DNA of 64,000 bases from Streptomyces griseoviridis (GTDB lineage Bacteria > Actinomycetota > Actinomycetes > Streptomycetales > Streptomycetaceae). The DNA lies in NCBI RefSeq assembly GCF_005222485.1, contig NZ_CP029078.1, positions 3,903,501 through 3,967,500 of the forward strand. Reading direction: 5' to 3'. The notes beneath the pieces are model-generated. The model had not been told where the DNA came from. It saw nothing but the letters and a program-made list of their open reading frames with translations, and made no database searches. Positions 1 to 64,000 of the stretch are shown here, one piece after another. Both the position numbers and the translations under genes were made by a program. Each line of letters begins with the position of its first letter. Positions within the stretch are counted from its first letter, which is position 1.

Positions 1-254
1 CCGTCATCACCGTCCCGATGAACGCGGCCTGGTTCGACGCCTACGGATGGGGCGTCGAGAACCACGGCGTCGCCCCCGACCTGGAGGCCCTGCGCACCCC
101 GCTCGACTGGGCGGAGGGCCGGCACGCCCAGCTCGACGACGCGGTCGAACTGGCCCTGCGCCTGCTGGAGTTGTCCCCGCCCGCCACCCCGCCCGACCAC
201 TCGGCCACCCCGGACCGCTCCCGCCCCCCGCTCCCCCCACGCACGACGACCTGA
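1..254 (+). CDS. S41 family (tricorn-like) peptidase, C-terminal fragment
   Basis: The window opens inside this gene; the reading frame is open from base 3 to the TGA at 252-254. The visible tail reads VITVPMNAAWFDAYGW followed by GVENHGVAPD, the segment that closes the serine-protease core of tricorn-type S41 peptidases (the 'vEnhGv.PDi' strand), then a helical stretch and a Pro/Thr-rich end. Tricorn-type enzymes are large cytoplasmic peptidases that degrade oligopeptides released by the proteasome. The catalytic residues lie outside the window, so activity cannot be judged. A strong terminator hairpin follows. Confidence 0.8.
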   Translation, partial: VITVPMNAAWFDAYGWGVENHGVAPDLEALRTPLDWAEGRHAQLDDAVELALRLLELSPPATPPDHSATPDRSRPPLPPRTTT

Positions 255-312
255 GCGACGACCGGGACGGCCGTCGCCCTGCCGCTCGCCGGCGCCGGCC
301 CCTGCGGGCACG

Positions 313-350
313 GCGCGAGGGGCGCCCCTCGTCAGGGGCGCCCCTCGCGC
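313..350. terminator. Strong hairpin terminator
   Basis: A perfect 17-bp stem (313-329 with 334-350) with a 4-base CGTC loop lies between the convergent peptidase fragment and the small minus-strand gene. It has no T-run, as is usual in Streptomyces, and could serve both strands. Confidence 0.8.
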
Positions 351-365
351 TTCAGGACGGCGCCG

Positions 366-629
366 TCAGGCGCCTGCGGCCCGCTCGGGCCGGCGGTCGC
401 GGATCTGCTGCCCGTCGTCCTCGCGGTGCGGACGGCCGGACTCCCGGGCGTCCTGCCCCTGCCGCTGAGCCTGGCCCTGGCCCTGAGCCTGCCCCTGGCG
501 CTGGGCCTGGCCCTGGCCCTGCTCCTGGTGCCGGGCGCGCTCCTGCGCCTCGTCCCCGCGCTGTCCGGTGCGCTCGGCCCGGTCCTTGAGCTCGTCGGCC
601 TTCTGCTGGAACTGGTCCTTCATACCCAT
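366..629 (-). CDS. Small hydrophilic CsbD-like stress protein
   Basis: An 87-residue, very hydrophilic protein. It begins MGMKDQFQQKADELKDRAER, which resembles the N-terminus of CsbD-like general-stress proteins of actinomycetes. The middle is a Gln/Gly/Ala/Arg repeat (GQGQAQRQ type), probably disordered, and the end is highly charged. The ATG at 627-629 is chosen because GGGAG lies a few bases upstream on the minus strand; an internal Met at codon 3 is the alternative. The family link rests only on the first 20 residues, so the call is tentative. Confidence 0.6.
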   Translation of the reverse strand: MGMKDQFQQKADELKDRAERTGQRGDEAQERARHQEQGQGQAQRQGQAQGQGQAQRQGQDARESGRPHREDDGQQIRDRRPERAAGA

Positions 630-721
630 GTGGGTTCACTCCCGTGGTGAGGGGGGTCCGTGGCCCTCGGTGGGGCCTCGACCAGATTCACACGACCGCT
701 CACCCTCCGCATCTCGACCCC

Positions 722-1600
722 TCACGGTGCGTGACGCGCCTCCTCGTCGGCCGCGCCGCCCGCGCCCACGAGCCCGACCCGCATCCCGTCGAGCCGCGCC
801 CCGAACCGCCGCATCTCGCGCTGCCCGACGGTCCCGATGAGGCCGGGCAGGGCGCCGCGCACCCCCTGCATCCCGCGCAGCCACCACTGCCCGTAGACAT
901 GTGCGGCCCGCCGCTCGATGCCGTCCACCAGCCGGTCCACCGCGGGCCCCAGCGGGTACGTCTTGTTCGACGGCCACGGCAGCCGCTGCCTCAACTCCCG
1001 CATCACGTCGTCCTGGTCGGCGCCGCGCACCATGTCGGTGTCGGTCCACGACAGGTAACCGACGCCGACCCGCACGCCCTTGTGGCCGACCTCGGCGCGC
1101 AGGCTGTGCGCGTACGCCTCCACACCCGACTTGGAGGCGCAGTACGCGCTCATCATCGGGGCCGGGGTGAGCGCGGCGAGGGAGGCGATCTGGAGCAAGT
1201 AGCCGCGGCTCGCGACGAGATGCGGCAGGAAGGCGCGGCCGGTCACGGCCGAGCCGATGAGGTTGACCTCGATCACCCGGCGCCAGGCGTCCGGATCGGA
1301 GTCGACGAACGGACCGCCGGTCGCCACCCCGGCGTTGGCGACCACGAGGTCGATCTTCCCGAACCGCTCCTTGACCTCGCGGGCCACCCGCGTCATCGCC
1401 TCCTGGTCGGTGACGTCGGCGTACCAGTGGCCGCTGTCGCCGTGCAGCCGCCCGGCGACCTCCTTGAGGGCGTCCGGCTCGAGGCCGACCAGCGCCACCT
1501 TCGCGCCGCGCGCCGACAGCTTGCGGGCGAGCAGCTCACCGACCCCGCGCGCCGCGCCGGTGACCACGGCCACCTGTCCTTCGAGTCCGACCCTGCTCAT
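722..1600 (-). CDS. SDR family NAD(P)-dependent oxidoreductase
   Basis: A classical short-chain dehydrogenase of 292 residues. The Rossmann motif TGAARGVG is at residues 14-21, NAG at about 89-91, and the catalytic set is Ser140, Tyr153 and Lys157 (SAYCASK). It has about 50 residues more than a minimal SDR at the C-terminus, as in mycobacterial SadH-type enzymes. Its ATG overlaps the stop of the upstream hydrolase (ATGA, 1597-1600), so it is the last gene of a coupled operon monooxygenase-hydrolase-SDR. Probable role: oxidising or reducing an alcohol/ketone handled by the monooxygenase. The substrate is unknown. Confidence 0.9.
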   Translation of the reverse strand: MSRVGLEGQVAVVTGAARGVGELLARKLSARGAKVALVGLEPDALKEVAGRLHGDSGHWYADVTDQEAMTRVAREVKERFGKIDLVVANAGVATGGPFVDSDPDAWRRVIEVNLIGSAVTGRAFLPHLVASRGYLLQIASLAALTPAPMMSAYCASKSGVEAYAHSLRAEVGHKGVRVGVGYLSWTDTDMVRGADQDDVMRELRQRLPWPSNKTYPLGPAVDRLVDGIERRAAHVYGQWWLRGMQGVRGALPGLIGTVGQREMRRFGARLDGMRVGLVGAGGAADEEARHAP

Positions 1601-2541
1601 GCGCCCTCCTTGATCGTCACGTCCGTGGAGCCTGTCGTGCGCGTGCCGTACCCGGTGACGAGTTCCCTGATCCGCGCGGTGACCACCTCGGGCGCCTCCA
1701 CCGGGGTCATGTGGCCGACGCCGGTCAGCTCGGTGCCGCCCACGCAGACGGGCAGCGCGGCGATGAGCGAGCGGGCGTGCACCGGTGGGGTGAGCCGGTC
1801 GGCGGTGCCCACGACGACCGCCGTCGGCACCCGCAACTCGCCTATGTTGTGGTCGAGTTCGAGGGTGTCGAGCACCTTCGACCAGGCGTGCCGCACCCGG
1901 GTGGGGCAGCCGTGCACGATCCGTGCGCACGCCTCGACCATGTGCGGCGCGGCGCCCGGTCCCATCGTCCCGTAGCGCAGTATCCGGCGGGCCACCGGAG
2001 TGACCGGCCCGAGCGGGGCCCGCGAGCCGAGGATGCGCCGGGTCAGGCCGGTCCTGAGCGGTCCGGGGCGGAGCGGCACCACGGTCGACTCGGCGACCAG
2101 CCGCGAGGAACCGGTGCTGCACAGCAGGACGGCGGCCGCGTGCTCGCGGAACCCGGGGCGGGCGGCGGCGGCCAGGATGGTCATGCCGCCCATCGAGTGC
2201 CCGGCGATGACCGCCTTCTCACCGGGGGCGAGGGTGGCCGCGAGGACGGCTTCGAGGTCGTCGGCGAGGGCGTCGGTGGTGCAGGCGGGGCTCGCGGGGG
2301 TGCGTCCGTGGCCGCGCTGGTCGTAGGCGACGACGCGGTGGTCGGCGGCGAGATCGCGGATCTGCGCCGCCCAGAAGGCCGTCGAGCAGGTCCAGCCGTG
2401 CGAGAGGACGACGGCGGGCGCGTCATCCGGGCCGTGCACCTCGACGTGCAGCCGGGTGCCGTCGGCGGAGACCGCGGTGAGGGCGCGGGCCGGGACGGGC
2501 GGCGCGTAGGGGCCGGCGGCGACGTGGCCGGGCCTGCTCAC
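1597..2541 (-). CDS. Alpha/beta-fold hydrolase
   Basis: A 314-residue hydrolase. The nucleophile elbow GHSMGG puts Ser at about 116, the oxyanion-hole strand is LSHGW (about 46-50), and the acid and base candidates are GTADRL and GVGHMTP near the C-terminus. It starts with GTG at 2539-2541, overlapping the monooxygenase stop by four bases (GTGA), and ends overlapping the SDR start, so all three are translationally coupled. In this context it probably hydrolyses the ester or lactone made by the Baeyer-Villiger enzyme. That assignment is inference from the neighbours. Confidence 0.88.
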   Translation of the reverse strand: MSRPGHVAAGPYAPPVPARALTAVSADGTRLHVEVHGPDDAPAVVLSHGWTCSTAFWAAQIRDLAADHRVVAYDQRGHGRTPASPACTTDALADDLEAVLAATLAPGEKAVIAGHSMGGMTILAAAARPGFREHAAAVLLCSTGSSRLVAESTVVPLRPGPLRTGLTRRILGSRAPLGPVTPVARRILRYGTMGPGAAPHMVEACARIVHGCPTRVRHAWSKVLDTLELDHNIGELRVPTAVVVGTADRLTPPVHARSLIAALPVCVGGTELTGVGHMTPVEAPEVVTARIRELVTGYGTRTTGSTDVTIKEGA

Positions 2542-4079
2542 GCGGACACCTCGCGCTTCTCGTCCAAGGGGGCCGCGGTGGCGGCCGCGGGCCGCAGCAC
2601 CTCGTACTCGGCGAGGTCCACGCTCCGCGTCGCGCGCCGGAACTCGGTGGTGGTGCCCGGCCAGACGGTGGTGTTGCGGCCGTTCGCGTCGAGGTACCAG
2701 CTGGTGCAGCCGCCGGTGTTCCACACCGTGCGCTCCATCCGCCGCTGCACCCGCCGGTTCCAGGCGTGCACGGCGCTCGGCCGGGCGTCGAGGGCCACCC
2801 GGCCGCCGAGGACGTCGAGTTGGCGGACGTAGTCGGCGAGGTAGTTCAGCTGGGACTCGATCATGAGGATCATGGAGGAGTTGCCGAGGCCGGTGTTGGG
2901 CCCGATGACGGTCATCCAGTTGGGGAAGCCGGCGGCCGACGCCCCGCGCAGCGCCTCCATCCCGCCGCTCCACGCCTCAGCCAGGGTCCGGCCCCCGACC
3001 CCGACCACCCGCTGGGCGATGGGCATGTCGGTGACGTGGAAGCCGGTGCCGAAGATGATCGCGTCGACCTCGGCCTCGGTGCCGTCGGCGGCGACGACGG
3101 TCGACCCGCGCACCTCGGCGAGCCCGGCGGCGACGACGTCCACGTTGGGCCGGGCGAGCGCCGGATAGTAGGTGCTGGAGAGCAGGATGCGCTTGCAGCC
3201 GATCCGGTAGTCGGGGGTCAACGTGGCGCGCAGGGCGGGGTCCTTGATGGCGCGGGCCATGTTGCGCTTGGCCAACTGCTCGACGAAGCCCAGCTCGTCG
3301 GGGTGCTTGGTGAACGCCTGGACCTGCAACTCCCTGATGCCCCACAGCAGTCCGCGGCGCATCCGGCCGGTGACGGGCAGCGCCCGGTGCAGGGCGCGCT
3401 CGGCGCCCGTGATGCGCCGGTCGACCCGGGGCATCACCCAGGGCGGGGTGCGCTGGAAGAGGGTGAGCCGGGAGACGTCGGGCTGGATCGCCGGGACGAT
3501 CTGGATGGCGGAGGCGCCGGTGCCGACCATGGCGACCCGCTTGCCGCGCAGGTCGTAGCCGTGGTCCCAGCGGGCCGAGTGGAAGACCTTGCCGGGGAAG
3601 GAGTCGAGCCCGGGGACGTCGGGGACCTTGGGGTCGGAGAGCGGGCCGGTGGCGGAGACGACGAGGTCGGCGGTGTAGCGGCCCGAGGTGGTCTCGATGT
3701 CCCAGCGCAGCCGCTCGGCGTCCCAGGTCATCAGCGTGACCTCGGCGCCGAAGCGCAGGTGCGGGCGGAGCCGGAAGACGTCGGTGACGTGCTCCAGGTA
3801 GGCGCGGATGTGCTCCTGCCCCGAGAAGGTGCGCGGCCACTGGGAGTGCGGCGCGAACGAGAACGAGTACAGGTGCGAGGGCACGTCGCAGGCGCACCCC
3901 GGATAGCTGTTGTCGCGCCAGGTGCCGCCGACGCTGTCGGCCCGCTCCAGGACGACGAAGTCGGTGACGCCCTCGCGCCGCAGCCGCACGGCGGCCCCGA
4001 GCCCGCCGAACCCGGATCCGATGACGGCCACCCTGACATGTTCGGTGCCGCGTTGTTCTTCCCGCTCCTGCTGGGCCAT
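2538..4079 (-). CDS. Flavin-containing Baeyer-Villiger-type monooxygenase
   Basis: A 513-residue type I Baeyer-Villiger monooxygenase. The FAD motif GSGFGG is at residues 21-26, the BVMO fingerprint FPGKVFHSARWD (F-x-G-x3-H-x3-W-D) at 161-172 and the NADPH motif GTGAS at about 186-190. It should insert one oxygen next to a ketone using FAD, NADPH and O2. The ATG at 4077-4079 is preferred because GGAGG lies seven bases upstream; an ATG 18 bases earlier would bury that site. It heads an operon with a hydrolase and an SDR, an arrangement like the mycobacterial mymA region, and faces a MerR regulator across two dyads. Confidence 0.92.
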   Translation of the reverse strand: MAQQEREEQRGTEHVRVAVIGSGFGGLGAAVRLRREGVTDFVVLERADSVGGTWRDNSYPGCACDVPSHLYSFSFAPHSQWPRTFSGQEHIRAYLEHVTDVFRLRPHLRFGAEVTLMTWDAERLRWDIETTSGRYTADLVVSATGPLSDPKVPDVPGLDSFPGKVFHSARWDHGYDLRGKRVAMVGTGASAIQIVPAIQPDVSRLTLFQRTPPWVMPRVDRRITGAERALHRALPVTGRMRRGLLWGIRELQVQAFTKHPDELGFVEQLAKRNMARAIKDPALRATLTPDYRIGCKRILLSSTYYPALARPNVDVVAAGLAEVRGSTVVAADGTEAEVDAIIFGTGFHVTDMPIAQRVVGVGGRTLAEAWSGGMEALRGASAAGFPNWMTVIGPNTGLGNSSMILMIESQLNYLADYVRQLDVLGGRVALDARPSAVHAWNRRVQRRMERTVWNTGGCTSWYLDANGRNTTVWPGTTTEFRRATRSVDLAEYEVLRPAAATAAPLDEKREVSA

Positions 4080-4117
4080 CCCGAAGCCTCCACGCATCGC
4101 ATCGCCGCTGGGACTCT

Positions 4118-4133
4118 GCCAGTGAACACTGGC
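4118..4133. promoter_or_regulatory. Perfect 7-2-7 palindrome, candidate operator
   Basis: GCCAGTG-AA-CACTGGC, perfectly symmetric, lies 39 bases upstream of the monooxygenase start inside the divergent promoter region with the MerR gene. It is a plausible regulator-binding site; which protein binds is not known. Confidence 0.5.
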
Positions 4134-4155
4134 GCAATGGGAGCGTAGAGCAGCT

Positions 4156-4173
4156 CCCTACCGATGGGTAGGG
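4156..4173. promoter_or_regulatory. Perfect 7-4-7 palindrome, candidate MerR operator
   Basis: CCCTACC-GATG-GGTAGGG lies about 45 bases before the merR-like gene and about 75 bases before the monooxygenase. MerR proteins bind dyads of this size within the promoter spacer, so this is the better candidate for the neighbouring regulator. Confidence 0.5.
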
Positions 4174-4218
4174 GGCGGGGGAAGGAAAGTTACCGGCGGT
4201 ACAACGTAAGGTGCCGAC

Positions 4219-4875
4219 GTGGCAGAAGACGACGGAGGACGACGCGAGTACCGCATGGAGGAGCTGGCTAGGCTGGCCGGCATCACCGTGCGCACCCTGC
4301 GCTTCTACCGCGAACGCAAACTGATCCCGCCACCCCGCCGCGAAGGCCGCATCGCCTGGTACGACGACCACCACCTGGCCCGGCTGCGCACGATCGCGGC
4401 CCTGCTGGAGCGCGGCCACACCCTCAGCGGCATCGCCGAACTCGCCGACGCCCTCGACCACGGCAGGGACGTCGCCGACCTGATCGGCGTCGACTCCCCG
4501 ACCGAGGAGGAGCCGGTCCGCCTCACCCCCGAGGAACTCGCCGCCCGCTTCGAGGGCGAGGTCACCCCGGAGAACCTGGCCGCCGCGATGGACCTCGGCT
4601 ACCTGGGCACGGACGGCGACGAGATCGTCCACATCAGCCGACGGCTGCTCGACGTGTCGTCGGCCCTGGTCCGCGAGGGCATCCCGCTGGCGGACGTCCT
4701 GGCGGCGGGCGCCGAGGTCCGCCGCCACACGGAGTCCCTGGCCGACCTCTTCACCACCCTGATCCTGCGCCACGCGGCCAGGGAGGACCTGCACCGCCTG
4801 CGCCCGCTGGCCCGCAGCGTGGTGGAGGCGGAACTGAGCCTGGCCCTCGACCGCGAGGTGCGACGACGCGGCTAG
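4219..4875 (+). CDS. MerR family transcriptional regulator
   Basis: A 218-residue regulator. The N-terminal winged helix-turn-helix (about residues 11-80: YRMEELARLAGITVRTLRFY, then REGRIAWYDDHHLARL) is typical of MerR. The effector half is longer than in metal-sensing members and has no cysteine cluster, which argues against metal sensing. The GTG start at 4219 has AAGG upstream. It diverges from the monooxygenase operon over a 139-base spacer that contains two palindromes, so it probably controls that operon and itself. The inducer is unknown, possibly a hydrophobic ketone or lipid. Confidence 0.88.
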   Translation: MAEDDGGRREYRMEELARLAGITVRTLRFYRERKLIPPPRREGRIAWYDDHHLARLRTIAALLERGHTLSGIAELADALDHGRDVADLIGVDSPTEEEPVRLTPEELAARFEGEVTPENLAAAMDLGYLGTDGDEIVHISRRLLDVSSALVREGIPLADVLAAGAEVRRHTESLADLFTTLILRHAAREDLHRLRPLARSVVEAELSLALDREVRRRG

Positions 4876-4907
4876 CGCCGGCCCTGCCGCGTCCGCCCGC
4901 TACCGCT

Positions 4908-5711
4908 TCACCGCTCGTAGACGACGGTCACGGGCGCGTGGTCGGACCAGCGCTCGGCGTGCGTGGCCGCGCGCTCCACGACCGCCTTGACGGCGCCTTC
5001 CGCGAGCCCGGGGGTGGCGATCTGGTAGTCGATGCGCCAGCCGGCGTCGTTGTCGAAGGCCCGCCCCCGGTACGACCACCAGGAGTAGGGCCCCTCCCCG
5101 TCGGGGTGCAGCGCGCGGACGACGTCGACGTAGCCGCCGTCCTCCGCGTCGAGGACCCGGCCGAGCCACGCGCGCTCCTCGGGCAGGAACCCGGAGTTCT
5201 TCACGTTGCCGCGCCAGTTCTTGAGGTCGGCCTCCTGGTGGGCGATGTTCCAGTCGCCGCAGACGACCACCTCGCGCCCGTCGGCGGCGGCCCGCTCACG
5301 CAGCTCCTTCAGATAGGCGTGGAACTCGCCCATGAAGCGCAGCTTCTCGTCCTGCCGCTCGGTGCCGACCTCACCGGAGGGCAGATAGAGGGAGGCGACG
5401 GTGACACCGGGCAGGTCGGCCTCGACGTACCGTCCGCTCGCGTCGAACTCGTCCGACCCGAACCCGATCCGCACCCGGTCCGGCTCCCTGCGGGTGTAGA
5501 GGGAGACGCCCGCGCGCCCCTTCGCCGCGGCCGGGGCGTGCACGACGTGCCAGCCGTCGGGCTCCCGCACCCCCGCGGGCAGTTGCCCCGGTTCGGCCCG
5601 CACCTCCTGGAGGCAGAGCACGTCCGAGGAGGTCTCGGCGAGCCACTCCACGAAGCCCTTCTTCGCGGCGGCCCGCAGTCCGTTCACATTCACCGTGGTC
5701 ACAGTCAGCAC
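4908..5711 (-). CDS. xth: Exodeoxyribonuclease III
   Basis: A 267-residue member of the endonuclease/exonuclease/phosphatase fold. Metal and catalytic motifs appear in order: NVNGLRAA near the N-terminus, LCLQEVRA, CGDWNIAHQEADLKNW, RIDYQIATPG and the C-terminal SDHAPV. These match ExoIII-type AP endonucleases that cut abasic sites and trim 3' ends during base-excision repair. The GTG at 5709-5711 fits the family N-terminus; the frame stays open upstream to 5780 but that stretch does not look like protein. A GNAT gene diverges from it. Confidence 0.9.
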   Translation of the reverse strand: MLTVTTVNVNGLRAAAKKGFVEWLAETSSDVLCLQEVRAEPGQLPAGVREPDGWHVVHAPAAAKGRAGVSLYTRREPDRVRIGFGSDEFDASGRYVEADLPGVTVASLYLPSGEVGTERQDEKLRFMGEFHAYLKELRERAAADGREVVVCGDWNIAHQEADLKNWRGNVKNSGFLPEERAWLGRVLDAEDGGYVDVVRALHPDGEGPYSWWSYRGRAFDNDAGWRIDYQIATPGLAEGAVKAVVERAATHAERWSDHAPVTVVYER

Positions 5712-5769
5712 CCGGGCACGATACCGGCACACTGGACGAACCATCCGTCCACCTCCGCATAGAAGTACG

Positions 5770-6261
5770 ATGCCCAGCATGAATATACGCCCGGTGCCGT
5801 TCGACCACCCCGACGCCGTGAAGCTGAACGACGAGGTCCAGGCCGAGTACCACGTCCGCTACGGCGACGGCGGTGACGCCACGATCCTGGCCGCCACCGA
5901 CTTCGCGCCCCCGAACGGCGTCTACCTCATCGCCTACGACGCGTCCGGCTGCCCGGTCGCCACCGGCGGCTGGCGCTCCCAGGACGCCAACGCGGAGGGC
6001 AACCTCGACGGCGACGCCGAACTGAAGCGCATGTACGTCAGCGCCGGGATGCGCGGCCGGGGTCTGGCCCGCCGCATCCTGAGCGCCCTGGAGGACGACG
6101 CCCGCGCCGCCGGCCGGCTCCGGATGGTCCTGGAGACCGGCACCAAGCAGCCGGAGGCGATCGCCCTGTACACGTCCAGCGGCTACGAGCCCTGCGAGAA
6201 GTTCGGCTACTACCGCCACCACGAGTCGAGCCGCTGCTTCGCGAAGCCCCTGACCCGCTGA
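5770..6261 (+). CDS. GNAT family N-acetyltransferase
   Basis: About 163 residues with the acetyl-CoA loop in RMYVSAGMRGRGLARRIL (R-G-R-G-L-A) and the motif B region GTKQPEAIALYTSSGYEPC. It is a single-domain GNAT of typical length; the acceptor is not evident. Two in-frame starts are possible: ATG 5770 (MPSMNIRP) or ATG 5779 (MNIRP). Neither has a strong ribosome-binding site, so the first is listed. It diverges from xth and is followed by two hairpins shared with the convergent tRNA. Confidence 0.85.
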   Translation: MPSMNIRPVPFDHPDAVKLNDEVQAEYHVRYGDGGDATILAATDFAPPNGVYLIAYDASGCPVATGGWRSQDANAEGNLDGDAELKRMYVSAGMRGRGLARRILSALEDDARAAGRLRMVLETGTKQPEAIALYTSSGYEPCEKFGYYRHHESSRCFAKPLTR

Positions 6262-6351
6262 GCGCCCCCAGGCCGCCGACGAGCCGCCGCCCGGTCTCCC
6301 GCCCTGACGCACCCTCACCCGCGCGGGCGGGAGCACCGGGCACACAGCGAA

Positions 6352-6414
6352 GATCCCGCCCGATCTTCCGATCGGACGGGATCTCGTCAACTCCCCCGGA
6401 TTTCTCCGGAGAGT
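6352..6414. terminator. Two consecutive terminator hairpins
   Basis: Hairpin 1 (6352-6383) pairs GATCCCGCCCGATC with GATCGGACGGGATC, one mismatch and a TTCC loop. Hairpin 2 (about 6388-6414) pairs AACTC...CCGGA with TCCGG...GAGTT. They lie between the GNAT gene and the 3' end of the convergent tRNA-Ala and can serve both. Confidence 0.75.
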
Positions 6415-6422
6415 TGTTGCGG

Positions 6423-6496
6423 TGGACCTGAGGGGATTCGAACCCCTGGCCCCCTCGATGCGAACGAGGTGCGCTACCGGACTGCGCCACAGGCCC
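6423..6496 (-). tRNA. tRNA-Ala (anticodon CGC)
   Basis: A 74-nucleotide cloverleaf read on the minus strand. The acceptor stem GGGCCTG pairs with CAGGTCC; the D-arm is GCGC...GCGC. The anticodon stem CCTCG/CGAGG carries the loop TTCGCAT, giving anticodon CGC (codon GCG). The T-arm is AGGGG-TTCGAAT-CCCCT and the discriminator is A. CCA is not encoded. A possible -10 box (TAGAGT) lies at 6511-6516 on the minus strand. Confidence 0.95.
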
Positions 6497-6592
6497 TTGC
6501 AACGAGTGAAACTCTAGCACCCCGCCCAGCGTGCTTGGAAATCCGTTCCCGCCCGCACGACGGGCCGCGCCACAGGTGGGAGGGGCGAGCCG

Positions 6593-8008
6593 CTACTCGT
6601 TGGCCGCGCGCGGCCGGTCGCCGTCCTCGTACTGGTCGAACAGCGGGGTGCGGCCGCGCTCCCGGGCACGCCGCGCGGACGCCGCCCGCCGCGCGTCGCT
6701 GCGGTCACCGCCCTCGGCCTTCTCCTCGGCACCGTCCTCGGGCTCCCCGCCAGGCTCCTCGGCGTCGGCGTCCGCCTCCTGCTCGGGCGCGACGGCGCTG
6801 GAGCGCGCCGAACTCCACGCGTCGGGCGCCCCGAGGTCGACGTCCGCGGTGGCCCGCGGCGCCACCGGCGCGGTCACGTACGTCGGCAGCGGCACCGGCA
6901 CCGGGTCCCAGCTGTCCCCGTGCCCCGGCCTGCGCTGCCGCTCCCGCTGCTGGTCGACCCACTCGGCGTGGTCGGTCTGCTCCACCAGCGCCCGCCGGTC
7001 GGCGGCCAGCGCCGAGAGCCCGGGATCGGTCTGCTGCTCTGGGGCATCCTCCGGCTCGTCGACGTCCGCCTCGACGACCGCGCGGCGGCGCGGCTGCCGC
7101 TGCCGCTCCCGCAGCCGCTGCGCCGCGGCCTCGGCCTGCCTGCGGTCCATCTGGTAGGCGAAGCGACGGCGCTCCTGCGAGCGCAGATGCGCGATGTACG
7201 TGCTGAGCAGCACGGCGGGCACGCCGGGCGCCCAGAGGAAGGCGAGCCCGCCGACGGCGGCGACGATCGCGCCGCAGGTGAAGGCGATGAAGAGCATCAT
7301 GGTGGTCCGCCGGCGGCGCGCGAGCACCTTCACCCGCCGGGCGCGCGCGGCGGCGGCGTCGGCCGCGGGCGTGCGCCGGGCGGACCTGCCCGGGTGCGGG
7401 ACGCCCGGGGCGGCCTGCGCCTGCGGGCCGGCCTGCGCGGCCGGTTGCGGCACCTGGTTCCCGGGATGCGCCGACGCCTGATCGGCGGTGGCAGCGGGCG
7501 CGTGGCCCGCGGCCGGTTCCGGCTCGGAGGCGTTGCCGCCGTGCTCACGGGACGCGTGCTCACGGGATGCGTGGTCGCGGGGAGCGTGCTCACGGGACGC
7601 GTGCTCACGGGACGCGTGGTCGCGCTGCGAGTGATCGCGCGCCGGGGGCGTACGCCCCGCCGTCTGCGCGCGCCCCTCGCCGCGGGACTCGCCCCGCGCG
7701 TCACCGCGCACCTCGGCGCGGACGCGCGGCGAGGCCGGGGGCATGGCGAAGGCCCGGACGTCCACCGCGTCGGTGGCGGCGTCCGGGTCGGACGTGTCGT
7801 GCTCCCCCTCGTCGGCGGAGCGCGCACGCAGGTCCTTGGCGTACCGGCGCTCCATCCCCGCCCGTCCGGACAGCAACCGGATGGCAGTGCTGAAGCGTTC
7901 CGTCGGACGGGCCTCGTTCAGCTCGTCCTGCCTACGGAGCCACATCGGCACCAAGTAGGCGGCCCAGGCCCCGACAATGACTGCGTAGATGAGGCCGCTG
8001 CTGCTCAC
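6593..8008 (-). CDS. sepX: SepX/GlpR-type membrane protein of the division machinery
   Basis: A 471-residue membrane protein. A single hydrophobic segment at about residues 5-24 (GLIYAVIVGAWAAYLVPMWL) is followed by a long disordered cytoplasmic region with imperfect pentad repeats (REHAS/RDHAS type, encoded around 7540-7640). Two adjacent membrane segments come next at about 240-285 (MLFIAFTCGAIVAAVGG and APGVPAVLLSTYIAHL), then a charged tail with an R/Q/E-rich coiled-coil-like stretch. This architecture and its place downstream of galU-glp match GlpR of Corynebacterium and SepX of Streptomyces, which join the divisome. The assignment rests on architecture and synteny, without alignment. 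Confidence 0.8.
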   Translation of the reverse strand: MSSSGLIYAVIVGAWAAYLVPMWLRRQDELNEARPTERFSTAIRLLSGRAGMERRYAKDLRARSADEGEHDTSDPDAATDAVDVRAFAMPPASPRVRAEVRGDARGESRGEGRAQTAGRTPPARDHSQRDHASREHASREHAPRDHASREHASREHGGNASEPEPAAGHAPAATADQASAHPGNQVPQPAAQAGPQAQAAPGVPHPGRSARRTPAADAAAARARRVKVLARRRRTTMMLFIAFTCGAIVAAVGGLAFLWAPGVPAVLLSTYIAHLRSQERRRFAYQMDRRQAEAAAQRLRERQRQPRRRAVVEADVDEPEDAPEQQTDPGLSALAADRRALVEQTDHAEWVDQQRERQRRPGHGDSWDPVPVPLPTYVTAPVAPRATADVDLGAPDAWSSARSSAVAPEQEADADAEEPGGEPEDGAEEKAEGGDRSDARRAASARRARERGRTPLFDQYEDGDRPRAANE

Positions 8009-8080
8009 GTCTCACACCGTAGAGGGGTTTGTGTGAGGCCATCCGCCAATTGAGCCGGTGTGTCGCACGATCTGGCTGAT

Positions 8081-8174
8081 ATTTCGAACTTTTTTTGTGA
8101 TCGATGCGATCAGCAGCCCGCCGAGGTGACGAATTCAATGCCCCAGGGCGGTCGTCGGCCGGTCAATTTCGAAC
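8081..8174 (-). promoter_or_regulatory. AT-rich upstream region of sepX with a repeated ATTTCGAAC box
   Basis: The 184-base gap before sepX is strikingly AT-rich for this genome, including a run of seven T. The nonamer ATTTCGAAC, whose core TTCGAA is palindromic, occurs twice, at 8081-8089 and 8166-8174. It most likely holds the sepX promoter and regulator sites. No consensus -10/-35 pair is certain. Confidence 0.4.
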
Positions 8175-8192
8175 ACTTATTCAATTAATTCG

Positions 8193-8840
8193 CTAGGTGG
8201 GATTGCCCGGGGTGTGGGGCGAGGTGTTCGGCGCGGAGTCCTGCGACGTCCGCCGGGAACGGGCCCGGTGCCAGCGGTTCAGCAGGCCGTCGGGGACCTC
8301 CTCCGCGGTGAGCGCGTACACCAGGTGGTCGCGCCAGGCGCCGTCGATGTGGAGATATCGGGGCCGCAGCCCCTCCTCCCGGAATCCGAGTTTCTCCACC
8401 ACCCGGCGGCTCGGCCGGTTCTCGGGGCGAATGCAGACCTCGATGCGGTGCAGTCCGACGGTTCGGAAACAGTGGTCGACGACGAGCGCCACGGACGCCG
8501 GCATCACCCCGCGTCCGGCGACCGACTCGTCCACCCAGTAGCCGACGTGCCCCGAGCACATGGAGCCCCAGGTGATCCCGGCGACGGTCAACTGCCCGAC
8601 CAGGCGCCCCTGGTACTCGATGACGAACGGCAGCATCCGGCCGGCGTTCGCCTCGGAGCGCAGGTGCCTGACCATCTGACGGTAGGTCGGCCGGTGGGCG
8701 ATCGGCCCGCTGGGGGTGGGCGGCGGGATCGTCGCCTCCCAGGGGCGCAGCCAGTCGCGGTTGCGCCGGTTGACCTCGCGCCAGGGGCGCTGGTCGCGCA
8801 GCTTTATCGGCCGCAGGACGAGGTCGCCGTCCGCGAGCAC
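8193..8840 (-). CDS. RimJ/RimL-type GNAT N-acetyltransferase
   Basis: About 215 residues of the RimJ-like GNAT subfamily: LVLRPIKLRDQRPWREVNRRNRDWLRPW at the N-terminus, GYWVDESVAGRGVMPASVAL as the acetyl-CoA loop and HRIEVCIRPENRPSRRVVEKLGFREEGLRPRYL as motif B. These enzymes acetylate N-termini of ribosomal or other proteins. The GTG at 8838-8840 is the only standard start nearby; the frame remains open for about nine plausible residues upstream (ELNSPSWPV), so translation may begin slightly earlier. It sits between the mogA-like gene and sepX, as in other actinobacteria. Confidence 0.88.
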   Translation of the reverse strand: MLADGDLVLRPIKLRDQRPWREVNRRNRDWLRPWEATIPPPTPSGPIAHRPTYRQMVRHLRSEANAGRMLPFVIEYQGRLVGQLTVAGITWGSMCSGHVGYWVDESVAGRGVMPASVALVVDHCFRTVGLHRIEVCIRPENRPSRRVVEKLGFREEGLRPRYLHIDGAWRDHLVYALTAEEVPDGLLNRWHRARSRRTSQDSAPNTSPHTPGNPT

Positions 8841-8860
8841 GACCGGCCAGGACGGGCTGT

Positions 8861-9376
8861 TCAGCTCGCACCCCCACGGATGGCGCCGGGTCTCGGGTGG
8901 TCGCCGCCGCGGAGCTGGTCCACGGCGTGCAGCAGCAGGGGCTCCAGGACGGCGAGACCGTCCTTCACCCCGCCGGTGGATCCTGGCAGGTTGACGATCA
9001 GGGTGCGGCCCGCGACTCCGGCGAGACCGCGGGAGAGCGCCGCGGTGGGCACCTTCTCGCGTCCGTACGCCCTGATCGCCTCGGGGATGCCGGGCACCTC
9101 GTAGTCGACGACCCGGCGGGTGGCCTCCGGCGTGCGGTCGGTGGGCGAGACGCCGGTGCCGCCGGTGGTGACGACGACGTCGTACCCGGCGTGCGCGCCG
9201 GCGCGCAGCTCGGCCTCCACGGGGTCGCCGTCGGCGACGACCCGGGGCCCGTCGACGGTGAACCCGAGTCCTTCGAGTCCCGCGGCGACGAGCGGCCCGC
9301 CCCTGTCCTCGTAGACGCCGGCCGCGGCCCGGTTGGAGGCGGTCACGACCAGCGCGCGGTAGGGCGCGGCGCTCAT
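8861..9376 (-). CDS. MogA/MoaB family molybdopterin adenylyltransferase
   Basis: A 171-residue MoCF-domain protein with the signature TTGGTGVSPTDRTPEAT (about residues 89-105) and NLPGSTGGVKD near the C-terminus, which shape the molybdopterin pocket. The family adenylylates molybdopterin before molybdate insertion. Its ATG overlaps the moaC stop (ATGA, 9373-9376), so translation is coupled. Whether it is MogA-like or MoaB-like cannot be settled by eye. Confidence 0.9.
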   Translation of the reverse strand: MSAAPYRALVVTASNRAAAGVYEDRGGPLVAAGLEGLGFTVDGPRVVADGDPVEAELRAGAHAGYDVVVTTGGTGVSPTDRTPEATRRVVDYEVPGIPEAIRAYGREKVPTAALSRGLAGVAGRTLIVNLPGSTGGVKDGLAVLEPLLLHAVDQLRGGDHPRPGAIRGGAS

Positions 9377-9852
9377 GCCCTGCTCCAGTCGCCCGACGCG
9401 CCGCCCGTCTTCTCCTCGACGCGCACGTCGGTGACGACCGCCGCCTTGTCGACCGCCTTGACCATGTCGATCACGGTGAGCGCGGCGACGGAGACCGCGG
9501 TGAGCGCCTCCATCTCGACGCCGGTGCGGTCGGTGGTCCTGACGGTGGCGAGGATCTCCACGGCGTCGTCGGCGACCGAGAGGTCCACCGTCACGCCGGA
9601 GACCGACAGCGGGTGGCAGAGCGGGATCAGCTCGGGGGTGCGTTTGGCGCCCATGATGCCCGCGATGCGCGCGGTGGCGAGCGCGTCGCCCTTGGGGACG
9701 CCGTCACCGCGCAGCAGTTCGATCACCCGGGGTGAGACGAGCACCCGGCCGCTGGCACGGGCGGTGCGCGCGGTCACGTCCTTCCCGGATACGTCGACCA
9801 TGCGGGCGGCCCCGGCGGCGTCGATGTGGGTCAGTCGGTCCTGCGTGCTCAT
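9373..9852 (-). CDS. moaC: Cyclic pyranopterin monophosphate synthase MoaC
   Basis: A 159-residue MoaC with the conserved blocks ARIAGIMGAKRTPELIPLCH and EMEALTAVSVAALTVIDM followed by KAVDK. MoaC converts the MoaA product to cyclic pyranopterin monophosphate in molybdenum-cofactor synthesis. The start is the ATG at 9850-9852 (MSTQDRLTHID), preceded by GGGAG. It overlaps the next gene by four bases and lies downstream of the glp/moeA gene, so the block mixes cofactor synthesis with the division-linked Glp. Confidence 0.95.
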   Translation of the reverse strand: MSTQDRLTHIDAAGAARMVDVSGKDVTARTARASGRVLVSPRVIELLRGDGVPKGDALATARIAGIMGAKRTPELIPLCHPLSVSGVTVDLSVADDAVEILATVRTTDRTGVEMEALTAVSVAALTVIDMVKAVDKAAVVTDVRVEEKTGGASGDWSRA

Positions 9853-9957
9853 GACGTGTGGCGCTCCCGGTCCTGGCCTGTTGTGCGCGACACGGTACCG
9901 CCAACTCGGCGCGCGCACCGGACCAGGACCGGCCGACCGGCGTCGCGCGCGCGGGGC

Positions 9958-11280
9958 TCAGCCGAGCAGGACCACCTCGACCTCGGTGCCCGGCTCCACG
10001 GACTCCACGTCCTCGGGGACGACGATCAGCGCGTCGGCCTGCGCGAGGGCCGCGACCAGGTGCGATCCGGCGCCACCGACGGGGCGTACGGAGCCGTCGG
10101 AGACGGTGGCGCGCAGGAACTGCCTGCGGCCCGCGGGCGAGGTGAGCGCCTTGTCGGCGACGAGGCGCGCGCGGGTTCTCGGGCGGTGGACGTCGTCGAG
10201 CCCCATCAGGGTGCGGATCGCGGGGCGCACGAACAGCTCGAAGGAGACGTAGGAGGAGACCGGGTTGCCCGGCAGGGCGAGCAGCGGGGTGTGGTCGGGG
10301 CCGATGGTGCCGAAGCCCTGGGGCTTGCCCGGCTGCATGGCGAGCTTGCGGAACTCGACGCCGCTGCCGGGTTCGTCCTCGTCGCCGACGTGCGACAGCG
10401 CCTCCTTGACGACGTCGTAGGCGCCGACGCTCACCCCGCCGGTGGTCACCATGAGGTCGGCGCGCACGAGTTGGTCCTCGATGGTGGAGCGGAGCGTCTC
10501 GGCGTCGTCGGGGACGGCGCCGACCCGGTAGGCGATGGCGCCGGCGTCACGGGCGCAGGCGGTGAGGGCGAAGCTGTTGGAGTCGTAGATCTGGCCGTCG
10601 GCGAGCGCCTCGTCGGGCTGGACCAGTTCGCTGCCGGTGGACAGCACGACCACGCGCGGGCGCGGGCGGACCTTGACGGTGCCGCGGCCGATCGCGGCGA
10701 GCAGCGCGATCTGCGGCGGGCCGAGGACCGTGCCGGCGTCGAGGGCGCGGTCGCCTGAGCGTGCGTCGCCGCCCCGCGCGCGGATGTGCGCGCCCGCCTC
10801 GGCCGCCCGGTGCACCTGCACCTGCCCCTGGGCGCCCTCGGGGACGAGGCTGTGGGCCGGCATCCCGGTGACGGGTCCCTCGCCGAGCCCTCCGTCGGTC
10901 CACTCCACGGGGACGACGGCCTCGGCGCCGGGCGGCATCGGGGCGCCGGTCATGATGCGCGCGGCCTGCCCGGGGCCGACCCGCAGGGAGGAGGCGAGGC
11001 CGGCCGCGATGTCCCCGACGACCTCGAGGACGGCGGGGAACTCCTCGCTCGCGCCCGCGACGTCGGCGACCCGTACCGCGTACCCGTCCATCGAGCTGTT
11101 GTCGAACGGCGGCAGCGAGACCGCCACCGTGATGTCCTCGACGAGGACGCAGCCCTGGGCGTCGAGGAGGTTCAGCTCGATGGGTTCGAGGGGGCGGACC
11201 GTGGCGAGGACGTCCTCCAGGTGCTCCTCCACCGACCACAGGTGGTCCGGGTCGGCGGGGCGGGGCGCGGCGCTGCTCAA
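9958..11280 (-). CDS. glp: MoeA/gephyrin-like molybdotransferase Glp
   Basis: A 440-residue MoeA/gephyrin-fold protein. Domains in order: linker with PPFDNSSMDGYAVR, the GAPMPPGAEAVVPVEW strand domain, the MoCF domain with VLSTGSELVQP, TTGGVSVGAYDVVK and LPGNPVSSYVSFELF, and a C-terminal beta-barrel. It starts with TTG at 11278-11280, five bases after the galU stop, with GGAG upstream. In Corynebacterium the paralogue in this context, Glp, binds FtsZ and the membrane protein GlpR; here the partner would be SepX. Molybdotransferase activity is also possible because the active-site motifs are present. Confidence 0.88.
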   Translation of the reverse strand: MSSAAPRPADPDHLWSVEEHLEDVLATVRPLEPIELNLLDAQGCVLVEDITVAVSLPPFDNSSMDGYAVRVADVAGASEEFPAVLEVVGDIAAGLASSLRVGPGQAARIMTGAPMPPGAEAVVPVEWTDGGLGEGPVTGMPAHSLVPEGAQGQVQVHRAAEAGAHIRARGGDARSGDRALDAGTVLGPPQIALLAAIGRGTVKVRPRPRVVVLSTGSELVQPDEALADGQIYDSNSFALTACARDAGAIAYRVGAVPDDAETLRSTIEDQLVRADLMVTTGGVSVGAYDVVKEALSHVGDEDEPGSGVEFRKLAMQPGKPQGFGTIGPDHTPLLALPGNPVSSYVSFELFVRPAIRTLMGLDDVHRPRTRARLVADKALTSPAGRRQFLRATVSDGSVRPVGGAGSHLVAALAQADALIVVPEDVESVEPGTEVEVVLLG

Positions 11281-11284
11281 CTCG

Positions 11285-12187
11285 CTACATCTCCTCGGCT
11301 ACGTAACTGCGGAGCCAGGTCCGGAAGTCCGGTCCCAGGTCTTCACGTTCGCACGCGAGTCTGACAATGGCACGCAGATAGTCGCCGCGGTCGCCGGTGT
11401 CATAGCGGCGGCCGGTGAAGACGACGCCGTGCACGGGTCCGCCGACCTTCTCGTCCTGGGCGAGCTGCTGGAGGGCGTCGGTGAGCTGGATCTCGCCGCC
11501 GCGGCCGGGCTCGGTGGTGCGCAGTATGTCGAAGACGTGCGGGTCGAGGACGTAGCGGCCGATGATCGCGTAGTTCGAGGGCGCGTCGGCGGGTTCGGGC
11601 TTCTCGACCATCCCGGTCACCTTGACGACGTCGCCGTCCTCGGTGCGCTCGACGGCGGCGCAGCCGTAGAGGTGGATCTGCTCGGGCGCGACCTCCATGA
11701 GGGCGATGACGCTGCCGCCGTGCCGCTCCTGGACCTCGACCATGCGGGCGAGCAGCGGGTCGCGGGGGTCGATCAGGTCGTCGCCGAGCAGGACGGCGAA
11801 GGGCTCGTGGCCGACGTGCGGGGCGGCGCACAGCACGGCGTGGCCGAGCCCCTTGGGGTCGCCCTGGCGCACGTAGTGCATGGTGGCGAGGTCGCTGGAC
11901 TCCTGGACCTTGGCGAGCCTGCTCGCGTCGCCCTTCTTCTGAAGGGCCGACTCCAGCTCGTAGTTGCGGTCGAAGTGGTCCTCCAGGGGGCGCTTGTTGC
12001 GTCCCGTGATCATCAGGACGTCGTCGAGCCCCGCCGACACGGCCTCCTCGACCACGTACTGGATCGCCGGCTTGTCGACGACCGGCAGCATCTCCTTGGG
12101 CGTGGCCTTGGTGGCCGGCAGGAACCGGGTGCCGAGGCCGGCCGCGGGGATGACAGCCTTGCTGATCCTGGGGTGGGACTGAGTCAT
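11285..12187 (-). CDS. galU: UTP-glucose-1-phosphate uridylyltransferase
   Basis: A 300-residue nucleotidyltransferase: AVIPAAGLGTRFLPATKATP at the N-terminus (pyrophosphorylase loop), VVDKPAIQYVVEEA, GDDLIDP for metal binding and VEKP in the sugar site. It makes UDP-glucose for polysaccharide and envelope synthesis. It is the first gene of the minus-strand block galU-glp-moaC-mogA-rimJ and diverges from the folate gene over 84 bases. Confidence 0.96.
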   Translation of the reverse strand: MTQSHPRISKAVIPAAGLGTRFLPATKATPKEMLPVVDKPAIQYVVEEAVSAGLDDVLMITGRNKRPLEDHFDRNYELESALQKKGDASRLAKVQESSDLATMHYVRQGDPKGLGHAVLCAAPHVGHEPFAVLLGDDLIDPRDPLLARMVEVQERHGGSVIALMEVAPEQIHLYGCAAVERTEDGDVVKVTGMVEKPEPADAPSNYAIIGRYVLDPHVFDILRTTEPGRGGEIQLTDALQQLAQDEKVGGPVHGVVFTGRRYDTGDRGDYLRAIVRLACEREDLGPDFRTWLRSYVAEEM

Positions 12188-12209
12188 GTCCGCAACCTTA
12201 TCCGGTGCC

Positions 12210-12239
12210 TTGAGAGGGAATCTGAGGCTCCGGTTATTT
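12210..12239 (+). promoter_or_regulatory. Candidate promoter of the 5-formyl-THF cyclo-ligase gene
   Basis: TTGAGA (12210-12215), an 18-base spacer and TTATTT (12234-12239) lie 33 bases before the GTG start at 12272, in the short galU divergent region. The -10 match is moderate. Confidence 0.35.
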
Positions 12240-12271
12240 TGCTCTCATATGAGCGCAGAGGAGAGGAAGCG

Positions 12272-12904
12272 GTGGGAACAGTGCCTGACCAGGGTTCAGG
12301 GGACGAGCCTGACAAGCGATTGTTGCGACGAGGACTCCTCGCGGTGAGAAGCAGGTTGACGGCCGATGACGTGCGCGAGGCCGCGACCGCGCTGGCCGCG
12401 CGGGCGCTCGCGCTGCCCGAACTGGCCGCCGCGCGCACGGTGGCCGCGTATGTCTCCGTCGGGAGCGAACCGGGCACCCTCACGCTCCTGGACGCGCTGC
12501 GCGCGCGGGGCGTGCGGGTCCTGCTGCCCGCGCTGCTGCCCGACAACGACCTCGACTGGGGCCTCTACACCGGCGAGGGCTCCCTCGCGCGGGTGCGGCA
12601 CGACGGCCGGCTCTCCCTGTTCGAACCGGCCGGCGACCGGCTCGGCCCCGACGCGGTCACCGAGGCCGACGTCGTGCTGCTGCCGGGGCTCGCGGTGGAC
12701 GGGCGCGGGATGCGGCTGGGGCGCGGCGGCGGCTCCTACGACCGCGTCCTGGCCCGCCTGGAGCGCGCGGGCGCCCGTCCCGCGCTGCTGGTGCTGCTGT
12801 ACGGCCCCGAGGTCGTCGAGCACGTCCCCGAGGAGGCCCACGACCGGCCCGTGCAGGCGGTGGTGACGCCGGAGGGCGTGCGCAGGTTCCCGCCGAGCCC
12901 CTGA
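12272..12904 (+). CDS. 5-formyltetrahydrofolate cyclo-ligase
   Basis: A 210-residue protein with the family signature LLPGLAVDGRGMRLGRGGGSYDRVL (roughly residues 137-160), which binds the nucleotide and folate, after an N-terminal helical region beginning KRLLRRGLLAVRSRL. It recycles 5-formyl-THF to 5,10-methenyl-THF using ATP. The GTG at 12272 follows an AGGAGAGGAAG ribosome-binding site; a second GTG nine bases on is possible. A perfect bidirectional hairpin follows the stop. Confidence 0.93.
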   Translation: MGTVPDQGSGDEPDKRLLRRGLLAVRSRLTADDVREAATALAARALALPELAAARTVAAYVSVGSEPGTLTLLDALRARGVRVLLPALLPDNDLDWGLYTGEGSLARVRHDGRLSLFEPAGDRLGPDAVTEADVVLLPGLAVDGRGMRLGRGGGSYDRVLARLERAGARPALLVLLYGPEVVEHVPEEAHDRPVQAVVTPEGVRRFPPSP

Positions 12905-12913
12905 GACGCCGTG

Positions 12914-12943
12914 AGGGCCCTCCACGCGCGCGTGGAGGGCCCT
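12914..12943. terminator. Bidirectional terminator, perfect 30-bp palindrome
   Basis: Two perfectly complementary 15-base arms centred on a CGCG core, followed by TTAAAG on the plus strand, sit between the convergent folate and acylase genes. Confidence 0.85.
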
Positions 12944-12969
12944 TAAAGGGTGGTGCGTGCCTCAGAGGG

Positions 12970-15822
12970 TCACGGCTTGAGCACCAGCGTGTCGCTCGTG
13001 CCCTTGTCGACCGCCGCGCCCGAGAACGACCACGGCAGCAGCTCGCCGTCGGCCCACTTGTCGGTCTGGTCGGTGTAGTGCGCGCTGTAGGCGTGCCCGG
13101 AGGCGCCGGTGAGGTTGATCCACTTCGACTTGTCGAGGTCGCCGAGGTTGACGACCATGCGCATCGACGGCACCCACACCACCCCGTAGCCGCCGGCCGC
13201 GTTCCAGCCGCTGGCGTTGACGGTCGCCTCGCCGCCGCTGAGCTTCCAGGGGCCGCGGTTGAGGACGTACTTGAGGAGACTCGGGCCCTCGGTGCCGAGG
13301 GTCTGGTTCTTCAGGAACAGCCGGTGCAGCCGGCCCCAGCTCCAGGTGTCGATGTCCTTGCCGAGCTTGGCGGTCAGCTCCCAGCGGGCGTCGGTCATGG
13401 CGCGCGCGAACAGCTCGTCACGGTTGTCGGCCTTGGGCCGGGTGCCGGACTTCGGCGTCGTCCACCAGCCGCTGTCCTCGTCGTTCATGAGGGTGCGCAC
13501 CACCTCGAACCAGCGGTCGCCGCCGTCGGGCTGGGCCTGCTCGGCGTCGCGCTGGCCGCACTCGCGGACCTTCTCGGTGGGGTCGACGGGCCCGGTCGTG
13601 TTGACCGGGTCGACCCACAGGCACTGGCCCTTGACCCGCAGCTCCTTGGGCAGCTTGTTGCCGAAGGCGAGCTTGACGATGTTGCGCCAGACGGCGTTGA
13701 AGTACGCGGCCGCCGCCGAGTCGGCGTCCTGGGTGTAGTCCCAGCCCTCCAGGAGCTCCTGCGCCTGCCTGACGTCCTTGTCCTTGACGTCGAGCTTCAG
13801 CAGCTTGGGCACGAGCAGCTTGGCGATCTCGCTGCTGTTGTCGAGCTGCATCTGGCGCATGTCGTCGGTGGAGATCTTGCCGTCGCCCTTGATCTTGGAC
13901 TCGATCAGGTCGGTGATCCGCTGGCTGCGGGTGCCGTAGCCCCAGTCCGTGGTGAGCGTGTACGGGTAGGAGTCCTCGTCGACGACGGCCTGGTTGGCGG
14001 TGACGATGTAGCCGCGCGCGGGGTCGTACTCGTAGGGCAGTTCGTCCTGCGCGATGTAGCCGGTCCAGCGGTACTTCGAGTCCCAGCCGGGCGCGGGCAG
14101 CGAACCGTCGTCGCCGTCCGCGCGGGTGGGGATCTTCCCGGGCAGCGTGTAGCCGATGTGGCCCTTGGTGTCGGCGTAGATCAGGTTCTGCGACGGCACG
14201 TCGAACAGGGCGGCGGCGCCGCGGAACTCCGTCCAGTCCTTCGCCTTGTCGATGGCGAAGACGGCGTCCATGGAGGTGCCGGGCTGGAGCGCGGTCCAGC
14301 GCAGCGCGATGCCGTAGCCGTCACCGCGGTCGGGCGCGTCGGAGCCGACGGTGGCCTTCTTGCCGACCTTGACGAGTTCGTCGTCGCGGTCGGAGAGCAG
14401 CGGGCCGTTGTTGGTCTCGCGGACGACGATCTTCTTGGCGGCGCCGCCCGCGACCTTGATGGTCTCGTCGCGGGTGGTGAACGGCTTCACCTTGTCGTCG
14501 TAGAGGTAGCCCTCGCCGCTGAACTTCTCCAGGTACAGGTCGCTGACGTCGACCCCGGAGTTGGTCATGCCCCAGGCGATGTTCTGGTTGTGCCCGATGA
14601 TCACACCGGGCATCCCGGCAAACGTGTAGCCGCTGACGTCGTACTGGCACGAGCTGGAGACCGACCGGCAGTGCAGGCCCATCTGGTACCAGACGGACGG
14701 CAGCGAGGCCGACAGGTGCGGGTCGTTGGCCAGCAGCGGCTTGCCGGTGATGGTGTGCTTCCCGGAGACGACCCAGGAGTTGGAGCCGATGCCCTGGCCG
14801 TTCACCCCGACGGCGGTGGGAAGGTCGTCCAGGACGTTGTAGAGGCCGGAGAGCTGGCTCTCCAGGGCCGAGGTCCCGGCGGACACCGTCGAGCCCTGGG
14901 CGACCCCGCCGGCGGTGCCGGACGTTCCCGTCCCGGTTCCGGTCCCTGTTCCCGTCCCGGTCCCTGTTCCCGTGCCGGTTCCGGTCCCCGTGCCGGTCCC
15001 GGTTCCGGTCCCCACGGCGGTGTTGGTGGTGCCGCTCTGCTGGAACGTCTTGGTCAGCTCGTCGTACTGGCCCTCCTGGACGATCGCCTTGTTGCGGCCG
15101 TAGGGATAGTCCGGGTAGAGGTCCTTGATCTGCTTCGGGCCGAGCCTGCTGGTCATCAGGGCGCGGTCGATCTCGTCCTGCATGTTGCCGCGCAGGTCCC
15201 AGGCCATCGCCTTCAGCCAGGCGACGGAGTCGACCGGCGTCCACTTCTGGGGCTTGTAGTCGTTGGTGAGACCCAGGGCGGCGTACTCCAGGGAGATGTC
15301 CTTGCCGTCCTTGCCGCCGAGGTAGGCGTTGACCCCCTCGGCGTACGCCTGGAGGTTCTTCTTCGTGGCGGCCGACAGCTTGGTGTCGTACTCCTTCTGC
15401 GCCACCCGGTCCCAGCCCAGGGTGCGCAGGAACTCGTCGTTCTTGACCTGGCCCTTGCCGAACATCTCCGACAGGCGCCCGGCGGTCATGTGCCGGCGCA
15501 CGTCCATCTCGTAGAACCGGTCCTGGGCCTGCACATAGCCCTGCGCCATGAACAGGTCGGCGTCCGACGAGGCGTAGATCTGCGGGATGCCGTAGCCGTC
15601 CCGCTTGACGTCGACGGGTCCTGACAGACCGTCGAGCGTGAGGCTGCCCTTCGTCTGCGGGAACGACGCGCGGACGGTGCTGACGGACCAGTACCCCCCG
15701 TACGCGACGCCTCCGACGATGGCCAGCACCAGGACGAGGACGAACAGACGGCCCTTGCGCCCCTTCTTCCTGCCGGACTTGCCGGGCTGCTGACCCGTTG
15801 AGGCGGTGGTGTTGGGGGGCAT
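12970..15822 (-). CDS. Penicillin acylase (Ntn-hydrolase) family protein, membrane-anchored
   Basis: A 950-residue Ntn hydrolase precursor. Lys/Arg-rich N-terminus, one membrane anchor at about residues 25-45 (LFVLVLVLAIVGGVAYGG), then the alpha-chain (DGYGIPQIYASSDADLFMAQG), a spacer, and the beta-chain beginning at the Ser of GSNSWVVSG, the expected autocatalytic nucleophile. HNQNIAWGMTNSG and an Asn-rich C-terminal strand also fit. The spacer carries 15 uninterrupted Gly-Thr pairs. Such enzymes hydrolyse amides, for example acyl-homoserine lactones or beta-lactam side chains; the substrate here is unknown. The ATG at 15820-15822 has AAGGA five bases upstream; a longer reading to 15972 lacks support. 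Confidence 0.92.
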   Translation of the reverse strand: MPPNTTASTGQQPGKSGRKKGRKGRLFVLVLVLAIVGGVAYGGYWSVSTVRASFPQTKGSLTLDGLSGPVDVKRDGYGIPQIYASSDADLFMAQGYVQAQDRFYEMDVRRHMTAGRLSEMFGKGQVKNDEFLRTLGWDRVAQKEYDTKLSAATKKNLQAYAEGVNAYLGGKDGKDISLEYAALGLTNDYKPQKWTPVDSVAWLKAMAWDLRGNMQDEIDRALMTSRLGPKQIKDLYPDYPYGRNKAIVQEGQYDELTKTFQQSGTTNTAVGTGTGTGTGTGTGTGTGTGTGTGTGTGTGTSGTAGGVAQGSTVSAGTSALESQLSGLYNVLDDLPTAVGVNGQGIGSNSWVVSGKHTITGKPLLANDPHLSASLPSVWYQMGLHCRSVSSSCQYDVSGYTFAGMPGVIIGHNQNIAWGMTNSGVDVSDLYLEKFSGEGYLYDDKVKPFTTRDETIKVAGGAAKKIVVRETNNGPLLSDRDDELVKVGKKATVGSDAPDRGDGYGIALRWTALQPGTSMDAVFAIDKAKDWTEFRGAAALFDVPSQNLIYADTKGHIGYTLPGKIPTRADGDDGSLPAPGWDSKYRWTGYIAQDELPYEYDPARGYIVTANQAVVDEDSYPYTLTTDWGYGTRSQRITDLIESKIKGDGKISTDDMRQMQLDNSSEIAKLLVPKLLKLDVKDKDVRQAQELLEGWDYTQDADSAAAAYFNAVWRNIVKLAFGNKLPKELRVKGQCLWVDPVNTTGPVDPTEKVRECGQRDAEQAQPDGGDRWFEVVRTLMNDEDSGWWTTPKSGTRPKADNRDELFARAMTDARWELTAKLGKDIDTWSWGRLHRLFLKNQTLGTEGPSLLKYVLNRGPWKLSGGEATVNASGWNAAGGYGVVWVPSMRMVVNLGDLDKSKWINLTGASGHAYSAHYTDQTDKWADGELLPWSFSGAAVDKGTSDTLVLKP
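14923..15012. repeat. 15 tandem Gly-Thr codon pairs (6-bp microsatellite in coding DNA)
   Basis: Fifteen consecutive 6-bp units encode (Gly-Thr)15 on the minus strand within the acylase spacer, just before the processed beta-chain. Codons vary (GGG/GGA/GGC with ACC/ACG/ACA), so the protein repeat is older than the last DNA slippage. Confidence 0.9.
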
Positions 15823-16091
15823 CGCTGTCCTTGCTGTCCTAACGCGAGCGGCAGGCGGGCTGAGCTTATGACCGAGCAATGGAGCAACCATAGGCGCAGG
15901 GCCCGGCCCGCCTTGACGCGGATGGGGGTACTGGCGCGGAAGGATGTTCGATCGTGCACCCATGAGCGTCAAGGAATCGTCAAGAGTTAGGTAAGGTAAC
16001 GAAGTACTTGGGTGCGGAGCCGCATGACTCCGTGTCCTGTGTACGTGAGCTGCCGCGCGGGCCGCGCGGCAGCCAGGGAAGGGAACGGCCG

Positions 16092-17594
16092 CTGACTGTC
16101 CACCACCTCAACCAGATTCTGCTCGTCTGCTCGCTCGTCCTGCTCGTGGCCGTGGCCGCGGTCCGGATCTCCTCGCGCAGCGGGCTCCCCAGCCTGCTCG
16201 TGTACCTGGGGATCGGCATCGCCATGGGCCAGGACGGCGTCGGCATCCACTTCGCCAACGCCGAACTGACCCAGGTCATCGGATACGCGGCCCTCGTCGT
16301 GATCCTCGCCGAGGGCGGCCTCGGCACGAAGTGGAAGGAGGTCAAGCCGGCCCTGCCGGCCGCCTCCGCACTGGCACTGGTCGGGGTCGCGGTGAGCGTC
16401 GGGATCACCGCGACGGCCGCGCACTACCTGGTCGACCTCGAGTGGCGGCAGGCCCTGATCATCGGCGCGGTCGTCTCCTCGACGGACGCGGCGGCCGTCT
16501 TCTCCGTGCTGCGCCGCATCCCGCTCCCCTCCCGCGTGACGGGCATCCTGGAGGCCGAGTCCGGCTTCAACGACGCCCCCGTCGTCATCCTGGTGGTCGC
16601 CTTCTCCACCGCGGGCCCGGTGGAGCACTGGTACGTCCTGATCGGCGAGATAGCACTGGAGCTGGCCATCGGCGCGGCCATCGGCCTCACGGTGGGCCTG
16701 CTCGGCTCCTGGGGACTGCGGCACGTCGCGCTGCCCGCCTCCGGTCTCTACCCGATCGCCGTCATGGCCATCGCCGTCACCGCGTACGCCGCGGGCGCCC
16801 TGGCGCACGGCAGCGGCTTCCTCGGCGTCTACCTCGCCGCGATGGTGATGGGCAACGCCAAACTGCCGCACTGGCCCGCCACCCGCGGGTTCGCCGAAGG
16901 ACTCGGCTGGATCGCCCAGATCGGCATGTTCGTCCTGCTCGGCCTGCTGGTCACCCCGCACGAACTCGGCGACGACGTCTGGCCCGCCCTGGTCATCGGC
17001 CTGGCGCTCACCATGGTCGCGCGCCCCCTCAGCGTGCTGGTCTGCCTCAAACCCCTCAGAGTCCCCTGGCAGGAACAGGCCCTGATGTCCTGGGCCGGGC
17101 TGCGCGGCGCGGTGCCGATCATCCTGGCGACCATCCCGATGGTGCAGGGCGTCGACGGCAGCCGCCGCATCTTCAACATCGTCTTCATCCTGGTCGTCGT
17201 CTACACCCTCGTGCAGGGTCCGACGCTGCCCTGGCTGGCCCGCACCCTGCGCCTGGGCGGCGACGCCGAGGCCGCCGACCTCGGCGTCGAGTCGGCACCC
17301 CTGGAGCGGCTGCGCGGACATCTGCTGTCGGTCACGATCCCCGACGGCTCGAAGATGCACGGCGTCGAGGTCGCCGAACTGCGGCTGCCGCCCGGCTCGG
17401 GCGTCACCCTGGTGGTGCGCGACGGGACGTCCTTCGTGCCGCTGCCGACGACCGTGCTGCGCCACGGCGACGAGCTGCTGGTCGTCGCCACCGACCCGGT
17501 CAGGGACGCGGCGGAACGACGGCTGCGCGCCGTCGGCCACGGCGGCAAGCTGGCCGGCTGGCTGGGCGCGGGCGGGGCGGGCGCGGAACGCTGA
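16092..17594 (+). CDS. Cation (K+)/proton antiporter with C-terminal TrkA_C domain
   Basis: About 500 residues: a CPA1-type exchanger domain with roughly 12 membrane segments and the motif EAESGFNDAPVVIL, then a cytoplasmic TrkA_C (RCK-C) domain (SVTIPDGSKMHGVEVAELRL to DELLVVATDP). The tail suggests ligand-gated potassium or sodium efflux. The homologous N-terminus (LTVHHLNQILLVCS) starts at a CTG at 16092 behind AGGGAAGGGAA; a rule restricted to ATG/GTG/TTG would use GTG 16032 or TTG 16008, adding an unconvincing leader. It diverges from the acylase gene. Confidence 0.88.
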   Translation: MTVHHLNQILLVCSLVLLVAVAAVRISSRSGLPSLLVYLGIGIAMGQDGVGIHFANAELTQVIGYAALVVILAEGGLGTKWKEVKPALPAASALALVGVAVSVGITATAAHYLVDLEWRQALIIGAVVSSTDAAAVFSVLRRIPLPSRVTGILEAESGFNDAPVVILVVAFSTAGPVEHWYVLIGEIALELAIGAAIGLTVGLLGSWGLRHVALPASGLYPIAVMAIAVTAYAAGALAHGSGFLGVYLAAMVMGNAKLPHWPATRGFAEGLGWIAQIGMFVLLGLLVTPHELGDDVWPALVIGLALTMVARPLSVLVCLKPLRVPWQEQALMSWAGLRGAVPIILATIPMVQGVDGSRRIFNIVFILVVVYTLVQGPTLPWLARTLRLGGDAEAADLGVESAPLERLRGHLLSVTIPDGSKMHGVEVAELRLPPGSGVTLVVRDGTSFVPLPTTVLRHGDELLVVATDPVRDAAERRLRAVGHGGKLAGWLGAGGAGAER

Positions 17595-17720
17595 GCGGCG
17601 CGAGCCGTCCGCGCGGGTCGGTTAAGGGCGCGTTTCGGGGTGTTCACACCGTCGTCAATGACAGGTGAACGTGTCCGTGGTGCTCATTTTCACAGGCACA
17701 CCGCCCCCCGGCCCCTGTAG

Positions 17721-17740
17721 GATCAAGGCGCACCTTGATC
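17721..17740. promoter_or_regulatory. Perfect 8-4-8 inverted repeat before the MFS gene
   Basis: GATCAAGG-CGCA-CCTTGATC lies in the 309-base gap between the antiporter and the MFS gene. It has no T-run and could be an operator or the antiporter terminator. The rest of the gap shows only a weak GTTCAC/GTGAAC dyad near 17640-17670. Confidence 0.5.
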
Positions 17741-17903
17741 GACCAACTCTGCCTGACGCAGAGCTGGCGCGACCGTATGGCGGCCGGGACGACCCTCTGT
17801 GGTGGACGCCGGCATCTACCGCAGTTCCGCGCAAGAGGACAGCTCTCGGCGTCGCCCCCCTACCCGGCGGGGCCGCGCTACCAGGCGGCAGAAAGGCACG
17901 GCC

Positions 17904-19196
17904 GTGGCATCCACGGTCACCACCGAGCCGTCGAAGGACGAGCCGGCTCCCTCCCGCCCCGGATACGGGCAACTGCTGCGCACCCGCGGCGCCTGGACGT
18001 TCCTGCTGCCCGGCTTCGCCGCGCGCCAGCCGTTCGCCATGCTCACCATCTCCATCGTGCTGCTGGTGCAGCACACCACCGGCTCCTACGGGGTGGCGGG
18101 CGCCGCCGCGGCCGCCACGGGCGTCTCCATGGCAGTCTTCGCGCCCTACAGCGGCCGGCTCGCCGACCGCCACGGACAGCGCGCGGTCCTGATCCCCGGC
18201 GTGCTCCTGCACACCGTGTCCGGCCTGACGCTGACGGCGCTCGCGCTCGGCGACGCGCCCCTGTGGGCGCTGTTCGCCGCGGCCGTGCCCACCGGCGCCT
18301 CGGTGCCGCAGGTCGGGCCCATGGTGCGGGCCCGCTGGGGCGTGAAGCTCCAGGGCTCGCCCCTGATGAGCACCGCCGCGGCCTTCGAGTCCGTCACGGA
18401 CGAGCTGACGTTCGTCCTCGGACCGCTGCTCGCCACCGCCCTGTGCACCACCGTCGACCCGGCCGCCGGCCTGGTGACGGAGGCCGCGCTGACCCTCGTC
18501 GGCGGCCTGCTGTTCGCCGCGCAGCGGCGCACCCAGCCCACCGTCGCCGCCGCGGGGCACGCGCGCGTGGAGCACGCCTCCGCGCTCGGCATCCCCGGCG
18601 TGCGGGTGCTGATCGTGACCTTCCTCGGCATCGGATCCGTCTTCGGCGGCATGCAGGTGTCGCTGGCCGCGTTCACCGAGTCGATCGGCGAACCCGGCCT
18701 GAACGGCGTCCTGTACGGCACGTTCGCCGCGGGAAACATGATCTCCGGTGTGATCTGCGGCGCCATCGCCTGGAAGACCGCTCCGCGCCGCCGGCTCCTC
18801 ATCGGGTACGCGGCGCTGGCGCTGGCGGCCTCAGGACTGTGGACGGCGCACTCGGTGCTCCTGCTCGCGGGCCTCGGCCTGCTCGTCGGCATGTGCATCG
18901 CGCCCGCCCTGATCACCGGATACACGCTGGTCGACGGCCTGGTCCCGGCCGGCGCCAGGACCGAGGCGTTCACCTGGCTCACCGGAGCGGTCGCGCTCGG
19001 CCAGGCGGCGGCGGTCACCGTCGCCGGACAGCTGGAGGACCGCTTCTGGGGCGGCGCCGGATTCCTGGTCCCGATGGGCGGCACGGTACTGGCGCTCGCG
19101 GTCCTGCTGGCCCTGCGATCACGCCTCGTTCCGCCGCCCCGCGGCACCACCGTGGCGCGTGGCGTCGGTCACCGCGTGCCGGTGACGGTGGACTGA
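17904..19196 (+). CDS. MFS transporter
   Basis: A 430-residue permease with about 12 hydrophobic segments and the MFS loop motif SGRLADRHGQRAVL between segments 2 and 3. No substrate is evident; it resembles the uncharacterised actinobacterial permeases with the opening RTRGAWTFLLPGFAARQPFAM. The GTG at 17904 is chosen because AAAGG lies about ten bases upstream and the protein begins with a short hydrophilic leader; the frame is open further upstream but is Arg-rich and unlikely. Confidence 0.85.
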   Translation: MASTVTTEPSKDEPAPSRPGYGQLLRTRGAWTFLLPGFAARQPFAMLTISIVLLVQHTTGSYGVAGAAAAATGVSMAVFAPYSGRLADRHGQRAVLIPGVLLHTVSGLTLTALALGDAPLWALFAAAVPTGASVPQVGPMVRARWGVKLQGSPLMSTAAAFESVTDELTFVLGPLLATALCTTVDPAAGLVTEAALTLVGGLLFAAQRRTQPTVAAAGHARVEHASALGIPGVRVLIVTFLGIGSVFGGMQVSLAAFTESIGEPGLNGVLYGTFAAGNMISGVICGAIAWKTAPRRRLLIGYAALALAASGLWTAHSVLLLAGLGLLVGMCIAPALITGYTLVDGLVPAGARTEAFTWLTGAVALGQAAAVTVAGQLEDRFWGGAGFLVPMGGTVLALAVLLALRSRLVPPPRGTTVARGVGHRVPVTVD

Positions 19197-19226
19197 TCCT
19201 CTGGAATACGTCACTATGGACCGTCG

Positions 19227-19253
19227 TTAGCACTCATTGAGTGAGAGTGCCAG
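19227..19253 (+). promoter_or_regulatory. CIRCE-like HrcA operator
   Basis: TTAGCACTC, a spacer of exactly nine bases (19236-19244), then GAGTGCCAG. The CIRCE consensus is TTAGCACTC-N9-GAGTGCTAA, so the left arm is perfect and the right arm matches seven of nine. It ends ten bases before the GTG start of the FmdB-like gene and overlaps its ribosome-binding site. Confidence 0.7.
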
Positions 19254-19263
19254 GAGGAAGACA

Positions 19264-19611
19264 GTGCCGACCTACCAGTACCAGTGCACCGAGTGCGGCG
19301 AGGGCCTCGAGGCGGTGCAGAAGTTCACCGATGACGCCCTCACCGAGTGCCCCGCCTGCCATGGCCGCCTGAAGAAGGTGTTCTCGGCGGTCGGCATCGT
19401 CTTCAAGGGCTCCGGCTTCTACCGCAACGACAGCCGGGGCTCCTCGTCGAGCAGCGCGCCGTCGACGAGCAAGACGCCGACGGGGTCGGGGTCCTCATCG
19501 ACGTCGTCCTCGTCATCATCGACGTCGTCTTCGTCGTCTTCGTCTTCGTCGTCCTCCTCGGACTCGAAGTCGTCCGGCGGCTCCTCGTCGAGCAGCACCT
19601 CGGCCGCGTAG
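19264..19611 (+). CDS. FmdB-type zinc ribbon protein with poly-Ser tail
   Basis: A 115-residue protein. Residues 1-45 form an FmdB/CxxC regulatory zinc ribbon: MPTYQYQCTECG with a Cys pair, then TECPACHG with a second pair. Residues 56-115 are almost entirely Ser with a few Thr, Gly and Lys. The family has no settled function; a role in regulation or protein quality control has been proposed. The GTG at 19264 follows a perfect AGGAGG. The CIRCE-like element overlapping this leader suggests HrcA heat-shock control. Confidence 0.88.
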   Translation: MPTYQYQCTECGEGLEAVQKFTDDALTECPACHGRLKKVFSAVGIVFKGSGFYRNDSRGSSSSSAPSTSKTPTGSGSSSTSSSSSSTSSSSSSSSSSSSDSKSSGGSSSSSTSAA

Positions 19612-19630
19612 ACACCCGGCGGACCCGCGG

Positions 19631-19658
19631 GACCCTGTCGTCTTGGGACGACGGGGTC
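19631..19658 (+). terminator. Terminator hairpin after the FmdB-like gene
   Basis: GACCCTGTCGTC pairs with GACGACGGGGTC (one T-G pair) around a TTGG loop; TTCGGTGTTTT follows on the plus strand. Confidence 0.7.
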
Positions 19659-19765
19659 TTCGGTGTTTTCGTGGAGTCCGCGGAGTCCGCGAGGGCGGTC
19701 GGGGCGGTGAGGGTCCCGGTGGGCTGGCTCCCCGGGCGTCTGCGGGTGCCGATACTGTGCCGGGC

Positions 19766-20599
19766 ATGGCGAACGCAGAGATCGGTGTCATCGGCGGCTC
19801 GGGCTTCTACTCGTTCCTCGACGACGTGACCGAAGTCCAGGTGGACACCCCGTACGGCCCGCCCAGTGACTCCCTCTTCCTCGGCGAGATCGCCGGGCGG
19901 CGGGTCGCCTTCCTGCCCCGGCACGGCCGCGGCCACCATCTGCCGCCGCACCGGATCAACTACCGGGCCAACCTGTGGGCCCTGCGGTCGGTCGGGGTGC
20001 GCCAGGTCCTCGGCCCGTGCGCGGTCGGCGGTCTGCGCCCCGAACACGGACCGGGCACGCTGCTGGTGCCCGACCAGCTCGTCGACCGCACCAAGTCCAG
20101 GGCGAACACCTACTTCGACGGGCTGCCGCTGCCGGACGGCACGGTGCCGAACGTCGTGCACGTCTCGCTGGCCGACCCCTACTGCCCGACCGGGCGGGCC
20201 ACCACGCTCAAGGCGGCGCACGGCCGGGAGTGGGAGCCGGTGGACGGCGGCACGCTGGTCGTGATCGAGGGGCCGCGCTTCTCGACCCGCGCTGAATCGT
20301 TGTGGCACCAGGCGCAGGGCTGGTCGGTGGTGGGCATGACCGGCCACCCGGAGGCCGCGCTCGCCCGCGAACTGGAGCTGTGCTACTCGTCGTTGACGCT
20401 GGTCACCGACCTGGACGCGGGCGCGGAGACCGGCGAGGGCGTCTCCCACGACGAGGTGCTCCAGGTCTTCGCGGCGAACGTGGACCGGATGCGGGGCGTG
20501 CTGTTCGACGCGGTGACGGCGCTGCCGGCCACGGAGGACCGCGACTGCCCGTGCGTGAACGCGCTGGGCGGGATGGACCCGGGGTTCGTGCTGCCGTAG
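19766..20599 (+). CDS. mtnP: S-methyl-5'-thioadenosine phosphorylase
   Basis: A 277-residue PNP/MTAP-family phosphorylase: IGVIGGSGFYSF at the N-terminus (phosphate loop), PRHGRGHHLPPHRINYRAN, GPCAVGGLRPEHGPG, VIEGPRFSTRAES and GMTGHPEAALARELELCYSS. It cleaves methylthioadenosine to adenine and methylthioribose-1-phosphate in methionine salvage. The TG(H)PE region fits 6-oxo or MTA specificity; the exact purine is not certain. The ATG at 19766 matches the family start. Confidence 0.9.
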   Translation: MANAEIGVIGGSGFYSFLDDVTEVQVDTPYGPPSDSLFLGEIAGRRVAFLPRHGRGHHLPPHRINYRANLWALRSVGVRQVLGPCAVGGLRPEHGPGTLLVPDQLVDRTKSRANTYFDGLPLPDGTVPNVVHVSLADPYCPTGRATTLKAAHGREWEPVDGGTLVVIEGPRFSTRAESLWHQAQGWSVVGMTGHPEAALARELELCYSSLTLVTDLDAGAETGEGVSHDEVLQVFAANVDRMRGVLFDAVTALPATEDRDCPCVNALGGMDPGFVLP

Positions 20600-20667
20600 C
20601 GGGGCGGGAGTGGCCTAGCGGGGACCGGGCTGGGCCGGCGCAGGGGGCCGGGGGCACGGAGTGACCG

Positions 20668-20717
20668 GCGGGCGCGGGCGTCGGAGGGCGGGCGCGGGCG
20701 TCGGAGGGCGGGCGCGG
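20668..20717. repeat. 20-bp tandem repeat, 2.5 copies, in the gap 20600-20905
   Basis: Two perfect copies of a 20-bp GC-only unit (20668-20687 and 20688-20707) and a half copy. The remaining 306-base gap holds a short GTCAC-rich stretch (20740-20765) and no convincing gene; the promoter of the SAF-domain gene is probably between 20790 and 20890. Confidence 0.7.
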
Positions 20718-20905
20718 CTGGGGTTTCTTCGGTCGCCTCGGTCACTCCTGTCACCTCTGTCACCCGGTGTTCTCGGGGGCGGAACGTCACGTTCGGGTGG
20801 GCGGGTTTTCCACAATCCGCCGGCCGTCCACGGGTCCCGGCGGGGATCGTCGCGAAGCCGCACTCTGGGCGGGCAAGCCGATTCCGTCGCAGGTGGTGGC
20901 CTCTC

Positions 20906-21454
20906 ATGTCGTTCGCTCCTTTTCCTCCCCCTCCCCCGCTCGTCCCCGCTCCGTGCGAGGTCCCGCGCTTCGACCCGGTGCGGGTGCGCGGCGGGCGGTA
21001 CCGGCTCGGCCGGTTCTTACGGCATCGACGGCGGGCGCTGGCCGCCGGTCTCGTCGTCACCGCGGCGGCGCTGGTCGCGGCGGGCCCACGGGACACCGAC
21101 CGGGCGCGCGGGCATCCGACGGCGCGGCCCGTCCCGCGGCACACGACCGTCGAGCTGGTGTCCGCGCCGGTGCGGATCGCCGACGGCGCCACGGTCAGGC
21201 TGCTGCGGCCGGGAGACCGGGTGGACGTCATCGCCGCCGCCCGGACGCCGACCGGCGGTGGCGACGCCAGGGTGGTCGCGCACGGGGTCCGGGTGGTCGA
21301 GGTGCCGAAGCCTCCGGCCGGGATGCCCGACGACGCGGTCGACGGCGAGGGCGGGGGCGGCGGGGCGCTGATCGTCGTCGCGGTGCCGCGGACCACGGCG
21401 GTGGACCTCGCGGGGGCCGGCGCGGGTGCGCGGCTGGCGGTGACCCTGTGCTGA
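20906..21454 (+). CDS. SAF-domain protein (RcpC/CpaB-like), membrane-anchored
   Basis: A 182-residue protein: Pro-rich cytoplasmic N-terminus, basic HRRRALAAGL then a membrane segment at about residues 47-60, and an external part in which VELVSAPVRIADGATVRLLRPGDRVDVIAAA matches the SAF/RcpC fold of Flp-pilus protein CpaB. It ends with an acidic Gly-rich loop and AVDLAGAGAGARLAVTLC. No other pilus genes are nearby, so its partner is unknown. It contains a TTA codon at residue 38 (RFLRHRR), implying dependence on the bldA tRNA. Confidence 0.75.
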   Translation: MSFAPFPPPPPLVPAPCEVPRFDPVRVRGGRYRLGRFLRHRRRALAAGLVVTAAALVAAGPRDTDRARGHPTARPVPRHTTVELVSAPVRIADGATVRLLRPGDRVDVIAAARTPTGGGDARVVAHGVRVVEVPKPPAGMPDDAVDGEGGGGGALIVVAVPRTTAVDLAGAGAGARLAVTLC

Positions 21455-21541
21455 CCGTGCTGAGCGTCCACGCGCGAAGGCCGCACAGGCTGGTGTCAAG
21501 TCGCCCGTCCGAGGTATCCAATTGGACAGAACGGCGGAGCC

Positions 21542-21570
21542 TTGACGTAGGTTGCGGAACTGTTTGTTCT
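21542..21570 (+). promoter_or_regulatory. Candidate promoter of mscL
   Basis: TTGACG (21542-21547), a 17-base spacer and TGTTCT (21565-21570) lie 32 bases before the mscL GTG. The -35 box is close to consensus, the -10 weaker. Confidence 0.4.
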
Positions 21571-21601
21571 ACAACCTGTGTGTGTGAGGAGTGGCTCCAA
21601 G

Positions 21602-22084
21602 GTGAGCGAGAAGAAGGAACCCACCGTCCTGCAGGGGTTCAAGGCGTTCCTGATGCGCGGGAATGTCGTGGACCTGGCAGTGGCCGTGGTCATCGGCGCC
21701 GCGTTCACCAACATCGTCAACGCCGTGGTCAAGGGGATCATCAACCCGGTGGTCGGGGCGATCGGCACCCAGAACCTCGACGACTACAGCTCCTGCCTGA
21801 CGCCCACCTGCACGAAGGACGAGGGCATCCAGATCATGTGGGGCTCGGTCCTGGGCGCCACGCTGAGCTTCCTGATCACCGCCGCCGTCGTGTACTTCCT
21901 GATGGTCCTGCCGATGTCGAAGTACCTGGCACGGCAGGCGGCCCGCAAGAAGGCCCAGGAGAACACGCAGGAGGTCATGGAGGTCACCGAGCTGGAGCTG
22001 CTCACGGAGATCCGCGACGCGCTCCTCGCCCAGCGCGGCTCGGGCCCCGGCACGGGAACGGGCTCCACCCCGGGCGACCGCTAG
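21602..22084 (+). CDS. mscL: Large-conductance mechanosensitive channel MscL
   Basis: A 160-residue channel: amphipathic N-terminus VLQGFKAFLMRGNVVDLAVA, TM1 with VVIGAAFTNIVNAVVKGIINP, a periplasmic loop with one Cys pair (CLTPTC), TM2 (LGATLSFLITAAVVYFLMVLP) and a cytoplasmic helix bundle. It opens under membrane tension to release solutes on hypo-osmotic shock. The GTG at 21602 has AGGAG ten bases upstream. The tail is extended with Gly/Thr-rich residues, and a 21-bp minisatellite follows. Confidence 0.95.
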   Translation: MSEKKEPTVLQGFKAFLMRGNVVDLAVAVVIGAAFTNIVNAVVKGIINPVVGAIGTQNLDDYSSCLTPTCTKDEGIQIMWGSVLGATLSFLITAAVVYFLMVLPMSKYLARQAARKKAQENTQEVMEVTELELLTEIRDALLAQRGSGPGTGTGSTPGDR

Positions 22085-22118
22085 CGACAGCACGGGCCGG
22101 TACCCGACGGGCGGCCTG

Positions 22119-22391
22119 GTGCGAGTCGCGGGCGGCCGGGTACGGGTCACGGTCGGCCCGGTACGGGTCGCGGTCGGCCCGGTACGGGTCGCGGTCGGCC
22201 CGGTACGGGTCGCGGTCGGCCCGGTACGGGTCGCGGTCGGCCCGGTACGGGTCGCGGTCGGCCCGGTACGGGTCGCGGTCGGCCCGGTACGGGTCGCGGT
22301 CGGCCCGGTACGGGTCGCGGTCGGCCCGGTACGGGTCGCGGTCGGCCCGGTACGGGTCGCGGTCGGCCCGGTATAGGTCGTGGTCGGCCCG
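22119..22391. repeat. 21-bp minisatellite, 13 copies
   Basis: Thirteen head-to-tail units of GTACGGGTCGCGGTCGGCCC plus G. The first two and the last are degenerate and the ten between are essentially identical. The array fills the gap between mscL and the convergent small gene. It can be read as heptapeptide repeats on either strand but has no ribosome-binding site, so it is called non-coding. Each unit carries a CCCG-GTA-CGGG mini-dyad. Confidence 0.95.
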
Positions 22392-22442
22392 GCGGGCGCA
22401 GGCCGCCGGTCGACGGCCGTGGCGCTCGCGCCGGGCCCGGCT

Positions 22443-22640
22443 TCAGATGTGGTGGGGCGGCTTCTCGTCGAGGAAGCGCTTCAGATCGGCCGCGCTGTCA
22501 CGGTCGGCGGCGGGCCGCTCACCCCACCCGTGGTCCGTGTCGTCCGCCGACTGCCGGTCAAGCGGGTCGTCGAAGACCAACGCGGCCTTCGGCTCGCGGG
22601 GCTCACGCGGCTCGGGGGCGGGATCGGGAACGGCGCTCAT
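22443..22640 (-). CDS. Small conserved acidic hypothetical protein
   Basis: A 65-residue acidic, Pro-rich protein (MSAVPDPAPEPREPREPKAA...LKRFLDEKPPHHI). No domain is recognised. The short helix DSAADLKRFLDEKPPHH at the end looks conserved-type, while the front is low complexity. The ATG at 22638-22640 begins the gene, which diverges from ltrA by 53 bases; no clear ribosome-binding site is visible. Function unknown. Confidence 0.6.
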   Translation of the reverse strand: MSAVPDPAPEPREPREPKAALVFDDPLDRQSADDTDHGWGERPAADRDSAADLKRFLDEKPPHHI

Positions 22641-22693
22641 GCGCCCAGGGTACGCGCGCCGCGTCCGTGCCCGTTATCTGCTGTGCTGGGATC

Positions 22694-24001
22694 ATGACGC
22701 CCAGCCCCACTCCGCACCCCACCTCATCCTCCGGCGCACCGGCGGGCAGGAGCCCGCTGCGCGGCCTCGCGTCCCGCGGCCGCGACGAGGCGCACCGCGT
22801 CGCCTCCCCGCTGGAACTCTTCTTCGACCTGTGCTTCGTCGTGGCCATCTCCCAGGCGGGCGTGCAACTGGTGCACGCGGTCGCCGGGGGCCACACGGGC
22901 GAGGGCATCCTCAACTACGCGATGATCTTCTTCGCCATCTGGTGGGCGTGGATGAACTTCACGTGGTTCGCGTCGGCGTACGACAACGACGACACGCTGT
23001 ACCGGGTCGTGACGCTGGTCCAGATCGCGGGCGTGCTGGTACTGGCCGCCGGGGTGTCCCAGGCGTTCCAGGAGCACGACTTCGTGGCGGTCTGGCTCGG
23101 CTATGTGATCATGCGGCTGGCCATGGTGGCGCAGTGGCTGCGGGCCGCGCTGTCGACGGAGGGCGCGGAGCGGACCACGGCGCTGCGGTACGCCGGTGGC
23201 GTGCTGGCCTGCCAGGTCGGCTGGCTCGGGCTGCTGGTGCTGCCGGAGGGCGCGCGGCCGTGGGTGTTCCTGGTGATGGCGGTGCTGGAGATGTGTGTGC
23301 CGCCGTTCGCGGAGAAGGACCGTCCGACGTCCTGGCACCCGCACCAAATCTCGGAGCGGTACGGACTGTTCACGATCATCGTGCTCGGCGAGAGCGTGGC
23401 GGCGGCGACCGTGGCCGTGAAGTCCGGGATCGACGAGCACGACGCGCTGGGCGAGGTGCTGCCGATCGCGGTGGGCGGGCTGCTGATCGTCTTCGCGGCC
23501 TGGTGGATCTACTTCGTGGTGCCCATCCATGGTCATCTGCGCTCCAACCGGCAGGCCTTCCTGTGGGGATACGGCCACTACCTGATCTTCGCCTCGGCGG
23601 CGGCGATCGGCGCGGGCCTGGAGGTGGCGGTGGAACAGACCGTCGGGAAGACGGAGCTGTCCACGCTGGCCGGGTCCGCCGCGGTGACCCTCCCGACCGC
23701 GCTGTACCTGCTGACGGTGTGGGCTCTGCACTCCCGCTACTACAAGGTGGGCATCGCACAGCAACTGGTGCTGCCGACCACGGCGTTGCTGGTGATCGCC
23801 TGCACCTTCCTGGGCGACCTGGCGGTGCCGGCGGCGGGCGTGGTCTGCGCGCTGGCGGTGGCGGTCGGCACGACGCTGACGGCGCGCACGGCCCGCCGAG
23901 GACACGGGCAGGGCGGGACGGCCGGGCCGGCCGGGACGAGCGCTACGGAGAGCCCGGACGGCGACGCGAGCGGGGGGACGGCGTCCACTCCGGCCGGGTG
24001 A
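22694..24001 (+). CDS. Low temperature requirement protein A (LtrA) family membrane protein
   Basis: A 435-residue integral membrane protein with about ten membrane segments. The family opening VASPLELFFDLCFVVAISQAG and the later HPHQISERYGLFTIIVLGES are hallmark LtrA segments. The role is not settled; the name comes from a Listeria mutant unable to grow in the cold. The C-terminal 40 residues are Gly/Thr-rich and disordered. The ATG at 22694 has no strong ribosome-binding site and may be leaderless or close to it. Confidence 0.9.
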   Translation: MTPSPTPHPTSSSGAPAGRSPLRGLASRGRDEAHRVASPLELFFDLCFVVAISQAGVQLVHAVAGGHTGEGILNYAMIFFAIWWAWMNFTWFASAYDNDDTLYRVVTLVQIAGVLVLAAGVSQAFQEHDFVAVWLGYVIMRLAMVAQWLRAALSTEGAERTTALRYAGGVLACQVGWLGLLVLPEGARPWVFLVMAVLEMCVPPFAEKDRPTSWHPHQISERYGLFTIIVLGESVAAATVAVKSGIDEHDALGEVLPIAVGGLLIVFAAWWIYFVVPIHGHLRSNRQAFLWGYGHYLIFASAAAIGAGLEVAVEQTVGKTELSTLAGSAAVTLPTALYLLTVWALHSRYYKVGIAQQLVLPTTALLVIACTFLGDLAVPAAGVVCALAVAVGTTLTARTARRGHGQGGTAGPAGTSATESPDGDASGGTASTPAG

Positions 24002-24152
24002 CCGGGCGGAAGGGGCACACCATCCGGACCGGGCGGAGGGACGGACCGGGCGGTGGGTGAGCCGGACGGTGGGCGGTGCCCTGAGCCAGGACCCCGGCTC
24101 GGGAACAGGCCCAGGATCCTGGCGGAAATTCCGGCCGCGCGAGACTGGAGAC

Positions 24153-25181
24153 ATGACAGTTGACGCGTTGACGGACGTCATCGGGGTGCGGGTGGGCCAC
24201 GCGACCCTCACCGGGGACGGCAGGCTCACCGGGACGACGGTCGTCCTCGCACCGGAGGGAGGGGCCGTCGCGGCCGTGGATGTGCGGGGCGGCGGGCCGG
24301 GCACCAAGGAGACCGACGCGCTCGACCCGCGCAATCTCGTCGAGAGGGTCGAGGCGATCGTCCTGACCGGCGGCAGCGCCTACGGGCTCGACGCGGCGTC
24401 CGGGGTGATGGCGTGGCTGGAGGAGCGGGGGCGCGGAGTGCGGGTCGGCCCCGATCCCGCGCACGTCGTGCCGGTGGTGCCCGCCGCGTGCGTCTTCGAT
24501 CTGGGCCGGGGCGGCGACTTCTCCGCCCGCCCCGACGCGGGCACCGGCAAGGCCGCGGTCGAGGCGGCGGCGGCGAGCGCGCTGGGCGCGGCCGTGCGGG
24601 AAGGGTGCGTGGGCGCGGGCACCGGCGCCGCGGTGGGGCAGCTGAAGGGCGGGGTCGGCACCGCGAGCACGGTTCTCGACTCGGGGATCACGGTGGCGGC
24701 GCTGGTGGTGGCCAACGCTGCCGGGTCCGGGGTCGACCCCGAGACGGGGGTGCTGTACGGGGAGTTGTTCCAGGGGCGGGTGCGGTATCCGGAGAGGCGG
24801 GTGCACGAGGCGGCGGGGCGCCGCCTGGCGGAGATCGCGAGGACGAACGGCCGCCCGCCGTTGAACACGACGCTCGCCGTCGTCGCCACCGACGCGGACC
24901 TGTCGAAGGCACAGGCCCAGAAACTGGCGGGCACCGCCCACGACGGCATCGCGCGCGCCGTACGCCCGGTGCACCTGCTGCACGACGGCGACACGATATT
25001 CGCCCTGGCCACCGGCCGGCGCCCGCTGGGCACCGACTCCCCGCTCGCCCTGAACGACATCCTCGCAGCGGGCGCGGACACGGTGACCCGCGCCATAGTC
25101 CGAGCGATACGCGCGGCCGACTCGGTGACCGGCCCAGCGGGAACGTGGCCTTCGTACGGGGAGCTTTACGGGGAGGGGTGA
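24153..25181 (+). CDS. P1 family (DmpA/NylC-like) self-processing aminopeptidase/amidase
   Basis: A 342-residue Ntn-type hydrolase. N-terminal DVIGVRVGHATLTGDGRLTGTTVVL, central LTGGSAYGLDAASGV, KGGVGTAS, and the processing site RPPLNTTLAVVATDADLSK, where cleavage at Asn-Thr would free a catalytic Thr as in NylC-type enzymes. Members hydrolyse N-terminal beta-amino acids, D-amino acids or nylon oligomers. The ATG at 24153 follows GGAG; the open frame upstream is low-complexity and not protein-like. Confidence 0.9.
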   Translation: MTVDALTDVIGVRVGHATLTGDGRLTGTTVVLAPEGGAVAAVDVRGGGPGTKETDALDPRNLVERVEAIVLTGGSAYGLDAASGVMAWLEERGRGVRVGPDPAHVVPVVPAACVFDLGRGGDFSARPDAGTGKAAVEAAAASALGAAVREGCVGAGTGAAVGQLKGGVGTASTVLDSGITVAALVVANAAGSGVDPETGVLYGELFQGRVRYPERRVHEAAGRRLAEIARTNGRPPLNTTLAVVATDADLSKAQAQKLAGTAHDGIARAVRPVHLLHDGDTIFALATGRRPLGTDSPLALNDILAAGADTVTRAIVRAIRAADSVTGPAGTWPSYGELYGEG

Positions 25182-25596
25182 GGGTGGGGAGGGGCGGAGG
25201 GTGGGAGGGGCGGAGGGGGAGGGGGGAGGGGGGAGCCCCCCCCCAGTTCAGCGCCGTACCGCTCGCGCCCACCATTCCCCGGCCGACTCTGCTCTCGGCC
25301 CCAACCCCGCGCCGCCCCACCCCCACTCACGCCCCACCCCCACCCCCACCCCTGCTCCCGCCCCGCACCGGGCGCCCCCGCACCCGGCGCCCCGCGCTCG
25401 GCGTTTCCACACCCGGCGTCCCTGCACCCGGCGCCCGCGCCCGGCGCCCCCGCGCCCCCGTTCCCTCGCCCGATTGTCCCGGTTCTGTCACGTCGGGGGT
25501 TTTTCGGTGGGGGGAGGCAACCCCGGGCCTCGGTTGTTCCCTCTTTCCTGACGTACATGAGCGGATCACCCACATCACTTGAACCTGGAGCAGCCC
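25182..25596. other. 415-base intergenic region of G- and C-tracts
   Basis: The first part is strongly purine-biased on the plus strand and turns at about 25229-25243 into a G-run/C-run hairpin that may terminate the P1 gene. From 25300 to 25470 the top strand is C-rich low-complexity DNA. The last 100 bases (GTCGGGGGTTTTTCGG near 25492) probably carry the promoter of the L,D-transpeptidase. No convincing gene is seen. Confidence 0.6.
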
Positions 25597-26823
25597 GTGA
25601 CAACGCCGGACATAGCAGCGCGGCGCGCGCTGGGGGCCTGTGCCGTCCTGATGGTCGGCGCCCTCACCCTCACCGCCTGCGGTGGCAACGCCAACGCGAA
25701 CTCCGGCAAGGGTGACGGCAAGGGCGGCCAGGGGTCGTCCAAGACGTCGTCGGCGACGATCGCCATCTCGGCCAAGGACGGCTCGACGAGCGCGTCGATC
25801 AACTCGACCGGCGTGAAGGTCAGCGGCGGCAAGCTGACCGACGTGAAGATGACGGTGGCCGGGAGCGGGAAGGCCGTCGCCGGGGAGATATCCGCGAACG
25901 GCGGGAGCTGGAAGCCCGCGGAGCAGTTGGAGCGCGGGACGAAGTACCAGATCTCGGCGACGGCGAAGGACGCCCAGGGGCGTACCGCGGCGGCCAACTC
26001 CATCTTCACGACGGTCACTTCGGCCAGCAGTTTCATAGGGACGTACACGCCGGACGACGGGACGACGGTCGGCGTGGGGATGCCGGTGTCGTTCACCTTC
26101 GACAAGGCGATCTCCGACAAGAAGGACGTGCAGTCGCACATCACGGTCACTTCCAGCAGCGGCCAGAAGGTGGTCGGGCACTGGTTCGGGGAGCAGCGGC
26201 TCGACTTCCGGCCCGAGGAGTACTGGAAGGCCGGCTCGAAGGTCACGACGAAGATCGACCTGGACGGCGTCGAGGGCGCGAACGGCGTCTTCGGGGTGCA
26301 GAAGAAGTCGTTCACGTTCACCGTCGGGCGGGCGCAGGTCTCCACGGTCGACGTGAACACGCAGACCATGACGGTCGTCCGGGACGGCTCGACGCTCAAG
26401 TCGATCCCGATCTCGTCGGGCAGCGCCCAGCACACCACGTACAACGGGCAGATGGTGATCTCGGAGAAGTTCCGGCAGACGCGGATGAACAGCCAGACCG
26501 TCGGCCTGGGCGGCGAGTACGACATACCGGATGTGCCGGACGCGATGCGCCTGACCACCTCGGGGACCTTCATCCACGGCAACTACTGGTACAACAAGGC
26601 CAATCCGCCGTTCGGCCGCGAGGGCACGAGCCACGGCTGCATCGGGCTCGCGGACGCGCAGGGCGCGCAGAGCGACACCCCCGCGCACTGGTTCTTCGAC
26701 AACTCGCTCGTCGGGGACGTCGTGGTCGTCAAGAACTCCCCCGACAAGACGGTGCCGCCGGACAACGGCCTCAACGGGTGGAACATGGCGTGGAGCGAGT
26801 GGGTCGCGGGCAGCGCGGTGTGA
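25597..26823 (+). CDS. L,D-transpeptidase lipoprotein (YkuD domain, Ig-like repeats)
   Basis: A 408-residue lipoprotein: signal sequence with lipobox LTAC (Cys about residue 28), a Ser/Gly/Lys linker, two Ig-like domains and a C-terminal YkuD catalytic domain. In the last, His327 lies in TFIHGNYW and the SHGCIGL motif gives His346 and nucleophile Cys348. Such enzymes form 3-3 cross-links in peptidoglycan outside the membrane. The GTG at 25597 has GGAG seven bases upstream; the TTG at 25579 is less likely because the ribosome-binding site would be internal. Confidence 0.93.
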   Translation: MTTPDIAARRALGACAVLMVGALTLTACGGNANANSGKGDGKGGQGSSKTSSATIAISAKDGSTSASINSTGVKVSGGKLTDVKMTVAGSGKAVAGEISANGGSWKPAEQLERGTKYQISATAKDAQGRTAAANSIFTTVTSASSFIGTYTPDDGTTVGVGMPVSFTFDKAISDKKDVQSHITVTSSSGQKVVGHWFGEQRLDFRPEEYWKAGSKVTTKIDLDGVEGANGVFGVQKKSFTFTVGRAQVSTVDVNTQTMTVVRDGSTLKSIPISSGSAQHTTYNGQMVISEKFRQTRMNSQTVGLGGEYDIPDVPDAMRLTTSGTFIHGNYWYNKANPPFGREGTSHGCIGLADAQGAQSDTPAHWFFDNSLVGDVVVVKNSPDKTVPPDNGLNGWNMAWSEWVAGSAV

Positions 26824-26853
26824 CTCGGGGCCGACGACGTCCGTGCGGGGCAC

Positions 26854-26919
26854 CTGTCCGGGGCGTCTGTTCCGGAGCCTCTGTCCGGGGCGTCTCTCCG
26901 GGGGCGTCTCTCCGGGGCG
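26854..26919. repeat. Degenerate tandem repeats of TCCGGGGCGTCT type
   Basis: Four to five imperfect 15-18 bp units follow the transpeptidase gene in a 341-base gap (26824-27164). No gene is supported in the gap. Confidence 0.6.
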
Positions 26920-27027
26920 AGTGGCCGGTGATCGCCCCGGGCGCCGTCGCCGCCGGGCGGTTTGAAGGGCGCTTGACCGTCACATGACCGTCCCAAGGGA
27001 CCTTTGAGCAGCGTTTTTTGACGGAAC

Positions 27028-27061
27028 GCCGAGCCGCGCGGGAACTTCCCGCGCGGTCGGC
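27028..27061. terminator. Hairpin terminator
   Basis: CCGCGCGGG pairs with CCCGCGCGG around AACTT, and the stem extends through GCCGA/TCGGC with one bulged G. It lies about 200 bases after the transpeptidase stop. Confidence 0.6.
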
Positions 27062-27164
27062 GCGTTTTCCGGGCGTACGTTTTCTCGGTTCCCGGACATG
27101 ATGTCCGACCGAGGGGCTACGGTATGCACCCACAAGGTGACATGCAGCAACGCCGGGAGAGACC

Positions 27165-27911
27165 TTGAGCGTTCCGTACGAGACGGCAGCGCACGAACCA
27201 CCCGAGTCGCCCGAGTCTCCGGAGGAGCACCTCGCGCGACTGCTCGGCCGTGCGCTGAATTCTTTCGAGCTGCCCGACGAGACGATAAGGCGGCTGGACT
27301 GCGCGCTGGCGCACGACAGTTCGCTGCACTCCGCGCACCACAGCGCGGGCCGGCACCGGGAGACGTACCGGCACACCTGGCTGCTCGCCGACGGCACCGC
27401 GCTGACCCTCTGGGAGCTGGTGCACGATACGGCGTCGACCCGCGAGGTCCAGCACGAGGTGTACGTCGACGAGGAGGAGCTGCGCACCGCCACCGCGCGC
27501 CTGCCCCTGCCGCCGGACGCGCCGGACTTCGAACTGCCGGTGACGGTCCATCTCTCGCCGCTCCCCGAGCCCCGGCACACCTATGTGCCGGACGACTCGG
27601 CGGACCACGCGCGTCGTCTGCTGCGGCGCGCGGAGAACGGCGACCGGCCGGGCGCGGAGACGGCCGCCCTGCTGACGACCGCGTTCGCGCACCAGATCAC
27701 GCAGGCCTTCGGGCGCTCCTGCCGGGCGGGCCGGGCGGGCTTATGTTTCTCGCTCTACGAGCACGCGTTCCTGCTGGACGACGGCTCGGAGATCTCCCTG
27801 TGGGAGGTCGAGCACACGGCGACGCCCGACGGGCGGCACATGTGCGAGGTGTACGTGAGCGAGGACGCGGCCCGGGACGCCATGGAACGACGGGCCACAC
27901 AGGTCTTCTGA
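27165..27911 (+). CDS. DUF6227-type protein with an internal duplication
   Basis: A 248-residue acidic soluble protein conserved in Streptomyces; function unknown. It contains two related modules: LLADGTALTLWELVHDTAST followed by EVYVDEEELRTAT (about residues 75-108), and LLDDGSEISLWEVEH followed by CEVYVSEDAARDA (about 200-240). The duplication is clear in the sequence. The TTG start at 27165 is supported by GGGAG six bases upstream. Residue 188 (AGLCFS) uses a TTA codon, so translation should require bldA. The family name is from memory of the N-terminal sequence. Confidence 0.75.
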   Translation: MSVPYETAAHEPPESPESPEEHLARLLGRALNSFELPDETIRRLDCALAHDSSLHSAHHSAGRHRETYRHTWLLADGTALTLWELVHDTASTREVQHEVYVDEEELRTATARLPLPPDAPDFELPVTVHLSPLPEPRHTYVPDDSADHARRLLRRAENGDRPGAETAALLTTAFAHQITQAFGRSCRAGRAGLCFSLYEHAFLLDDGSEISLWEVEHTATPDGRHMCEVYVSEDAARDAMERRATQVF

Positions 27912-27929
27912 GTCGCTCCGGAAGCACCA

Positions 27930-28056
27930 CGGTCCGCGGACACAGCGGTTCCACGGACACAGCGGTTCCACGAACACCGCGGTTCCATGGACACCGTGCT
28001 CCGCGAACCCCACGGTCCCGCGGACACCACAGTTCACGGACACCACATCGCGAACA
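27930..28056. repeat. Degenerate 17-18 bp tandem repeats (GGACACAGCGGTTCCAC type)
   Basis: About seven imperfect copies follow the DUF6227 gene up to the terminator stem. Variation between copies suggests an old array. Confidence 0.65.
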
Positions 28057-28057
28057 C

Positions 28058-28087
28058 CACGGTCCGGGACTCTCGTCCCGGACCGTG
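28058..28087. terminator. Terminator between DUF6227 gene and fruA
   Basis: A perfect 13-bp stem (CACGGTCCGGGAC with its complement) and a TCTC loop lie between the convergent genes. Next to it a 22-base segment containing CTGCCCCGCTCGCGTGGCC is repeated twice (28091-28134). Confidence 0.8.
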
Positions 28088-28145
28088 ATCCACTGCCCCG
28101 CTCGCGTGGCCATGCACTGCCCCGCTCGCGTGGCCTCACGCGGTC

Positions 28146-30356
28146 TCACGCGGCGATCGGCTGCCTCTTCTCCGCCGTCGCGCCGCCCGCGTCGTCCGCC
28201 GATCCGCCCGGAGCCTGGCGCCGGGTGCTCTTGAGGACGACGACCAAGGCCGTCGTGACACAGACGCCCGCCGCGATGGCGATCAGGTAGAGGAACGGGT
28301 TGCCGATCAGCGGGACCACGAAGATGCCGCCGTGCGGGGCGCGCAGGGTGGCGCCGAAGGCCATCGACAGGCCGCCAGTGATCGCGCCGCCGACCATCGA
28401 GGACGGGATGACGCGCAGCGGGTCGGCCGCCGCGAACGGGATGGCGCCCTCCGTGATGAAGGAGGCGCCCAGAACCCAGGCGGCCTTGCCGTTCTCGCGC
28501 TCGGTGCGGTTGAACAGCTTGCCCCTGACGGTCGTGGCCAGCGCCATCGCCAGCGGCGGGACCATGCCGGCCGCCATGACCGCGGCCATGATCTTCATCG
28601 CGGAGTCACTGGGGCTGGCGACCGCGATACCGGCGGTGGCGAAGGTGTACGCGACCTTGTTGACGGGTCCGCCGAGGTCGAAGCACATCATCAGGCCGAG
28701 CAGCGCGCCGAGGAGGATGGCGTTGGAGCCGGTGAGGCCGTTCAGCCAGTCGGTCATCGCCTTCTGGGCGGAGGCGATGGGCTTGCCGATGACGACGAAC
28801 ATCAGGAATCCGACGATCGCCGAGGAGATCAGCGGGATCACCACCACCGGCATGATGCCGCGCAGTGCCGCCGGGATCCTGGCCCTCTGGATCGCCATCA
28901 CCACGCCACCGGCGATCAGACCGGCCGCGAGGGCGCCGAGGAAACCGGCGTTGATGGTGAGGGCGATGGCGCCGCCGACGAACCCCGGGACGAGCCCCGG
29001 CCGGTCCGCCATGCCGTACGCGATGTAGCCGGCCAGGACCGGGATCAGGAAGCCGAAGGCGACGCCGCCGATCTGGAAGAGCAGCGCGGCCCAGCTGTCG
29101 GTCTGGGTCCACACGAAGTGGTCCATGACCGACGGCGCCTTGTTGATCTGGTAGCCGCCGATCGCGAAGCCGAGGGCGATCAGCAGACCGCCCGCCGCGA
29201 CGAACGGGACCATGTAACTCACGCCGGACATCAGCCACTTGCGCAGCTTGGTGCCGTAGCCCTCGGCGGTGTCACCGGAGCGTTCGACCGGCGTGGGTGC
29301 CGTGCCGCCGGTCGCCTCGCCGCGCTCCGCCTTCTCCTGGACCTCGGAGATGAGGGCGCCTGGGCGGTTGATGCCGGCCTTCACGCCGACGTCGACGGTG
29401 GGCTTCCCGGCGAAGCGGTCCTTGTCGCGCACCGGCACGTCATGGGCGAAGATCACGCCGTCCGCCGCCGCGATGACGGCCGGGTCGAGCCGGGTGAATC
29501 CGGCTGACCCCTGCGTCTCGACGACGACCTCGACGCCCGCGTCCCGGCCCGCGTTCTCCAGCGACTCGGCGGCCATGTAGGTGTGGGCGATGCCGGTGGG
29601 GCAGGAGGTGACCGCGACGATACGGAAGGGACGCGCGGCGGACGGGGAGGCGGGGGAAGCGGGGGAGGCAGGGGCCTCGGACTCCGCGGAAGTCGCCGCC
29701 GTCGCCGTCTCCTCCGCCGTACTCGTCTCCTCCGCCGTACTCGTCGCCGTCGCCGCCGTCTCCGTCTCCGCCGTGCTGCCCGCTGCGGCGCCGGCGGAGG
29801 CCGCCCCCGGCGACGCAGCGGTGTTCTCCGAGGTGCCCTCGGCACCCGCGTCGCCCTGGGTGCCAACGTCGGCGGCGCTGCTCGCGGTGTCGGCGCTGCT
29901 CGCCGTGTCGGTCCGCGCGTCGCCGCGGATCAGGGCCGTCGCCGTCTCCGCGTCCTGTGCCGATCGCAGCGCCGTCGTGAACTCGGCGTTCATGAGCTGT
30001 CGGGCCAGCGAGGACAGGATGGTGAGGTGGGCGTCGTCGGCGCCCGCCGGGGCGGCGATCAGGAAGATCAGGTCGGCGGGGCCGTCCGGCGCACCGAAGT
30101 CGACGCCGTCGGCGCTGCGGCCGAAGGCGAGGGTCGGCTCGGTGACGTGCGCGCTGCGGCAGTGCGGGATGCCGATGCCGCCGTCGAGGCCGGTGGGCAT
30201 CTGGGCCTCGCGGGCGGCCACGTCGGCGAGGAAGCCGTCGAGGTCGGTCACCCGGCCCTTGGCCACCATGCGCTCGGCGAGGGCGCGCGCCGCCGCTTCC
30301 TTGGTGTCGGCGGACAGGTCGAGATCGACCAGGTCCGCGGTGATCATCTCGCTCAT
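28146..30356 (-). CDS. fruA: PTS fructose transporter subunit IIABC
   Basis: A 736-residue fused permease. IIA domain first (phospho-His in GGIGIPHCR, about residue 65), then a roughly 90-residue Ala/Ser/Thr/Glu low-complexity linker, the IIB domain (AVTSCPTGIAHTYMAAE with the phospho-Cys) and a C-terminal IIC membrane domain with about nine segments (FDLGGPVNKVAYTFA, FITEGAIPFAAADP, GATLRAPHGG). It imports and phosphorylates fructose to fructose-1-phosphate. AAGGAG is seven bases before the ATG. It is the last gene of fruR-fruK-fruA. Confidence 0.95.
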   Translation of the reverse strand: MSEMITADLVDLDLSADTKEAAARALAERMVAKGRVTDLDGFLADVAAREAQMPTGLDGGIGIPHCRSAHVTEPTLAFGRSADGVDFGAPDGPADLIFLIAAPAGADDAHLTILSSLARQLMNAEFTTALRSAQDAETATALIRGDARTDTASSADTASSAADVGTQGDAGAEGTSENTAASPGAASAGAAAGSTAETETAATATSTAEETSTAEETATAATSAESEAPASPASPASPSAARPFRIVAVTSCPTGIAHTYMAAESLENAGRDAGVEVVVETQGSAGFTRLDPAVIAAADGVIFAHDVPVRDKDRFAGKPTVDVGVKAGINRPGALISEVQEKAERGEATGGTAPTPVERSGDTAEGYGTKLRKWLMSGVSYMVPFVAAGGLLIALGFAIGGYQINKAPSVMDHFVWTQTDSWAALLFQIGGVAFGFLIPVLAGYIAYGMADRPGLVPGFVGGAIALTINAGFLGALAAGLIAGGVVMAIQRARIPAALRGIMPVVVIPLISSAIVGFLMFVVIGKPIASAQKAMTDWLNGLTGSNAILLGALLGLMMCFDLGGPVNKVAYTFATAGIAVASPSDSAMKIMAAVMAAGMVPPLAMALATTVRGKLFNRTERENGKAAWVLGASFITEGAIPFAAADPLRVIPSSMVGGAITGGLSMAFGATLRAPHGGIFVVPLIGNPFLYLIAIAAGVCVTTALVVVLKSTRRQAPGGSADDAGGATAEKRQPIAA

Positions 30357-30453
30357 CGCGGGCTCCTTCGCACGCGTATCGCCCGGGGGGTGAGGTGGGC
30401 GGGGACAGGGACGGGGGTGAGGGTGGGGACGGGGGTGGTCGGGGGCCTGCGGC

Positions 30454-31401
30454 TCATGGCACCGGTTCCGTCAGGGCGCGGTCGAGGGGGACGGCCGTCG
30501 TGACCGTCACCGCCGCGGGGTCGAGGTCGGCCGGGGTGGGCATGACGCTGCCCGGCAGTTGGACGGCGGCGGCGCCGTGCGCCACGGCGGAGGCGAGGGC
30601 GTCGGGCCCGCTGCCGCCGGCGATGAGGAAGCCGGCGAGGGAGGAGTCGCCGGCGCCGACGTTGCTGCGGACGGTGTCGACGCGGGCGCCGGCGAACCAG
30701 GTGCCGGCGTCGTCGACGAGGAGCTGGCCGTCGGCGCCCAGGCTCGCGAGGACGGCGCGCGCGCCCATCCCGCGCAACTCCTCGGCGGCCTTGACGGCGT
30801 CGCCCACGGTCGTGAGGGGGCGTCCGACGGCTTCCGCGAGTTCCTCGGCGTTGGGCTTGACCACGTCGGGCCGTTCGCGCAGCGCTTCGAGGAGAGCGCG
30901 CCCGGAGGTGTCGAGGGCGATCCGCGCTCCGCCCGCGTGTGCCCGCGCGACGACGTCGGCGTACCAGGCCGGTGCGAGCCCCCGGGGGAGGCTGCCGCAG
31001 CAGGCGATCCAGTCGGCGTCGCGGGAGTGGACGCGGACCGTCTCCAGGAGGAGTTCCTGTTCGGCGGGGCTCAGTTCGGGGCCCGGCGCGTTGATCTTGG
31101 TGAGGACGCCGTCCGCCTCGGCGAGGGCGATGTTGGAGCGGGTGGCTCCGGCGACCGGCACGGGGGCGACCTCGATGCCCTGCGCGTCGAGCAGTTCGGC
31201 GACGAGCGCGCCCGGCGCACCACCGAGGGGCAGGACGGCGACCGTGCGCCGTCCGGCCGCGTTGACGGCGCGCGAGACGTTGACGCCCTTGCCGCCGGGG
31301 TCCATGCGTTCGCCGGTGGCGCGGATGACCTCGCCGCGGTCGAGCGAGGGGACCTCGTAGGTGCGGTCGAGGGACGGATTGGGGGTGACGGTGAGGATCA
31401 T
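30454..31401 (-). CDS. fruK: 1-phosphofructokinase
   Basis: A 315-residue PfkB-family kinase with TPNPSLDRTYEV at the N-terminus, DPGGKGVNVSRAV for sugar binding, KPNAEELAEAVGRPL and NVGAGDSSLAGFL containing the catalytic Asp. It converts fructose-1-phosphate to fructose-1,6-bisphosphate. The ATG overlaps the fruR stop (ATGA, 31398-31401). A 97-base G-rich gap separates it from fruA. Confidence 0.95.
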   Translation of the reverse strand: MILTVTPNPSLDRTYEVPSLDRGEVIRATGERMDPGGKGVNVSRAVNAAGRRTVAVLPLGGAPGALVAELLDAQGIEVAPVPVAGATRSNIALAEADGVLTKINAPGPELSPAEQELLLETVRVHSRDADWIACCGSLPRGLAPAWYADVVARAHAGGARIALDTSGRALLEALRERPDVVKPNAEELAEAVGRPLTTVGDAVKAAEELRGMGARAVLASLGADGQLLVDDAGTWFAGARVDTVRSNVGAGDSSLAGFLIAGGSGPDALASAVAHGAAAVQLPGSVMPTPADLDPAAVTVTTAVPLDRALTEPVP

Positions 31402-32159
31402 GCGCGTACTACTTCCGTGCCGCCGCGTTCGATGACGGCGGCGTCGTCCGGGCTCAGCCCGCTGTCGGTGATCAGCAGGTCCACGTCGTTCAGGTCACCG
31501 AAGCGGGCGAAGTGCTCCTGGCCGTGCTTGGTGGAGTCGGCGAGCAGCACCACGCGCCTGGCCGCCGCCATGGCCGCGGTCTTGACGGCGGCCTCGGCGA
31601 GGTCGGGGGTGGTGAGGCCGTGCTCGGCGGAGAAGCCGTTGGCGGCGACGAAGAGGACGTCCGCCCGGATCTCGCCGTACGCGCGCAGCGCCCAGGCGTC
31701 GACGGCGGCCCGGGTGCGGTGCCGTACCCGGCCGCCGACCAGGTGGAGCTGGATGCCGGGGTGGTCGGCGAGCCGGGCGGCGATCGGGAGGCTGTGGGTG
31801 ACGACGGTGAGGGAGGACTCCAGCGGGATGGCGGCGGCGAGTCGCGCCACCGTCGTACCGGCGTCGAGGATGAGGGTGCCGTCGGTGGGGAGTTCGGCGA
31901 CGGCGGCCTGCGCGACGCGGTCCTTCTCGTCGGCGGCGGTGCCCTCGCGTTCGGTGAGGTCGGGCTCGAAGCCGAGGCGGCCGGCCGGGATGGCGCCGCC
32001 GTGCACCCGGCGCAGCAGTCCGGCGCGGTCGAGGGCCTTCAGGTCGCGGCGGATGGTCTCCGCGGTCACCTGGAACTCCTCGGCGAGCGACACCACGTCC
32101 ACCCGGCCGCCGTCGCGGGCGAGCCGCAGGATTTCCTGCTGACGCTCGGGTGCGTACAT
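31398..32159 (-). CDS. fruR: DeoR family repressor of the fructose operon
   Basis: A 253-residue DeoR regulator. The N-terminal helix-turn-helix is MYAPERQQEILRLARDGGRVDVVSLAEEFQVTAETIRRDLKAL; the C-terminal DeoRC sensor contains LILDAGTTV and VVTHSLPIAARLADH. It starts at the ATG at 32157-32159, the usual DeoR start. It is transcribed with fruK and fruA and probably represses them until fructose-1-phosphate binds. A dyad lies 36 bases upstream. Confidence 0.92.
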   Translation of the reverse strand: MYAPERQQEILRLARDGGRVDVVSLAEEFQVTAETIRRDLKALDRAGLLRRVHGGAIPAGRLGFEPDLTEREGTAADEKDRVAQAAVAELPTDGTLILDAGTTVARLAAAIPLESSLTVVTHSLPIAARLADHPGIQLHLVGGRVRHRTRAAVDAWALRAYGEIRADVLFVAANGFSAEHGLTTPDLAEAAVKTAAMAAARRVVLLADSTKHGQEHFARFGDLNDVDLLITDSGLSPDDAAVIERGGTEVVRA

Positions 32160-32194
32160 GTCCGCCTGCCTCCGACTGGATGTCCGACCGTTTC

Positions 32195-32211
32195 CGTTCG
32201 ATGCCCGAACG
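32195..32211. promoter_or_regulatory. Candidate FruR operator
   Basis: CGTTCG-ATGCC-CGAACG, a perfect 6-5-6 dyad upstream of fruR, within the likely promoter region (AT-rich 32225-32270). Confidence 0.5.
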
Positions 32212-32337
32212 TGTGGTTTCAGTCGGGAGGCTACGCACAGATTTCCAAAAAGTAAACAGGTTCGGAGACAGGCGGACACAAACGGGCATCCGGGGGGCGA
32301 GGGGGAGGCTGGCGCCCCACCCAGGCAGCCACAGGCA

Positions 32338-32376
32338 AGGCCGCGCCCGGCACCTTCACGGTGCCGGGCGCGGCCT
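32338..32376. terminator. Strong terminator before the MFS gene 3' end
   Basis: A 17-bp perfect stem with a TTCAC loop lies about 85 bases downstream of the MFS stop on the minus strand. The right arm is partly repeated at about 32402-32423. Confidence 0.8.
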
Positions 32377-32460
32377 CGGGTGGCATGCCCGGCGCCCTCT
32401 CGGTGCCGGGCGCGGCCTCGGGTGCCTCGGGTGGGGTGGTCCGAGGGGCGCGGCGGTGCC

Positions 32461-34095
32461 TCAGGCGGGCACGCCGGCCGCTCCCGTCGTCACCGCCGTG
32501 TCCGCGGAACCAGCCGTCCCATCCATCCCGTCCATCTCGTCCAACCTGTCCGCCACATCCGGCCCGCCCGGCTCGTCCGTCCCGGCGCCCTCCAGGTGCT
32601 GGGCCGGGCGCTTCGGCAGCGCGAACATCAGGACGAAGATCGCGGCCATCACCACGGCCACCCAGCCCAGCGCGTTCTGGAAGGCGTCCACGAAGGCGGG
32701 GCCCATCTGGGCCGGGGTCAGCCGGTCGCCGATCTCGCCGAAGAAGACCACGGACACCAGGCCGAGTCCGAGCGCGTTGCCCATCTGCTGCACGGTGTTG
32801 ATGAGCCCCGAGGCGGACCCGGCGTGCTCGCGCGGGACGCCCGACAGGACGGCGTCCGTCAGCGGCGCGACGATCAGGCCCATGCCGACGCCCATCACGA
32901 CCAGCGGCAGCGCCATCTGCCAGGAGGTGATGCCGAGCCCGTAGTGGCCGGCCTCCCAGAGGTAGGACAGCACGCCGAGGCCCATCAGCAGCGCGCCCGC
33001 CTGGAGCACCCCGCGTCCGAAGCGCGGCACCAGCTTCTGCACGGACAGCGCGGCGGCCGTGGAGACGGCGATCGAGAACGGCACGCCGGTCAGCCCGGCC
33101 CGCAGCGCGCTCCAGCCGAGGCCGACCTGCATGTACAGGGTCCACACCAGGAAGAAGATGCCGAGCCCGATGCCGAAGACGGTCTGGACGGCGATGCCCG
33201 CGGCGAAGCTCTTGACCTTGAAGAGGGACAGCTCGATCAGCGGGGAGCCGTCCCGCGCCGCCTTGCGCCGCTCGTACGCCACCAGCGCCGCGAAGACGCC
33301 GAGCGCGCCCGCCATCGACGCGTAGCCCCACAGCGGCCAGTCCAGCTCCTCGCCGCGGGTCAGCGGGTAGAGCAGCATCAGCAGTCCGAGGGTGACGAGC
33401 GCGACGCCCACCAGGTCGAGGCGGAGGGCGCGGGGCGCCTTCGACTCGGTGATGAACCGGCTGCCGAGGATCAGTCCGACGACGCCGACCGGCAGGTTGA
33501 TCAGGAAGATCGGGCGCCATTCGAGGCCGAAGAGGTTCCACTCCGTCAGCAGCGCGCCGAGCAGCGGCCCGGAGACCGCGCCCAGGCCGACGATCGCGCC
33601 GAAGAGGCCGAAGACCTTGCCGCGCTCGTGCGCGGGGAAGGTGGCGTGCACGATCGACAGGACCTGCGGGACCATCATCGCCGCCATGGCGCCCTGGAGG
33701 ATGCGTGAGGCGACCAGCATCTCGGGGTTGGCGGCGAAGCCGCAGAGCGCGGAGGCGACCGTGAACCCGCCGATACCGAGCAGGAACAGGCGTTTGCGTC
33801 CGTGAATATCACCCAGGCGTCCGCCGGTGATGAGCCCGGCCGCGAAGGCGAGCGCGTAGCCGGCGGTTATCCACTGGATCTGGCTGAAGGTGGCGCCCGT
33901 GTCCCGTTCGATCGACGGGATGGCTATGTTGACGATCGTGACGTCGACGAGGTCCATGAAAGCGGCCGTCATCACGATCGCGAGAGCGAACCAGCGCCGC
34001 CGGTCCGTGGCGTCGGCGGGCGGGTCGACGGGCACGTCGGCGGGCGGGGTGACCGGTGCGGCGACCATCTCCGCAGGGGTCTCGGGTGAAGTCAT
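32461..34095 (-). CDS. EmrB/QacA-type MFS drug exporter
   Basis: A 544-residue DHA2-family exporter of 14 membrane segments. Motifs: MDLVDVTIVNIAIPSI in segment 1, GGRLGDIHGRKRLFLLG between segments 2 and 3, and the antiporter motif in GAIVGLGAVSGPLLGALL. The last 60 residues are Asp/Gly/Thr-rich with a DEMDGMDGTAG stretch. It faces a WYL regulator over only 62 bases, so the two are likely controlled together. Substrate unknown; a drug or metabolite efflux role is inferred from the family. Confidence 0.9.
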   Translation of the reverse strand: MTSPETPAEMVAAPVTPPADVPVDPPADATDRRRWFALAIVMTAAFMDLVDVTIVNIAIPSIERDTGATFSQIQWITAGYALAFAAGLITGGRLGDIHGRKRLFLLGIGGFTVASALCGFAANPEMLVASRILQGAMAAMMVPQVLSIVHATFPAHERGKVFGLFGAIVGLGAVSGPLLGALLTEWNLFGLEWRPIFLINLPVGVVGLILGSRFITESKAPRALRLDLVGVALVTLGLLMLLYPLTRGEELDWPLWGYASMAGALGVFAALVAYERRKAARDGSPLIELSLFKVKSFAAGIAVQTVFGIGLGIFFLVWTLYMQVGLGWSALRAGLTGVPFSIAVSTAAALSVQKLVPRFGRGVLQAGALLMGLGVLSYLWEAGHYGLGITSWQMALPLVVMGVGMGLIVAPLTDAVLSGVPREHAGSASGLINTVQQMGNALGLGLVSVVFFGEIGDRLTPAQMGPAFVDAFQNALGWVAVVMAAIFVLMFALPKRPAQHLEGAGTDEPGGPDVADRLDEMDGMDGTAGSADTAVTTGAAGVPA

Positions 34096-34104
34096 ACCGT
34101 GAAG

Positions 34105-34136
34105 CTAGGAGCCGCTTAGGTCAGATCGTGTCCTAG
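34105..34136. promoter_or_regulatory. Inverted repeat in the exporter/WYL regulator divergent promoter
   Basis: CTAGGA (34105-34110) and TCCTAG (34131-34136) are separated by 20 bases and sit in the middle of the 62-base spacer, a good place for the WYL regulator to act on both genes. Confidence 0.5.
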
Positions 34137-34157
34137 TTGTCGGGCATCCTCGACTGT

Positions 34158-35117
34158 ATGACGACCGACACTCCGGCGCGGCTCCTCCAGCTCCTCTCGC
34201 TCCTCCAGACGCCCCGCGAATGGCCGGGCGGCGAGCTGGCCGACCGGCTCGGCGTCTCCCGGCGCACGGTCCGCCGCGACATCGACCGGCTGCGTGAACT
34301 GGGCTATCCCGTCCAGGCGTCGAAGGGCGCGGACGGCGGCTACCGGCTGGTCGCGGGCAAGGCGATGCCCCCGCTCGTCCTGGACGACGAGGAGGCGGTG
34401 GCCATCGCGGTCGGGCTGCGCGCGGGGGCGGGGCACGCGCTGGAGGGGGTCGACGAGGCGTCCGTGCGCGCCCTCGCCAAGCTGGAGCAGGTGCTGCCGT
34501 CCCGGCTGCGCCACCGCGTCTCCACCCTCCAGGCCGCGACGACGCCGCTGACCAGCGGGGACGGCGCGAGCATCTCCCCCGAGACGCTCACCGTCATGGC
34601 GTCGACGGTCGCCGGGCGGGAGCGGCTGCGGTTCGCCTACCGGGCCGGGGACGGCACCGCGTCGCACCGGGTCACCGAGCCGTACCGGCTGGTGTCGACG
34701 GGCCGGCGCTGGTACCTCGTCGCGTACGACCTCGACCGGGCCGACTGGCGCACCTTCCGCGTCGACCGGGTCAGCGACCCCTTCGCCACCGGCGCCCGCT
34801 TCACCCCTCGCGAGCTGCCGACGGGCAGCGCGGCGGAGTTCCTGCGGCGCTCGATGCGGGGCCTGCACGAGTCCTACGTCTTCGCGGCCACGTTCGCGGC
34901 ACCCGCCGACCGCCTCCCGAGCTGGCTGGGCAGCCCCGAGCCGCTGGGCGCGACCCACTGCCGGGTCAGCGCCACGACCGACGACGCCCCGCGGTGGCTC
35001 GCGGTCAAGCTCGCCATGCTGGGCCACGAGTTCACGGTCCACGAACCGGAGGAACTGAAGGACGCGATAAGGGAGTTGGCGGGCCGCCTGACGAGAGCGG
35101 TGACGGAACCCTCCTGA
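34158..35117 (+). CDS. YafY-type WYL-domain transcriptional regulator
   Basis: A 319-residue regulator: N-terminal HTH_11 (ARLLQLLSLLQTPREWPGGE then VSRRTVRRDIDRL) and a WYL domain (about residues 145-215: RLRFAYRAGDG, TEPYRLVSTGRRWYLVAYDL, WRTFRVDRV), followed by a WCX domain. The Trp-Tyr-Leu motif is intact. WYL proteins bind nucleotides, nucleic acid or small ligands. The ATG at 34158 has no clear ribosome-binding site, consistent with a leaderless transcript. It diverges from an MFS exporter. Confidence 0.92.
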   Translation: MTTDTPARLLQLLSLLQTPREWPGGELADRLGVSRRTVRRDIDRLRELGYPVQASKGADGGYRLVAGKAMPPLVLDDEEAVAIAVGLRAGAGHALEGVDEASVRALAKLEQVLPSRLRHRVSTLQAATTPLTSGDGASISPETLTVMASTVAGRERLRFAYRAGDGTASHRVTEPYRLVSTGRRWYLVAYDLDRADWRTFRVDRVSDPFATGARFTPRELPTGSAAEFLRRSMRGLHESYVFAATFAAPADRLPSWLGSPEPLGATHCRVSATTDDAPRWLAVKLAMLGHEFTVHEPEELKDAIRELAGRLTRAVTEPS

Positions 35118-35129
35118 ACCGGGGCGATC

Positions 35130-35160
35130 GATGAGGCGCAGGAGTCACCCGCGCCTCATC
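35130..35160. terminator. Terminator after the WYL gene
   Basis: GATGAGGCGC pairs with GCGCCTCATC around an 11-base loop. CCCTAC hexamers (35219-35237) follow and run into the stop of the convergent TetR gene. Confidence 0.65.
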
Positions 35161-35232
35161 GGTCCCTCGCGCCCCATCAGTCCCTCGCCCTCGCCCCCGC
35201 CCCCGGCCCCCACTCTCGCCCTACCCCTACCC

Positions 35233-36069
35233 CTACCCCTCACCCTCGGCCGAGGTGGCGGAGGACCCTGAGGCCCGTTCGCCCCCGGCCGGCGTTGCGG
35301 GCCCCTCCGCGCTCCCCCACCCGAACCCCCGCAGGGACTCCAGGTTCCGCAGCGCTCCGGCCGCCGGGCCCGCCGCTCCGGAGGCGGGCGACTCGTCGGC
35401 CGCCCAGCTCTCCACCGCGACCCGGACGACGGCCCCGGCGACCGCCGCCGCGAACCTCAGCTCCCCGTTGCCAACGTTGTCGCCGCCCTCCGCACCCCCG
35501 GAACCACCGCTGCCGTCATCGGCGCTCCCCCGGCGCAGGCGCTGGGCCAGCACCTCGACGAGCCGTTCCTCCGACTCAAGGCAGACCTCCGCCCAGACCC
35601 GGGCCAGCGCCGGGCTGCTGTCGGTCAGCCGGATCAGGGTGCGCACGAGCTGCCAGGAGGCCGCGGAGACCCCGGCGCCCGGCGTGAACGTGTACCGGAC
35701 CGCGTGCGCCAGCGCCTCCGGGACCGTCAGGTCGGCGGGGGCCGTGCGGACCGCCTCCGCCCAGCGTTCCGCGCCGGCCGCGTAGAGCGGGGCGACGGCC
35801 TCCTCCTTGGTCGCGAAGTACCGGTAGAAGGTGCGCGGGGCGATCCCCGCGGCCCGCGCGATGTCCTCGGCGCGGGTGGCCCGCAGCCCCTGCCGTACGA
35901 ACAGTCCGGCCGCCGCGCGGGCGATCTCGATCCGGGTGGCGGCCTTGCGCCGCTCGGTCAGCGAGCCCTGCGCCGAAGGTGCCTCGTCGGGTGGCCCGGA
36001 GGGCGGTCCTGAGGGTGGCTCGGCCGGGAAGGCGGGGTGGGGATTCCGTGCGGGGGTGGGGCTGCTCAC
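35233..36069 (-). CDS. TetR family transcriptional regulator
   Basis: A 278-residue regulator with a Pro-rich 35-residue leader, then a TetR helix-turn-helix (RIEIARAAAGLFVRQGLRAT, DIARAAGIAPRTFYRYFATKEE) and a ligand domain interrupted by a Gly/Ser/Asp loop near residue 190 (RGSADDGSGGSGGAEGGDN). The C-terminal 50 residues are low complexity. The GTG at 36067-36069 is the listed start. No obvious target lies beside it; a nearly 900-base gap is upstream. Confidence 0.85.
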   Translation of the reverse strand: MSSPTPARNPHPAFPAEPPSGPPSGPPDEAPSAQGSLTERRKAATRIEIARAAAGLFVRQGLRATRAEDIARAAGIAPRTFYRYFATKEEAVAPLYAAGAERWAEAVRTAPADLTVPEALAHAVRYTFTPGAGVSAASWQLVRTLIRLTDSSPALARVWAEVCLESEERLVEVLAQRLRRGSADDGSGGSGGAEGGDNVGNGELRFAAAVAGAVVRVAVESWAADESPASGAAGPAAGALRNLESLRGFGWGSAEGPATPAGGERASGSSATSAEGEG

Positions 36070-36967
36070 GTCGGCAGGCTATGCCCATGTGACACAATCT
36101 GCCATCCGGCGGGCCACCCCGGGGTTCAGGTTCGGGGTGCCCCGCCGTCCAGGCTTCGGACGGCGACGGGACGGCGTCCGCGGGGCGATTACAGGCGGAA
36201 TGACGGCGCCGCCCGGCACTCACCCGGCGAGAAGTCCGCGGACGCGGCACCCGGCCTTCGGCCCCCTGCCCCCTGCCCCCGGCTCCCGGCTCCCGGCTCC
36301 CGGCAAGGAGAGAGCCGGGCCTCAGCGCCCGGGGGGAGGGGCGCCGAAGCCCGGCTCACGGAAGGTCCCGGCGCCGGGGGGGATGTGCGTCGGGACGCGT
36401 GGTCCAGGAGGGGCCCTCGGGTGGTCGTTCTCGGGCCCGGTGTGGTGGGGCGGTGGCCCCAGGGGTCAGTGCGGTCTGCTCGTCCGGTGCTCCACGGTCC
36501 GCGGTCCTGGGACGGTGCGATCAGCGAGGGCGGTGGGCGTCCGCGGTGCGGTGCGGTCTGCGAGGGCGGTGGGTGCCCCGGTGCGGTGCGACTCCCCGGG
36601 ACCGGTCCGCGTCCCCGGGAGGGGCCCGATCCTCGGGCCCTGTTGTCTTGTTTCCCGCGAGTCGAACACTTGAAGCGACGACTCAGAGCCATGTTTGCGC
36701 GGTCTTTCGCCACCCGGCGTACGCGGCGGGCCCAAAGCAGGCCCCGTCCCTCCCTCAACCATGCCCCACTCCCCCTCCGTCGGCCCTCACGGCCGCCGGT
36801 TCCCGGCCACCCGCCCTCGGGGGCCGTCCGTGCCCCGGACCCGGTCCTGGCCGACTCAGACACGCGCCCCTGTCAGGCCGCGGCCAGGTCACGCCGGGGC
36901 CAGTTCAGGCCGGGGCCAGGCCACCCCGGAACCAGGCCACCTCGGGCCAGGCAACCTCGGACCCAGG
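36070..36967. other. 898-base region without a convincing gene
   Basis: Low-complexity GC DNA. 36255-36305 has four to five CCCCTGCC/CGGCTCC repeats; 36312-36357 has a 9-bp stem (GAGCCGGGC/GCCCGGCTC) with an internal hairpin; 36520-36620 has degenerate GCGAGGGCGGTGGG and GTGCGGTGCG repeats; 36650-36720 is less GC-rich. 36875-36967 holds repeated CCAGGC units just after hrdD. Open frames exist on both strands but none has a start signal or consistent protein-like composition. Confidence 0.55.
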
Positions 36968-37966
36968 TCAGGCCGCGGCCTCGAAGCCCGTGTCGCGGGC
37001 CAGCTTCTTCAGTTCGAGCAGGGCGTGCTTCTCGATCTGCCGGATGCGCTCACGGGTCAGCCCGTGCTCCTTGCCGACCTCGGTCAGCGTGCGCTCACGG
37101 CCGTCGTCGATGCCGTACCGCATCTTGATGATGGACGCCGTTCGCGGGTCGAGACGGCCGATGAGGTCGTCCAGCTCCTCGCTGCGCAGCAGTGTCAGCA
37201 CGGACTGCTCGGGGGAGACCGCCGACGTGTCCTCCAGGAGGTCGCCGAACTGCGTCTCGCCCTGGTCGTCCACCGCCATGTTCAGCGAGACCGGGTCGCG
37301 GGCCCAGTCGAGCACGTCGACGACACGCTCGGGCGTCGAGCCAAGCTCCGTCGCCACCTCGGTGGGCTCCGGGTCACGGCCGTGCTCGCGGTTGAACTCG
37401 CGCTGCACACGCCGGATCCGGCCCAGCTCCTCCACCAGGTGGACGGGGAGGCGGATGGTGCGGGACTGGTCGGCTATCGAGCGGGTGATCGCCTGACGGA
37501 TCCACCAGGTCGCGTACGTGGAGAACTTGAAGCCCTTGCGGTAGTCGAACTTCTCCACCGCGCGCACCAGGCCGGCGTTGCCCTCCTGGACGAGGTCGAG
37601 CAGCGGGAGGCCACTGCGCGGGTAGCGGCGTGCGACCGCGACGACCAGCCGGAGGTTGGAGCAGATGAAGATGTCCTTGGCCCGCTCGCCGTCGGCGATC
37701 AGGGCGTCCAGCTCCTCGCGGGTGGCGGTGGCCCTCGACTCCTCGAACCCGTCGAGGACCTGTCGCGCGAACACACCCGCCTCGATCATCTGAGACAGCT
37801 CGACCTCCTTGGCGGCGTCGAGCAGCGGCGTACGCGCGATCTCGTCGAGGTACATGCCGACCAGGTCACGGTCGGCGATCTCGCCGGTACGGGCGCGAAC
37901 ACTGCTTGCCGCGTCGGCCGTCTCGCCGGTGGCGGACTTACGACGGGCGACGGCACGGGTTGCCAT
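36968..37966 (-). CDS. hrdD: RNA polymerase principal-like sigma factor HrdD
   Basis: A 332-residue group 2 sigma-70 factor. Order: MATRAVARRKSATGETADAA leader, region 1.2 (RDLVGMYLDEIARTPLL), region 2 (PLLDLVQEGNAGLVRAVEKF, STYATWWIRQAITRSIADQS), region 3, and region 4 helix-turn-helix (TLTEVGKEHGLTRERIRQIE). Length and N-terminus match HrdD of S. coelicolor rather than the longer HrdB. The ATG is at 37964-37966. A SigR-type promoter lies about 110 bases upstream, so expression should rise under thiol-oxidative stress. Confidence 0.95.
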   Translation of the reverse strand: MATRAVARRKSATGETADAASSVRARTGEIADRDLVGMYLDEIARTPLLDAAKEVELSQMIEAGVFARQVLDGFEESRATATREELDALIADGERAKDIFICSNLRLVVAVARRYPRSGLPLLDLVQEGNAGLVRAVEKFDYRKGFKFSTYATWWIRQAITRSIADQSRTIRLPVHLVEELGRIRRVQREFNREHGRDPEPTEVATELGSTPERVVDVLDWARDPVSLNMAVDDQGETQFGDLLEDTSAVSPEQSVLTLLRSEELDDLIGRLDPRTASIIKMRYGIDDGRERTLTEVGKEHGLTRERIRQIEKHALLELKKLARDTGFEAAA

Positions 37967-38074
37967 GCGAGCTCCCTTGCGATGGTGGGCTGGCGGGTGG
38001 TCCTTCAGACACCCGGGCACTCGACGTGGAGTACCCGTCGGCACCTTTTCGGGTGCCCAGCATCTGATGGAAAC

Positions 38075-38101
38075 AACGACTGGAATCCGGACAGAATTCC
38101 C
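38075..38101 (-). promoter_or_regulatory. SigR-type promoter of hrdD
   Basis: On the minus strand GGGAAT (38096-38101), a spacer of exactly 18 bases and GTT (38075-38077) match the SigR consensus GGGAAT-N18-GTT perfectly. hrdD is an established SigR target in S. coelicolor. Downstream, a small hairpin GGCACC/GGTGCC (38039-38057) is in the leader. Confidence 0.8.
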
Positions 38102-38158
38102 AACCCGACCCCCGATTTTTCTGATCATGCAGTACCCTGTGCCGCCCCGGAGGCCCGC

Positions 38159-38440
38159 GTGACGGTGTCGGAACCCACAGAGGCGCAGGTCAGGCCGGGA
38201 GCAGAGAAGGATCTCGACGCTCTCGCCGACCTCTGCCACCCCTATGTACGTGAGACGTCCATCACGTTCGATACCACCGTTCTCCGTAGCGAGGAGCGCC
38301 GATCGCGGCTGCTCTCCCACCCTGAAGACGGTCCGTACCGGCTGATGGTTGCCGCGGATGCGGACACACAGGAGATTCTGGGCTACGCCATATGCGGTCC
38401 TTATCGCGCCAAGAGCGCGCACCGGGCGGCATCCCGGTAG
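38159..38440 (+). pseudogene. N-terminal half of a Pat-type GNAT acetyltransferase (truncated)
   Basis: A 93-codon frame from GTG 38159. TEAQVRPGAEKDLDALADL, YVRETSITFDTTVLRSEERR, LLSHPEDGPYRLMVAAD and ILGYAICGPYRAK match the first half of phosphinothricin-N-acetyltransferase-like GNATs, which are usually 165-180 residues. The acetyl-CoA loop is missing and the frame ends within 15 residues of the last match, where it meets the inverted C-terminal half. The gene is broken. It diverges from hrdD. Confidence 0.8.
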
Positions 38441-38565
38441 CGCCCGGCCTTGCGGCCCACCTCGCGGCCCACCTTGCGGCCCACCTCGCGGCCCCGCGCC
38501 GGCGACTGGGAGCCGAACCGTTCGCGCAGCCGGGTGGACGCCTCGTCGGGCTGCGCGACGGCGCG
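38401..38565 (-). pseudogene. C-terminal segment of a Pat-type GNAT, inverted against its N-terminal half
   Basis: Read on the minus strand from about 38565 to a TAA at 38401: AVAQPDEASTRLRERFG, then REVGRKVGREVGRKAGRYRD. This follows the Pat-family C-terminus (LPNEASARLHERFGF, then REVGRKFGRYWDVAW), with the REVGRK element duplicated by a 24-bp tandem repeat (38449-38496). There is no start codon of its own. Its 3' end overlaps the end of the plus-strand N-terminal half. Confidence 0.7.
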
Positions 38566-38578
38566 CCCTCCCCGTCTC

Positions 38579-39370
38579 TCAGCCGAACTGCACCGACCGC
38601 TTGGCCAGCCCCAGCCAGAACCCGTCGATGACGGACTTCTGGGCGTCCAGGTCGCCGGTCGCGTCCGCCGCGCCCATGGTGACGAACAGCGGTGCGAAGT
38701 GCTCGGTGCGCGGGTGGGCGAGCTGTCCCGCGGGCGACTTGCGCGGGAAGTCGAGGAGCGCGTCGACGTCGCCGGCGTCGAGCATCCGGTGCCCCCAGTC
38801 GTCGAACTCGGCCGACCAGCCGGGCACCCCGGGGCCCTGGTGGCGCAGCGCGGCCAGGTTGTGGGTGAAGAAGCCGGAGCCGACGATCAGGACCCCCTCG
38901 TCGCGCAGCGGTGCGAGCCTGCGTCCGATCTCCATGAGCCTGACGGGGTCGAGGGTCGGCATGGAGACCTGGAGCACCGGGATGTCGGCGGCCGGAAACA
39001 TCTCGACGAGCGGCACGTAGGCGCCGTGGTCGAGGCCGCGGTCGGGGATGTCCTGGACCGGGGTGCCGGGGGCGCGCAGCAGCTTCCGTACCGACTCGGC
39101 GAGCGCGGGGGCGCCCGGGGCGTCGTAGGTCACCCGGTAGTAGTGCTCGGGGAAGCCCCAGAAGTCGTAGACGAGCGGGACGGCGGTGGTGGCGCCGAGG
39201 GCGAGCGGGGCCTCCTCCCAGTGGGCGGAGACCATGAGGATGGCCTTGGGCCGCGGCAGGTCGGCCGACCAGGCGGCGAGTTCGCCGGGCCAGACGGGGT
39301 CGTCCGCGAGCGGCGGGGCGCCGTGGCTCAGATAGAGGGCGGGCATGCGCTCCTGGGTGGCGGCGGACAT
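38579..39370 (-). CDS. LigB/DODA-type extradiol dioxygenase
   Basis: A 263-residue class III extradiol dioxygenase. Metal-ligand candidates are LYLSHGAPPL (His about 16), SAHWEE (His about 50) and GLDHGAYVPL (His about 114); FFTHNLAAL carries a later conserved His. Members open catechols such as DOPA; the natural substrate here is unknown. The ATG at 39368-39370 is listed, with an alternative Met eight codons on. It faces a MarR gene over 94 bases with an inverted repeat, so it is probably induced by a phenolic or quinone ligand. Confidence 0.9.
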   Translation of the reverse strand: MSAATQERMPALYLSHGAPPLADDPVWPGELAAWSADLPRPKAILMVSAHWEEAPLALGATTAVPLVYDFWGFPEHYYRVTYDAPGAPALAESVRKLLRAPGTPVQDIPDRGLDHGAYVPLVEMFPAADIPVLQVSMPTLDPVRLMEIGRRLAPLRDEGVLIVGSGFFTHNLAALRHQGPGVPGWSAEFDDWGHRMLDAGDVDALLDFPRKSPAGQLAHPRTEHFAPLFVTMGAADATGDLDAQKSVIDGFWLGLAKRSVQFG

Positions 39371-39386
39371 GGCGGCGACTCCCTAC

Positions 39387-39439
39387 TTGAAACCTAAAAC
39401 GTATGCGCACAGCCTACGCCGCACTTGTTTAACTTTCAA
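39387..39439. promoter_or_regulatory. Inverted-repeat operator pair between dioxygenase and marR-like gene
   Basis: TTGAAACCTAAA (39387-39398) and TTTAACTTTCAA (39428-39439) are inverted copies matching at 10 of 12 positions. One lies beside each start in an AT-rich divergent region, as expected for a MarR repressor controlling both genes. Confidence 0.6.
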
Positions 39440-39464
39440 TGAGGGTGCTCGTACAGTGGAGCCC

Positions 39465-39965
39465 ATGAACACGGCATCCGAGAACCCCCGCTGGCTGACC
39501 GACGAGGAACAGCGAGTCTGGCGCGCCTACCTGCACGCCAGCACCCTTCTCGAGGACCACCTCGACCGGCAGCTCCAGCGGGACGCCGGTATGCCGCACG
39601 TCTACTACGGGCTGATCGTCGCGCTCGCCGAGGCCCCGCAGCGCCGGCTGCGGATGACCGAACTGGCGATGAAGGCGAAGATCACCCGCTCCCGCCTCTC
39701 GCACGCCATCGCCCGCCTGGAGAAGAACGGCTGGGTGCGCCGCGAGGACTGTCCGTCCGACAAGCGCGGCCAGTTCGCGGTCCTCACCGACGAGGGCCTG
39801 AAGGTTCTGGAGCAGACCGCTCCCGGGCACGTCAGCGCCGTCCGGCAGGCGGTGTTCGAACGTCTGACGCCGGAACAGCAGAAGTCCCTCGGCGAGATCA
39901 TGCAGATCGTCGCCGAGGGACTCCAGCCGAACGAGGCGGGCGCGGACCTGCCCTGGCTGCGGTAG
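39465..39965 (+). CDS. MarR family transcriptional regulator
   Basis: A 166-residue winged-helix regulator: RMTELAMKAKITRSRLSHAIARL as recognition helices and KNGWVRREDCPSDKRGQFAVLTDEG as the wing, with long dimerisation helices at both ends. One Cys (REDC) in the wing could be redox-active, which is speculative. The ATG at 39465 lies close to the likely promoter. It diverges from the LigB-type dioxygenase and should regulate it. Confidence 0.92.
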   Translation: MNTASENPRWLTDEEQRVWRAYLHASTLLEDHLDRQLQRDAGMPHVYYGLIVALAEAPQRRLRMTELAMKAKITRSRLSHAIARLEKNGWVRREDCPSDKRGQFAVLTDEGLKVLEQTAPGHVSAVRQAVFERLTPEQQKSLGEIMQIVAEGLQPNEAGADLPWLR

Positions 39966-39993
39966 GCGGCCGGGGACACCGGCCCCGGCCGCC
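39965..39993. terminator. Terminator after the marR-like gene
   Basis: GGCGGCCGGGG pairs perfectly with CCCCGGCCGCC around a 7-base loop, starting at the last base of the gene. Downstream a 19-bp segment containing CGTCACGGCGGCCCCCGC is repeated twice (about 40080-40118). Confidence 0.75.
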
Positions 39994-40137
39994 ACGTCAG
40001 GGCGACACCGCCGACACCGGGCCGTGGTCAGCGGCCCGCTGCCCACGGCCCGCGGACGGACGCCACCCGCGGCTCCCGCCCGTCACGGCGGCCCCCGCCC
40101 GTCACGGCGGCCCCCGCCGTCCGCCCTGCCGCTCCCG

Positions 40138-41688
40138 TCAGTGGGCGATGACCGGTATCGGCAGCTCGTCGTCCTGGCCGGTGCCCGCTCCCGGGCCGGT
40201 GGTGACCACATGGGCCCCGGGCCGGCCCGCGTTCACGAACACCGAGACGATGACCGCGGCCAGCAGCAGCATGCCGACGGCGAACCAGATCGCGGCCGTG
40301 TAGCCGTGCACCATGCCCTGCAACTGCACGAGCTGCTGCTGGGACTTGGAGCCGGCGCCCACGATGTGGTCCGCGATGTACCCGGTCGTCGCGGAGGCGG
40401 CGATCGTGTTCAGCAGGGCGGTGCCGATCGCGCCGCCCACCTGCTGCGAGGTGTTGACCATCGCGGAGGCGACACCGGCGTCCCGGGGCTCGACGCCCAG
40501 CGTGGCCAGGGACATGGCCGGCATGAACGCCGTACCCATGCCGAGGCCGAGCAGCAGCATCGCGGGCAGGATCGTCGAGGCGTACGACGAGCCGATCTCG
40601 AGCCCGGTCATCAGCAGCATGCCGACGGCGGCGACCACGAAGCCGGGCGCCATCAGCATCCGGGCCGGGAGCCGGGTCATCAGCCGGGTGCCGATCTGGG
40701 TGGAGCCGACCATCATGCCGACGACCATCGGCATGAAGGCGAGGCCGGTCTGGATCGGGGTGAAGCCCTTCACGACCTGGAGGTAGTAGGTCAGGAAGAG
40801 GAACGTGCCGAACATCGCGATGATCGCGATGCCGAGCGAGAGGTAGATCCCGCCGCGGTTGCGGTCGGTGACCACGCGCAGCGGCAGCAGCGGCGCCTTG
40901 ACCCGGGCCTCGGTGACGACGAACGCCAGCAGCAGCACGGCCGACGCGACGAACAGCGAGACGGTGAACGCGTCGCTCCAGCCGTCGGACTCGGCGCGGG
41001 TGAAGCCGTAGACCAGCGAGACCAGGCCGAGGGTGGACAGGACGACGCCGGGGATGTCGAGCGGGGAGCGGTTGCGGCTGCCCTCGGGCTCCCGGATCAC
41101 GAAGTACGCGCCGAGCGCGGCCACGATCGCGAACGGGATGTTCACGAAGAACGTCCAGCGCCAGTCGAGGTACTCGGTGAGGACACCGCCGAGGATGAAG
41201 CCGACGGCGCCGCCGCCACCGGCGATCGCGCCGTAGATGCCGAACGCCTTGGCGCGCTCCTTCGCGTCCGTGAACATCACGGCGAGCAGGGAGAGCGCGG
41301 CGGGCGCGAGGAGCGCGCCGAAGACGCCCTGGAGGGCGCGGGCGCCGAACATCATGGCGCCGCTGGTGGCGGCGCCGCCGAGCGCGGAGGCGAGGGCGAA
41401 GCCGGTGAGTCCGGTGACGAAGGCGCGCTTGCGTCCCCAGAGGTCGGCCAGCCGCCCGCCGAACAGCAGCAGTCCGCCGAAGGCGAGGGCGTAGGCGGTG
41501 ACGACCCACTGCCGGTTGCCGTCGGAGATGCCCAGGTCGGTCTGGGCGGAGGGCAGGGCGATGTTCACGATGGTGGCGTCGAGGACGACCATCAGCTGGG
41601 CGAGCGCGATGAAGACGAGCGCTTTCCAGCGGTTGGCGTCGCCGCTCTTGTCGGCGGCGCCGCGGGCCGGGGCGGCTGTTTCTGACAT
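40138..41688 (-). CDS. EmrB/QacA-type MFS drug exporter
   Basis: A 516-residue exporter of 14 membrane segments: QLMVVLDATIVNIALPSAQT in segment 1, GGRLADLWGRKRAFVTG, and the antiporter motif in GGAVGFILGGVL. The C-terminus ends in a Gly/Thr-rich tail (PGAGTGQDDELPIPVIAH). The ATG at 41688 (MSETAAP) is listed; a GTG 12 bases earlier is equally possible and neither has a good ribosome-binding site. A TetR gene lies upstream in the same direction after a 439-base gap, so control by that TetR is likely but the operator is not adjacent. Confidence 0.9.
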   Translation of the reverse strand: MSETAAPARGAADKSGDANRWKALVFIALAQLMVVLDATIVNIALPSAQTDLGISDGNRQWVVTAYALAFGGLLLFGGRLADLWGRKRAFVTGLTGFALASALGGAATSGAMMFGARALQGVFGALLAPAALSLLAVMFTDAKERAKAFGIYGAIAGGGGAVGFILGGVLTEYLDWRWTFFVNIPFAIVAALGAYFVIREPEGSRNRSPLDIPGVVLSTLGLVSLVYGFTRAESDGWSDAFTVSLFVASAVLLLAFVVTEARVKAPLLPLRVVTDRNRGGIYLSLGIAIIAMFGTFLFLTYYLQVVKGFTPIQTGLAFMPMVVGMMVGSTQIGTRLMTRLPARMLMAPGFVVAAVGMLLMTGLEIGSSYASTILPAMLLLGLGMGTAFMPAMSLATLGVEPRDAGVASAMVNTSQQVGGAIGTALLNTIAASATTGYIADHIVGAGSKSQQQLVQLQGMVHGYTAAIWFAVGMLLLAAVIVSVFVNAGRPGAHVVTTGPGAGTGQDDELPIPVIAH

Positions 41689-41925
41689 GGAGGTACCCAC
41701 TTCGGGACTTTCGGGACGGAAAAAGGTGGCGTGAACGCGGAAAACGTGGCGTGAAGGCGGAAAAGGGCGTGGCGGACTACGGGACGTCGACGGTGACGGC
41801 CGCGAGGGCGTGGACCGGGTCGGCCGGAGTGCGGGCCGGGGCCGGAGTCCGAGGGGAGCCGGCGCCTGAGTGGGAGCCGCTGCTGCCTGGATGGGGCCGC
41901 AGTCGGTCAGGACGATCAGCCGGGC

Positions 41926-42030
41926 CGGACGGTGGGACGGTGAGACGGGTCGGACGGTGTAACGGTTCGGACGGTGAGACGGGTCGGACGGTGGGACGAT
42001 CCGCCGGGTGGGACGGTTCGGACGGTGGGA
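41926..42030. repeat. Degenerate 17-bp tandem repeats
   Basis: Units of the type CGGACGGTGAGACGGGT are repeated about five times with insertions. They fill the middle of the 439-base gap (41689-42127) between the exporter and its TetR gene. Nearer the exporter, a GGCGTGAA-CGCGGAAAA motif repeats three times (41729-41766). No gene is seen in the gap. Confidence 0.7.
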
Positions 42031-42127
42031 GGTCCGGACCGGTCAGCCGGGCGCGGGAGCGCGGAAGCGCGGGCGGCCGGCCGGGTCGCGGGGGCGGGGG
42101 CAGGGGCGGGGGCGGGGCGGGAGACGG

Positions 42128-42772
42128 TCAGGACTGTCGGAGGTCCTCCATGGTCACGGTCGCCCCCGGCAGGACGGAGCGGGCCGGGGCCCGCAGTCCG
42201 TCGAGGAACAGTTGCAGATGGCGGTGGACGAAGCCGTCGACGCTGAGGCAGGCCGCACCGGCCGGGGGCCGGCTGAGCTGCGCGACGGCGACCATCACGT
42301 CGCCGACACCGACGTCGGGACGGAGCTGTCCCGCCGCCCTGGCGCGGCCCATGATCTCCCCGACGATCTGCTCGACCCGTCGCCGGGCCGCCTCCAGGTC
42401 GGGGTGGTTCTCGTCGAAGGCGCTGGAGATCATCGGGCACAGGGCGCTGATCCGCTCGTCCCCCGCGGTGTGCACGAAGCGCTCCAGCGCCGCGAAGGCG
42501 TCCCCGCTGGCCGCGAGCGCCGTCTCGGCCGCCTCGGACGTCCGGTCCATGACGGAGCAGACGACCTCGCGCACCAGCGCGTCACGGTCGGGGAAGTGGC
42601 GGTACACCGTGGCGTTGCCGACGCCGGCCCGGCGGGCGATCTCGTCGAGCGGGACATGGGGCCCGTGTTCGACGAACATCTCGCGGGCGGCGGAGACGAT
42701 CCGCTCCCGGTTGCGCTGAGCGTCGGCACGCGGCCGGGTCACCTTGCGCACGGGACTTGCGGTGGCCGTCAC
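42128..42772 (-). CDS. TetR family transcriptional regulator
   Basis: A 214-residue regulator with a canonical HTH (RERIVSAAREMFVEHGPHVP, DEIARRAGVGNATVYRHFPD) and a TetR_C ligand domain of the SbtR-like type (MISSAFDENHPDLEAARRRV). The GTG at 42770-42772 follows AGGGAG seven bases upstream. Two perfect tandem dyads lie 52-108 bases before the start, so autoregulation is strongly suggested. It precedes an EmrB-type exporter on the same strand and probably represses it. Confidence 0.92.
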   Translation of the reverse strand: MTATASPVRKVTRPRADAQRNRERIVSAAREMFVEHGPHVPLDEIARRAGVGNATVYRHFPDRDALVREVVCSVMDRTSEAAETALAASGDAFAALERFVHTAGDERISALCPMISSAFDENHPDLEAARRRVEQIVGEIMGRARAAGQLRPDVGVGDVMVAVAQLSRPPAGAACLSVDGFVHRHLQLFLDGLRAPARSVLPGATVTMEDLRQS

Positions 42773-42823
42773 GGCGTACTCCCTGGGTCGATGGTCGGTG
42801 CGGTGGTCGGTGCGGGCGCGATG

Positions 42824-42880
42824 CGGGGAAAGCGTCCCCGTTTCGCTCGGACACGAGTTCAAACGGGGAAAGGCTCCCCG
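42824..42880. promoter_or_regulatory. Two tandem TetR operators
   Basis: CGGGGA-AAGCG-TCCCCG (42824-42840) and CGGGGA-AAGGC-TCCCCG (42864-42880): both are perfect 6-5-6 dyads with nearly identical spacers and centres 40 bases apart, about four helical turns. They sit upstream of the tetR gene. Confidence 0.75.
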
Positions 42881-42917
42881 GTTATTTCCGGCCGCGCGGA
42901 AACTTCCAGTGACCTGA

Positions 42918-42957
42918 GTCACACGCGATCCCGGGGACGTCACACGCGATCCCGGGG
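42918..42957. repeat. Two direct repeats of a 19-bp element, 21-bp period
   Basis: GTCACACGCGATCCCGGGG occurs at 42918-42936 and 42939-42957 in the gap before the metalloprotease gene (42773-43094). The two-turn phasing suggests a protein-binding site. An 8-bp inverted repeat CGTTCGGG/CCCGAACG (42994-43001, 43028-43035) follows. Confidence 0.55.
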
Positions 42958-43094
42958 GCGGCGACACGCGCCGGTATGCCCGCCTTTCAGCCACGTTCGG
43001 GCGCTTCCAGCGCGCGCCCACGCGCCCCCCGAACGAGGGTGATCGGAAGGGGGCAGCCGGTGACCGGTGGCTGCCGTGGACGAAGGGCTCGCCC

Positions 43095-44378
43095 ATGCAG
43101 CAGCCGACCAGACGTCGGATACGCCCGCGTCGCGTGGCCGCCCTCGCCTCCGTGACCGCCCTGACCCTCACGGTCAGCACCTCGGCCGGTACCGGACACC
43201 TCACGAGGGGGAACTCGGGCTCGGGCGCCGGCCCGATAGCCATGGCCCGCGGCACCGCGCTCGACCCCTGCATGATCAACGGAGGGCACGCCGTCCAGAT
43301 GTCCGAGGGCGTCCCGACCACCGGCGGCTACTCCCGCTCCACCGGCACCGTCCGCGCCCTGACCCTGATGGTCGACTTCTCCGACGCCCCCGGCCAGGGC
43401 GACGCGCTCGACCGGTTCAGGGAGTTCTTCCCGCAGACCCAGGAGTGGTTCCGCACCGCGTCCTACGGCCGCCTCGACTACCGCCCCGAAGCCCCCGTCG
43501 CGCGCTGGCTGCGGATGCCGAGGTCGTTCAAGGAGTACGGGATAGAGCGCGGCGCCCCCTTCGACCCCGCCTACCGCGACCTCGTCCAGGACATCGTGTC
43601 CGCCGCCGACCCTCAGGTCGACTTCCGCTCGTACGACTTCCTGAACGTGCTGGTCACCCCCAACGCCGGCCCCTCCGCCCTCGACACGGTCCTGTCGGTG
43701 ACGTTCGCGGGCAACCCGGACGCCCCGGTCGCCGACGGCGTCCCGATCGCCAACGCGTCGTTCGTCTACTCCCGCCAGGACGACGGCTCGGGCTCCTACG
43801 CCCGCACCGGCTACCGGGTGCTGCCGCACGAGAACGGCCATGTCTTCGGCCTGCCCGACCTGTACACCCAGGAGGGCGGGGGCGCGGTCGGCCACTGGGA
43901 CATCATGAGCGAGGACTGGGGCGCCGACAACGACCTGCTCGGCTGGCACAAGTGGAAGCTGGGCTGGCTCGACCCGTCCCAGGTGAGATGCGCGTCGGGG
44001 CGCGGCAGGTCCGAGTTCACGCTGACGCCGCTGGCCCGCAAGGGCGGCCCGAAGCTCCTCTTCGTCCCCCTCGGCCGCGGCTCCGGATACGCCGTCGAAG
44101 TGCGCACCCGGGAGGGCAACGACGAGGCCGTCTGCCGCCCTGGGGCGCTGATCTACAAGGTCGACGCGGGCGTCGACACCGGGATGGGCCCGGTGAAGGT
44201 GCTCGACTCCCACCCCGACAGCGGCGGCTGCACCCGCAGCCCGAACGTCCACGCGGAACTCTCCGACGCGCCCTTCACCCGGGGCGAGGTCTTCAAGGAC
44301 CCGGGCCGCGGCATACGGATCACGGTGACGGGGACGGACCCGCAGGGCGCCTACCGGATCGCGGTGACCCGGGGGTGA
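43095..44378 (+). CDS. Secreted M6 family metalloprotease
   Basis: A 427-residue zincin. N-terminal signal peptide (RRRIRPRRVAALASVTALTLTV, cleavage near residue 31). The catalytic motif is H245-E-N-G-H249 within VLPHENGHVFGLPDLY, the third ligand is probably in GLPDLY, and a Met-turn is in GHWDIMSEDWG. This fits immune-inhibitor-A-like M6 peptidases, but the protein lacks the long C-terminal domains of InhA and has only a short beta-rich tail. It is probably an extracellular protease. The ATG at 43095 begins the signal peptide. Confidence 0.88.
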   Translation: MQQPTRRRIRPRRVAALASVTALTLTVSTSAGTGHLTRGNSGSGAGPIAMARGTALDPCMINGGHAVQMSEGVPTTGGYSRSTGTVRALTLMVDFSDAPGQGDALDRFREFFPQTQEWFRTASYGRLDYRPEAPVARWLRMPRSFKEYGIERGAPFDPAYRDLVQDIVSAADPQVDFRSYDFLNVLVTPNAGPSALDTVLSVTFAGNPDAPVADGVPIANASFVYSRQDDGSGSYARTGYRVLPHENGHVFGLPDLYTQEGGGAVGHWDIMSEDWGADNDLLGWHKWKLGWLDPSQVRCASGRGRSEFTLTPLARKGGPKLLFVPLGRGSGYAVEVRTREGNDEAVCRPGALIYKVDAGVDTGMGPVKVLDSHPDSGGCTRSPNVHAELSDAPFTRGEVFKDPGRGIRITVTGTDPQGAYRIAVTRG

Positions 44379-44473
44379 GGCCCCTGGAGAGCGTGGCCCC
44401 CGGAGCGGACGTCCTGACGGGCCAGGTCCGCGCACTACCGTAGGCGTGCCCTGATCGCCGTACCGGAGAGCCG

Positions 44474-46354
44474 ATGCCCGCGAACCCTGAACCGGAGCCG
44501 CCCGCCGTACCGGCGGAGGCGGTCGCGCCCCTGATCCGCGGGGTCTCCGTGCTGCGGGCGCTGACCGAGGCGGGCGGCGCGCTGAGCCCGAGCGGCCTCG
44601 AACGGGCGACGGGCCTGGCCCGTTCCACGGTGGACCGGGTCACCGCGACGCTCACCCGGATGGGACACGTACGGATGGACGGCCGCGACGCGGTCCTCGC
44701 CCCGGGCGTGATGCGGCTGGGCAACGCGTATCTGGCGGCGCTGCGGCTGCCGTCGCTGCTGGGCGGGCACGCGGACGCCCTCGCCGACGAACTGGACGAG
44801 TCGGTGTCCCTGGCGGTGCCCGACGGCGACGGCGTCCGCTTCGTCCACCAGGCGACGCGACGCCGCGCGATGTCCCTCGCCTTCCGCATCGGCGACCTCC
44901 TGCCGTCCGAACGCACCGCGCCCGGACCGCTGTTCGCGACCGAGTGGACGGAGCGGGAGTGGCGGAGCTGGCGCGACCGGAGCACGACGGACGCGAGGGC
45001 CAGGGACTACCCGGCGCTGCCGCAGGAGGAGTTGAGACAGCGGACACCCGAAATCCCGTACGGCGCTGAGACGTTGAACGCAACGTTTTCCCGCCGGGTG
45101 AAGGAGGCGGCGGAGACGGGCTGGGCGCTCGACGACCAGTTGATCGAACCGGGTCTCGTGGCGGTCGCGGTGCCGGTGCGGGACCCGCGCGGCGGCCGGA
45201 TCGTGTGCGCGGTGAGCGTGGTGAGCCACACCAGCAGACACTCGGCGGCGGAGCTGCGGGACACGCTGCTGCCGAGGCTGCGGTCGGCGGTGGCCCGGAT
45301 GGAACGGACCCTGCGGACGGCGGGCCCGCCGCAGCAGACGGCGGCGCCGTCCGGGCTCGCGACCTGGACGGGGTCGTCGAAGCAGGAACTGGGCCGGGAG
45401 TTCGTGGAGTCGCTGGCCCGCGGACTGACGGTGCTGACGGCGTTCGGGGAGGGCCGGGCTGCGCTCACCCTGACGGACGTGGCGAAGGCGACGGGCCTGG
45501 CACGGGCGACGGCCCGGCGCGCGCTGATCACCTACGAGCACCTGGGCCTGGTGGCGCCGGGCGAGGACCCCAGGACGTTCACGCTGACGCCGCGGGTCCT
45601 CTCGCTCGGCTATCCGCCGCTGTCCCGCACGACGCTGCCCCAGATCGCGACCCCGCACCTGGCGTCGCTGTCGGCGCGGACGAACGAGTCGTCGTCGCTG
45701 GCGATCCTGGTACCGGGCGCGGGCGCCCTGGCCGAGATCCAGTACACGGCGCGGGTGGCGACGACGCGGGTGATGAGCGTGAACATCGCGGTGGGCACCC
45801 GCCTGCCGGCGTACGCGACCGCACTGGGCCGCGTCCTCCTGGCGGACCCCCCACCGACACCCCCGCCCCCACACGGGCCGACGCCCGCAACCCCCCTCCC
45901 CCGCCTGACCCCACACGGGCCGACGCCCCCAACCCTCCTCCCCCGCCTGACCCCGCACACGGTGGCGGCCCCGACGCCCGTCTCCGCGCCCCTACCGCCC
46001 CGCCTGACGTCGCACGGGTCGACGGCCCCGACGGCCCACGCGGCGCCCCTCCCGCGCCTGACCTCGCGGACGGTGACGGACCCGACGGCCCTCTCCCGCC
46101 TCCTCGAACGCGCCCGCGCGGATGGATTCGCCCTGGTGGAAGAGGAGTTGGAGGAGGGCCTGCGCTCGATCGCGGTCCCGGTCCGCGACCGCGCGGGCCG
46201 AGCGGTGGCGGCGGTGAACATCGCCCTGCACGCGTCCCGCCACACCCTGAGAGAGTGCGAGACGAACCTCCTGCCGGCCCTGCGCCAGACGGCGACGGAC
46301 ATCGAACGCGACCTGAGAGTGGCGAGCCGCTTCACCCGTGTACCACTGACGTGA
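44474..46354 (+). CDS. Double IclR family regulator with repeat-expanded effector domain
   Basis: A 626-residue protein made of two complete IclR units in tandem. Unit 1: HTH at about residues 21-75 (LSPSGLERATGLARSTVDRV) and effector domain to about 275. Unit 2: HTH at about 308-370 (LTLTDVAKATGLARATARRA) and an effector domain of PcaR/PobR type (ATTRVMSVNIAVGTRLPAY, LVEEELEEGLRSIAVPVRD). Between residues 459 and 532 unit 2 is interrupted by a Pro/Thr-rich repeat containing PRLT four times. Tandem IclR fusions are known in actinomycetes, often for aromatic catabolism, but no such genes are adjacent. Confidence 0.85.
   Translation: MPANPEPEPPAVPAEAVAPLIRGVSVLRALTEAGGALSPSGLERATGLARSTVDRVTATLTRMGHVRMDGRDAVLAPGVMRLGNAYLAALRLPSLLGGHADALADELDESVSLAVPDGDGVRFVHQATRRRAMSLAFRIGDLLPSERTAPGPLFATEWTEREWRSWRDRSTTDARARDYPALPQEELRQRTPEIPYGAETLNATFSRRVKEAAETGWALDDQLIEPGLVAVAVPVRDPRGGRIVCAVSVVSHTSRHSAAELRDTLLPRLRSAVARMERTLRTAGPPQQTAAPSGLATWTGSSKQELGREFVESLARGLTVLTAFGEGRAALTLTDVAKATGLARATARRALITYEHLGLVAPGEDPRTFTLTPRVLSLGYPPLSRTTLPQIATPHLASLSARTNESSSLAILVPGAGALAEIQYTARVATTRVMSVNIAVGTRLPAYATALGRVLLADPPPTPPPPHGPTPATPLPRLTPHGPTPPTLLPRLTPHTVAAPTPVSAPLPPRLTSHGSTAPTAHAAPLPRLTSRTVTDPTALSRLLERARADGFALVEEELEEGLRSIAVPVRDRAGRAVAAVNIALHASRHTLRECETNLLPALRQTATDIERDLRVASRFTRVPLT
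45848..46069 (+). repeat. 42-bp coding repeat within the IclR gene
   Basis: A 42-bp (14-residue) period is visible from 45869 to 45960 (the CCA/CCG-CAC codons recur at 45911 and 45953), with more diverged copies to 46069. The protein motif is PLPRLTPHGPTPPT, apparently an expansion of the native LPRLTSRTVTDP segment. Confidence 0.8.
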
Positions 46355-46678
46355 GGAGCGGTTTCCTCGGTGACGGGAGCGGTCCCGTGCGTCGGGAGTG
46401 GTCCCGTGCCGTCGGGAGCGGCCTCGTCGCGAAGGCACCGGTCCCGTCCCGACTGGAGTGGTCCCGTCACGAACGCGTCGGTCTCCTCCCGACGGAGCCT
46501 GTCCCCTCAGCACCGGTCTCCTCCCGACCGGACCGGTCCCCTCCAGTGACCTGAGCCCGGCCTCTCCCACGACGGCCAACCCGCTACACTGACGGCGGTG
46601 GCTCGGCCCTGGGGCAGTCCCACCAAAGCTGCCGGAGCAGGCCAAGGGGTGCGCAATCCCTTCCCTCCGACAGACCCC
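46355..46678. other. 324-base gap with degenerate repeats and a tRNA promoter
   Basis: From 46357 to 46550 the DNA is made of diverged units of the type GGGAGCGGTCCCGT. A candidate -10 box TACACT (46585-46590) precedes tRNA-Arg by about 90 bases. No protein gene is supported. Confidence 0.5.
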
Positions 46679-46751
46679 GCCTTCGTAGCTCAGGGGATAG
46701 AGCACCGCTCTCCTAAAGCGGGTGTCGCAGGTTCGAATCCTGCCGGGGGCA
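46679..46751 (+). tRNA. tRNA-Arg (anticodon CCT)
   Basis: A 73-nucleotide cloverleaf: acceptor GCCTTCG with CGGGGGC (two G-U pairs), D-arm GCTC...GAGC, anticodon stem CCGCT/AGCGG with loop CTCCTAA giving CCT (codon AGG), T-arm GCAGG-TTCGAAT-CCTGC, discriminator A. CCA is not encoded. This tRNA is a common integration site for actinomycete mobile elements, and a relaxase-like remnant follows it. Confidence 0.95.
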
Positions 46752-46770
46752 CACGATCGACCAGGGCAGA

Positions 46771-46811
46771 GGCCCCGGAATCCCAGCTCACTGGGGGTCC
46801 GGGGCCTTTTT
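46771..46811 (+). terminator. Rho-independent terminator of tRNA-Arg
   Basis: GGCCCCGGA pairs with TCCGGGGCC and an inner stem CCCAG/CTGGG closes the loop; TTTTTC follows. A classical terminator with a T-run, rare in this window. Confidence 0.85.
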
Positions 46812-46871
46812 CATGGCCGGACCCGGGAGTGTTCCTACGGTCTGGCTGCGCCCTGAAAACACCTTCCCTAC

Positions 46872-47213
46872 GTGGCGCCAGCTACCAAAAACGGCGCCGC
46901 CCTCTCAAGCCGTCGGCCGCCTCGGGCCATGGATCGGCACATCCGGCATCTACGCCAGGTGGTACCCGAGCACGTGGGTCAGATCGTCGAAGACCCCGCC
47001 TTCGACGCCCTCGCCGCGGCGGAGGCGGAGGCCGCTGGCCACAACGCGTCCGCCGTCCTCACCCGGCGCACCCTGGACGACGCCCACAGACCGGCACGAG
47101 CACTGGCCTGGCTCATCCACCGTCTCGCCAGACAGACCCCAAGCAGGCCCACCACGCAGGCAGTAACCCGTGCGCCTCGCATTGCAGTGCCCTCCACGCT
47201 TCGGCGGTGCTGA
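46872..47213 (+). pseudogene. Remnant resembling a mobilisation relaxase C-terminus
   Basis: The frame read from GTG 46872, or ATG 46929, gives IRHLRQVVPEHVGQIVEDPA and NASAVLTRRTLDDAHRPARA followed by LAWLIHRLARQ. This helical pattern resembles the C-terminal tail of large relaxase/mobilisation proteins of actinomycete integrative elements. The first 19 and last 20 residues are not protein-like and no nuclease domain is present, so it is treated as a decayed fragment beside tRNA-Arg. A genuine small protein of unknown function is the alternative. Confidence 0.35.
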
Positions 47214-47546
47214 TCACCTCTGTGCTGGGCCCCCGCCGTCCGATGTGGGTGGCTGGGTCTTGCGGTGCTTGCCGGTGCCGGAGCCGAGCGGCTTCGGCAC
47301 CGGCCCGGTCGGCGTCGGCGTCGGCTCATTGGTCTCGGGATGCAGGAGGGCCTTGGCCTCCGCCAGGTTGGCGACGAAGCCGTACGGCTCCCATGCGTGT
47401 CCGTTCCAGCGCTCGATGGCTCGGGGTGCGTCCGGGTGCAGGTGGGATGCCTTGGGGCCATCGCCGGAGACGATCGGTAGGGCGCGAAGTCGGCCGATCT
47501 TCGAGTCGCGGCGTTCCGCCCACTCCTTCAGCGGCTCGTCGTCCAT
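47214..47546 (-). CDS. DUF6087-type small protein
   Basis: A 110-residue hydrophilic protein. MDDEPLKEWAERRDSKIGRLRAL, ASHLHPDAPRAIERWNGHAW and EPYGFVANLAEAKALL follow the pattern of the Streptomyces DUF6087 family; the last 40 residues are Pro/Thr/Gly-rich. Function unknown. The ATG at 47544-47546 is the only good start. It lies 33 bases downstream of the tgmC gene on the same strand and may belong to that transcript. Confidence 0.7.
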   Translation of the reverse strand: MDDEPLKEWAERRDSKIGRLRALPIVSGDGPKASHLHPDAPRAIERWNGHAWEPYGFVANLAEAKALLHPETNEPTPTPTGPVPKPLGSGTGKHRKTQPPTSDGGGPAQR

Positions 47547-47579
47547 CCTGCGTTCCTCGCGTCGGTGGTGGTGGCTGTT

Positions 47580-48767
47580 TCAGGAGGGTAGCCGCCACTG
47601 TGGGCCGCTCGGGTTTCCGAGCCAGACGACCTGTCTGTCGCGAGAGACGGTCACTCCGAACGCGGCGGTGCTCGGTGTGCCGTGCTCCTCCCAGGTGGCG
47701 ATGGCCGACTCGATCATGTCCCAGAGACGTCGGGGGCCGCCCTGCCGGACCTCACAGCCGCTGTCGGCAGCGGTGATTACGGCGAAGGAATCGGTGACGC
47801 TGTCCAGTACGAACGTGCTGAGCGGGCCGCCGTCGACAGCCAGGGAGAAGAACCGGGCATCGGGTGCGGCGAGTTGGGCCATGAACGCCGGCCCGGAGTC
47901 GGTGAGCGCCTCTGGCCCGTGCGTGGTCTTCCGGACCGTACCGTCGTCGGGTCCCGGGACCATGCCCAGGTTCTCCGGTGCCTCCTGTTGGCGCGCGATC
48001 ATGAAGCTCGGGTCGTCCTCGCTGAACCAGCCGCTCGCGCTGTCCCCGGCGGTGATGAGTTTGACCAGGCCGAGGGAGCGCATCCAGCCGCGCAGGGTGG
48101 TGAGGATGACGCCGCCCGGCCGTACCTGTTCCAGCCAGGAGGGTGGGATGTTGCGGAAGCCGCAGGTGGCGATCAGCCGGTCGTACGGCGCTCCGTCCGG
48201 GTGGCCGGCGCGGCCGTCCCCCACCAGCAGGTGCGGGCCGTGGCCGGACTCGGTGAGGGCCTCGCGGGCCCTCCGCGCCACGCCCTCGTCCGTCTCGATC
48301 GACGTCACGTTCCCGCTGCCGAGCCGGTGGCACATCAGGGCCGTCGAGTAGCCGGTGCCCGTGCCGATCTCCAACACGTCCATGCCGTCGTGCACGTCCA
48401 GATCTTCCAGCATCCGAACGACCAGGCTCGGCAGGGTCGATGACGAGGTCGGGGTCGCGTTGCTGATCGGCTTCGGATCGGTCCAGTCGATGTCGTGGCC
48501 GTCGAACTGGGTCATCCAGGTCTCGTCGGTGTAGACGAGCCGGAGCCACTCATCCTGGCCGGCGGTCTCCGGCGTCACGGGCTCCCAGGTGGTGACGCCG
48601 GGTGCGTCGTTCTCCCGGTAGAAGCGCGGAAGGAAAATGTGGCGGGGCACCGCTTCGACGGCGGCTCGCCACTGCGGCGACCGCAGCCGGGCGTCCTCCT
48701 CCAGCCGGTGAGCGAGCCGAAGCCGTAGATCGGCAGCGGCCGTCTCGATAGCGAGCTCACTGGCCAC
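47580..48767 (-). CDS. tgmC: PIMT-type methyltransferase of the ATP-grasp peptide maturase system
   Basis: A 395-residue protein: N-terminal helical region with SPQWRAAVEAVPRHIFLPRF, then a protein-isoaspartate methyltransferase fold with SAM motif DVLEIGTGTGYSTALMCHRL and the PIMT segments PTSSSTLPSLVVRML and LLVGDGRAGHP, and a roughly 160-residue extension typical of RiPP-associated PIMTs. It should methylate an Asp side chain of the peptide, which can lead to aspartimide. The GTG at 48765-48767 has AAGGAGG seven bases upstream and overlaps tgmB by 11 bases. Confidence 0.9.
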   Translation of the reverse strand: MASELAIETAAADLRLRLAHRLEEDARLRSPQWRAAVEAVPRHIFLPRFYRENDAPGVTTWEPVTPETAGQDEWLRLVYTDETWMTQFDGHDIDWTDPKPISNATPTSSSTLPSLVVRMLEDLDVHDGMDVLEIGTGTGYSTALMCHRLGSGNVTSIETDEGVARRAREALTESGHGPHLLVGDGRAGHPDGAPYDRLIATCGFRNIPPSWLEQVRPGGVILTTLRGWMRSLGLVKLITAGDSASGWFSEDDPSFMIARQQEAPENLGMVPGPDDGTVRKTTHGPEALTDSGPAFMAQLAAPDARFFSLAVDGGPLSTFVLDSVTDSFAVITAADSGCEVRQGGPRRLWDMIESAIATWEEHGTPSTAAFGVTVSRDRQVVWLGNPSGPQWRLPS

Positions 48768-49731
48768 GGATGCCTCCTTCCAGGAGATCGGCGAGGGCGG
48801 CGGTCATGGGCAGACCGGTGGGCGGCTCCATCCACGCCCACTGGCCAGAAGGATTGCACTCGATGAAGATCCACTCGCCACAGTCGGTCAGAGCGAAGTC
48901 GAACGCTCCGAAGACGAGCCCGAAGTGCTCGAGATAGGCACGCATCGACCGTGCCACCGCGGGCGGGGCCGCGAGCGGCGTGTACGTGTGGGTGCTGTAG
49001 TCCGTCCGCCAGTCGAGCAGACCGGAGTCGATTCGCACCGCGAAGGTCTGCTCGCCGAGCACCGTGACCCGGATGTCGGCGACCTTGTCCACGCGCTTCT
49101 GGAAGAGGTGCATGGTGCCGGTGACGGAGTCGTCGATCTCGTCGGCGCACACCTCCGTCACGGGGACGGTCTGCGCGTGGCCGTCGACCAGATAGAGCGG
49201 AACCGAGATCGGCTTGAAGATGGCCGGGCCGTGCTCCTTGAGGAAGGCCCGTGCGTCTTCCGGAACGTTGGTGATGAGCGTGGGCGGCACCGTGAAGCCA
49301 GCAGCCGCCGCTGCCGCGAGACCGACGGGCTTGTACTCGGCGTCGCCGATGCGGTTGGGGTGGTTGACGTAGAGGCAGCCAGGCAGGGACGTCAGGATGC
49401 CGCCGAGCCCGTAGCGGGCCTGGGCCACGGCGAACCGTTCGTCCTGCCTGTCGAGGTGAGGGAAGGCGAACCCGGAGGGGCGCCAGTAGTACATGGAGCG
49501 CACGGCGCCCAATTCGGCATGTCGGCTCGGGGTCCGCACGCTTCCCCGCCAGCCGTCGGTGTCACCGCCGATGGTGGCCGAGCACGACAGGGTGGCCGGG
49601 AAGTCACCGGAGTCGAACCGCACGACCGGGACACCCCGGTCGTGCAGCTCGGCGATCACGAAGTCCGCGGTCGGGTCGTCGAGGTTGGTGACGATCAGGA
49701 CCGGACGCTCGTCGTTCTTCACCACAGTCAC
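48757..49731 (-). CDS. tgmB: ATP-grasp RiPP maturase (graspetide ligase, SAV_5884-like)
   Basis: A 324-residue ATP-grasp ligase. RPVLIVTNLDDPTADFVIAE at the N-terminus; nucleotide-binding GPAIFKPISVP; LFQKRVDKVADIRVTVLGEQ; and the metal-binding C-terminal IFIECNPSGQWAWME. Enzymes of this group activate Asp/Glu side chains with ATP and join them to Ser/Thr or Lys of a precursor peptide, forming ester or amide macrocycles. The GTG at 49729-49731 overlaps the precursor stop (GTGA), so it is translationally coupled to the substrate gene. Confidence 0.93.
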   Translation of the reverse strand: MTVVKNDERPVLIVTNLDDPTADFVIAELHDRGVPVVRFDSGDFPATLSCSATIGGDTDGWRGSVRTPSRHAELGAVRSMYYWRPSGFAFPHLDRQDERFAVAQARYGLGGILTSLPGCLYVNHPNRIGDAEYKPVGLAAAAAAGFTVPPTLITNVPEDARAFLKEHGPAIFKPISVPLYLVDGHAQTVPVTEVCADEIDDSVTGTMHLFQKRVDKVADIRVTVLGEQTFAVRIDSGLLDWRTDYSTHTYTPLAAPPAVARSMRAYLEHFGLVFGAFDFALTDCGEWIFIECNPSGQWAWMEPPTGLPMTAALADLLEGGIRGQ

Positions 49732-50030
49732 TGGTCGGTGTCGTTGCCCGTGTCGCTGTCCGGGGAGTCGCTGTTGCGGTCCCCCTGGCCGGTCGTGCCG
49801 GTCTTGGGGTTCGTACCGGAAGACGTGCCGTGGCCGGGGGACATGGTGGGCGCCCCGGAAGCGTCGAAGTACCGGGCGGTCTGCGTCGCCGGGTCCAACT
49901 CCACCGTCGCGTGACCGGAGTCCTCGACGGGCGGGTACGGGGCGATCCGGCGCAGGCCCCATGGGACGGCGGTCAGGTGTCCCTGTGGCAGCGGGCTGCC
50001 CGTGGGAAAGCGATCCATGTGGTTGAACAC
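49728..50030 (-). CDS. tgmA: ATP-grasp-modified RiPP precursor
   Basis: A 100-residue precursor. The leader contains MDRFPTGSPLPQGHL, PWGLRRIAPYPPV and TVELDPATQTARYFDASG, the recognition pattern of ATP-grasp target peptides. The C-terminal core (about residues 64-100) is Thr/Ser/Asp-rich: GHGTSSGTNPKTGTTG then DRNSDSPDSDTGNDTDQ. That gives many possible acceptor hydroxyls and donor carboxylates. The GTG at 50028-50030 is chosen because AAAGGAAG lies just upstream; the ATG 12 bases later is the alternative. Overlaps tgmB by four bases. Confidence 0.88.
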   Translation of the reverse strand: MFNHMDRFPTGSPLPQGHLTAVPWGLRRIAPYPPVEDSGHATVELDPATQTARYFDASGAPTMSPGHGTSSGTNPKTGTTGQGDRNSDSPDSDTGNDTDQ

Positions 50031-50147
50031 AATCTTCCTTTCGTGGTGGAGGTACGTGGGTGATGACTGTCTTGCTTGCCCGCCGGCCACCTGCGGCTGT
50101 CATGTGCCCAGCGGGAGCGGTGAGGCCGGTCGCCGACATACACGAGG

Positions 50148-50507
50148 TCAGACCGGCACGAGAACTTGCCGTCGAAGGCCCTCAAGCACTCGCGTGAGCA
50201 GGACTGCTTCCGGCTCCCCGGCCTCGACGGCTTCTCGGCCCTCGGCGTACCAGCGGCCGAGATGCCGCTGCCACGCGTAGTCCGCTCGAACCACCTCGGC
50301 GCGCATCTCCCCGAGCGCCAGGTCGGACTCCATGCGCAGCCGGAGGAGATCGGCAGGTGTGATGCGCAGCGGCTCGGCGAACTTCGGCGGATCGCAAGCT
50401 CCTGCCGACTGGAGTGGACCGAGGGTGATGTCGACGCAGGCGTCCGGATTCGGGTCAGCCACCAACTCGTGGGCCCCCATGAGCCGTAACGAGATGCGGG
50501 GCCTCAC
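50148..50507 (-). CDS. Hypothetical protein with TTA codon
   Basis: A 119-residue acidic, mostly helical protein (LMGAHELVADPNPDACVDIT, LRITPADLLRLRMESDLALG, WQRHLGRWYAEGREAVEAGE). No family is recognised. The GTG at 50505-50507 overlaps the stop of the anti-sigma-type ATPase (GTGA), so the two are coupled. The seventh codon is TTA, which makes translation dependent on bldA. It lies 117 bases upstream of tgmA on the same strand; a link to the RiPP cassette is possible but unproven. Confidence 0.75.
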   Translation of the reverse strand: MRPRISLRLMGAHELVADPNPDACVDITLGPLQSAGACDPPKFAEPLRITPADLLRLRMESDLALGEMRAEVVRADYAWQRHLGRWYAEGREAVEAGEPEAVLLTRVLEGLRRQVLVPV

Positions 50508-50941
50508 CGTGCGACCGGCGCTTCCGCGCCCGGCACTTTCAGCTCGGCCCACACGACCTTGCCCCGGCGCTTTCGGTCGTAGCCCCATCTCCAGCTGAGG
50601 GCCTCGACCAGGAGCAGGCCGCGCCCTCCCTCCGAGTCGTCGTCGGGGTCGCCCGGCTCGGGAGTGTCCCGGCAGTTGTCCGCGACACCGATGCGCACCA
50701 CACCCTCGGCCGGCCGCGTGACCCGGACCTGGACGACACGGCACCGCGTATGACGGACCGCGTTGTTGACCAGCTCGGCGACGACCTGGACCCCATCCCC
50801 GGCCAACTCACCTATGCCCCAGGCGTCCAGGACAGCGGCGACGAGCAGACGGGCCCGGCGAGCGGATTCCCGCTCACACGGCATCGTCTCGGTGTACCCG
50901 GGTGCGCCGGTCGCAGTAGGTCGAGCTGCGGTCATGGTCAC
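50504..50941 (-). CDS. RsbW-like ATP-binding protein (HATPase_c, anti-sigma type)
   Basis: A 145-residue GHKL ATPase. N box: VQVVAELVNNAVRHTRCRVV; G1: VRIGVADNC; G2: SEGGRGLLLVEALSWRWGYD. Streptomyces has dozens of such small kinases, usually without a known sigma factor, often beside XRE regulators and small proteins, as here. The GTG at 50939-50941 has GGAGGG eight bases upstream; the ATG six bases on is less well placed. It diverges from the XRE regulator gene. Confidence 0.88.
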   Translation of the reverse strand: MTMTAARPTATGAPGYTETMPCERESARRARLLVAAVLDAWGIGELAGDGVQVVAELVNNAVRHTRCRVVQVRVTRPAEGVVRIGVADNCRDTPEPGDPDDDSEGGRGLLLVEALSWRWGYDRKRRGKVVWAELKVPGAEAPVAR

Positions 50942-51188
50942 GAGAACATCCCTCCAAGGGTGGGACGCCCGCCCCGCCGACGGGGTGACGACGGAACAGG
51001 CCCTTCTCCATGCCGTCGGAAGGAAAGGAGAAGGGGGACCTTCCGACGGGCGATGACCAGTCAACGACCCGCGGCAGGAAGGGAACAGGAAAGGTCGCTC
51101 ACTCGCCGGTCGCCTCGAACCGGAAGACTTTACGGTCCCGTGACCTGTGGGCTGGTTCGCTCGATGCTGCCGGTCTACCGTCGAAGGC

Positions 51189-52445
51189 ATGGCAGCGAAC
51201 GCCATCCTCAAGAACCGGATGGCCGAACTCGGGCTCACGCAGGACGAATTAGCAGGTCGGATGAACACGGCACTCGCGGACATCACCGGCCGACCCGGCG
51301 ACGTCTCCGCCCGGACGGTACGCAACCTGCTGAACGGAACCTCGCGCCGGCCCATCGGACGCACATGCGCCGCTCTGGAGCGGGTGTTCGGCTGTCCGGT
51401 CGAGGATCTAGGGTTCAACGCACCACGCACCACGCACCACCCGCAGGAGGAGGATCCCGTGCGGCGTCGCACCTTCATCGCCTCAGCCACCGGGACCGCA
51501 GCCGCAGCCGTCCCCTTGGTGGCCCAACGCCGCGCCGTCGGCCTGTCGGACGTGGCACGCGCAGCCGCCGGAATGAACGCACTCGTCGAGGCCGACGACC
51601 GCCAAGGCGGCCACTTCGAACTGGAAAGGGCAGCCGCCACAGGCCGCGACGGCGTTCTGGAGTTGCAGCAGCGCAACGCCAGTGAACGCGTCCGCCGCGC
51701 CCTGTACGCACTGGCCGCCGAGTACACCACCATCGCGGCCTGGTCCTGCATCGACGCCCGCAATCTCGACCAGGCGCAGAAGTACCTGAACGAATCCGCG
51801 ACGTACGCCGGTCTCTCCCAGGACGGCCCCACCGAGATCCGGGTGTGGGTCAACCTCTCCATGCTCGCCTACCAGCGGCACAACTGGCCCGAGGCACTCG
51901 CGGCGGCACAAGCCGCCCAAGTTTCCTACGCAGCCCGCCGGGACCCGTTCTTCGACTCACTGGGCCGAGTCCGCGCCGCCCTCGCGTACGCGGCCCTCGG
52001 GGACGGACGGGCCGGCCTGCGGTCCCTGAAATCTGCCCAGGACACCTACACCAGGACGATGGAGCGCGAACGCCCGCGCTGGACGGCCTTCTACGGCCAG
52101 GCCGAACTCGACCACCTCGCCGCCGTCGTGCAATTCAACAGCGGGCGCCCCGCCCACGCCGAGGCCATGGCCCACCGTGCCCTGGCCCAGATCCCGGCAG
52201 CTTTCCGGCGCAACAAGGCCCTCGCCACCGCACAGCTCGCCCTCGCTCAGCTCCAGCAGGGCGACGCCGAGCAAGCCACGGTGACCGCCTCCGACGTCTT
52301 CACGATCATGGACGGTGATCCCCTGCCGGGCCGCATGCGCACGCTCATCGGCGACTTCCACCGGGACCTGTTCGTCCGGGCCCCCTCCACCGCCTACGCA
52401 CGAGACTGGGCCGACCGCATGCGAACCGAATGGAGCCGAGCGTGA
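51189..52445 (+). CDS. XRE family regulator with TPR-like C-terminal domain
   Basis: A 418-residue regulator. The N-terminal HTH (residues about 5-75: ILKNRMAELGLTQDELAGRM, SARTVRNLLNGTSRRPIGRT) is followed by a linker with RRRTFIASATGTAAAAVPLV and a helical repeat domain (ALYALAAEYTTIAAWSCIDA, QKYLNESATYAGLSQDGPTE) resembling tetratricopeptide sensors that bind peptides. Codon 18 (DELAG) is TTA, so it is bldA-dependent. The ATG at 51189 has GAAGG just upstream. It diverges from the ATPase gene and overlaps the GNAT gene. Confidence 0.88.
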   Translation: MAANAILKNRMAELGLTQDELAGRMNTALADITGRPGDVSARTVRNLLNGTSRRPIGRTCAALERVFGCPVEDLGFNAPRTTHHPQEEDPVRRRTFIASATGTAAAAVPLVAQRRAVGLSDVARAAAGMNALVEADDRQGGHFELERAAATGRDGVLELQQRNASERVRRALYALAAEYTTIAAWSCIDARNLDQAQKYLNESATYAGLSQDGPTEIRVWVNLSMLAYQRHNWPEALAAAQAAQVSYAARRDPFFDSLGRVRAALAYAALGDGRAGLRSLKSAQDTYTRTMERERPRWTAFYGQAELDHLAAVVQFNSGRPAHAEAMAHRALAQIPAAFRRNKALATAQLALAQLQQGDAEQATVTASDVFTIMDGDPLPGRMRTLIGDFHRDLFVRAPSTAYARDWADRMRTEWSRA

Positions 52446-53008
52446 CCGACCTGCGTCATCACCAGCACGGAAACCTCCCCGAAGGCTTCCGGCAGATGCT
52501 CATCGACGTACACGCCGACGCCTACGCCGACCAGATGGACGACCCCTTCCACCAGCGTTTCGCCTGGTTCGCCGACCACTGGTCCGGCATGGACGGCTTC
52601 TCCTGCGTCGTGGCCTACGACGGGGACGAACCGACCGGCTTCGCCTACGGCGCCCCGCTCACGCCCGGCCGCGAGTGGTGGCGCTCCACCGGCTACCAGC
52701 CGAACAACGGCTACTCCTCCACTTACGCCGTGTCCGAGGTCATGGTGCGCCCCCGCTGGCGCAAGCAGGGAATCTCCGAACGACTCCACGAAGCGCTCCT
52801 GAAGGAGCGAACGGAAGACCTCGCCGTACTCCTCGTCGACGTGACCCACCCCAAGGTGCAGGCGCTCTACGAGTCGTGGGGGTACGCCAAGGCCGGCGAG
52901 CAGCAACCGTTCGCGGACTCACCGGTGTACGCCGTCATGGTCAAGCCGCTCCGTCGACTGGCCGGGCCGGTTGACGTCGCTTCAGGTGTCGACCACCTGG
53001 CCTCCTGA
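52442..53008 (+). CDS. GNAT family N-acetyltransferase
   Basis: A 188-residue single-domain acetyltransferase: FSCVVAYDGDEPTGFAYGAP, then motif A SEVMVRPRWRKQGISERLHE (R-x-x-G-I/S form) and motif B VDVTHPKVQALYESWGYAKA. The GTG at 52442 overlaps the XRE stop (GTGA), so it is expressed with the regulator, an XRE-GNAT pairing common in Streptomyces. The acceptor is unknown. Confidence 0.9.
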   Translation: MTDLRHHQHGNLPEGFRQMLIDVHADAYADQMDDPFHQRFAWFADHWSGMDGFSCVVAYDGDEPTGFAYGAPLTPGREWWRSTGYQPNNGYSSTYAVSEVMVRPRWRKQGISERLHEALLKERTEDLAVLLVDVTHPKVQALYESWGYAKAGEQQPFADSPVYAVMVKPLRRLAGPVDVASGVDHLAS

Positions 53009-53076
53009 GCCACCCTTGCTCGCCTCGGAGATCGGCCTAGGCTGCTTGAGGGCCTGGATGCGGGCGACGGGCGACG

Positions 53077-53547
53077 CTACGAGCGGTGGAGAGGCCGACC
53101 GGTCTGCTGCCAGCCGTGTTCGGTGAGTGGGCCGCTGTCGTCGAGGTAGCCGCGCAGGCCGGCCTTCGGGTACTCGATGATGTCGTCGGGCAGGTCGTGC
53201 ACGGGGAACCACTCAAGGGCGAGGCATTTCTCGGGCTCCTTGTTGACGGGCCGCCCTTCCCATTCGGTGGCCTCGAAGAAGAACCCGATCCGCTCCGTAC
53301 ACGCGTCCTGCCGGTGATGCACGGTCTGGACCAGGCGGAGGTGAACCGGGACGACGGTGATGCCGGTCTCCTCGTACAACTCCCGTGCGGCGCCGTCGGG
53401 AAGGGACTCGCCCTGGTCGAGCTTGCCCGACGGCATGTGCCATCGGCCGTGGCCGTAGGGGCCGTTACGCCGCGACAGAAGGACCTGGTCGCCGTCGCGG
53501 ACGATGACGTGAGTGTCGATGACGGGCCGTGCCAGTTGTCCGCTCAT
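53077..53547 (-). CDS. Nudix hydrolase
   Basis: A 156-residue Nudix domain with a complete Nudix box, GKLDQGESLPDGAARELYEE followed by TGI (G-x5-E-x7-R-E-x2-E-E-x-G). WHMPSGKLDQGE and ECLALEWFP-type strands fit ADP-ribose or nucleotide pyrophosphatases. The ATG at 53545-53547 has AAGGA only two bases away, which is poorly spaced, and the same frame is open and protein-like for another 83 codons upstream. A longer fused protein is therefore possible. Confidence 0.85.
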   Translation of the reverse strand: MSGQLARPVIDTHVIVRDGDQVLLSRRNGPYGHGRWHMPSGKLDQGESLPDGAARELYEETGITVVPVHLRLVQTVHHRQDACTERIGFFFEATEWEGRPVNKEPEKCLALEWFPVHDLPDDIIEYPKAGLRGYLDDSGPLTEHGWQQTGRPLHRS

Positions 53548-53796
53548 GTTCCTTGGGGGCCGGACGGGCAGGTGAGGTGAGGTGGTGACCGAGGCTATCG
53601 GCAGGGGCGGGGTTCCGGCGGCGATTCGTCGTGCCACGTCCGATGGAGTGGCATTGCCGGTGTCGAGAGGCAGCACCTTCACGCCCTGCCTCATCAGCCG
53701 GTACGCGGCATCGGCGTGGAGATCGGCTGCACCGCGCCGCAGCGTCAGGCACTCCCGGCACGTCGTGAGTACCTGTTCCTGAGGCCAACATGACAT
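53548..53796 (-). other. In-frame, protein-like extension upstream of the Nudix domain
   Basis: Without any stop, this 83-codon stretch from ATG 53794-53796 joins the Nudix frame. It reads MSCWPQEQVLTTCRECLTLR, then GAADLHADAAYRLMRQGVKV and SDVARRIAAGTPPLP. Third positions are mostly G or C and a Cys pair (CREC) is present. It could be the true N-terminus of a 239-residue fusion or the relic of a separate small gene. No ribosome-binding site is obvious. Confidence 0.45.
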
Positions 53797-53827
53797 GTCG
53801 CGGTTCGTCAGCCTTCGTTGGCTCCGA

Positions 53828-54340
53828 TCAGCGTCCGTCGAGGTGATCAAGGTGGTGGAGGAGCAAGGCGAGCGACTCCCGCGGGTGTTGGCCGGCCGTG
53901 TCGACGACGAGGTGCTCCCGGTCCCAGGGCTCGTAGTCGCGGCTGAGGACCTGCTGCCAGTCGAGCAGGGGCAGATCGGGGATGTCGATCGACCGTGTGG
54001 TCACGCGGCCTCGGTGCTCGTCCGGGTCTGAGCAGACGACTTCCACTTCGACGACGGGGACGGCCGCCTTGGACCCCACGTTCTTCCAGCTGTCGCGGGT
54101 GACGGCCAGGGGGTTCACGGATTCCGCGATCACGGTCAGCCCTTGCTGGAGATGTTCTTCGGCGAGGGCGTATCCGATGACGTAGCCGGCCGGTCCGACG
54201 GGATGCTGTGCCAGGCCGGAGCGGACGATGGCCTGTTCGATGGTGTCGATGCGCAGGTGGACCGCGCCGATGCGTGCGGCCAGCAGCCGCGCGAGCGTGG
54301 TCTTGCCGGTGCCGGGCAGTCCGCCGATCACGATGAGCAT
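53828..54340 (-). CDS. P-loop kinase (AAA_33/zeta-like)
   Basis: A 170-residue P-loop protein: Walker A GGLPGTGKTTLARLLAARIG at residues 6-25, RIDTIEQAIVRSG as the substrate-side helix, VIAESVNPLAVTRDSWKNVG and VVEVEVVCSDPDEHRGRV with a conserved Asp. This is the small-molecule or nucleotide kinase family that includes chloramphenicol phosphotransferase and zeta toxins. The substrate is unknown. The ATG at 54338-54340 begins at the Walker strand. Confidence 0.85.
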   Translation of the reverse strand: MLIVIGGLPGTGKTTLARLLAARIGAVHLRIDTIEQAIVRSGLAQHPVGPAGYVIGYALAEEHLQQGLTVIAESVNPLAVTRDSWKNVGSKAAVPVVEVEVVCSDPDEHRGRVTTRSIDIPDLPLLDWQQVLSRDYEPWDREHLVVDTAGQHPRESLALLLHHLDHLDGR

Positions 54341-55104
54341 GTGCTCATCCTGCCGGAGCGAGAGGGAGGGACGAAGCGGGCGGTGTTGTGGAGGAGTTGC
54401 TGCCGGTCCGGGTGGGGGTGCCGGCCGTGAACTGGAGAACGATCAGTCCCGGTTGGCCTCGCGGGAGGCGGCCAGCCGCTCCAGTTCGCCGTCGCCGGTC
54501 CCCTCGATCTCCTCGGGCACCGTTCTCACCTCAACCCGTGGGCCGGGCAGGGCCGTTGACCGTGACGGGACGCGGCCCGCCTCTCGAACCCGAGAGTCGG
54601 ACTTAAGATCCTACGATCACGACGATTGACCGGTGATGATTGTTTTTGATCGGCAGTAAGGTCCGGAGGTGTTCGCGCAACGGTCACCGTGACCGTTCGC
54701 CGTACGAACCCTTCCCGGGCCCTCCAGGCCCTTGTCACGCACCGCCGTGAGCAGTGGACGGCGTTCGGCCGCCGGTCCACCCCCACCACCCAAGTCGCCT
54801 CGCAGACCGCGGACACACAGCCGGCCTGGGTGCCGAGGCTGCCCGGAGCCGGAGATACGGAACAGGCACTGCGAGCGCACGGCGGGACCGGCCGGGCCCC
54901 GTGGCACGTGTGTCGGTCCGGGGTTCGGGGGTTCGGGTCGCGCCACACTGGCCCGGATCGGTCGTCGCGACGCCCGGTTCGGTGGGATCTCTGCCGCGGT
55001 GGCCGGATCGGGCCGCCGTCTGCCGGCCCCCTGTCGGCCGCGCGGCGCGCTCTGTTCCGTGACGGTCGCGGCCGGCCGCGGTGCTACGGGAGGAGCGGGA
55101 CGTC
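54341..55104. other. 764-base gap at the end of the accessory region
   Basis: The only protein-like stretch is a possible 25-codon minus-strand gene (54443-54520). 54600-54665 is clearly AT-rich (TTTTTGATCGG) and may hold a promoter. 54700-55080 has open frames on both strands without start signals or recognisable domains. It marks the change back from the accessory block to standard Streptomyces genes. Confidence 0.5.
54443..54520 (-). CDS. Possible 25-residue small protein
   Basis: GTG at 54518-54520 with GAGGTGA six bases upstream encodes MPEEIEGTGDGELERLAASR then EANRD and a TGA. Third positions are almost all G or C. The frame is open for about 30 codons upstream, so it may instead be the end of a decayed gene. 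Low confidence. Confidence 0.3.
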   Translation of the reverse strand: MPEEIEGTGDGELERLAASREANRD

Positions 55105-56421
55105 ATGAGTGGTGGCCACGCCTGGACCGGGGCCGCGGTCGCGGCCGTCACCGCTGGCTATGGGCTGTTCTCGCGCCGCCTGGCCTCGACACCGGTGTCG
55201 GCTCCCCTGGTGTTCACCGGCTTCGGCGTGCTCATCGGGCCGATCGGGCTGGGAATTCTCGACCTGGGTCACGACGCCGGTCCGGTGCTGACGTTGGTCG
55301 AGGCGGCCCTGGCCCTGATGATCTTCACCGACTCGATGGCGGTACGCGGAGGTGACCTGCGCACCGGCGCCTTCCTGCCGCTGCGGCTGCTGGTGATCGG
55401 CCTGCCGTTGAGCATCGGAGCGGGATGGCTGCTGGCGTGGTCCCTGCTCCCGGGGCTGACCCTCTGGGAGTTCGCGCTGCTCGGCGCGGTTCTCGCCCCC
55501 ACCGACGCTGCGCTCGGCAAGACCGCCTGCTCAAGTCCGCGTGTCCCGGCCCTCGTACGCCACGGGCTCAACGTCGAGAGCGGTCTGAACGACGGCCTGG
55601 TGCTGCCGTTCTTCCTGCTGTTCCTCGCCGCGATCCCCGGCACCGTCGCCTCCCAGGAGGGCGTGGGCGGAGTGTTCTGGCGGTCGTTGGTGGTCAGCGG
55701 CGTGGTGGGGTTGGGCCTCGGGCAGGTCGGCGGACGGCTGCTGTCCCTCGCGCGGGTCAGGGGCTGGGTGACGGACGAGTGGCGGCAGGTCGTCGTCCTG
55801 GCGGTGGCTCTCTGCGCGTACGGCGTGGCGGCGGCCTTGGACGGGAGCGGCTTCATCGCCACCTGGGCGGGCGGCTTCGCGTTCGGCGCCGCGCTGCGCG
55901 GGAGCGAACCCGCGGACGGTCGGCCTGCCGGGGAGCGGCCCGCCGACCTGGCCGAGTACCTGGGCGGGCTGCTGGGGAACCTGAGCTTCCTGGTGTTCGG
56001 GGCGGTCCTGCTCGGCCCGGCACTCGAGCACCTCGGCTGGCGGATCGTCGTCTACGCGGTGCTCAGTCTGACGGTGGTCAGGATGGTTCCGGTGGCCCTC
56101 GCGCTCGCCGGTAGCGGCATGCGGCTGCCCACCGTGGCGTACGTCGGCTGGTTCGGGCCCCGCGGCCTAGCCTCCGTGGTGTTCGGGCTTCTCGTGGTGG
56201 AGGACTCCGTGCCCGGGACCGCGCTGCTGGGGCAGGTCGTCGCCGTCACCATCGGCCTCAGCGTCCTGCTGCACGGCATGTCCGCCCCCGGCCTCGCCGA
56301 CCGCTACGGGAACTGGTTCGACGTCGCGAAGGCCACCACCCCCGAGCCGCGCGAGGCCCAGGCCCAGGAGGGGCGGGCAGCCACCGGGACGGCGCACGGC
56401 GGCTCACGACGCCTGCGCTGA
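55105..56421 (+). CDS. Cation:proton antiporter (NhaP/CPA1 type)
   Basis: A 438-residue membrane protein with about 12 segments. Motifs: VFTGFGVLIGPIGLGIL, GAVLAPTDAALGKTACSSPR, and HGLNVESGLNDGLVLPFFLL, the ion-binding segment of CPA1 exchangers. Unlike the antiporter at 16 kb it has no TrkA_C tail, only a short hydrophilic C-terminus. It probably exchanges Na+ or K+ for H+. The ATG at 55105 has GGAGG upstream; a GTG at 55081 in the same frame would place it within the coding region. Confidence 0.9.
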   Translation: MSGGHAWTGAAVAAVTAGYGLFSRRLASTPVSAPLVFTGFGVLIGPIGLGILDLGHDAGPVLTLVEAALALMIFTDSMAVRGGDLRTGAFLPLRLLVIGLPLSIGAGWLLAWSLLPGLTLWEFALLGAVLAPTDAALGKTACSSPRVPALVRHGLNVESGLNDGLVLPFFLLFLAAIPGTVASQEGVGGVFWRSLVVSGVVGLGLGQVGGRLLSLARVRGWVTDEWRQVVVLAVALCAYGVAAALDGSGFIATWAGGFAFGAALRGSEPADGRPAGERPADLAEYLGGLLGNLSFLVFGAVLLGPALEHLGWRIVVYAVLSLTVVRMVPVALALAGSGMRLPTVAYVGWFGPRGLASVVFGLLVVEDSVPGTALLGQVVAVTIGLSVLLHGMSAPGLADRYGNWFDVAKATTPEPREAQAQEGRAATGTAHGGSRRLR

Positions 56422-56626
56422 CGACTCAGGCAGACGGCCACGGGGCTCGCCTGGTGGCGGAGGCCCGCGGCCGTCGGCCGGAGCGGTGGACCTTCGTCGG
56501 GCGGAAGGGCCCCCTGGGCCCCTGCGTCGAGCCCGGATGCGTTCTACCGTGAAGAGGGGCCCACCTTTTCGTGGATCCGTGCCCCCATCCCCCGACCGGA
56601 GGAACACACCCCGAAGGACATCAACC

Positions 56627-56953
56627 ATGACCACCGCATCTGACACCCCAGTCCTGGACACCCTCACCGCCATGGCGGTCGACTCGGTCGAGCGCTGCGG
56701 CCTCTCCCCCGACATGCTGCTCCTCGCGCGCGTCGCGGCGCTCGCCGCCTCGGACGCCCCGCCCATCTCCTACGCGGCCCACATCGATCCCGCCCTGGAG
56801 ACCGGCGTCACCGCCGACCAGGTGCAGGACGTCCTGGTGGCCATCGCGCCCGTCGTGGGCACCGCCCGCGTCATGACGGCGGCGGGCAACATCGCCAAGG
56901 CGCTCGGCATCGCCATAGCCGTCACCGATGCCGAGGTCGGCGGCCGGCGCTGA
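56627..56953 (+). CDS. Carboxymuconolactone decarboxylase-like protein
   Basis: A 108-residue helical protein of the CMD/AhpD fold: LLLARVAALAASDAPPISYA, then TADQVQDVLVAIAPVVGTAR and GNIAKALGIA. It lacks the CxxC...H redox motif of AhpD, so peroxidase-type activity is unlikely. The ATG at 56627 begins MTTASDTPVLDTL; a GGAGGAA sits about 27 bases upstream and a weaker AAGGA 13 bases upstream. It stands alone between the antiporter and the glycosidase gene. Confidence 0.85.
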   Translation: MTTASDTPVLDTLTAMAVDSVERCGLSPDMLLLARVAALAASDAPPISYAAHIDPALETGVTADQVQDVLVAIAPVVGTARVMTAAGNIAKALGIAIAVTDAEVGGRR

Positions 56954-57050
56954 GCAGCCGGCCCGTCGGTCTCGTCGATGACATCGTCCGCCGGGGCCGT
57001 GCGCGGGCCCCAGCGGCCAGGCCCGGCGCCCGGCACCGGCCGCCCCAGGC

Positions 57051-59357
57051 TCAGCCCTCCACCACCCGGACCCCCTCCGGTGCCTCCACCGTCACCGTTC
57101 CGTCCGCGGTCACCGTGATGTCCAGGCGGGCGCCCGCGATCCGCAGGTCCGTCAGCGTCAGCGGGCCGTAGGTCGACGCGAAGGTCGGGGTCACCGTGAG
57201 GGTTCCCGCGGGGGCGTCCGCCTCCAGGCCGAGGGCCGACTGGAGGACCGCCACCGATGCCGCCGCCGCCCACGCCTGCGGGCGGCACGACGCCGGGTAG
57301 GGAGCCGGGTCCTGGGTCTCCCGCGCGCCGTGGCCCGCGAAGAGTTCCGGGAGGCGGGACGCGAAGGACGTCGACGCCGTCAGCAGGCCCTGCGAGAGGG
57401 ACGCCGCCGCCGCCGGGAAGCCCGCCCGCACCAGGCCCCGCACCGCGATGGCCGTGTCGTGCGGCCAGATCGAACCGATGTGGTAGCCGTACGGGTTGAA
57501 GCCCACCGACTCCGTGCTGAGCGTGCGCAGCCCGTGCCCCGAGTCCAGGTCCGGCGCGGCCAGCCGGGCCGCCAGCAGGGCGCTCTCCTCGCGGTTGAGC
57601 AGCCCCGTGCCCAGCAGGTGCCCGAAGCCCGAGGTGACCGAGTCCACCGGGCGGCCCTCGCCGTCCAGGGCCACCGCCGGGTAGCGGCCCCGCTCGTCCT
57701 CGACCCAGAAACGGGCCCGGAAACGGTCCGCCAGCTCCTCGGCCCAGCGGTCCCACTCGTCGGCGCCTGGCCGGCCGAACGCCCGCAGCAGGGCCGCTCC
57801 GCCGCGCGCCGCCTCGTACGCGTACGCCTGCACCTCGCAGAGCGCGATCGGCGTGCTCGCCAGTCGGCCGTCGCGGTGTCTGATGGAGTCCTCGGAGTCC
57901 TTCCAGCCCTGGTTGGACAGGCCGTGACCGGTCTGGTCGACGTACTTCAGGAAGCCGTCGCCGCTCGCGTCCGCCTGCTCGCGCATCCAGGCGAGGGCCG
58001 CCTCGGCGTGCGGCAGCAGCTCCGTCACCTCGGCCTCGGGCAGGCCCCAGCGCCAGGCGTCGTGCAGCAGCGTGATCCAGAGCGGGGTCGCGTCGACGGT
58101 GCCGTAGTAGACGGGCGGCAGCGAGAGCGCGTCGCTGAAGTGCAGGGACGCCCTGCGCACTTCGTGCAGGATCTTGCCGGGCTGCTCCTCCGTCGCCACG
58201 TCGGTGACCGCGCCCTGACGGCGGGCCAGCGTCCGCAGCGTGCCGGCCGCCAGCTCGGTGCCGAGCGGCAGCAGCATCCGGGCCGCCCACAGCGCGTCCC
58301 GCCCGAACAGGGTCAGGAACCAGGGGGCGCCCGCCGCCAGGAACTGGTCCGGGTGCGCCGGGTCCGACGACATCGCGTCGGTCAGCCGCAGCCGGTCGAG
58401 GTCGGCCAGCGACTGCACGAGCCAGCGGTCGAGGGCGCGGTCCGCGCTGCGCAGCTCCGGGACGCTCCACGGCAGCCGGTCGGCCGGCGGGGGCGGGAAC
58501 TGGTCACCGTCCGTGTAGGCCGCCGCGCAGGTCAGGGTGAGGGACCAGGCGTCCCCCGGGGCCAGGCCGATGTCGTACGACAGGCGGACGGCCGAGTCCT
58601 CGTCGAGGTCGACGGCGGTCGGGGCCAGGTTCGTCGAGAGCCTGACGGTGAAATCGTCCGACCCCCAGGTCAGACCGGCCACCGCCGCCCGCTCCGGGCG
58701 CCGCGCCGCGTTCGCCCCCGCCGCACCAGTCGCCGCCGCACCAGTCACCTCCGCACCAGCCGCCGTCACACTCGCCGTCCCCGCACCCGCGCTCCCCGCA
58801 CCCGCGGTCGCCGCGCCGGTTGCCGACGTCGTCCCGCCGGCCGGCGTCCCCGGCCACAGTGGTCCCTCGCCCGTCGCCAGGTTCGGGAAGCGGCCCGACT
58901 TCACCTGTTCCATCGGGGCCAGGTCCGTGCCCGCCGTGACCGTCAGCCGGAACAGCACCGGGCGGGTGCCCGCGTTGGTGACCTCGAAGGTCTCCTCCAG
59001 GCGGCCCGCCCCGGTGGCGCGGCTGCGGCGCAGGGCGACGGCCGGGTCCGGGGTCACCTCGCCGAGCCCGCGCAGGATCGACCGGAACTCCGCCCGGTCC
59101 GCGCCGCGCAGGCCGCCGCCGACCGGCGCGACGGGTACGCCCTCGGCGGCGACGGTCAGCCGGGAAAGGGCCCGGCGGTCACCGTGGTAAAAGCCGTCCG
59201 CACCCTCGCTGAGCTGCCCGTCCGCACGGGAGACGACCAGGCTCGGGGCATGCAGCGTGACGACCGCGTCATGCAGGAACGGCTGGAGTCCGGCGACTTC
59301 GACGGGGGACGCCGTGACCGACCCGTTGGTGTCCTGGGGCTTGACAGTGGTGTCCAA
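57051..59357 (-). CDS. Glycogen-debranching-type glycosidase (amylo-alpha-1,6-glucosidase family)
   Basis: A 768-residue enzyme. The N-terminal GDE_N beta domain (LHAPSLVVSRADGQLSEGAD, GFYHGDRRALSRL) carries a roughly 45-residue Ala/Gly/Thr low-complexity insertion around residues 170-215. The C-terminal part is an (alpha/alpha)6 barrel with PWFLTLFGRDALWAARMLL, GFLKYVDQTGHGLSNQGWKD, VGFNPYGYHIGSIWPHDTAI and CRPQAWAAAA. It probably hydrolyses oligosaccharides in the cytoplasm. It starts with TTG at 59355-59357 (GAGAGG ten bases upstream) and faces the LacI gene. Confidence 0.88.
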   Translation of the reverse strand: MDTTVKPQDTNGSVTASPVEVAGLQPFLHDAVVTLHAPSLVVSRADGQLSEGADGFYHGDRRALSRLTVAAEGVPVAPVGGGLRGADRAEFRSILRGLGEVTPDPAVALRRSRATGAGRLEETFEVTNAGTRPVLFRLTVTAGTDLAPMEQVKSGRFPNLATGEGPLWPGTPAGGTTSATGAATAGAGSAGAGTASVTAAGAEVTGAAATGAAGANAARRPERAAVAGLTWGSDDFTVRLSTNLAPTAVDLDEDSAVRLSYDIGLAPGDAWSLTLTCAAAYTDGDQFPPPPADRLPWSVPELRSADRALDRWLVQSLADLDRLRLTDAMSSDPAHPDQFLAAGAPWFLTLFGRDALWAARMLLPLGTELAAGTLRTLARRQGAVTDVATEEQPGKILHEVRRASLHFSDALSLPPVYYGTVDATPLWITLLHDAWRWGLPEAEVTELLPHAEAALAWMREQADASGDGFLKYVDQTGHGLSNQGWKDSEDSIRHRDGRLASTPIALCEVQAYAYEAARGGAALLRAFGRPGADEWDRWAEELADRFRARFWVEDERGRYPAVALDGEGRPVDSVTSGFGHLLGTGLLNREESALLAARLAAPDLDSGHGLRTLSTESVGFNPYGYHIGSIWPHDTAIAVRGLVRAGFPAAAASLSQGLLTASTSFASRLPELFAGHGARETQDPAPYPASCRPQAWAAAASVAVLQSALGLEADAPAGTLTVTPTFASTYGPLTLTDLRIAGARLDITVTADGTVTVEAPEGVRVVEG

Positions 59358-59383
59358 GTGAGTAGAACCTCTCAGCGTTAGAT

Positions 59384-59436
59384 CGTTCCAAAGACAGTAA
59401 GTCGCTCCTCAGCGCGCTGACAATGCTTTTGGAACG
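59384..59436. promoter_or_regulatory. Inverted operator half-sites in the glycosidase/lacI divergent region
   Basis: CGTTCCAAAG (59384-59393) and CTTTTGGAACG (59426-59436) are inverted copies with one extra T. They flank the likely promoter of the glycosidase gene and resemble LacI-family half-sites. Confidence 0.6.
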
Positions 59437-59465
59437 CTAAAACCAGCAAGCAAGATCCAAGCTTC

Positions 59466-59583
59466 AAGATCCAATCCACACGATCCGATCCGCATGATCC
59501 GATTCGCACGAACAGATCCGATCCGTACGATCCGATCGATCCGTACGATCCGATCCGCGCGATCCGATCGATCCGCATGATCG
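59466..59583. repeat. Degenerate GATCCGATC-type repeats
   Basis: About ten imperfect units of CGATCCGATCCGCACGATCC type fill the 308-base gap (59358-59665) between the operator pair and the lacI gene. GATC occurs on average every 8-12 bases. No gene is seen there. Confidence 0.75.
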
Positions 59584-59665
59584 AGGCATCAAGGTCGACG
59601 CCGAGATCCGAGCCGCAGTACCGTCCGCACGTCCCGCTTCTCCTCCCGTACGTCGGAGCCCCCGC

Positions 59666-60721
59666 ATGCCCCGCTCCAGCAACAGCCCTCCGGCCAAAGG
59701 CGGCCCGGTGACCCTCGCGATGGTCGCCCGCCGGGCCGGGGTGTCACCGCAGACCGTGTCGAACGCCATCAACTCGCCCGACCTGCTCCGCCCCGAGACC
59801 CTGGACCGGGTCAGGCGGACGATCGACGAGATGGGCTACCGCCCCAGCCGCGCCGCGCAGACCCTGCGCACCCGCTCCAGCAGGCTCATCGGCTACGGCA
59901 TCCAGCCCTCGCCGTTCAGCTACCCGGTGCTCGACCGCTTTCTGCACGCCGTCTCACAGGCCGCCGACGAGGCGGGCTACCGCATCCTGCTGTTCGCCTG
60001 CCCGCCCGGCGGTCCGACGCTGGACGGCTACGAGGAGCTGCTCGACCAGCACGAGGTGGACGCCTTCGTGCTGAGCGGCACCGAGCACGGCGACCCCCGG
60101 CAGGCGTGGCTGGCCAAGCGGAGCGTGCCGTTCGTCAGCTTCGGACGGATGTGGTCGGGACGGCAGATCGGTGACTGGGTCGACGTCGACGGCGCCTCCG
60201 GGACGGACGCCGCCGTCGAGCACCTGGTCGCCCTCGGGCACCGCAAGATCGCCTTCCTCGGCTGGGAGCGCGGTTCGTCGGGCGCGGGTGACGACCGGGC
60301 CGCGGGCTGGCAGCGGGCGATGCGACGGCACGGTCTGTCCACCCGGGGACGGCGCGGGCAGAGCGTGAACGACATCGACGCGGCGGGCGCGGCGGCGAAG
60401 CCGCTCCTCGACGCGGGCGCCACCGCCGTCGTCGCGGCGAGCGACATGCTGGCCCTCGGCTGCTACCGGGCGCTGCGCGAGCGCGGCGCGGTGCCCGGCC
60501 GGGACGTCTCCGTCGTCGGCTTCGACGACTCGCCGACCGCCGAACTGCTCTCCCCCGAACTGTCCTCACTGGCCCAGCCCCTGGAGCAGGTCGGACGGGA
60601 GTGCGTACGGCTGCTGCTCGCCCGGCTCGCCGCACCGGACGCCGAGGCGGAGCGCATCCTGCTGGAACCGTCGCTGGTCGCCCGCGACAGCACGGCCGGA
60701 CCACCGCCGCCCGGCGGGTAG
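59666..60721 (+). CDS. LacI family transcriptional regulator
   Basis: A 351-residue repressor: HTH and hinge (VTLAMVARRAGVSPQTVSNA, RRTIDEMGYRPSRAAQTLRT) and a periplasmic-binding-protein-like sensor (GYRILLFACPPGGP, HEVDAFVLSGTEHGD, VSVVGFDDSPTAELLSPELS). It is divergent from the glycosidase and upstream of a carbohydrate ABC importer, so it is the likely local repressor released by a sugar. The ATG is at 59666. Confidence 0.93.
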   Translation: MPRSSNSPPAKGGPVTLAMVARRAGVSPQTVSNAINSPDLLRPETLDRVRRTIDEMGYRPSRAAQTLRTRSSRLIGYGIQPSPFSYPVLDRFLHAVSQAADEAGYRILLFACPPGGPTLDGYEELLDQHEVDAFVLSGTEHGDPRQAWLAKRSVPFVSFGRMWSGRQIGDWVDVDGASGTDAAVEHLVALGHRKIAFLGWERGSSGAGDDRAAGWQRAMRRHGLSTRGRRGQSVNDIDAAGAAAKPLLDAGATAVVAASDMLALGCYRALRERGAVPGRDVSVVGFDDSPTAELLSPELSSLAQPLEQVGRECVRLLLARLAAPDAEAERILLEPSLVARDSTAGPPPPGG

Positions 60722-61253
60722 CCCCGGCCCCGGCCCCAACGTCGGCGACCGGCCTCGGCACCCGGCTCCGGCCCCCGACTCCGGGAGCCGACGGCAGGAG
60801 CCACCGCCGGGAGCAACCACCGGGAGCCACCACCGGCGGTCGACGACGACGGCAACGGCGACGGCAACGTCAACGTCAACGTCAACGTCAACGGCCAGTC
60901 GACGGCGGGCCACCGCCCCACCCGCGACCCGGCCAACCCGGCCAACCCGACCCGTCGGCCACCCGGCGGGAGCCGATCACCGTCACCCCGCGGAAGCCCC
61001 TTCAGGCGACCGCACCGCCCCGGGAAACCGTCCGACCCGCGCACCCCTCGGCCGGCGTTCCCTCGGCAGTGCCCGCTTCAGAAACGTTTCTGCACAGCCG
61101 TCGACCACAGCCCCACCCCCTCAGCCCCACCTCAAAGCCGCAACCCCCACCCCCACCCGTTCCCCTCCTCCATCCCCACACCCCGGGCCCGTGCCCCAGT
61201 GCCCCGCCCGGGTGGAGCCGCACACGAACCACCCCTGATCCACGGAGGATTCC
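60722..61253. other. 532-base gap with hexamer repeats before the ABC importer
   Basis: GCCGGGAGCCAC-like repeats at 60780-60835, then CAACGT hexamers (60850-60893, four perfect units). 61120-61210 is C-rich low complexity. The ABC operon promoter and a LacI-type operator (61079-61092) lie in the second half. No gene is supported. Confidence 0.6.
61079..61092. promoter_or_regulatory. CG-centred palindrome, candidate LacI-family operator
   Basis: CAGAAACGTTTCTG, a perfect 14-bp palindrome with the central CG step typical of LacI-family sites, 162 bases before the solute-binding protein gene. Confidence 0.65.
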
Positions 61254-62504
61254 ATGGCACACCGTACGGCCGCCGCGGCCCTTGTGAGCTGCGCGGCGCT
61301 GCTGGCCGTCACCGGCTGCTCGTCAGGTTTCGACAGTGACGAGAAGACCCAGCAGGACAGCAGCTCGAAGCAGAACCTCAAGATCCTGATCGCCTCCTCG
61401 GGCGACGCGGAGACCAAGGCCGTGCAGGACGCCGTGGCCGCGTACGAGAAGGCGTCGGGCAACAAGGTGACCGTGGACGTCGCCAAGGACATCAACCAGC
61501 AGCTCGCGCAGTCCTTCGCCGGGCACAAGCCGCCGGACGCGTTCTACGTCAACTCCGACCAGTTCGCGAACTACGCCAAGGGCGGCTCCCTGTACGCCTA
61601 CGGCGACAAGGTCTCCGACGCCGACGACTTCAACGAGGGGCTGCGCCAGTCCTTCACCTACGACGGCAAGCTGACCTGCCTGCCCAAGGACGTCTCCACG
61701 CTCGCCCTGGCGATCAACACCGACCTGTGGAAGAAGGCCGGGCTGACCGACAAGGACTACCCGACCAGCTGGGCCGAGCTGAAGAAGGTCGCCGACAAGC
61801 TGACCGGCAAGGGCACCACCGGTCTGGTCGTCGGCGCCGAGTACGCGCGGCTCGGTGTCTTCCTGAAGGAGGCCGGCGGCTGGATCACCGACCCGGACCA
61901 GTCGAAGATGACCGCCGACAGCAGCGAGAACGTCGAGGCGCTCACCTACGTCAAGTCGCTGCTGAAGTCCGGCTCCCTGAAGTACGCCGCCCAGGTCGAC
62001 ACCGGGTGGGGCGGTGAGGCGCTCGGCAAGGGCAAGGCCGCGATGACCATCGAGGGCAGCTGGCTGACCGGCGCCATGAAGACCGACTACCCCGACACCG
62101 GGTACACGGCCGTGCCGCTGCCCGCCGGGCCCGGCGGCAAGGGCACCCTCGCCTTCAGCCAGTGCTGGGGCGTCGCCGCCGAGAGCACCCACCAGTCCGC
62201 CGCCGTCGACCTGGTGAAGTACCTGACCTCCGCGAAGCAGCAGCTCGCGAACGCCGACGCGTTCGGTGTGCTGCCCTCCCGCACCAGCGCCCAGACCGAG
62301 CTGGCGAAGAAGGACCCGAGCGCGAAGGTGTGGCTCGACGCCAACGCCTACGCGCAGGGCCCGGTGACCGTGGCCGGCTTCGACAAGGTCCTCGGCCAGT
62401 TCAACACCGACCTCGCGGCGCTGGCGAGCACCGACCCGAAGACCGTCCTCGGCAACCTCCAGCGCAACGGCGAGCAGGCGCTCACGAAGGCGAAGGACAA
62501 CTGA
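61254..62504 (+). CDS. Extracellular solute-binding lipoprotein of a carbohydrate ABC importer
   Basis: A 416-residue family 1 binding protein. The signal peptide ends in lipobox LAVTGC (Cys about residue 22). NLKILIASSGDAETKAVQDA begins the mature fold; PPDAFYVNSDQFANYAKGG, GKLTCLPKDVSTLALAINTD and KGKAAMTIEGSWLTGAM are typical ligand-cleft segments of MalE-like proteins. It delivers a sugar to the two permeases that follow. The ATG at 61254 has CGGAGG upstream. The sugar is not evident, though oligosaccharide is likely given the debranching-type glycosidase. Confidence 0.92.
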   Translation: MAHRTAAAALVSCAALLAVTGCSSGFDSDEKTQQDSSSKQNLKILIASSGDAETKAVQDAVAAYEKASGNKVTVDVAKDINQQLAQSFAGHKPPDAFYVNSDQFANYAKGGSLYAYGDKVSDADDFNEGLRQSFTYDGKLTCLPKDVSTLALAINTDLWKKAGLTDKDYPTSWAELKKVADKLTGKGTTGLVVGAEYARLGVFLKEAGGWITDPDQSKMTADSSENVEALTYVKSLLKSGSLKYAAQVDTGWGGEALGKGKAAMTIEGSWLTGAMKTDYPDTGYTAVPLPAGPGGKGTLAFSQCWGVAAESTHQSAAVDLVKYLTSAKQQLANADAFGVLPSRTSAQTELAKKDPSAKVWLDANAYAQGPVTVAGFDKVLGQFNTDLAALASTDPKTVLGNLQRNGEQALTKAKDN

Positions 62505-62510
62505 GCCGCC

Positions 62511-63698
62511 ATGTCCAGTACGTCCAGTACGTCGAACCACCTCAAGCCCGCCCCGCGCACCCGCGCGGGCTCGGGCCCCCGTACGGCCGACCCGGCGGGC
62601 GCACCTGACGCGCCCGGCGGGCCCGGCCCGGCCGCGGCGCCCCGCGCCACCCAAGCCCCGCGTGCGGGGCGCCGCGGCGAAGGCGCCTGGGGCTGGCTCT
62701 TCGTCAGCCCCATGGTGATCGTGCTCGGTCTCTTCCTCGTCCTGCCGATCCTGATGGCGCTGTGGGTGAGCCTGCTCCACTGGGACGGGCAGTCCAACCC
62801 GTTCAGCGGCCAGGCGAAGTTCGTCGGCCTGGACAACTACAAGGCGCTGCTGGTCGACGACGGCCTCGACCGGACGCTGTTCGCGACGTCGCTGCGCAAC
62901 AACGCCTACTACGTGCTGCTGACGGTGCCGGTCCAGACCGTGCTCGCGCTCGGGCTGGCGATCATCGTCAACCAGCGGCTGCTGCGGGCCCGTTCCGCGC
63001 TGCGCACGGCGTTCTTCTTCCCGTCGGTGACCAGCTCGATCGCGGTCTCCACGATCTTCCTCTTCCTGTTCCAGGGCAGCGGCGCGGTCAACACGGCGCT
63101 GTCCTGGATCGGGGTGAAGGGACCGAACTGGTTCAACGATCCCCGGGGTGTGCTCAGCATGCTCCTGGGCGGGCTCGGGCTGGTCGACACCGGGCACCCC
63201 ACGGGTCTCCTCGCCGACCACTCGTTCCTCGGCCTGTCCTGGTTCGAGTGGCTGGCCGGGCCGTCCGTCGCGATGTGCACGATCATCCTGCTCGCCGTGT
63301 GGACGACGTCGGGCACCTTCATGCTGATCTTCCTCGCGGCGCTCCAGGACATCCCGCGCGAGCTGGAGGAGGCCGCCGCGATCGAGGGCGTCAACCGGCG
63401 CCAGATGCTGCGGTACGTGACGCTGCCCGCGCTGCGTCCCGTCCTCTTCCTGGTCCTCACCCTGGGGCTGATCTCCACCTGGCAGGTCTTCGACCAGGTG
63501 TACGTCATGAGCCAGGGCGCGCCGGGCAACACCACGCTCACGCCGGCGTTCCTCTCCTACTCGTCCGCGTTCGACGACGCCGACTTCGGGCAGGGCGCGG
63601 CCATCGCGTTCATCCTGCTCGCGCTGATCCTGATCATGACCGGCGCCCAGCGCTACCTGATGCGCGAGCGCACGCCCCGCAACCGGAGGAGCCGATGA
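62511..63698 (+). CDS. Sugar ABC transporter permease
   Basis: A 395-residue inner-membrane permease (MalF-like). It has an unusually long 55-residue Pro/Ala-rich leader, six to seven membrane segments, and the EAA loop ELEEAAAIEGVNRRQMLRYV followed by TLP that docks on the ATPase. It begins six bases after the binding-protein stop and overlaps the next permease by four bases (ATGA). No ATPase gene is in the window; Streptomyces importers often share MsiK. Confidence 0.93.
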   Translation: MSSTSSTSNHLKPAPRTRAGSGPRTADPAGAPDAPGGPGPAAAPRATQAPRAGRRGEGAWGWLFVSPMVIVLGLFLVLPILMALWVSLLHWDGQSNPFSGQAKFVGLDNYKALLVDDGLDRTLFATSLRNNAYYVLLTVPVQTVLALGLAIIVNQRLLRARSALRTAFFFPSVTSSIAVSTIFLFLFQGSGAVNTALSWIGVKGPNWFNDPRGVLSMLLGGLGLVDTGHPTGLLADHSFLGLSWFEWLAGPSVAMCTIILLAVWTTSGTFMLIFLAALQDIPRELEEAAAIEGVNRRQMLRYVTLPALRPVLFLVLTLGLISTWQVFDQVYVMSQGAPGNTTLTPAFLSYSSAFDDADFGQGAAIAFILLALILIMTGAQRYLMRERTPRNRRSR

Positions 63699-64000
63699 GC
63701 ACCCCGACCCCGGCGTCGCCGGTCCTCCCGCGCTTCGCCCGCCCGCTGCGGGTGCTCGGCTACACGGCCGTGGCGGCGGTGGGGCTGCTGTACCTGCTGC
63801 CGTTCGTGATCCAGTTGGTGACGGGGTTCAAGACCGACCCCGACGCGGCAGCGCACCCGCTCGGGCTGCTGCCCACCACCCCGACCACCGCCGCCTACCA
63901 GCGGCTGTTCGGGCTGAGCCAGTCGGCGAGCGGGGTGCCGTTCCTGCGCTGGCTGGGCAACTCGGCGTTCGTCGCGGTCTTCGTGACGGCGGGCCGGGTG
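63695..64000 (+). CDS. Second sugar ABC transporter permease (MalG-like), partial
   Basis: The first 102 residues are visible before the window ends. MSTPTPASPVLPRFARPLRV, a membrane segment VLGYTAVAAVGLLYLLPFVIQL-like at about 20-40, GFKTDPDAAAHPLGLLPTTP and the start of segment 2 (LGNSAFVAVFVTAGRV) follow the MalG pattern. The ATG at 63695 overlaps the stop of the first permease, behind GGAGGAG. Confidence 0.9.
   Translation, partial: MSTPTPASPVLPRFARPLRVLGYTAVAAVGLLYLLPFVIQLVTGFKTDPDAAAHPLGLLPTTPTTAAYQRLFGLSQSASGVPFLRWLGNSAFVAVFVTAGRV

What the first reader, a model, noticed from the sequence alone, without database searches (positions are those of the whole stretch)
47580..50030. Graspetide (ATP-grasp RiPP) cassette with a PIMT-type methyltransferase
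Seen: a Thr/Ser/Asp-rich 100-residue precursor overlaps an ATP-grasp ligase by GTGA, which overlaps a PIMT-fold methyltransferase by 11 bases. Known: such trios make ester/amide cross-linked peptides, and the PIMT can create aspartimide. Inference: the core lies after YFDASG, where at least eight Thr/Ser and seven Asp are available, so the ring pattern may be new. A bldA-dependent hypothetical gene and an anti-sigma-type ATPase lie just upstream.
Basis: partly seen in the sequence, partly recalled or inferred. Interest (0 to 1): 0.75.

Follow-up and report, generated by a model that had tools for sequence, protein, structure and literature searches.

The report
Conserved Streptomyces graspimiditide gene cluster
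These three Streptomyces genes probably make and modify a small ring-shaped peptide of an already described family; the likely ring plan is not new, but the peptide is unusually well conserved, its modified residue may be of a kind not yet tested, and the same regulator stands before other peptide pathways in some related species.

Summary
The trio is real and at the stated place. All three proteins exceed the curated cut-offs of a known three-part family (TIGR04186 precursor, TIGR04187 ATP-grasp, TIGR04188 methyltransferase): a group 13 graspetide or 'graspimiditide'. A new ring pattern is not supported: 47 of 65 distinct precursors share the stem T-x3-T-x3-T-x-T / D-x-D-x3-D-x-D, which fits four nested Thr-Asp esters as in amycolimiditide, or five with the C-terminus as proposed for SsfA. 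The loop differs: Asp-Arg (D84) and a second conserved Asp (D88), where the four characterised products have Asp-Gly. The core is under strong purifying selection (pN/pS 0.068 against 0.314 in the leader). The upstream ATPase and TTA-containing gene recur in close relatives, divergent from an NsdA-family regulator. In a few other Streptomyces that regulator stands beside FxLD-lanthipeptide or peptide-hydroxylase cassettes, though 41 of 64 regulator hits had neither cassette type searched. The ATP-grasp gene is frameshifted in 5 of 20 close loci, intact here. New member of a known kind; no product was observed.

The parts
49728..50030 (-). Precursor peptide, 100 aa, GTG start; TIGR04186 GRASP_targ / PF14408 Actino_peptide
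   Evidence: scanned as the 96-aa form; start codon by comparison
49956..49967 (-). Leader motif VPWG (aa 22-25), at the place of the RPFG recognition tetrapeptide of ThfA
   Evidence: P and W 23 of 23, G 19 of 23 distinct sequences; RPFG from PMC13003496 passages; equivalence is inference
49731..49841 (-). Core (aa 64-100): stem Thr 69, 73, 77, 79; stem Asp 91, 93, 97, 99; C-terminal Gln100
   Evidence: numbers residues from the 96-aa form: add 4
49761..49793 (-). Predicted loop TGQGDRNSDSP (aa 80-90) with D84 (Asp-Arg) and D88, the aspartimide candidates
   Evidence: site is inference
48757..49731 (-). ATP-grasp graspetide synthetase, 324 aa, TIGR04187
47580..48767 (-). PIMT-type O-methyltransferase, 395 aa, TIGR04188, with C-terminal domain
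47673..47693 (-). WXXXGXP motif (WEEHGTP, aa 359-365) of RiPP-associated PIMTs
   Evidence: 46 of 52 proteins, this one included, last 60 residues searched; motif from PMC13001092 section 11
50148..50507 (-). 119-aa gene, no NCBIfam, Pfam, PHROGs or PADLOC match; TTA codon 7 at 50487-50489, conserved in 24 of 26 rows
50504..50935 (-). HATPase of the PF13581 kind (anti-sigma-type label recalled), 143 aa
   Evidence: recurs next to the trio
51147..52445 (+). NsdA-family HTH/TPR regulator, divergent from the ATPase (true start may be inside)
   Evidence: NF053720, 283.9 bits, cut-off 75
52430..53008 (+). GNAT acetyltransferase that travels with the regulator
47214..47546 (-). DUF6087 small protein downstream of the trio
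   Evidence: PF19565 1.5e-34; at 60% identity or more in 12 of 20 close relatives, four of the other eight loci being too short to tell

Best explanation
A graspimiditide (group 13 graspetide) pathway. Shown: the gene order, overlaps, families, intact frames and conservation. Inferred: the ATP-grasp enzyme binds the leader near VPWG, activates Asp side chains and forms nested Thr-Asp esters, most likely T79-D91 (innermost), T77-D93, T73-D97 and T69-D99, possibly with a fifth ester to the C-terminal carboxylate. The PIMT enzyme then methylates a loop Asp (D84 preferred, D88 second), giving an aspartimide or isoaspartate. The leader is removed by an unknown protease. The upstream genes probably control expression, with a bldA-dependent step through the TTA codon of the 119-aa gene.
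For: Curated families over cut-off for all three proteins. The PIMT model (mean pLDDT 88.5) has the Thermotoga enzyme 1DL5, which carries a C-terminal domain (review), as its best PDB match, and the protein carries WXXXGXP. Stem spacing exact in 47 of 65 distinct precursors. Stem Thr, stem Asp, both loop Asp and the last Gln invariant in 23 of 23 distinct 96-aa coding sequences. Core pN/pS 0.068 against 0.314 in the leader. Residue numbers printed for SsfA (GluC fragment 63-97, fragment 66-97, G77-T78, D81-G82, N83, S89, four Asp and no Glu in the last 12) all fit the same stem. TTA conserved in 24 of 26 rows.
Against: No product or mass was seen. The four characterised products have Asp-Gly; Asp-Arg forms imide less readily (general chemistry, recalled). 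The leader has VPWG, not RPFG. The ATP-grasp gene is frameshifted in 5 of 20 close loci, so the pathway is dispensable in some strains. Ring pairing is inferred from spacing and precedent only, and the outermost step is uneven (four residues on the Thr side, two on the Asp side).
Confidence: 0.85

Rival explanations
1. Five-ester, SsfA-like connectivity: a fifth Ser or Thr is joined to the C-terminal carboxylate of Gln100.
For: SsfA's printed residue numbers fit the same stem, and SsfA has five esters with only four Asp in its last 12 residues. The C-terminal Gln is invariant 23 of 23.
Against: The SsfA sequence itself was not seen (figure only), so the identity of the stems is inferred. Amycolimiditide has four esters (passages).
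Confidence: 0.4
2. The methyltransferase acts on D88 (Asp-Ser/Ala) rather than D84 (Asp-Arg), or the reaction stops at a methyl ester.
For: D88 is as invariant as D84 in the 96-aa set, and Ser is among the possible following residues named in the review (PMC13001092 passages).
Against: D84 keeps the distance of five residues from the last stem Thr that the Asp-Gly of the sister GNPSDG loops has; those sisters lack D88. Arg is also among the residues named in the review.
Confidence: 0.3
3. A cluster in decline, little or not expressed in many strains.
For: ATP-grasp frameshifts at five different sites in 5 of 20 close loci, gene absent at one further locus.
Against: All genes intact in the window; core pN/pS 0.068; regulator in one frame in 12 of 12 relatives with near-full coverage.
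Confidence: 0.15
4. The ligase has another substrate and the overlapping peptide is not its target.
For: No direct test here.
Against: Precursor family match over cut-off, translational overlap, a precursor match in 35 of 37 ATP-grasp loci, and published co-expression of a relative (SsfA/SsfB).
Confidence: 0.03

Closest known systems
SsfA/SsfB/SsfM, Streptomyces sp. F-3 (PMC10787088; passages and section 6 read)
   Same: Gene trio in a Streptomyces; printed residue numbers fit the same Thr/Asp stem; a loop Asp is converted by the PIMT.
   Different: Asp-Gly-Asn in the loop against Asp-Arg-Asn here; its loop would be nine residues by the inferred numbering against eleven here.
Amycolimiditide, AmdA/AmdB/AmdM (described in PMC13001092, PMC13003496, PMC12291112; passages seen)
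   Same: Four nested esters with the aspartimide in the loop; ring formation from the loop outward is reported for it.
   Different: 29-residue peptide; Gly after the modified Asp; original paper not held.
Fuscimiditide, ThfA/ThfB/ThfM (PMC12291112, PMC13003496; passages seen)
   Same: Same three gene roles and order of reactions; Thr before, Asp after the loop.
   Different: Two esters (T3-D22, T7-D18); leader motif RPFG; original paper not held.
FxLD lanthipeptide systems (TIGR04363/TIGR04364)
   Same: PIMT-type methyltransferase; in three genomes it stands behind a homologous NsdA-family/GNAT/ATPase unit.
   Different: A lanthipeptide family, no ATP-grasp enzyme.

Membership tests
Group 13 graspetide (graspimiditide) | ATP-grasp synthetase of the SAV_5884 family | tested here: met
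   TIGR04187, 419.1 bits, cut-off 350
Group 13 graspetide (graspimiditide) | Adjacent PIMT homologue with extra C-terminal domain | tested here: met
   TIGR04188, 441.4 bits, cut-off 380; model's best PDB match 1DL5 over 374 alignment columns, though at rmsd 7.3
Group 13 graspetide (graspimiditide) | WXXXGXP motif near the PIMT C-terminus | tested here: met
   WEEHGTP aa 359-365
Group 13 graspetide (graspimiditide) | Precursor of the GRASP_targ family | tested here: met
   TIGR04186, 68.9 bits, cut-off 25
Group 13 graspetide (graspimiditide) | Conserved leader tetrapeptide RPFG | tested here: inconclusive
   VPWG here; PWG is common in the aligned relatives; RPFG is reported as the ThfA recognition sequence and highly conserved
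Group 13 graspetide (graspimiditide) | Thr stem before and Asp stem after a loop that holds an Asp | tested here: met
Group 13 graspetide (graspimiditide) | Loop Asp followed by Gly, as in the four characterised members | tested here: not met
   Asp-Arg and Asp-Ser here. A trait of the four, not a definition: the review names Arg and Ser among possible following residues
Group 13 graspetide (graspimiditide) | Esters and aspartimide in the product | not testable with these tools
   needs mass spectrometry or NMR

The most novel reading that the evidence does not exclude
The locus is one setting of a general peptide-control unit: an NsdA-family regulator with its acetyltransferase, divergent from an ATPase gene and sometimes closed by DUF6087, behind which different RiPP cassettes (graspimiditides of several core groups, FxLD lanthipeptides, a peptide-hydroxylase cassette) are exchanged, while here the peptide has become a near-invariant, bldA-gated signal carrying an Asp-Arg-derived aspartimide.
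Probability: 0.2. Interest if true: 0.6.

Novelty: new member of a known kind. Interest (0 to 1): 0.36.

Why it matters
The role of the Asp conversion in these peptides is described as largely unknown (PMC10787088 passages). A core kept almost unchanged across many Streptomyces loci, with a conserved TTA codon and a recurring regulator beside it, suggests a constant physiological role rather than a fast-changing weapon, and gives a testable case. If D84 is the site, it would also test aspartimide formation at Asp-Arg, which none of the four characterised members in the review shows.

Tried and rejected
Ring pattern 'new': rejected on the shared stem. ATG start at 50018: replaced by GTG at 50030. 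Solved structures for the precursor: only unrelated weak matches (best E 0.28); none for the core profile. PHROGs: one weak match of unknown function to the precursor (phrog_19861, E 0.0068). PADLOC: one match, mad2, to the methyltransferase part of the PIMT. tRNA beside the cluster: the tRNA-Arg at 46679-46752 has no counterpart in the 31 fetched loci scanned, two of which hold other tRNAs. Programmed frameshift in the ATP-grasp gene: rejected, the breaks are at five different sites. Library searches for amycolimiditide, albusimiditide and tgmA/tgmB did not list the original papers; those asked for are not held. Searches on bldA/graspetide, NsdA, FxLD and Asp-Arg were seen as listings only.

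Full report
WHAT IS THERE. On the - strand lie a precursor (49728-50030), an ATP-grasp ligase (48757-49731, GTGA overlap) and a PIMT-type methyltransferase (47580-48767, 11-base overlap). All three pass curated cut-offs: TIGR04186 68.9 bits (cut-off 25), TIGR04187 419.1 (350), TIGR04188 441.4 (380). The system is described as group 13 graspetides or graspimiditides; the review PMC13001092 (passages and section 11 seen) cites 1326 such clusters, 99% from Actinomycetota, and four characterised products. The 37 relatives found with the ATP-grasp protein are 31 Streptomyces loci, one Streptantibioticus and five Kribbella, so the window is most likely Streptomyces. Its genome has three further ATP-grasp hits of the family: two with other precursor-like and PIMT matches nearby, one without a convincing PIMT match.

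START. The GTG at 50030 is aligned with ATG, GTG or TTG in every row printed (distinct upstream sequences, precursor score 80 or more), while the in-frame ATG at 50018 is not conserved. I number the precursor from 50030 (100 aa). One search used a 96-aa form (add 4); searches used a form one residue longer (add 3 to positions).

CORE. In 97 loci, several of them the same place fetched twice, 82 open frames matched the precursor at E 1e-6, giving 65 distinct sequences. Of these, 47 carry the exact stem T-x3-T-x3-T-x-T ... D-x-D-x3-D-x-D; the other 18 include other core groups and broken or altered ends (L002, L040, L082). Loop lengths run from 6 to 16, eleven in 23 of 47. Among 33 precursors of exactly 96 aa (23 distinct coding sequences, the only ones used for this count), the four stem Thr, four stem Asp, both loop Asp and the last Gln are invariant. 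pN/pS is 0.068 for the core (aa 60-96 of that form), 0.314 for 1-59, 0.416 for 20-59 and 0.165 for 1-19. This is a plain pairwise counting estimate on related sequences, not a tree-based test.

RINGS. Fuscimiditide has nested T7-D18 and T3-D22, and amycolimiditide four nested cross-links (passages). Reading outward from the loop here gives T79-D91, T77-D93, T73-D97, T69-D99; the last step is uneven (four residues on the Thr side, two on the Asp side). SsfA has five esters with only four Asp in its last 12 residues, so its authors proposed the C-terminus as fifth partner. Its printed positions fit our stem, but its sequence is in a figure that I did not see. Four and five esters both remain open.

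LOOP. In the loops of the 47 stem-bearing precursors Asp-Arg occurs 24 times, Asp-Gly 22, Asp-Ser 20, Asp-Ala 6, Asp-Asp 1 and Asp-Thr 1. D84 keeps the spacing of the Asp in the sister GNPSDG loops; D88 is extra and invariant in the 96-aa set. The four characterised products have Asp-Gly, and Arg and Ser are among the following residues that the review calls possible.

METHYLTRANSFERASE. The model (23 aligned sequences, mean pLDDT 88.5, pTM 0.87) has 1DL5 of Thermotoga maritima as best PDB match (E 6.8e-17, TM 0.51/0.62, rmsd 7.3); the high rmsd means that domain placement or details differ. WXXXGXP is found in the last 60 residues of 46 of 52 proteins, ours included; of the six without it, L034 and L060 are frameshifted, L042 and L043 show one-residue variants, L014 and L027 have none there.

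NEIGHBOURS. In close relatives the order GNAT - regulator (divergent) / ATPase - 119-aa gene - precursor - ATP-grasp - PIMT - DUF6087 recurs. Exceptions: L031 and L038 show no regulator or GNAT and a distant ATPase (45-46%); L039 and L054 show no 119-aa gene, and L054 has only distant regulator, GNAT and ATPase; L032, L035 and L060 show no DUF6087; L114 has a 36% regulator and no 119-aa gene. More distant relatives mostly show only the trio at this threshold. PMC8939145 (section 7) already lists HATPase and helix-turn-helix/DUF5753 families as mostly linked to the actinobacterial ATP-grasp branch, and TPR proteins among associated families; PMC13097080 (passages) mentions DUF397/DUF5753 pairs. 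A regulatory association as such is therefore known. The TTA codon of the 119-aa gene is kept in 24 of 26 rows at 50% identity or more (the window and several relatives are each counted twice); the other two rows are one gene with TTG. No TTA occurs in the PIMT or ATPase rows; five ATP-grasp rows of relatives have one; the precursor was not counted.

CASSETTE EXCHANGE. The regulator has 64 hits at E 1e-100 in 63 of 392 genomes. In 18 a graspetide precursor lies within 8 kb, in 5 an FxLD methyltransferase, in 41 neither. The source lists are truncated and were typed in part, so the first two are lower bounds; uniform placement of 2 to 6 such loci per genome would give under one. Of the 15 hits at 79% identity or more, 13 stand by the precursor; the others are G082 (58-aa peptide, TIGR04267 peptide beta-hydroxylase, DUF6087; counted among the 41) and G104 (partial regulator, no window gene but GNAT beside it). 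For G340, G365 and G106 the FxLD methyltransferase is over its cut-off; the precursor was confirmed in L100 and a thiopep_ocin-domain protein in L099. Against the idea: in L103 and L105-L108 I recognised no RiPP cassette from a rough gene list (three proteins scanned), and L109-L112 were only compared with the window's own proteins, without a match to the trio.

DECAY. Among 21 close loci that I chose as distinct (the window's own included), counting stretches of 60% identity or more, the ATP-grasp gene is present in 20 and frameshifted in 5, around codons 53, 129, 131, 255 and 258. The precursor is in one frame in 21 of 21 (one, L117, with an altered end); outside this set the precursor of L040 is broken. 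The regulator is in one frame in 12 of 12 relatives with near-full coverage, the ATPase in 16 of 17, and the PIMT is broken or short in 2 of 16 that could be judged. Sequencing error cannot be excluded for drafts, and the difference from the regulator was not tested.

VERDICT. An ordinary but well-conserved member of a known family. The useful leads are the Asp-Arg loop, the selection on the core, the conserved TTA codon, and the different cassettes behind a shared regulator.

Noticed in passing
window 50504-53008; L098-L102, L104: The NsdA-family regulator, GNAT and (in most of these) ATPase unit stands in some other Streptomyces before FxLD lanthipeptide, peptide-hydroxylase or other graspimiditide cassettes.
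   Followed up: partly
L058, L060, L062, L071, L074; L117: The ATP-grasp gene is frameshifted at five different sites in close relatives and absent at one locus, with the precursor mostly intact.
   Followed up: partly
window 50487-50489: TTA codon in the 119-aa gene, conserved in 24 of 26 rows although the protein diverges to about 51% identity.
   Followed up: yes
L118, L119, L120 (same genome): Three further ATP-grasp loci of the family in this genome; L118 has a different core (HKRSETSKETKTKT type), L120 shows no convincing PIMT match.
   Followed up: partly
window 46679-46752: tRNA-Arg (CCT) gene beside the cluster; no tRNA-Arg in the 31 fetched loci scanned; no integrase was looked for.
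   Followed up: partly
window 44474-46354: A 626-aa open frame that looks like two IclR-type regulator halves in one gene (by eye only).
   Followed up: no
precursor aa 6-17: N-terminal leader stretch DRFPTGSPLPQG is nearly invariant in the 23 distinct close sequences and changed or missing in other core groups; its role is unknown.
   Followed up: no
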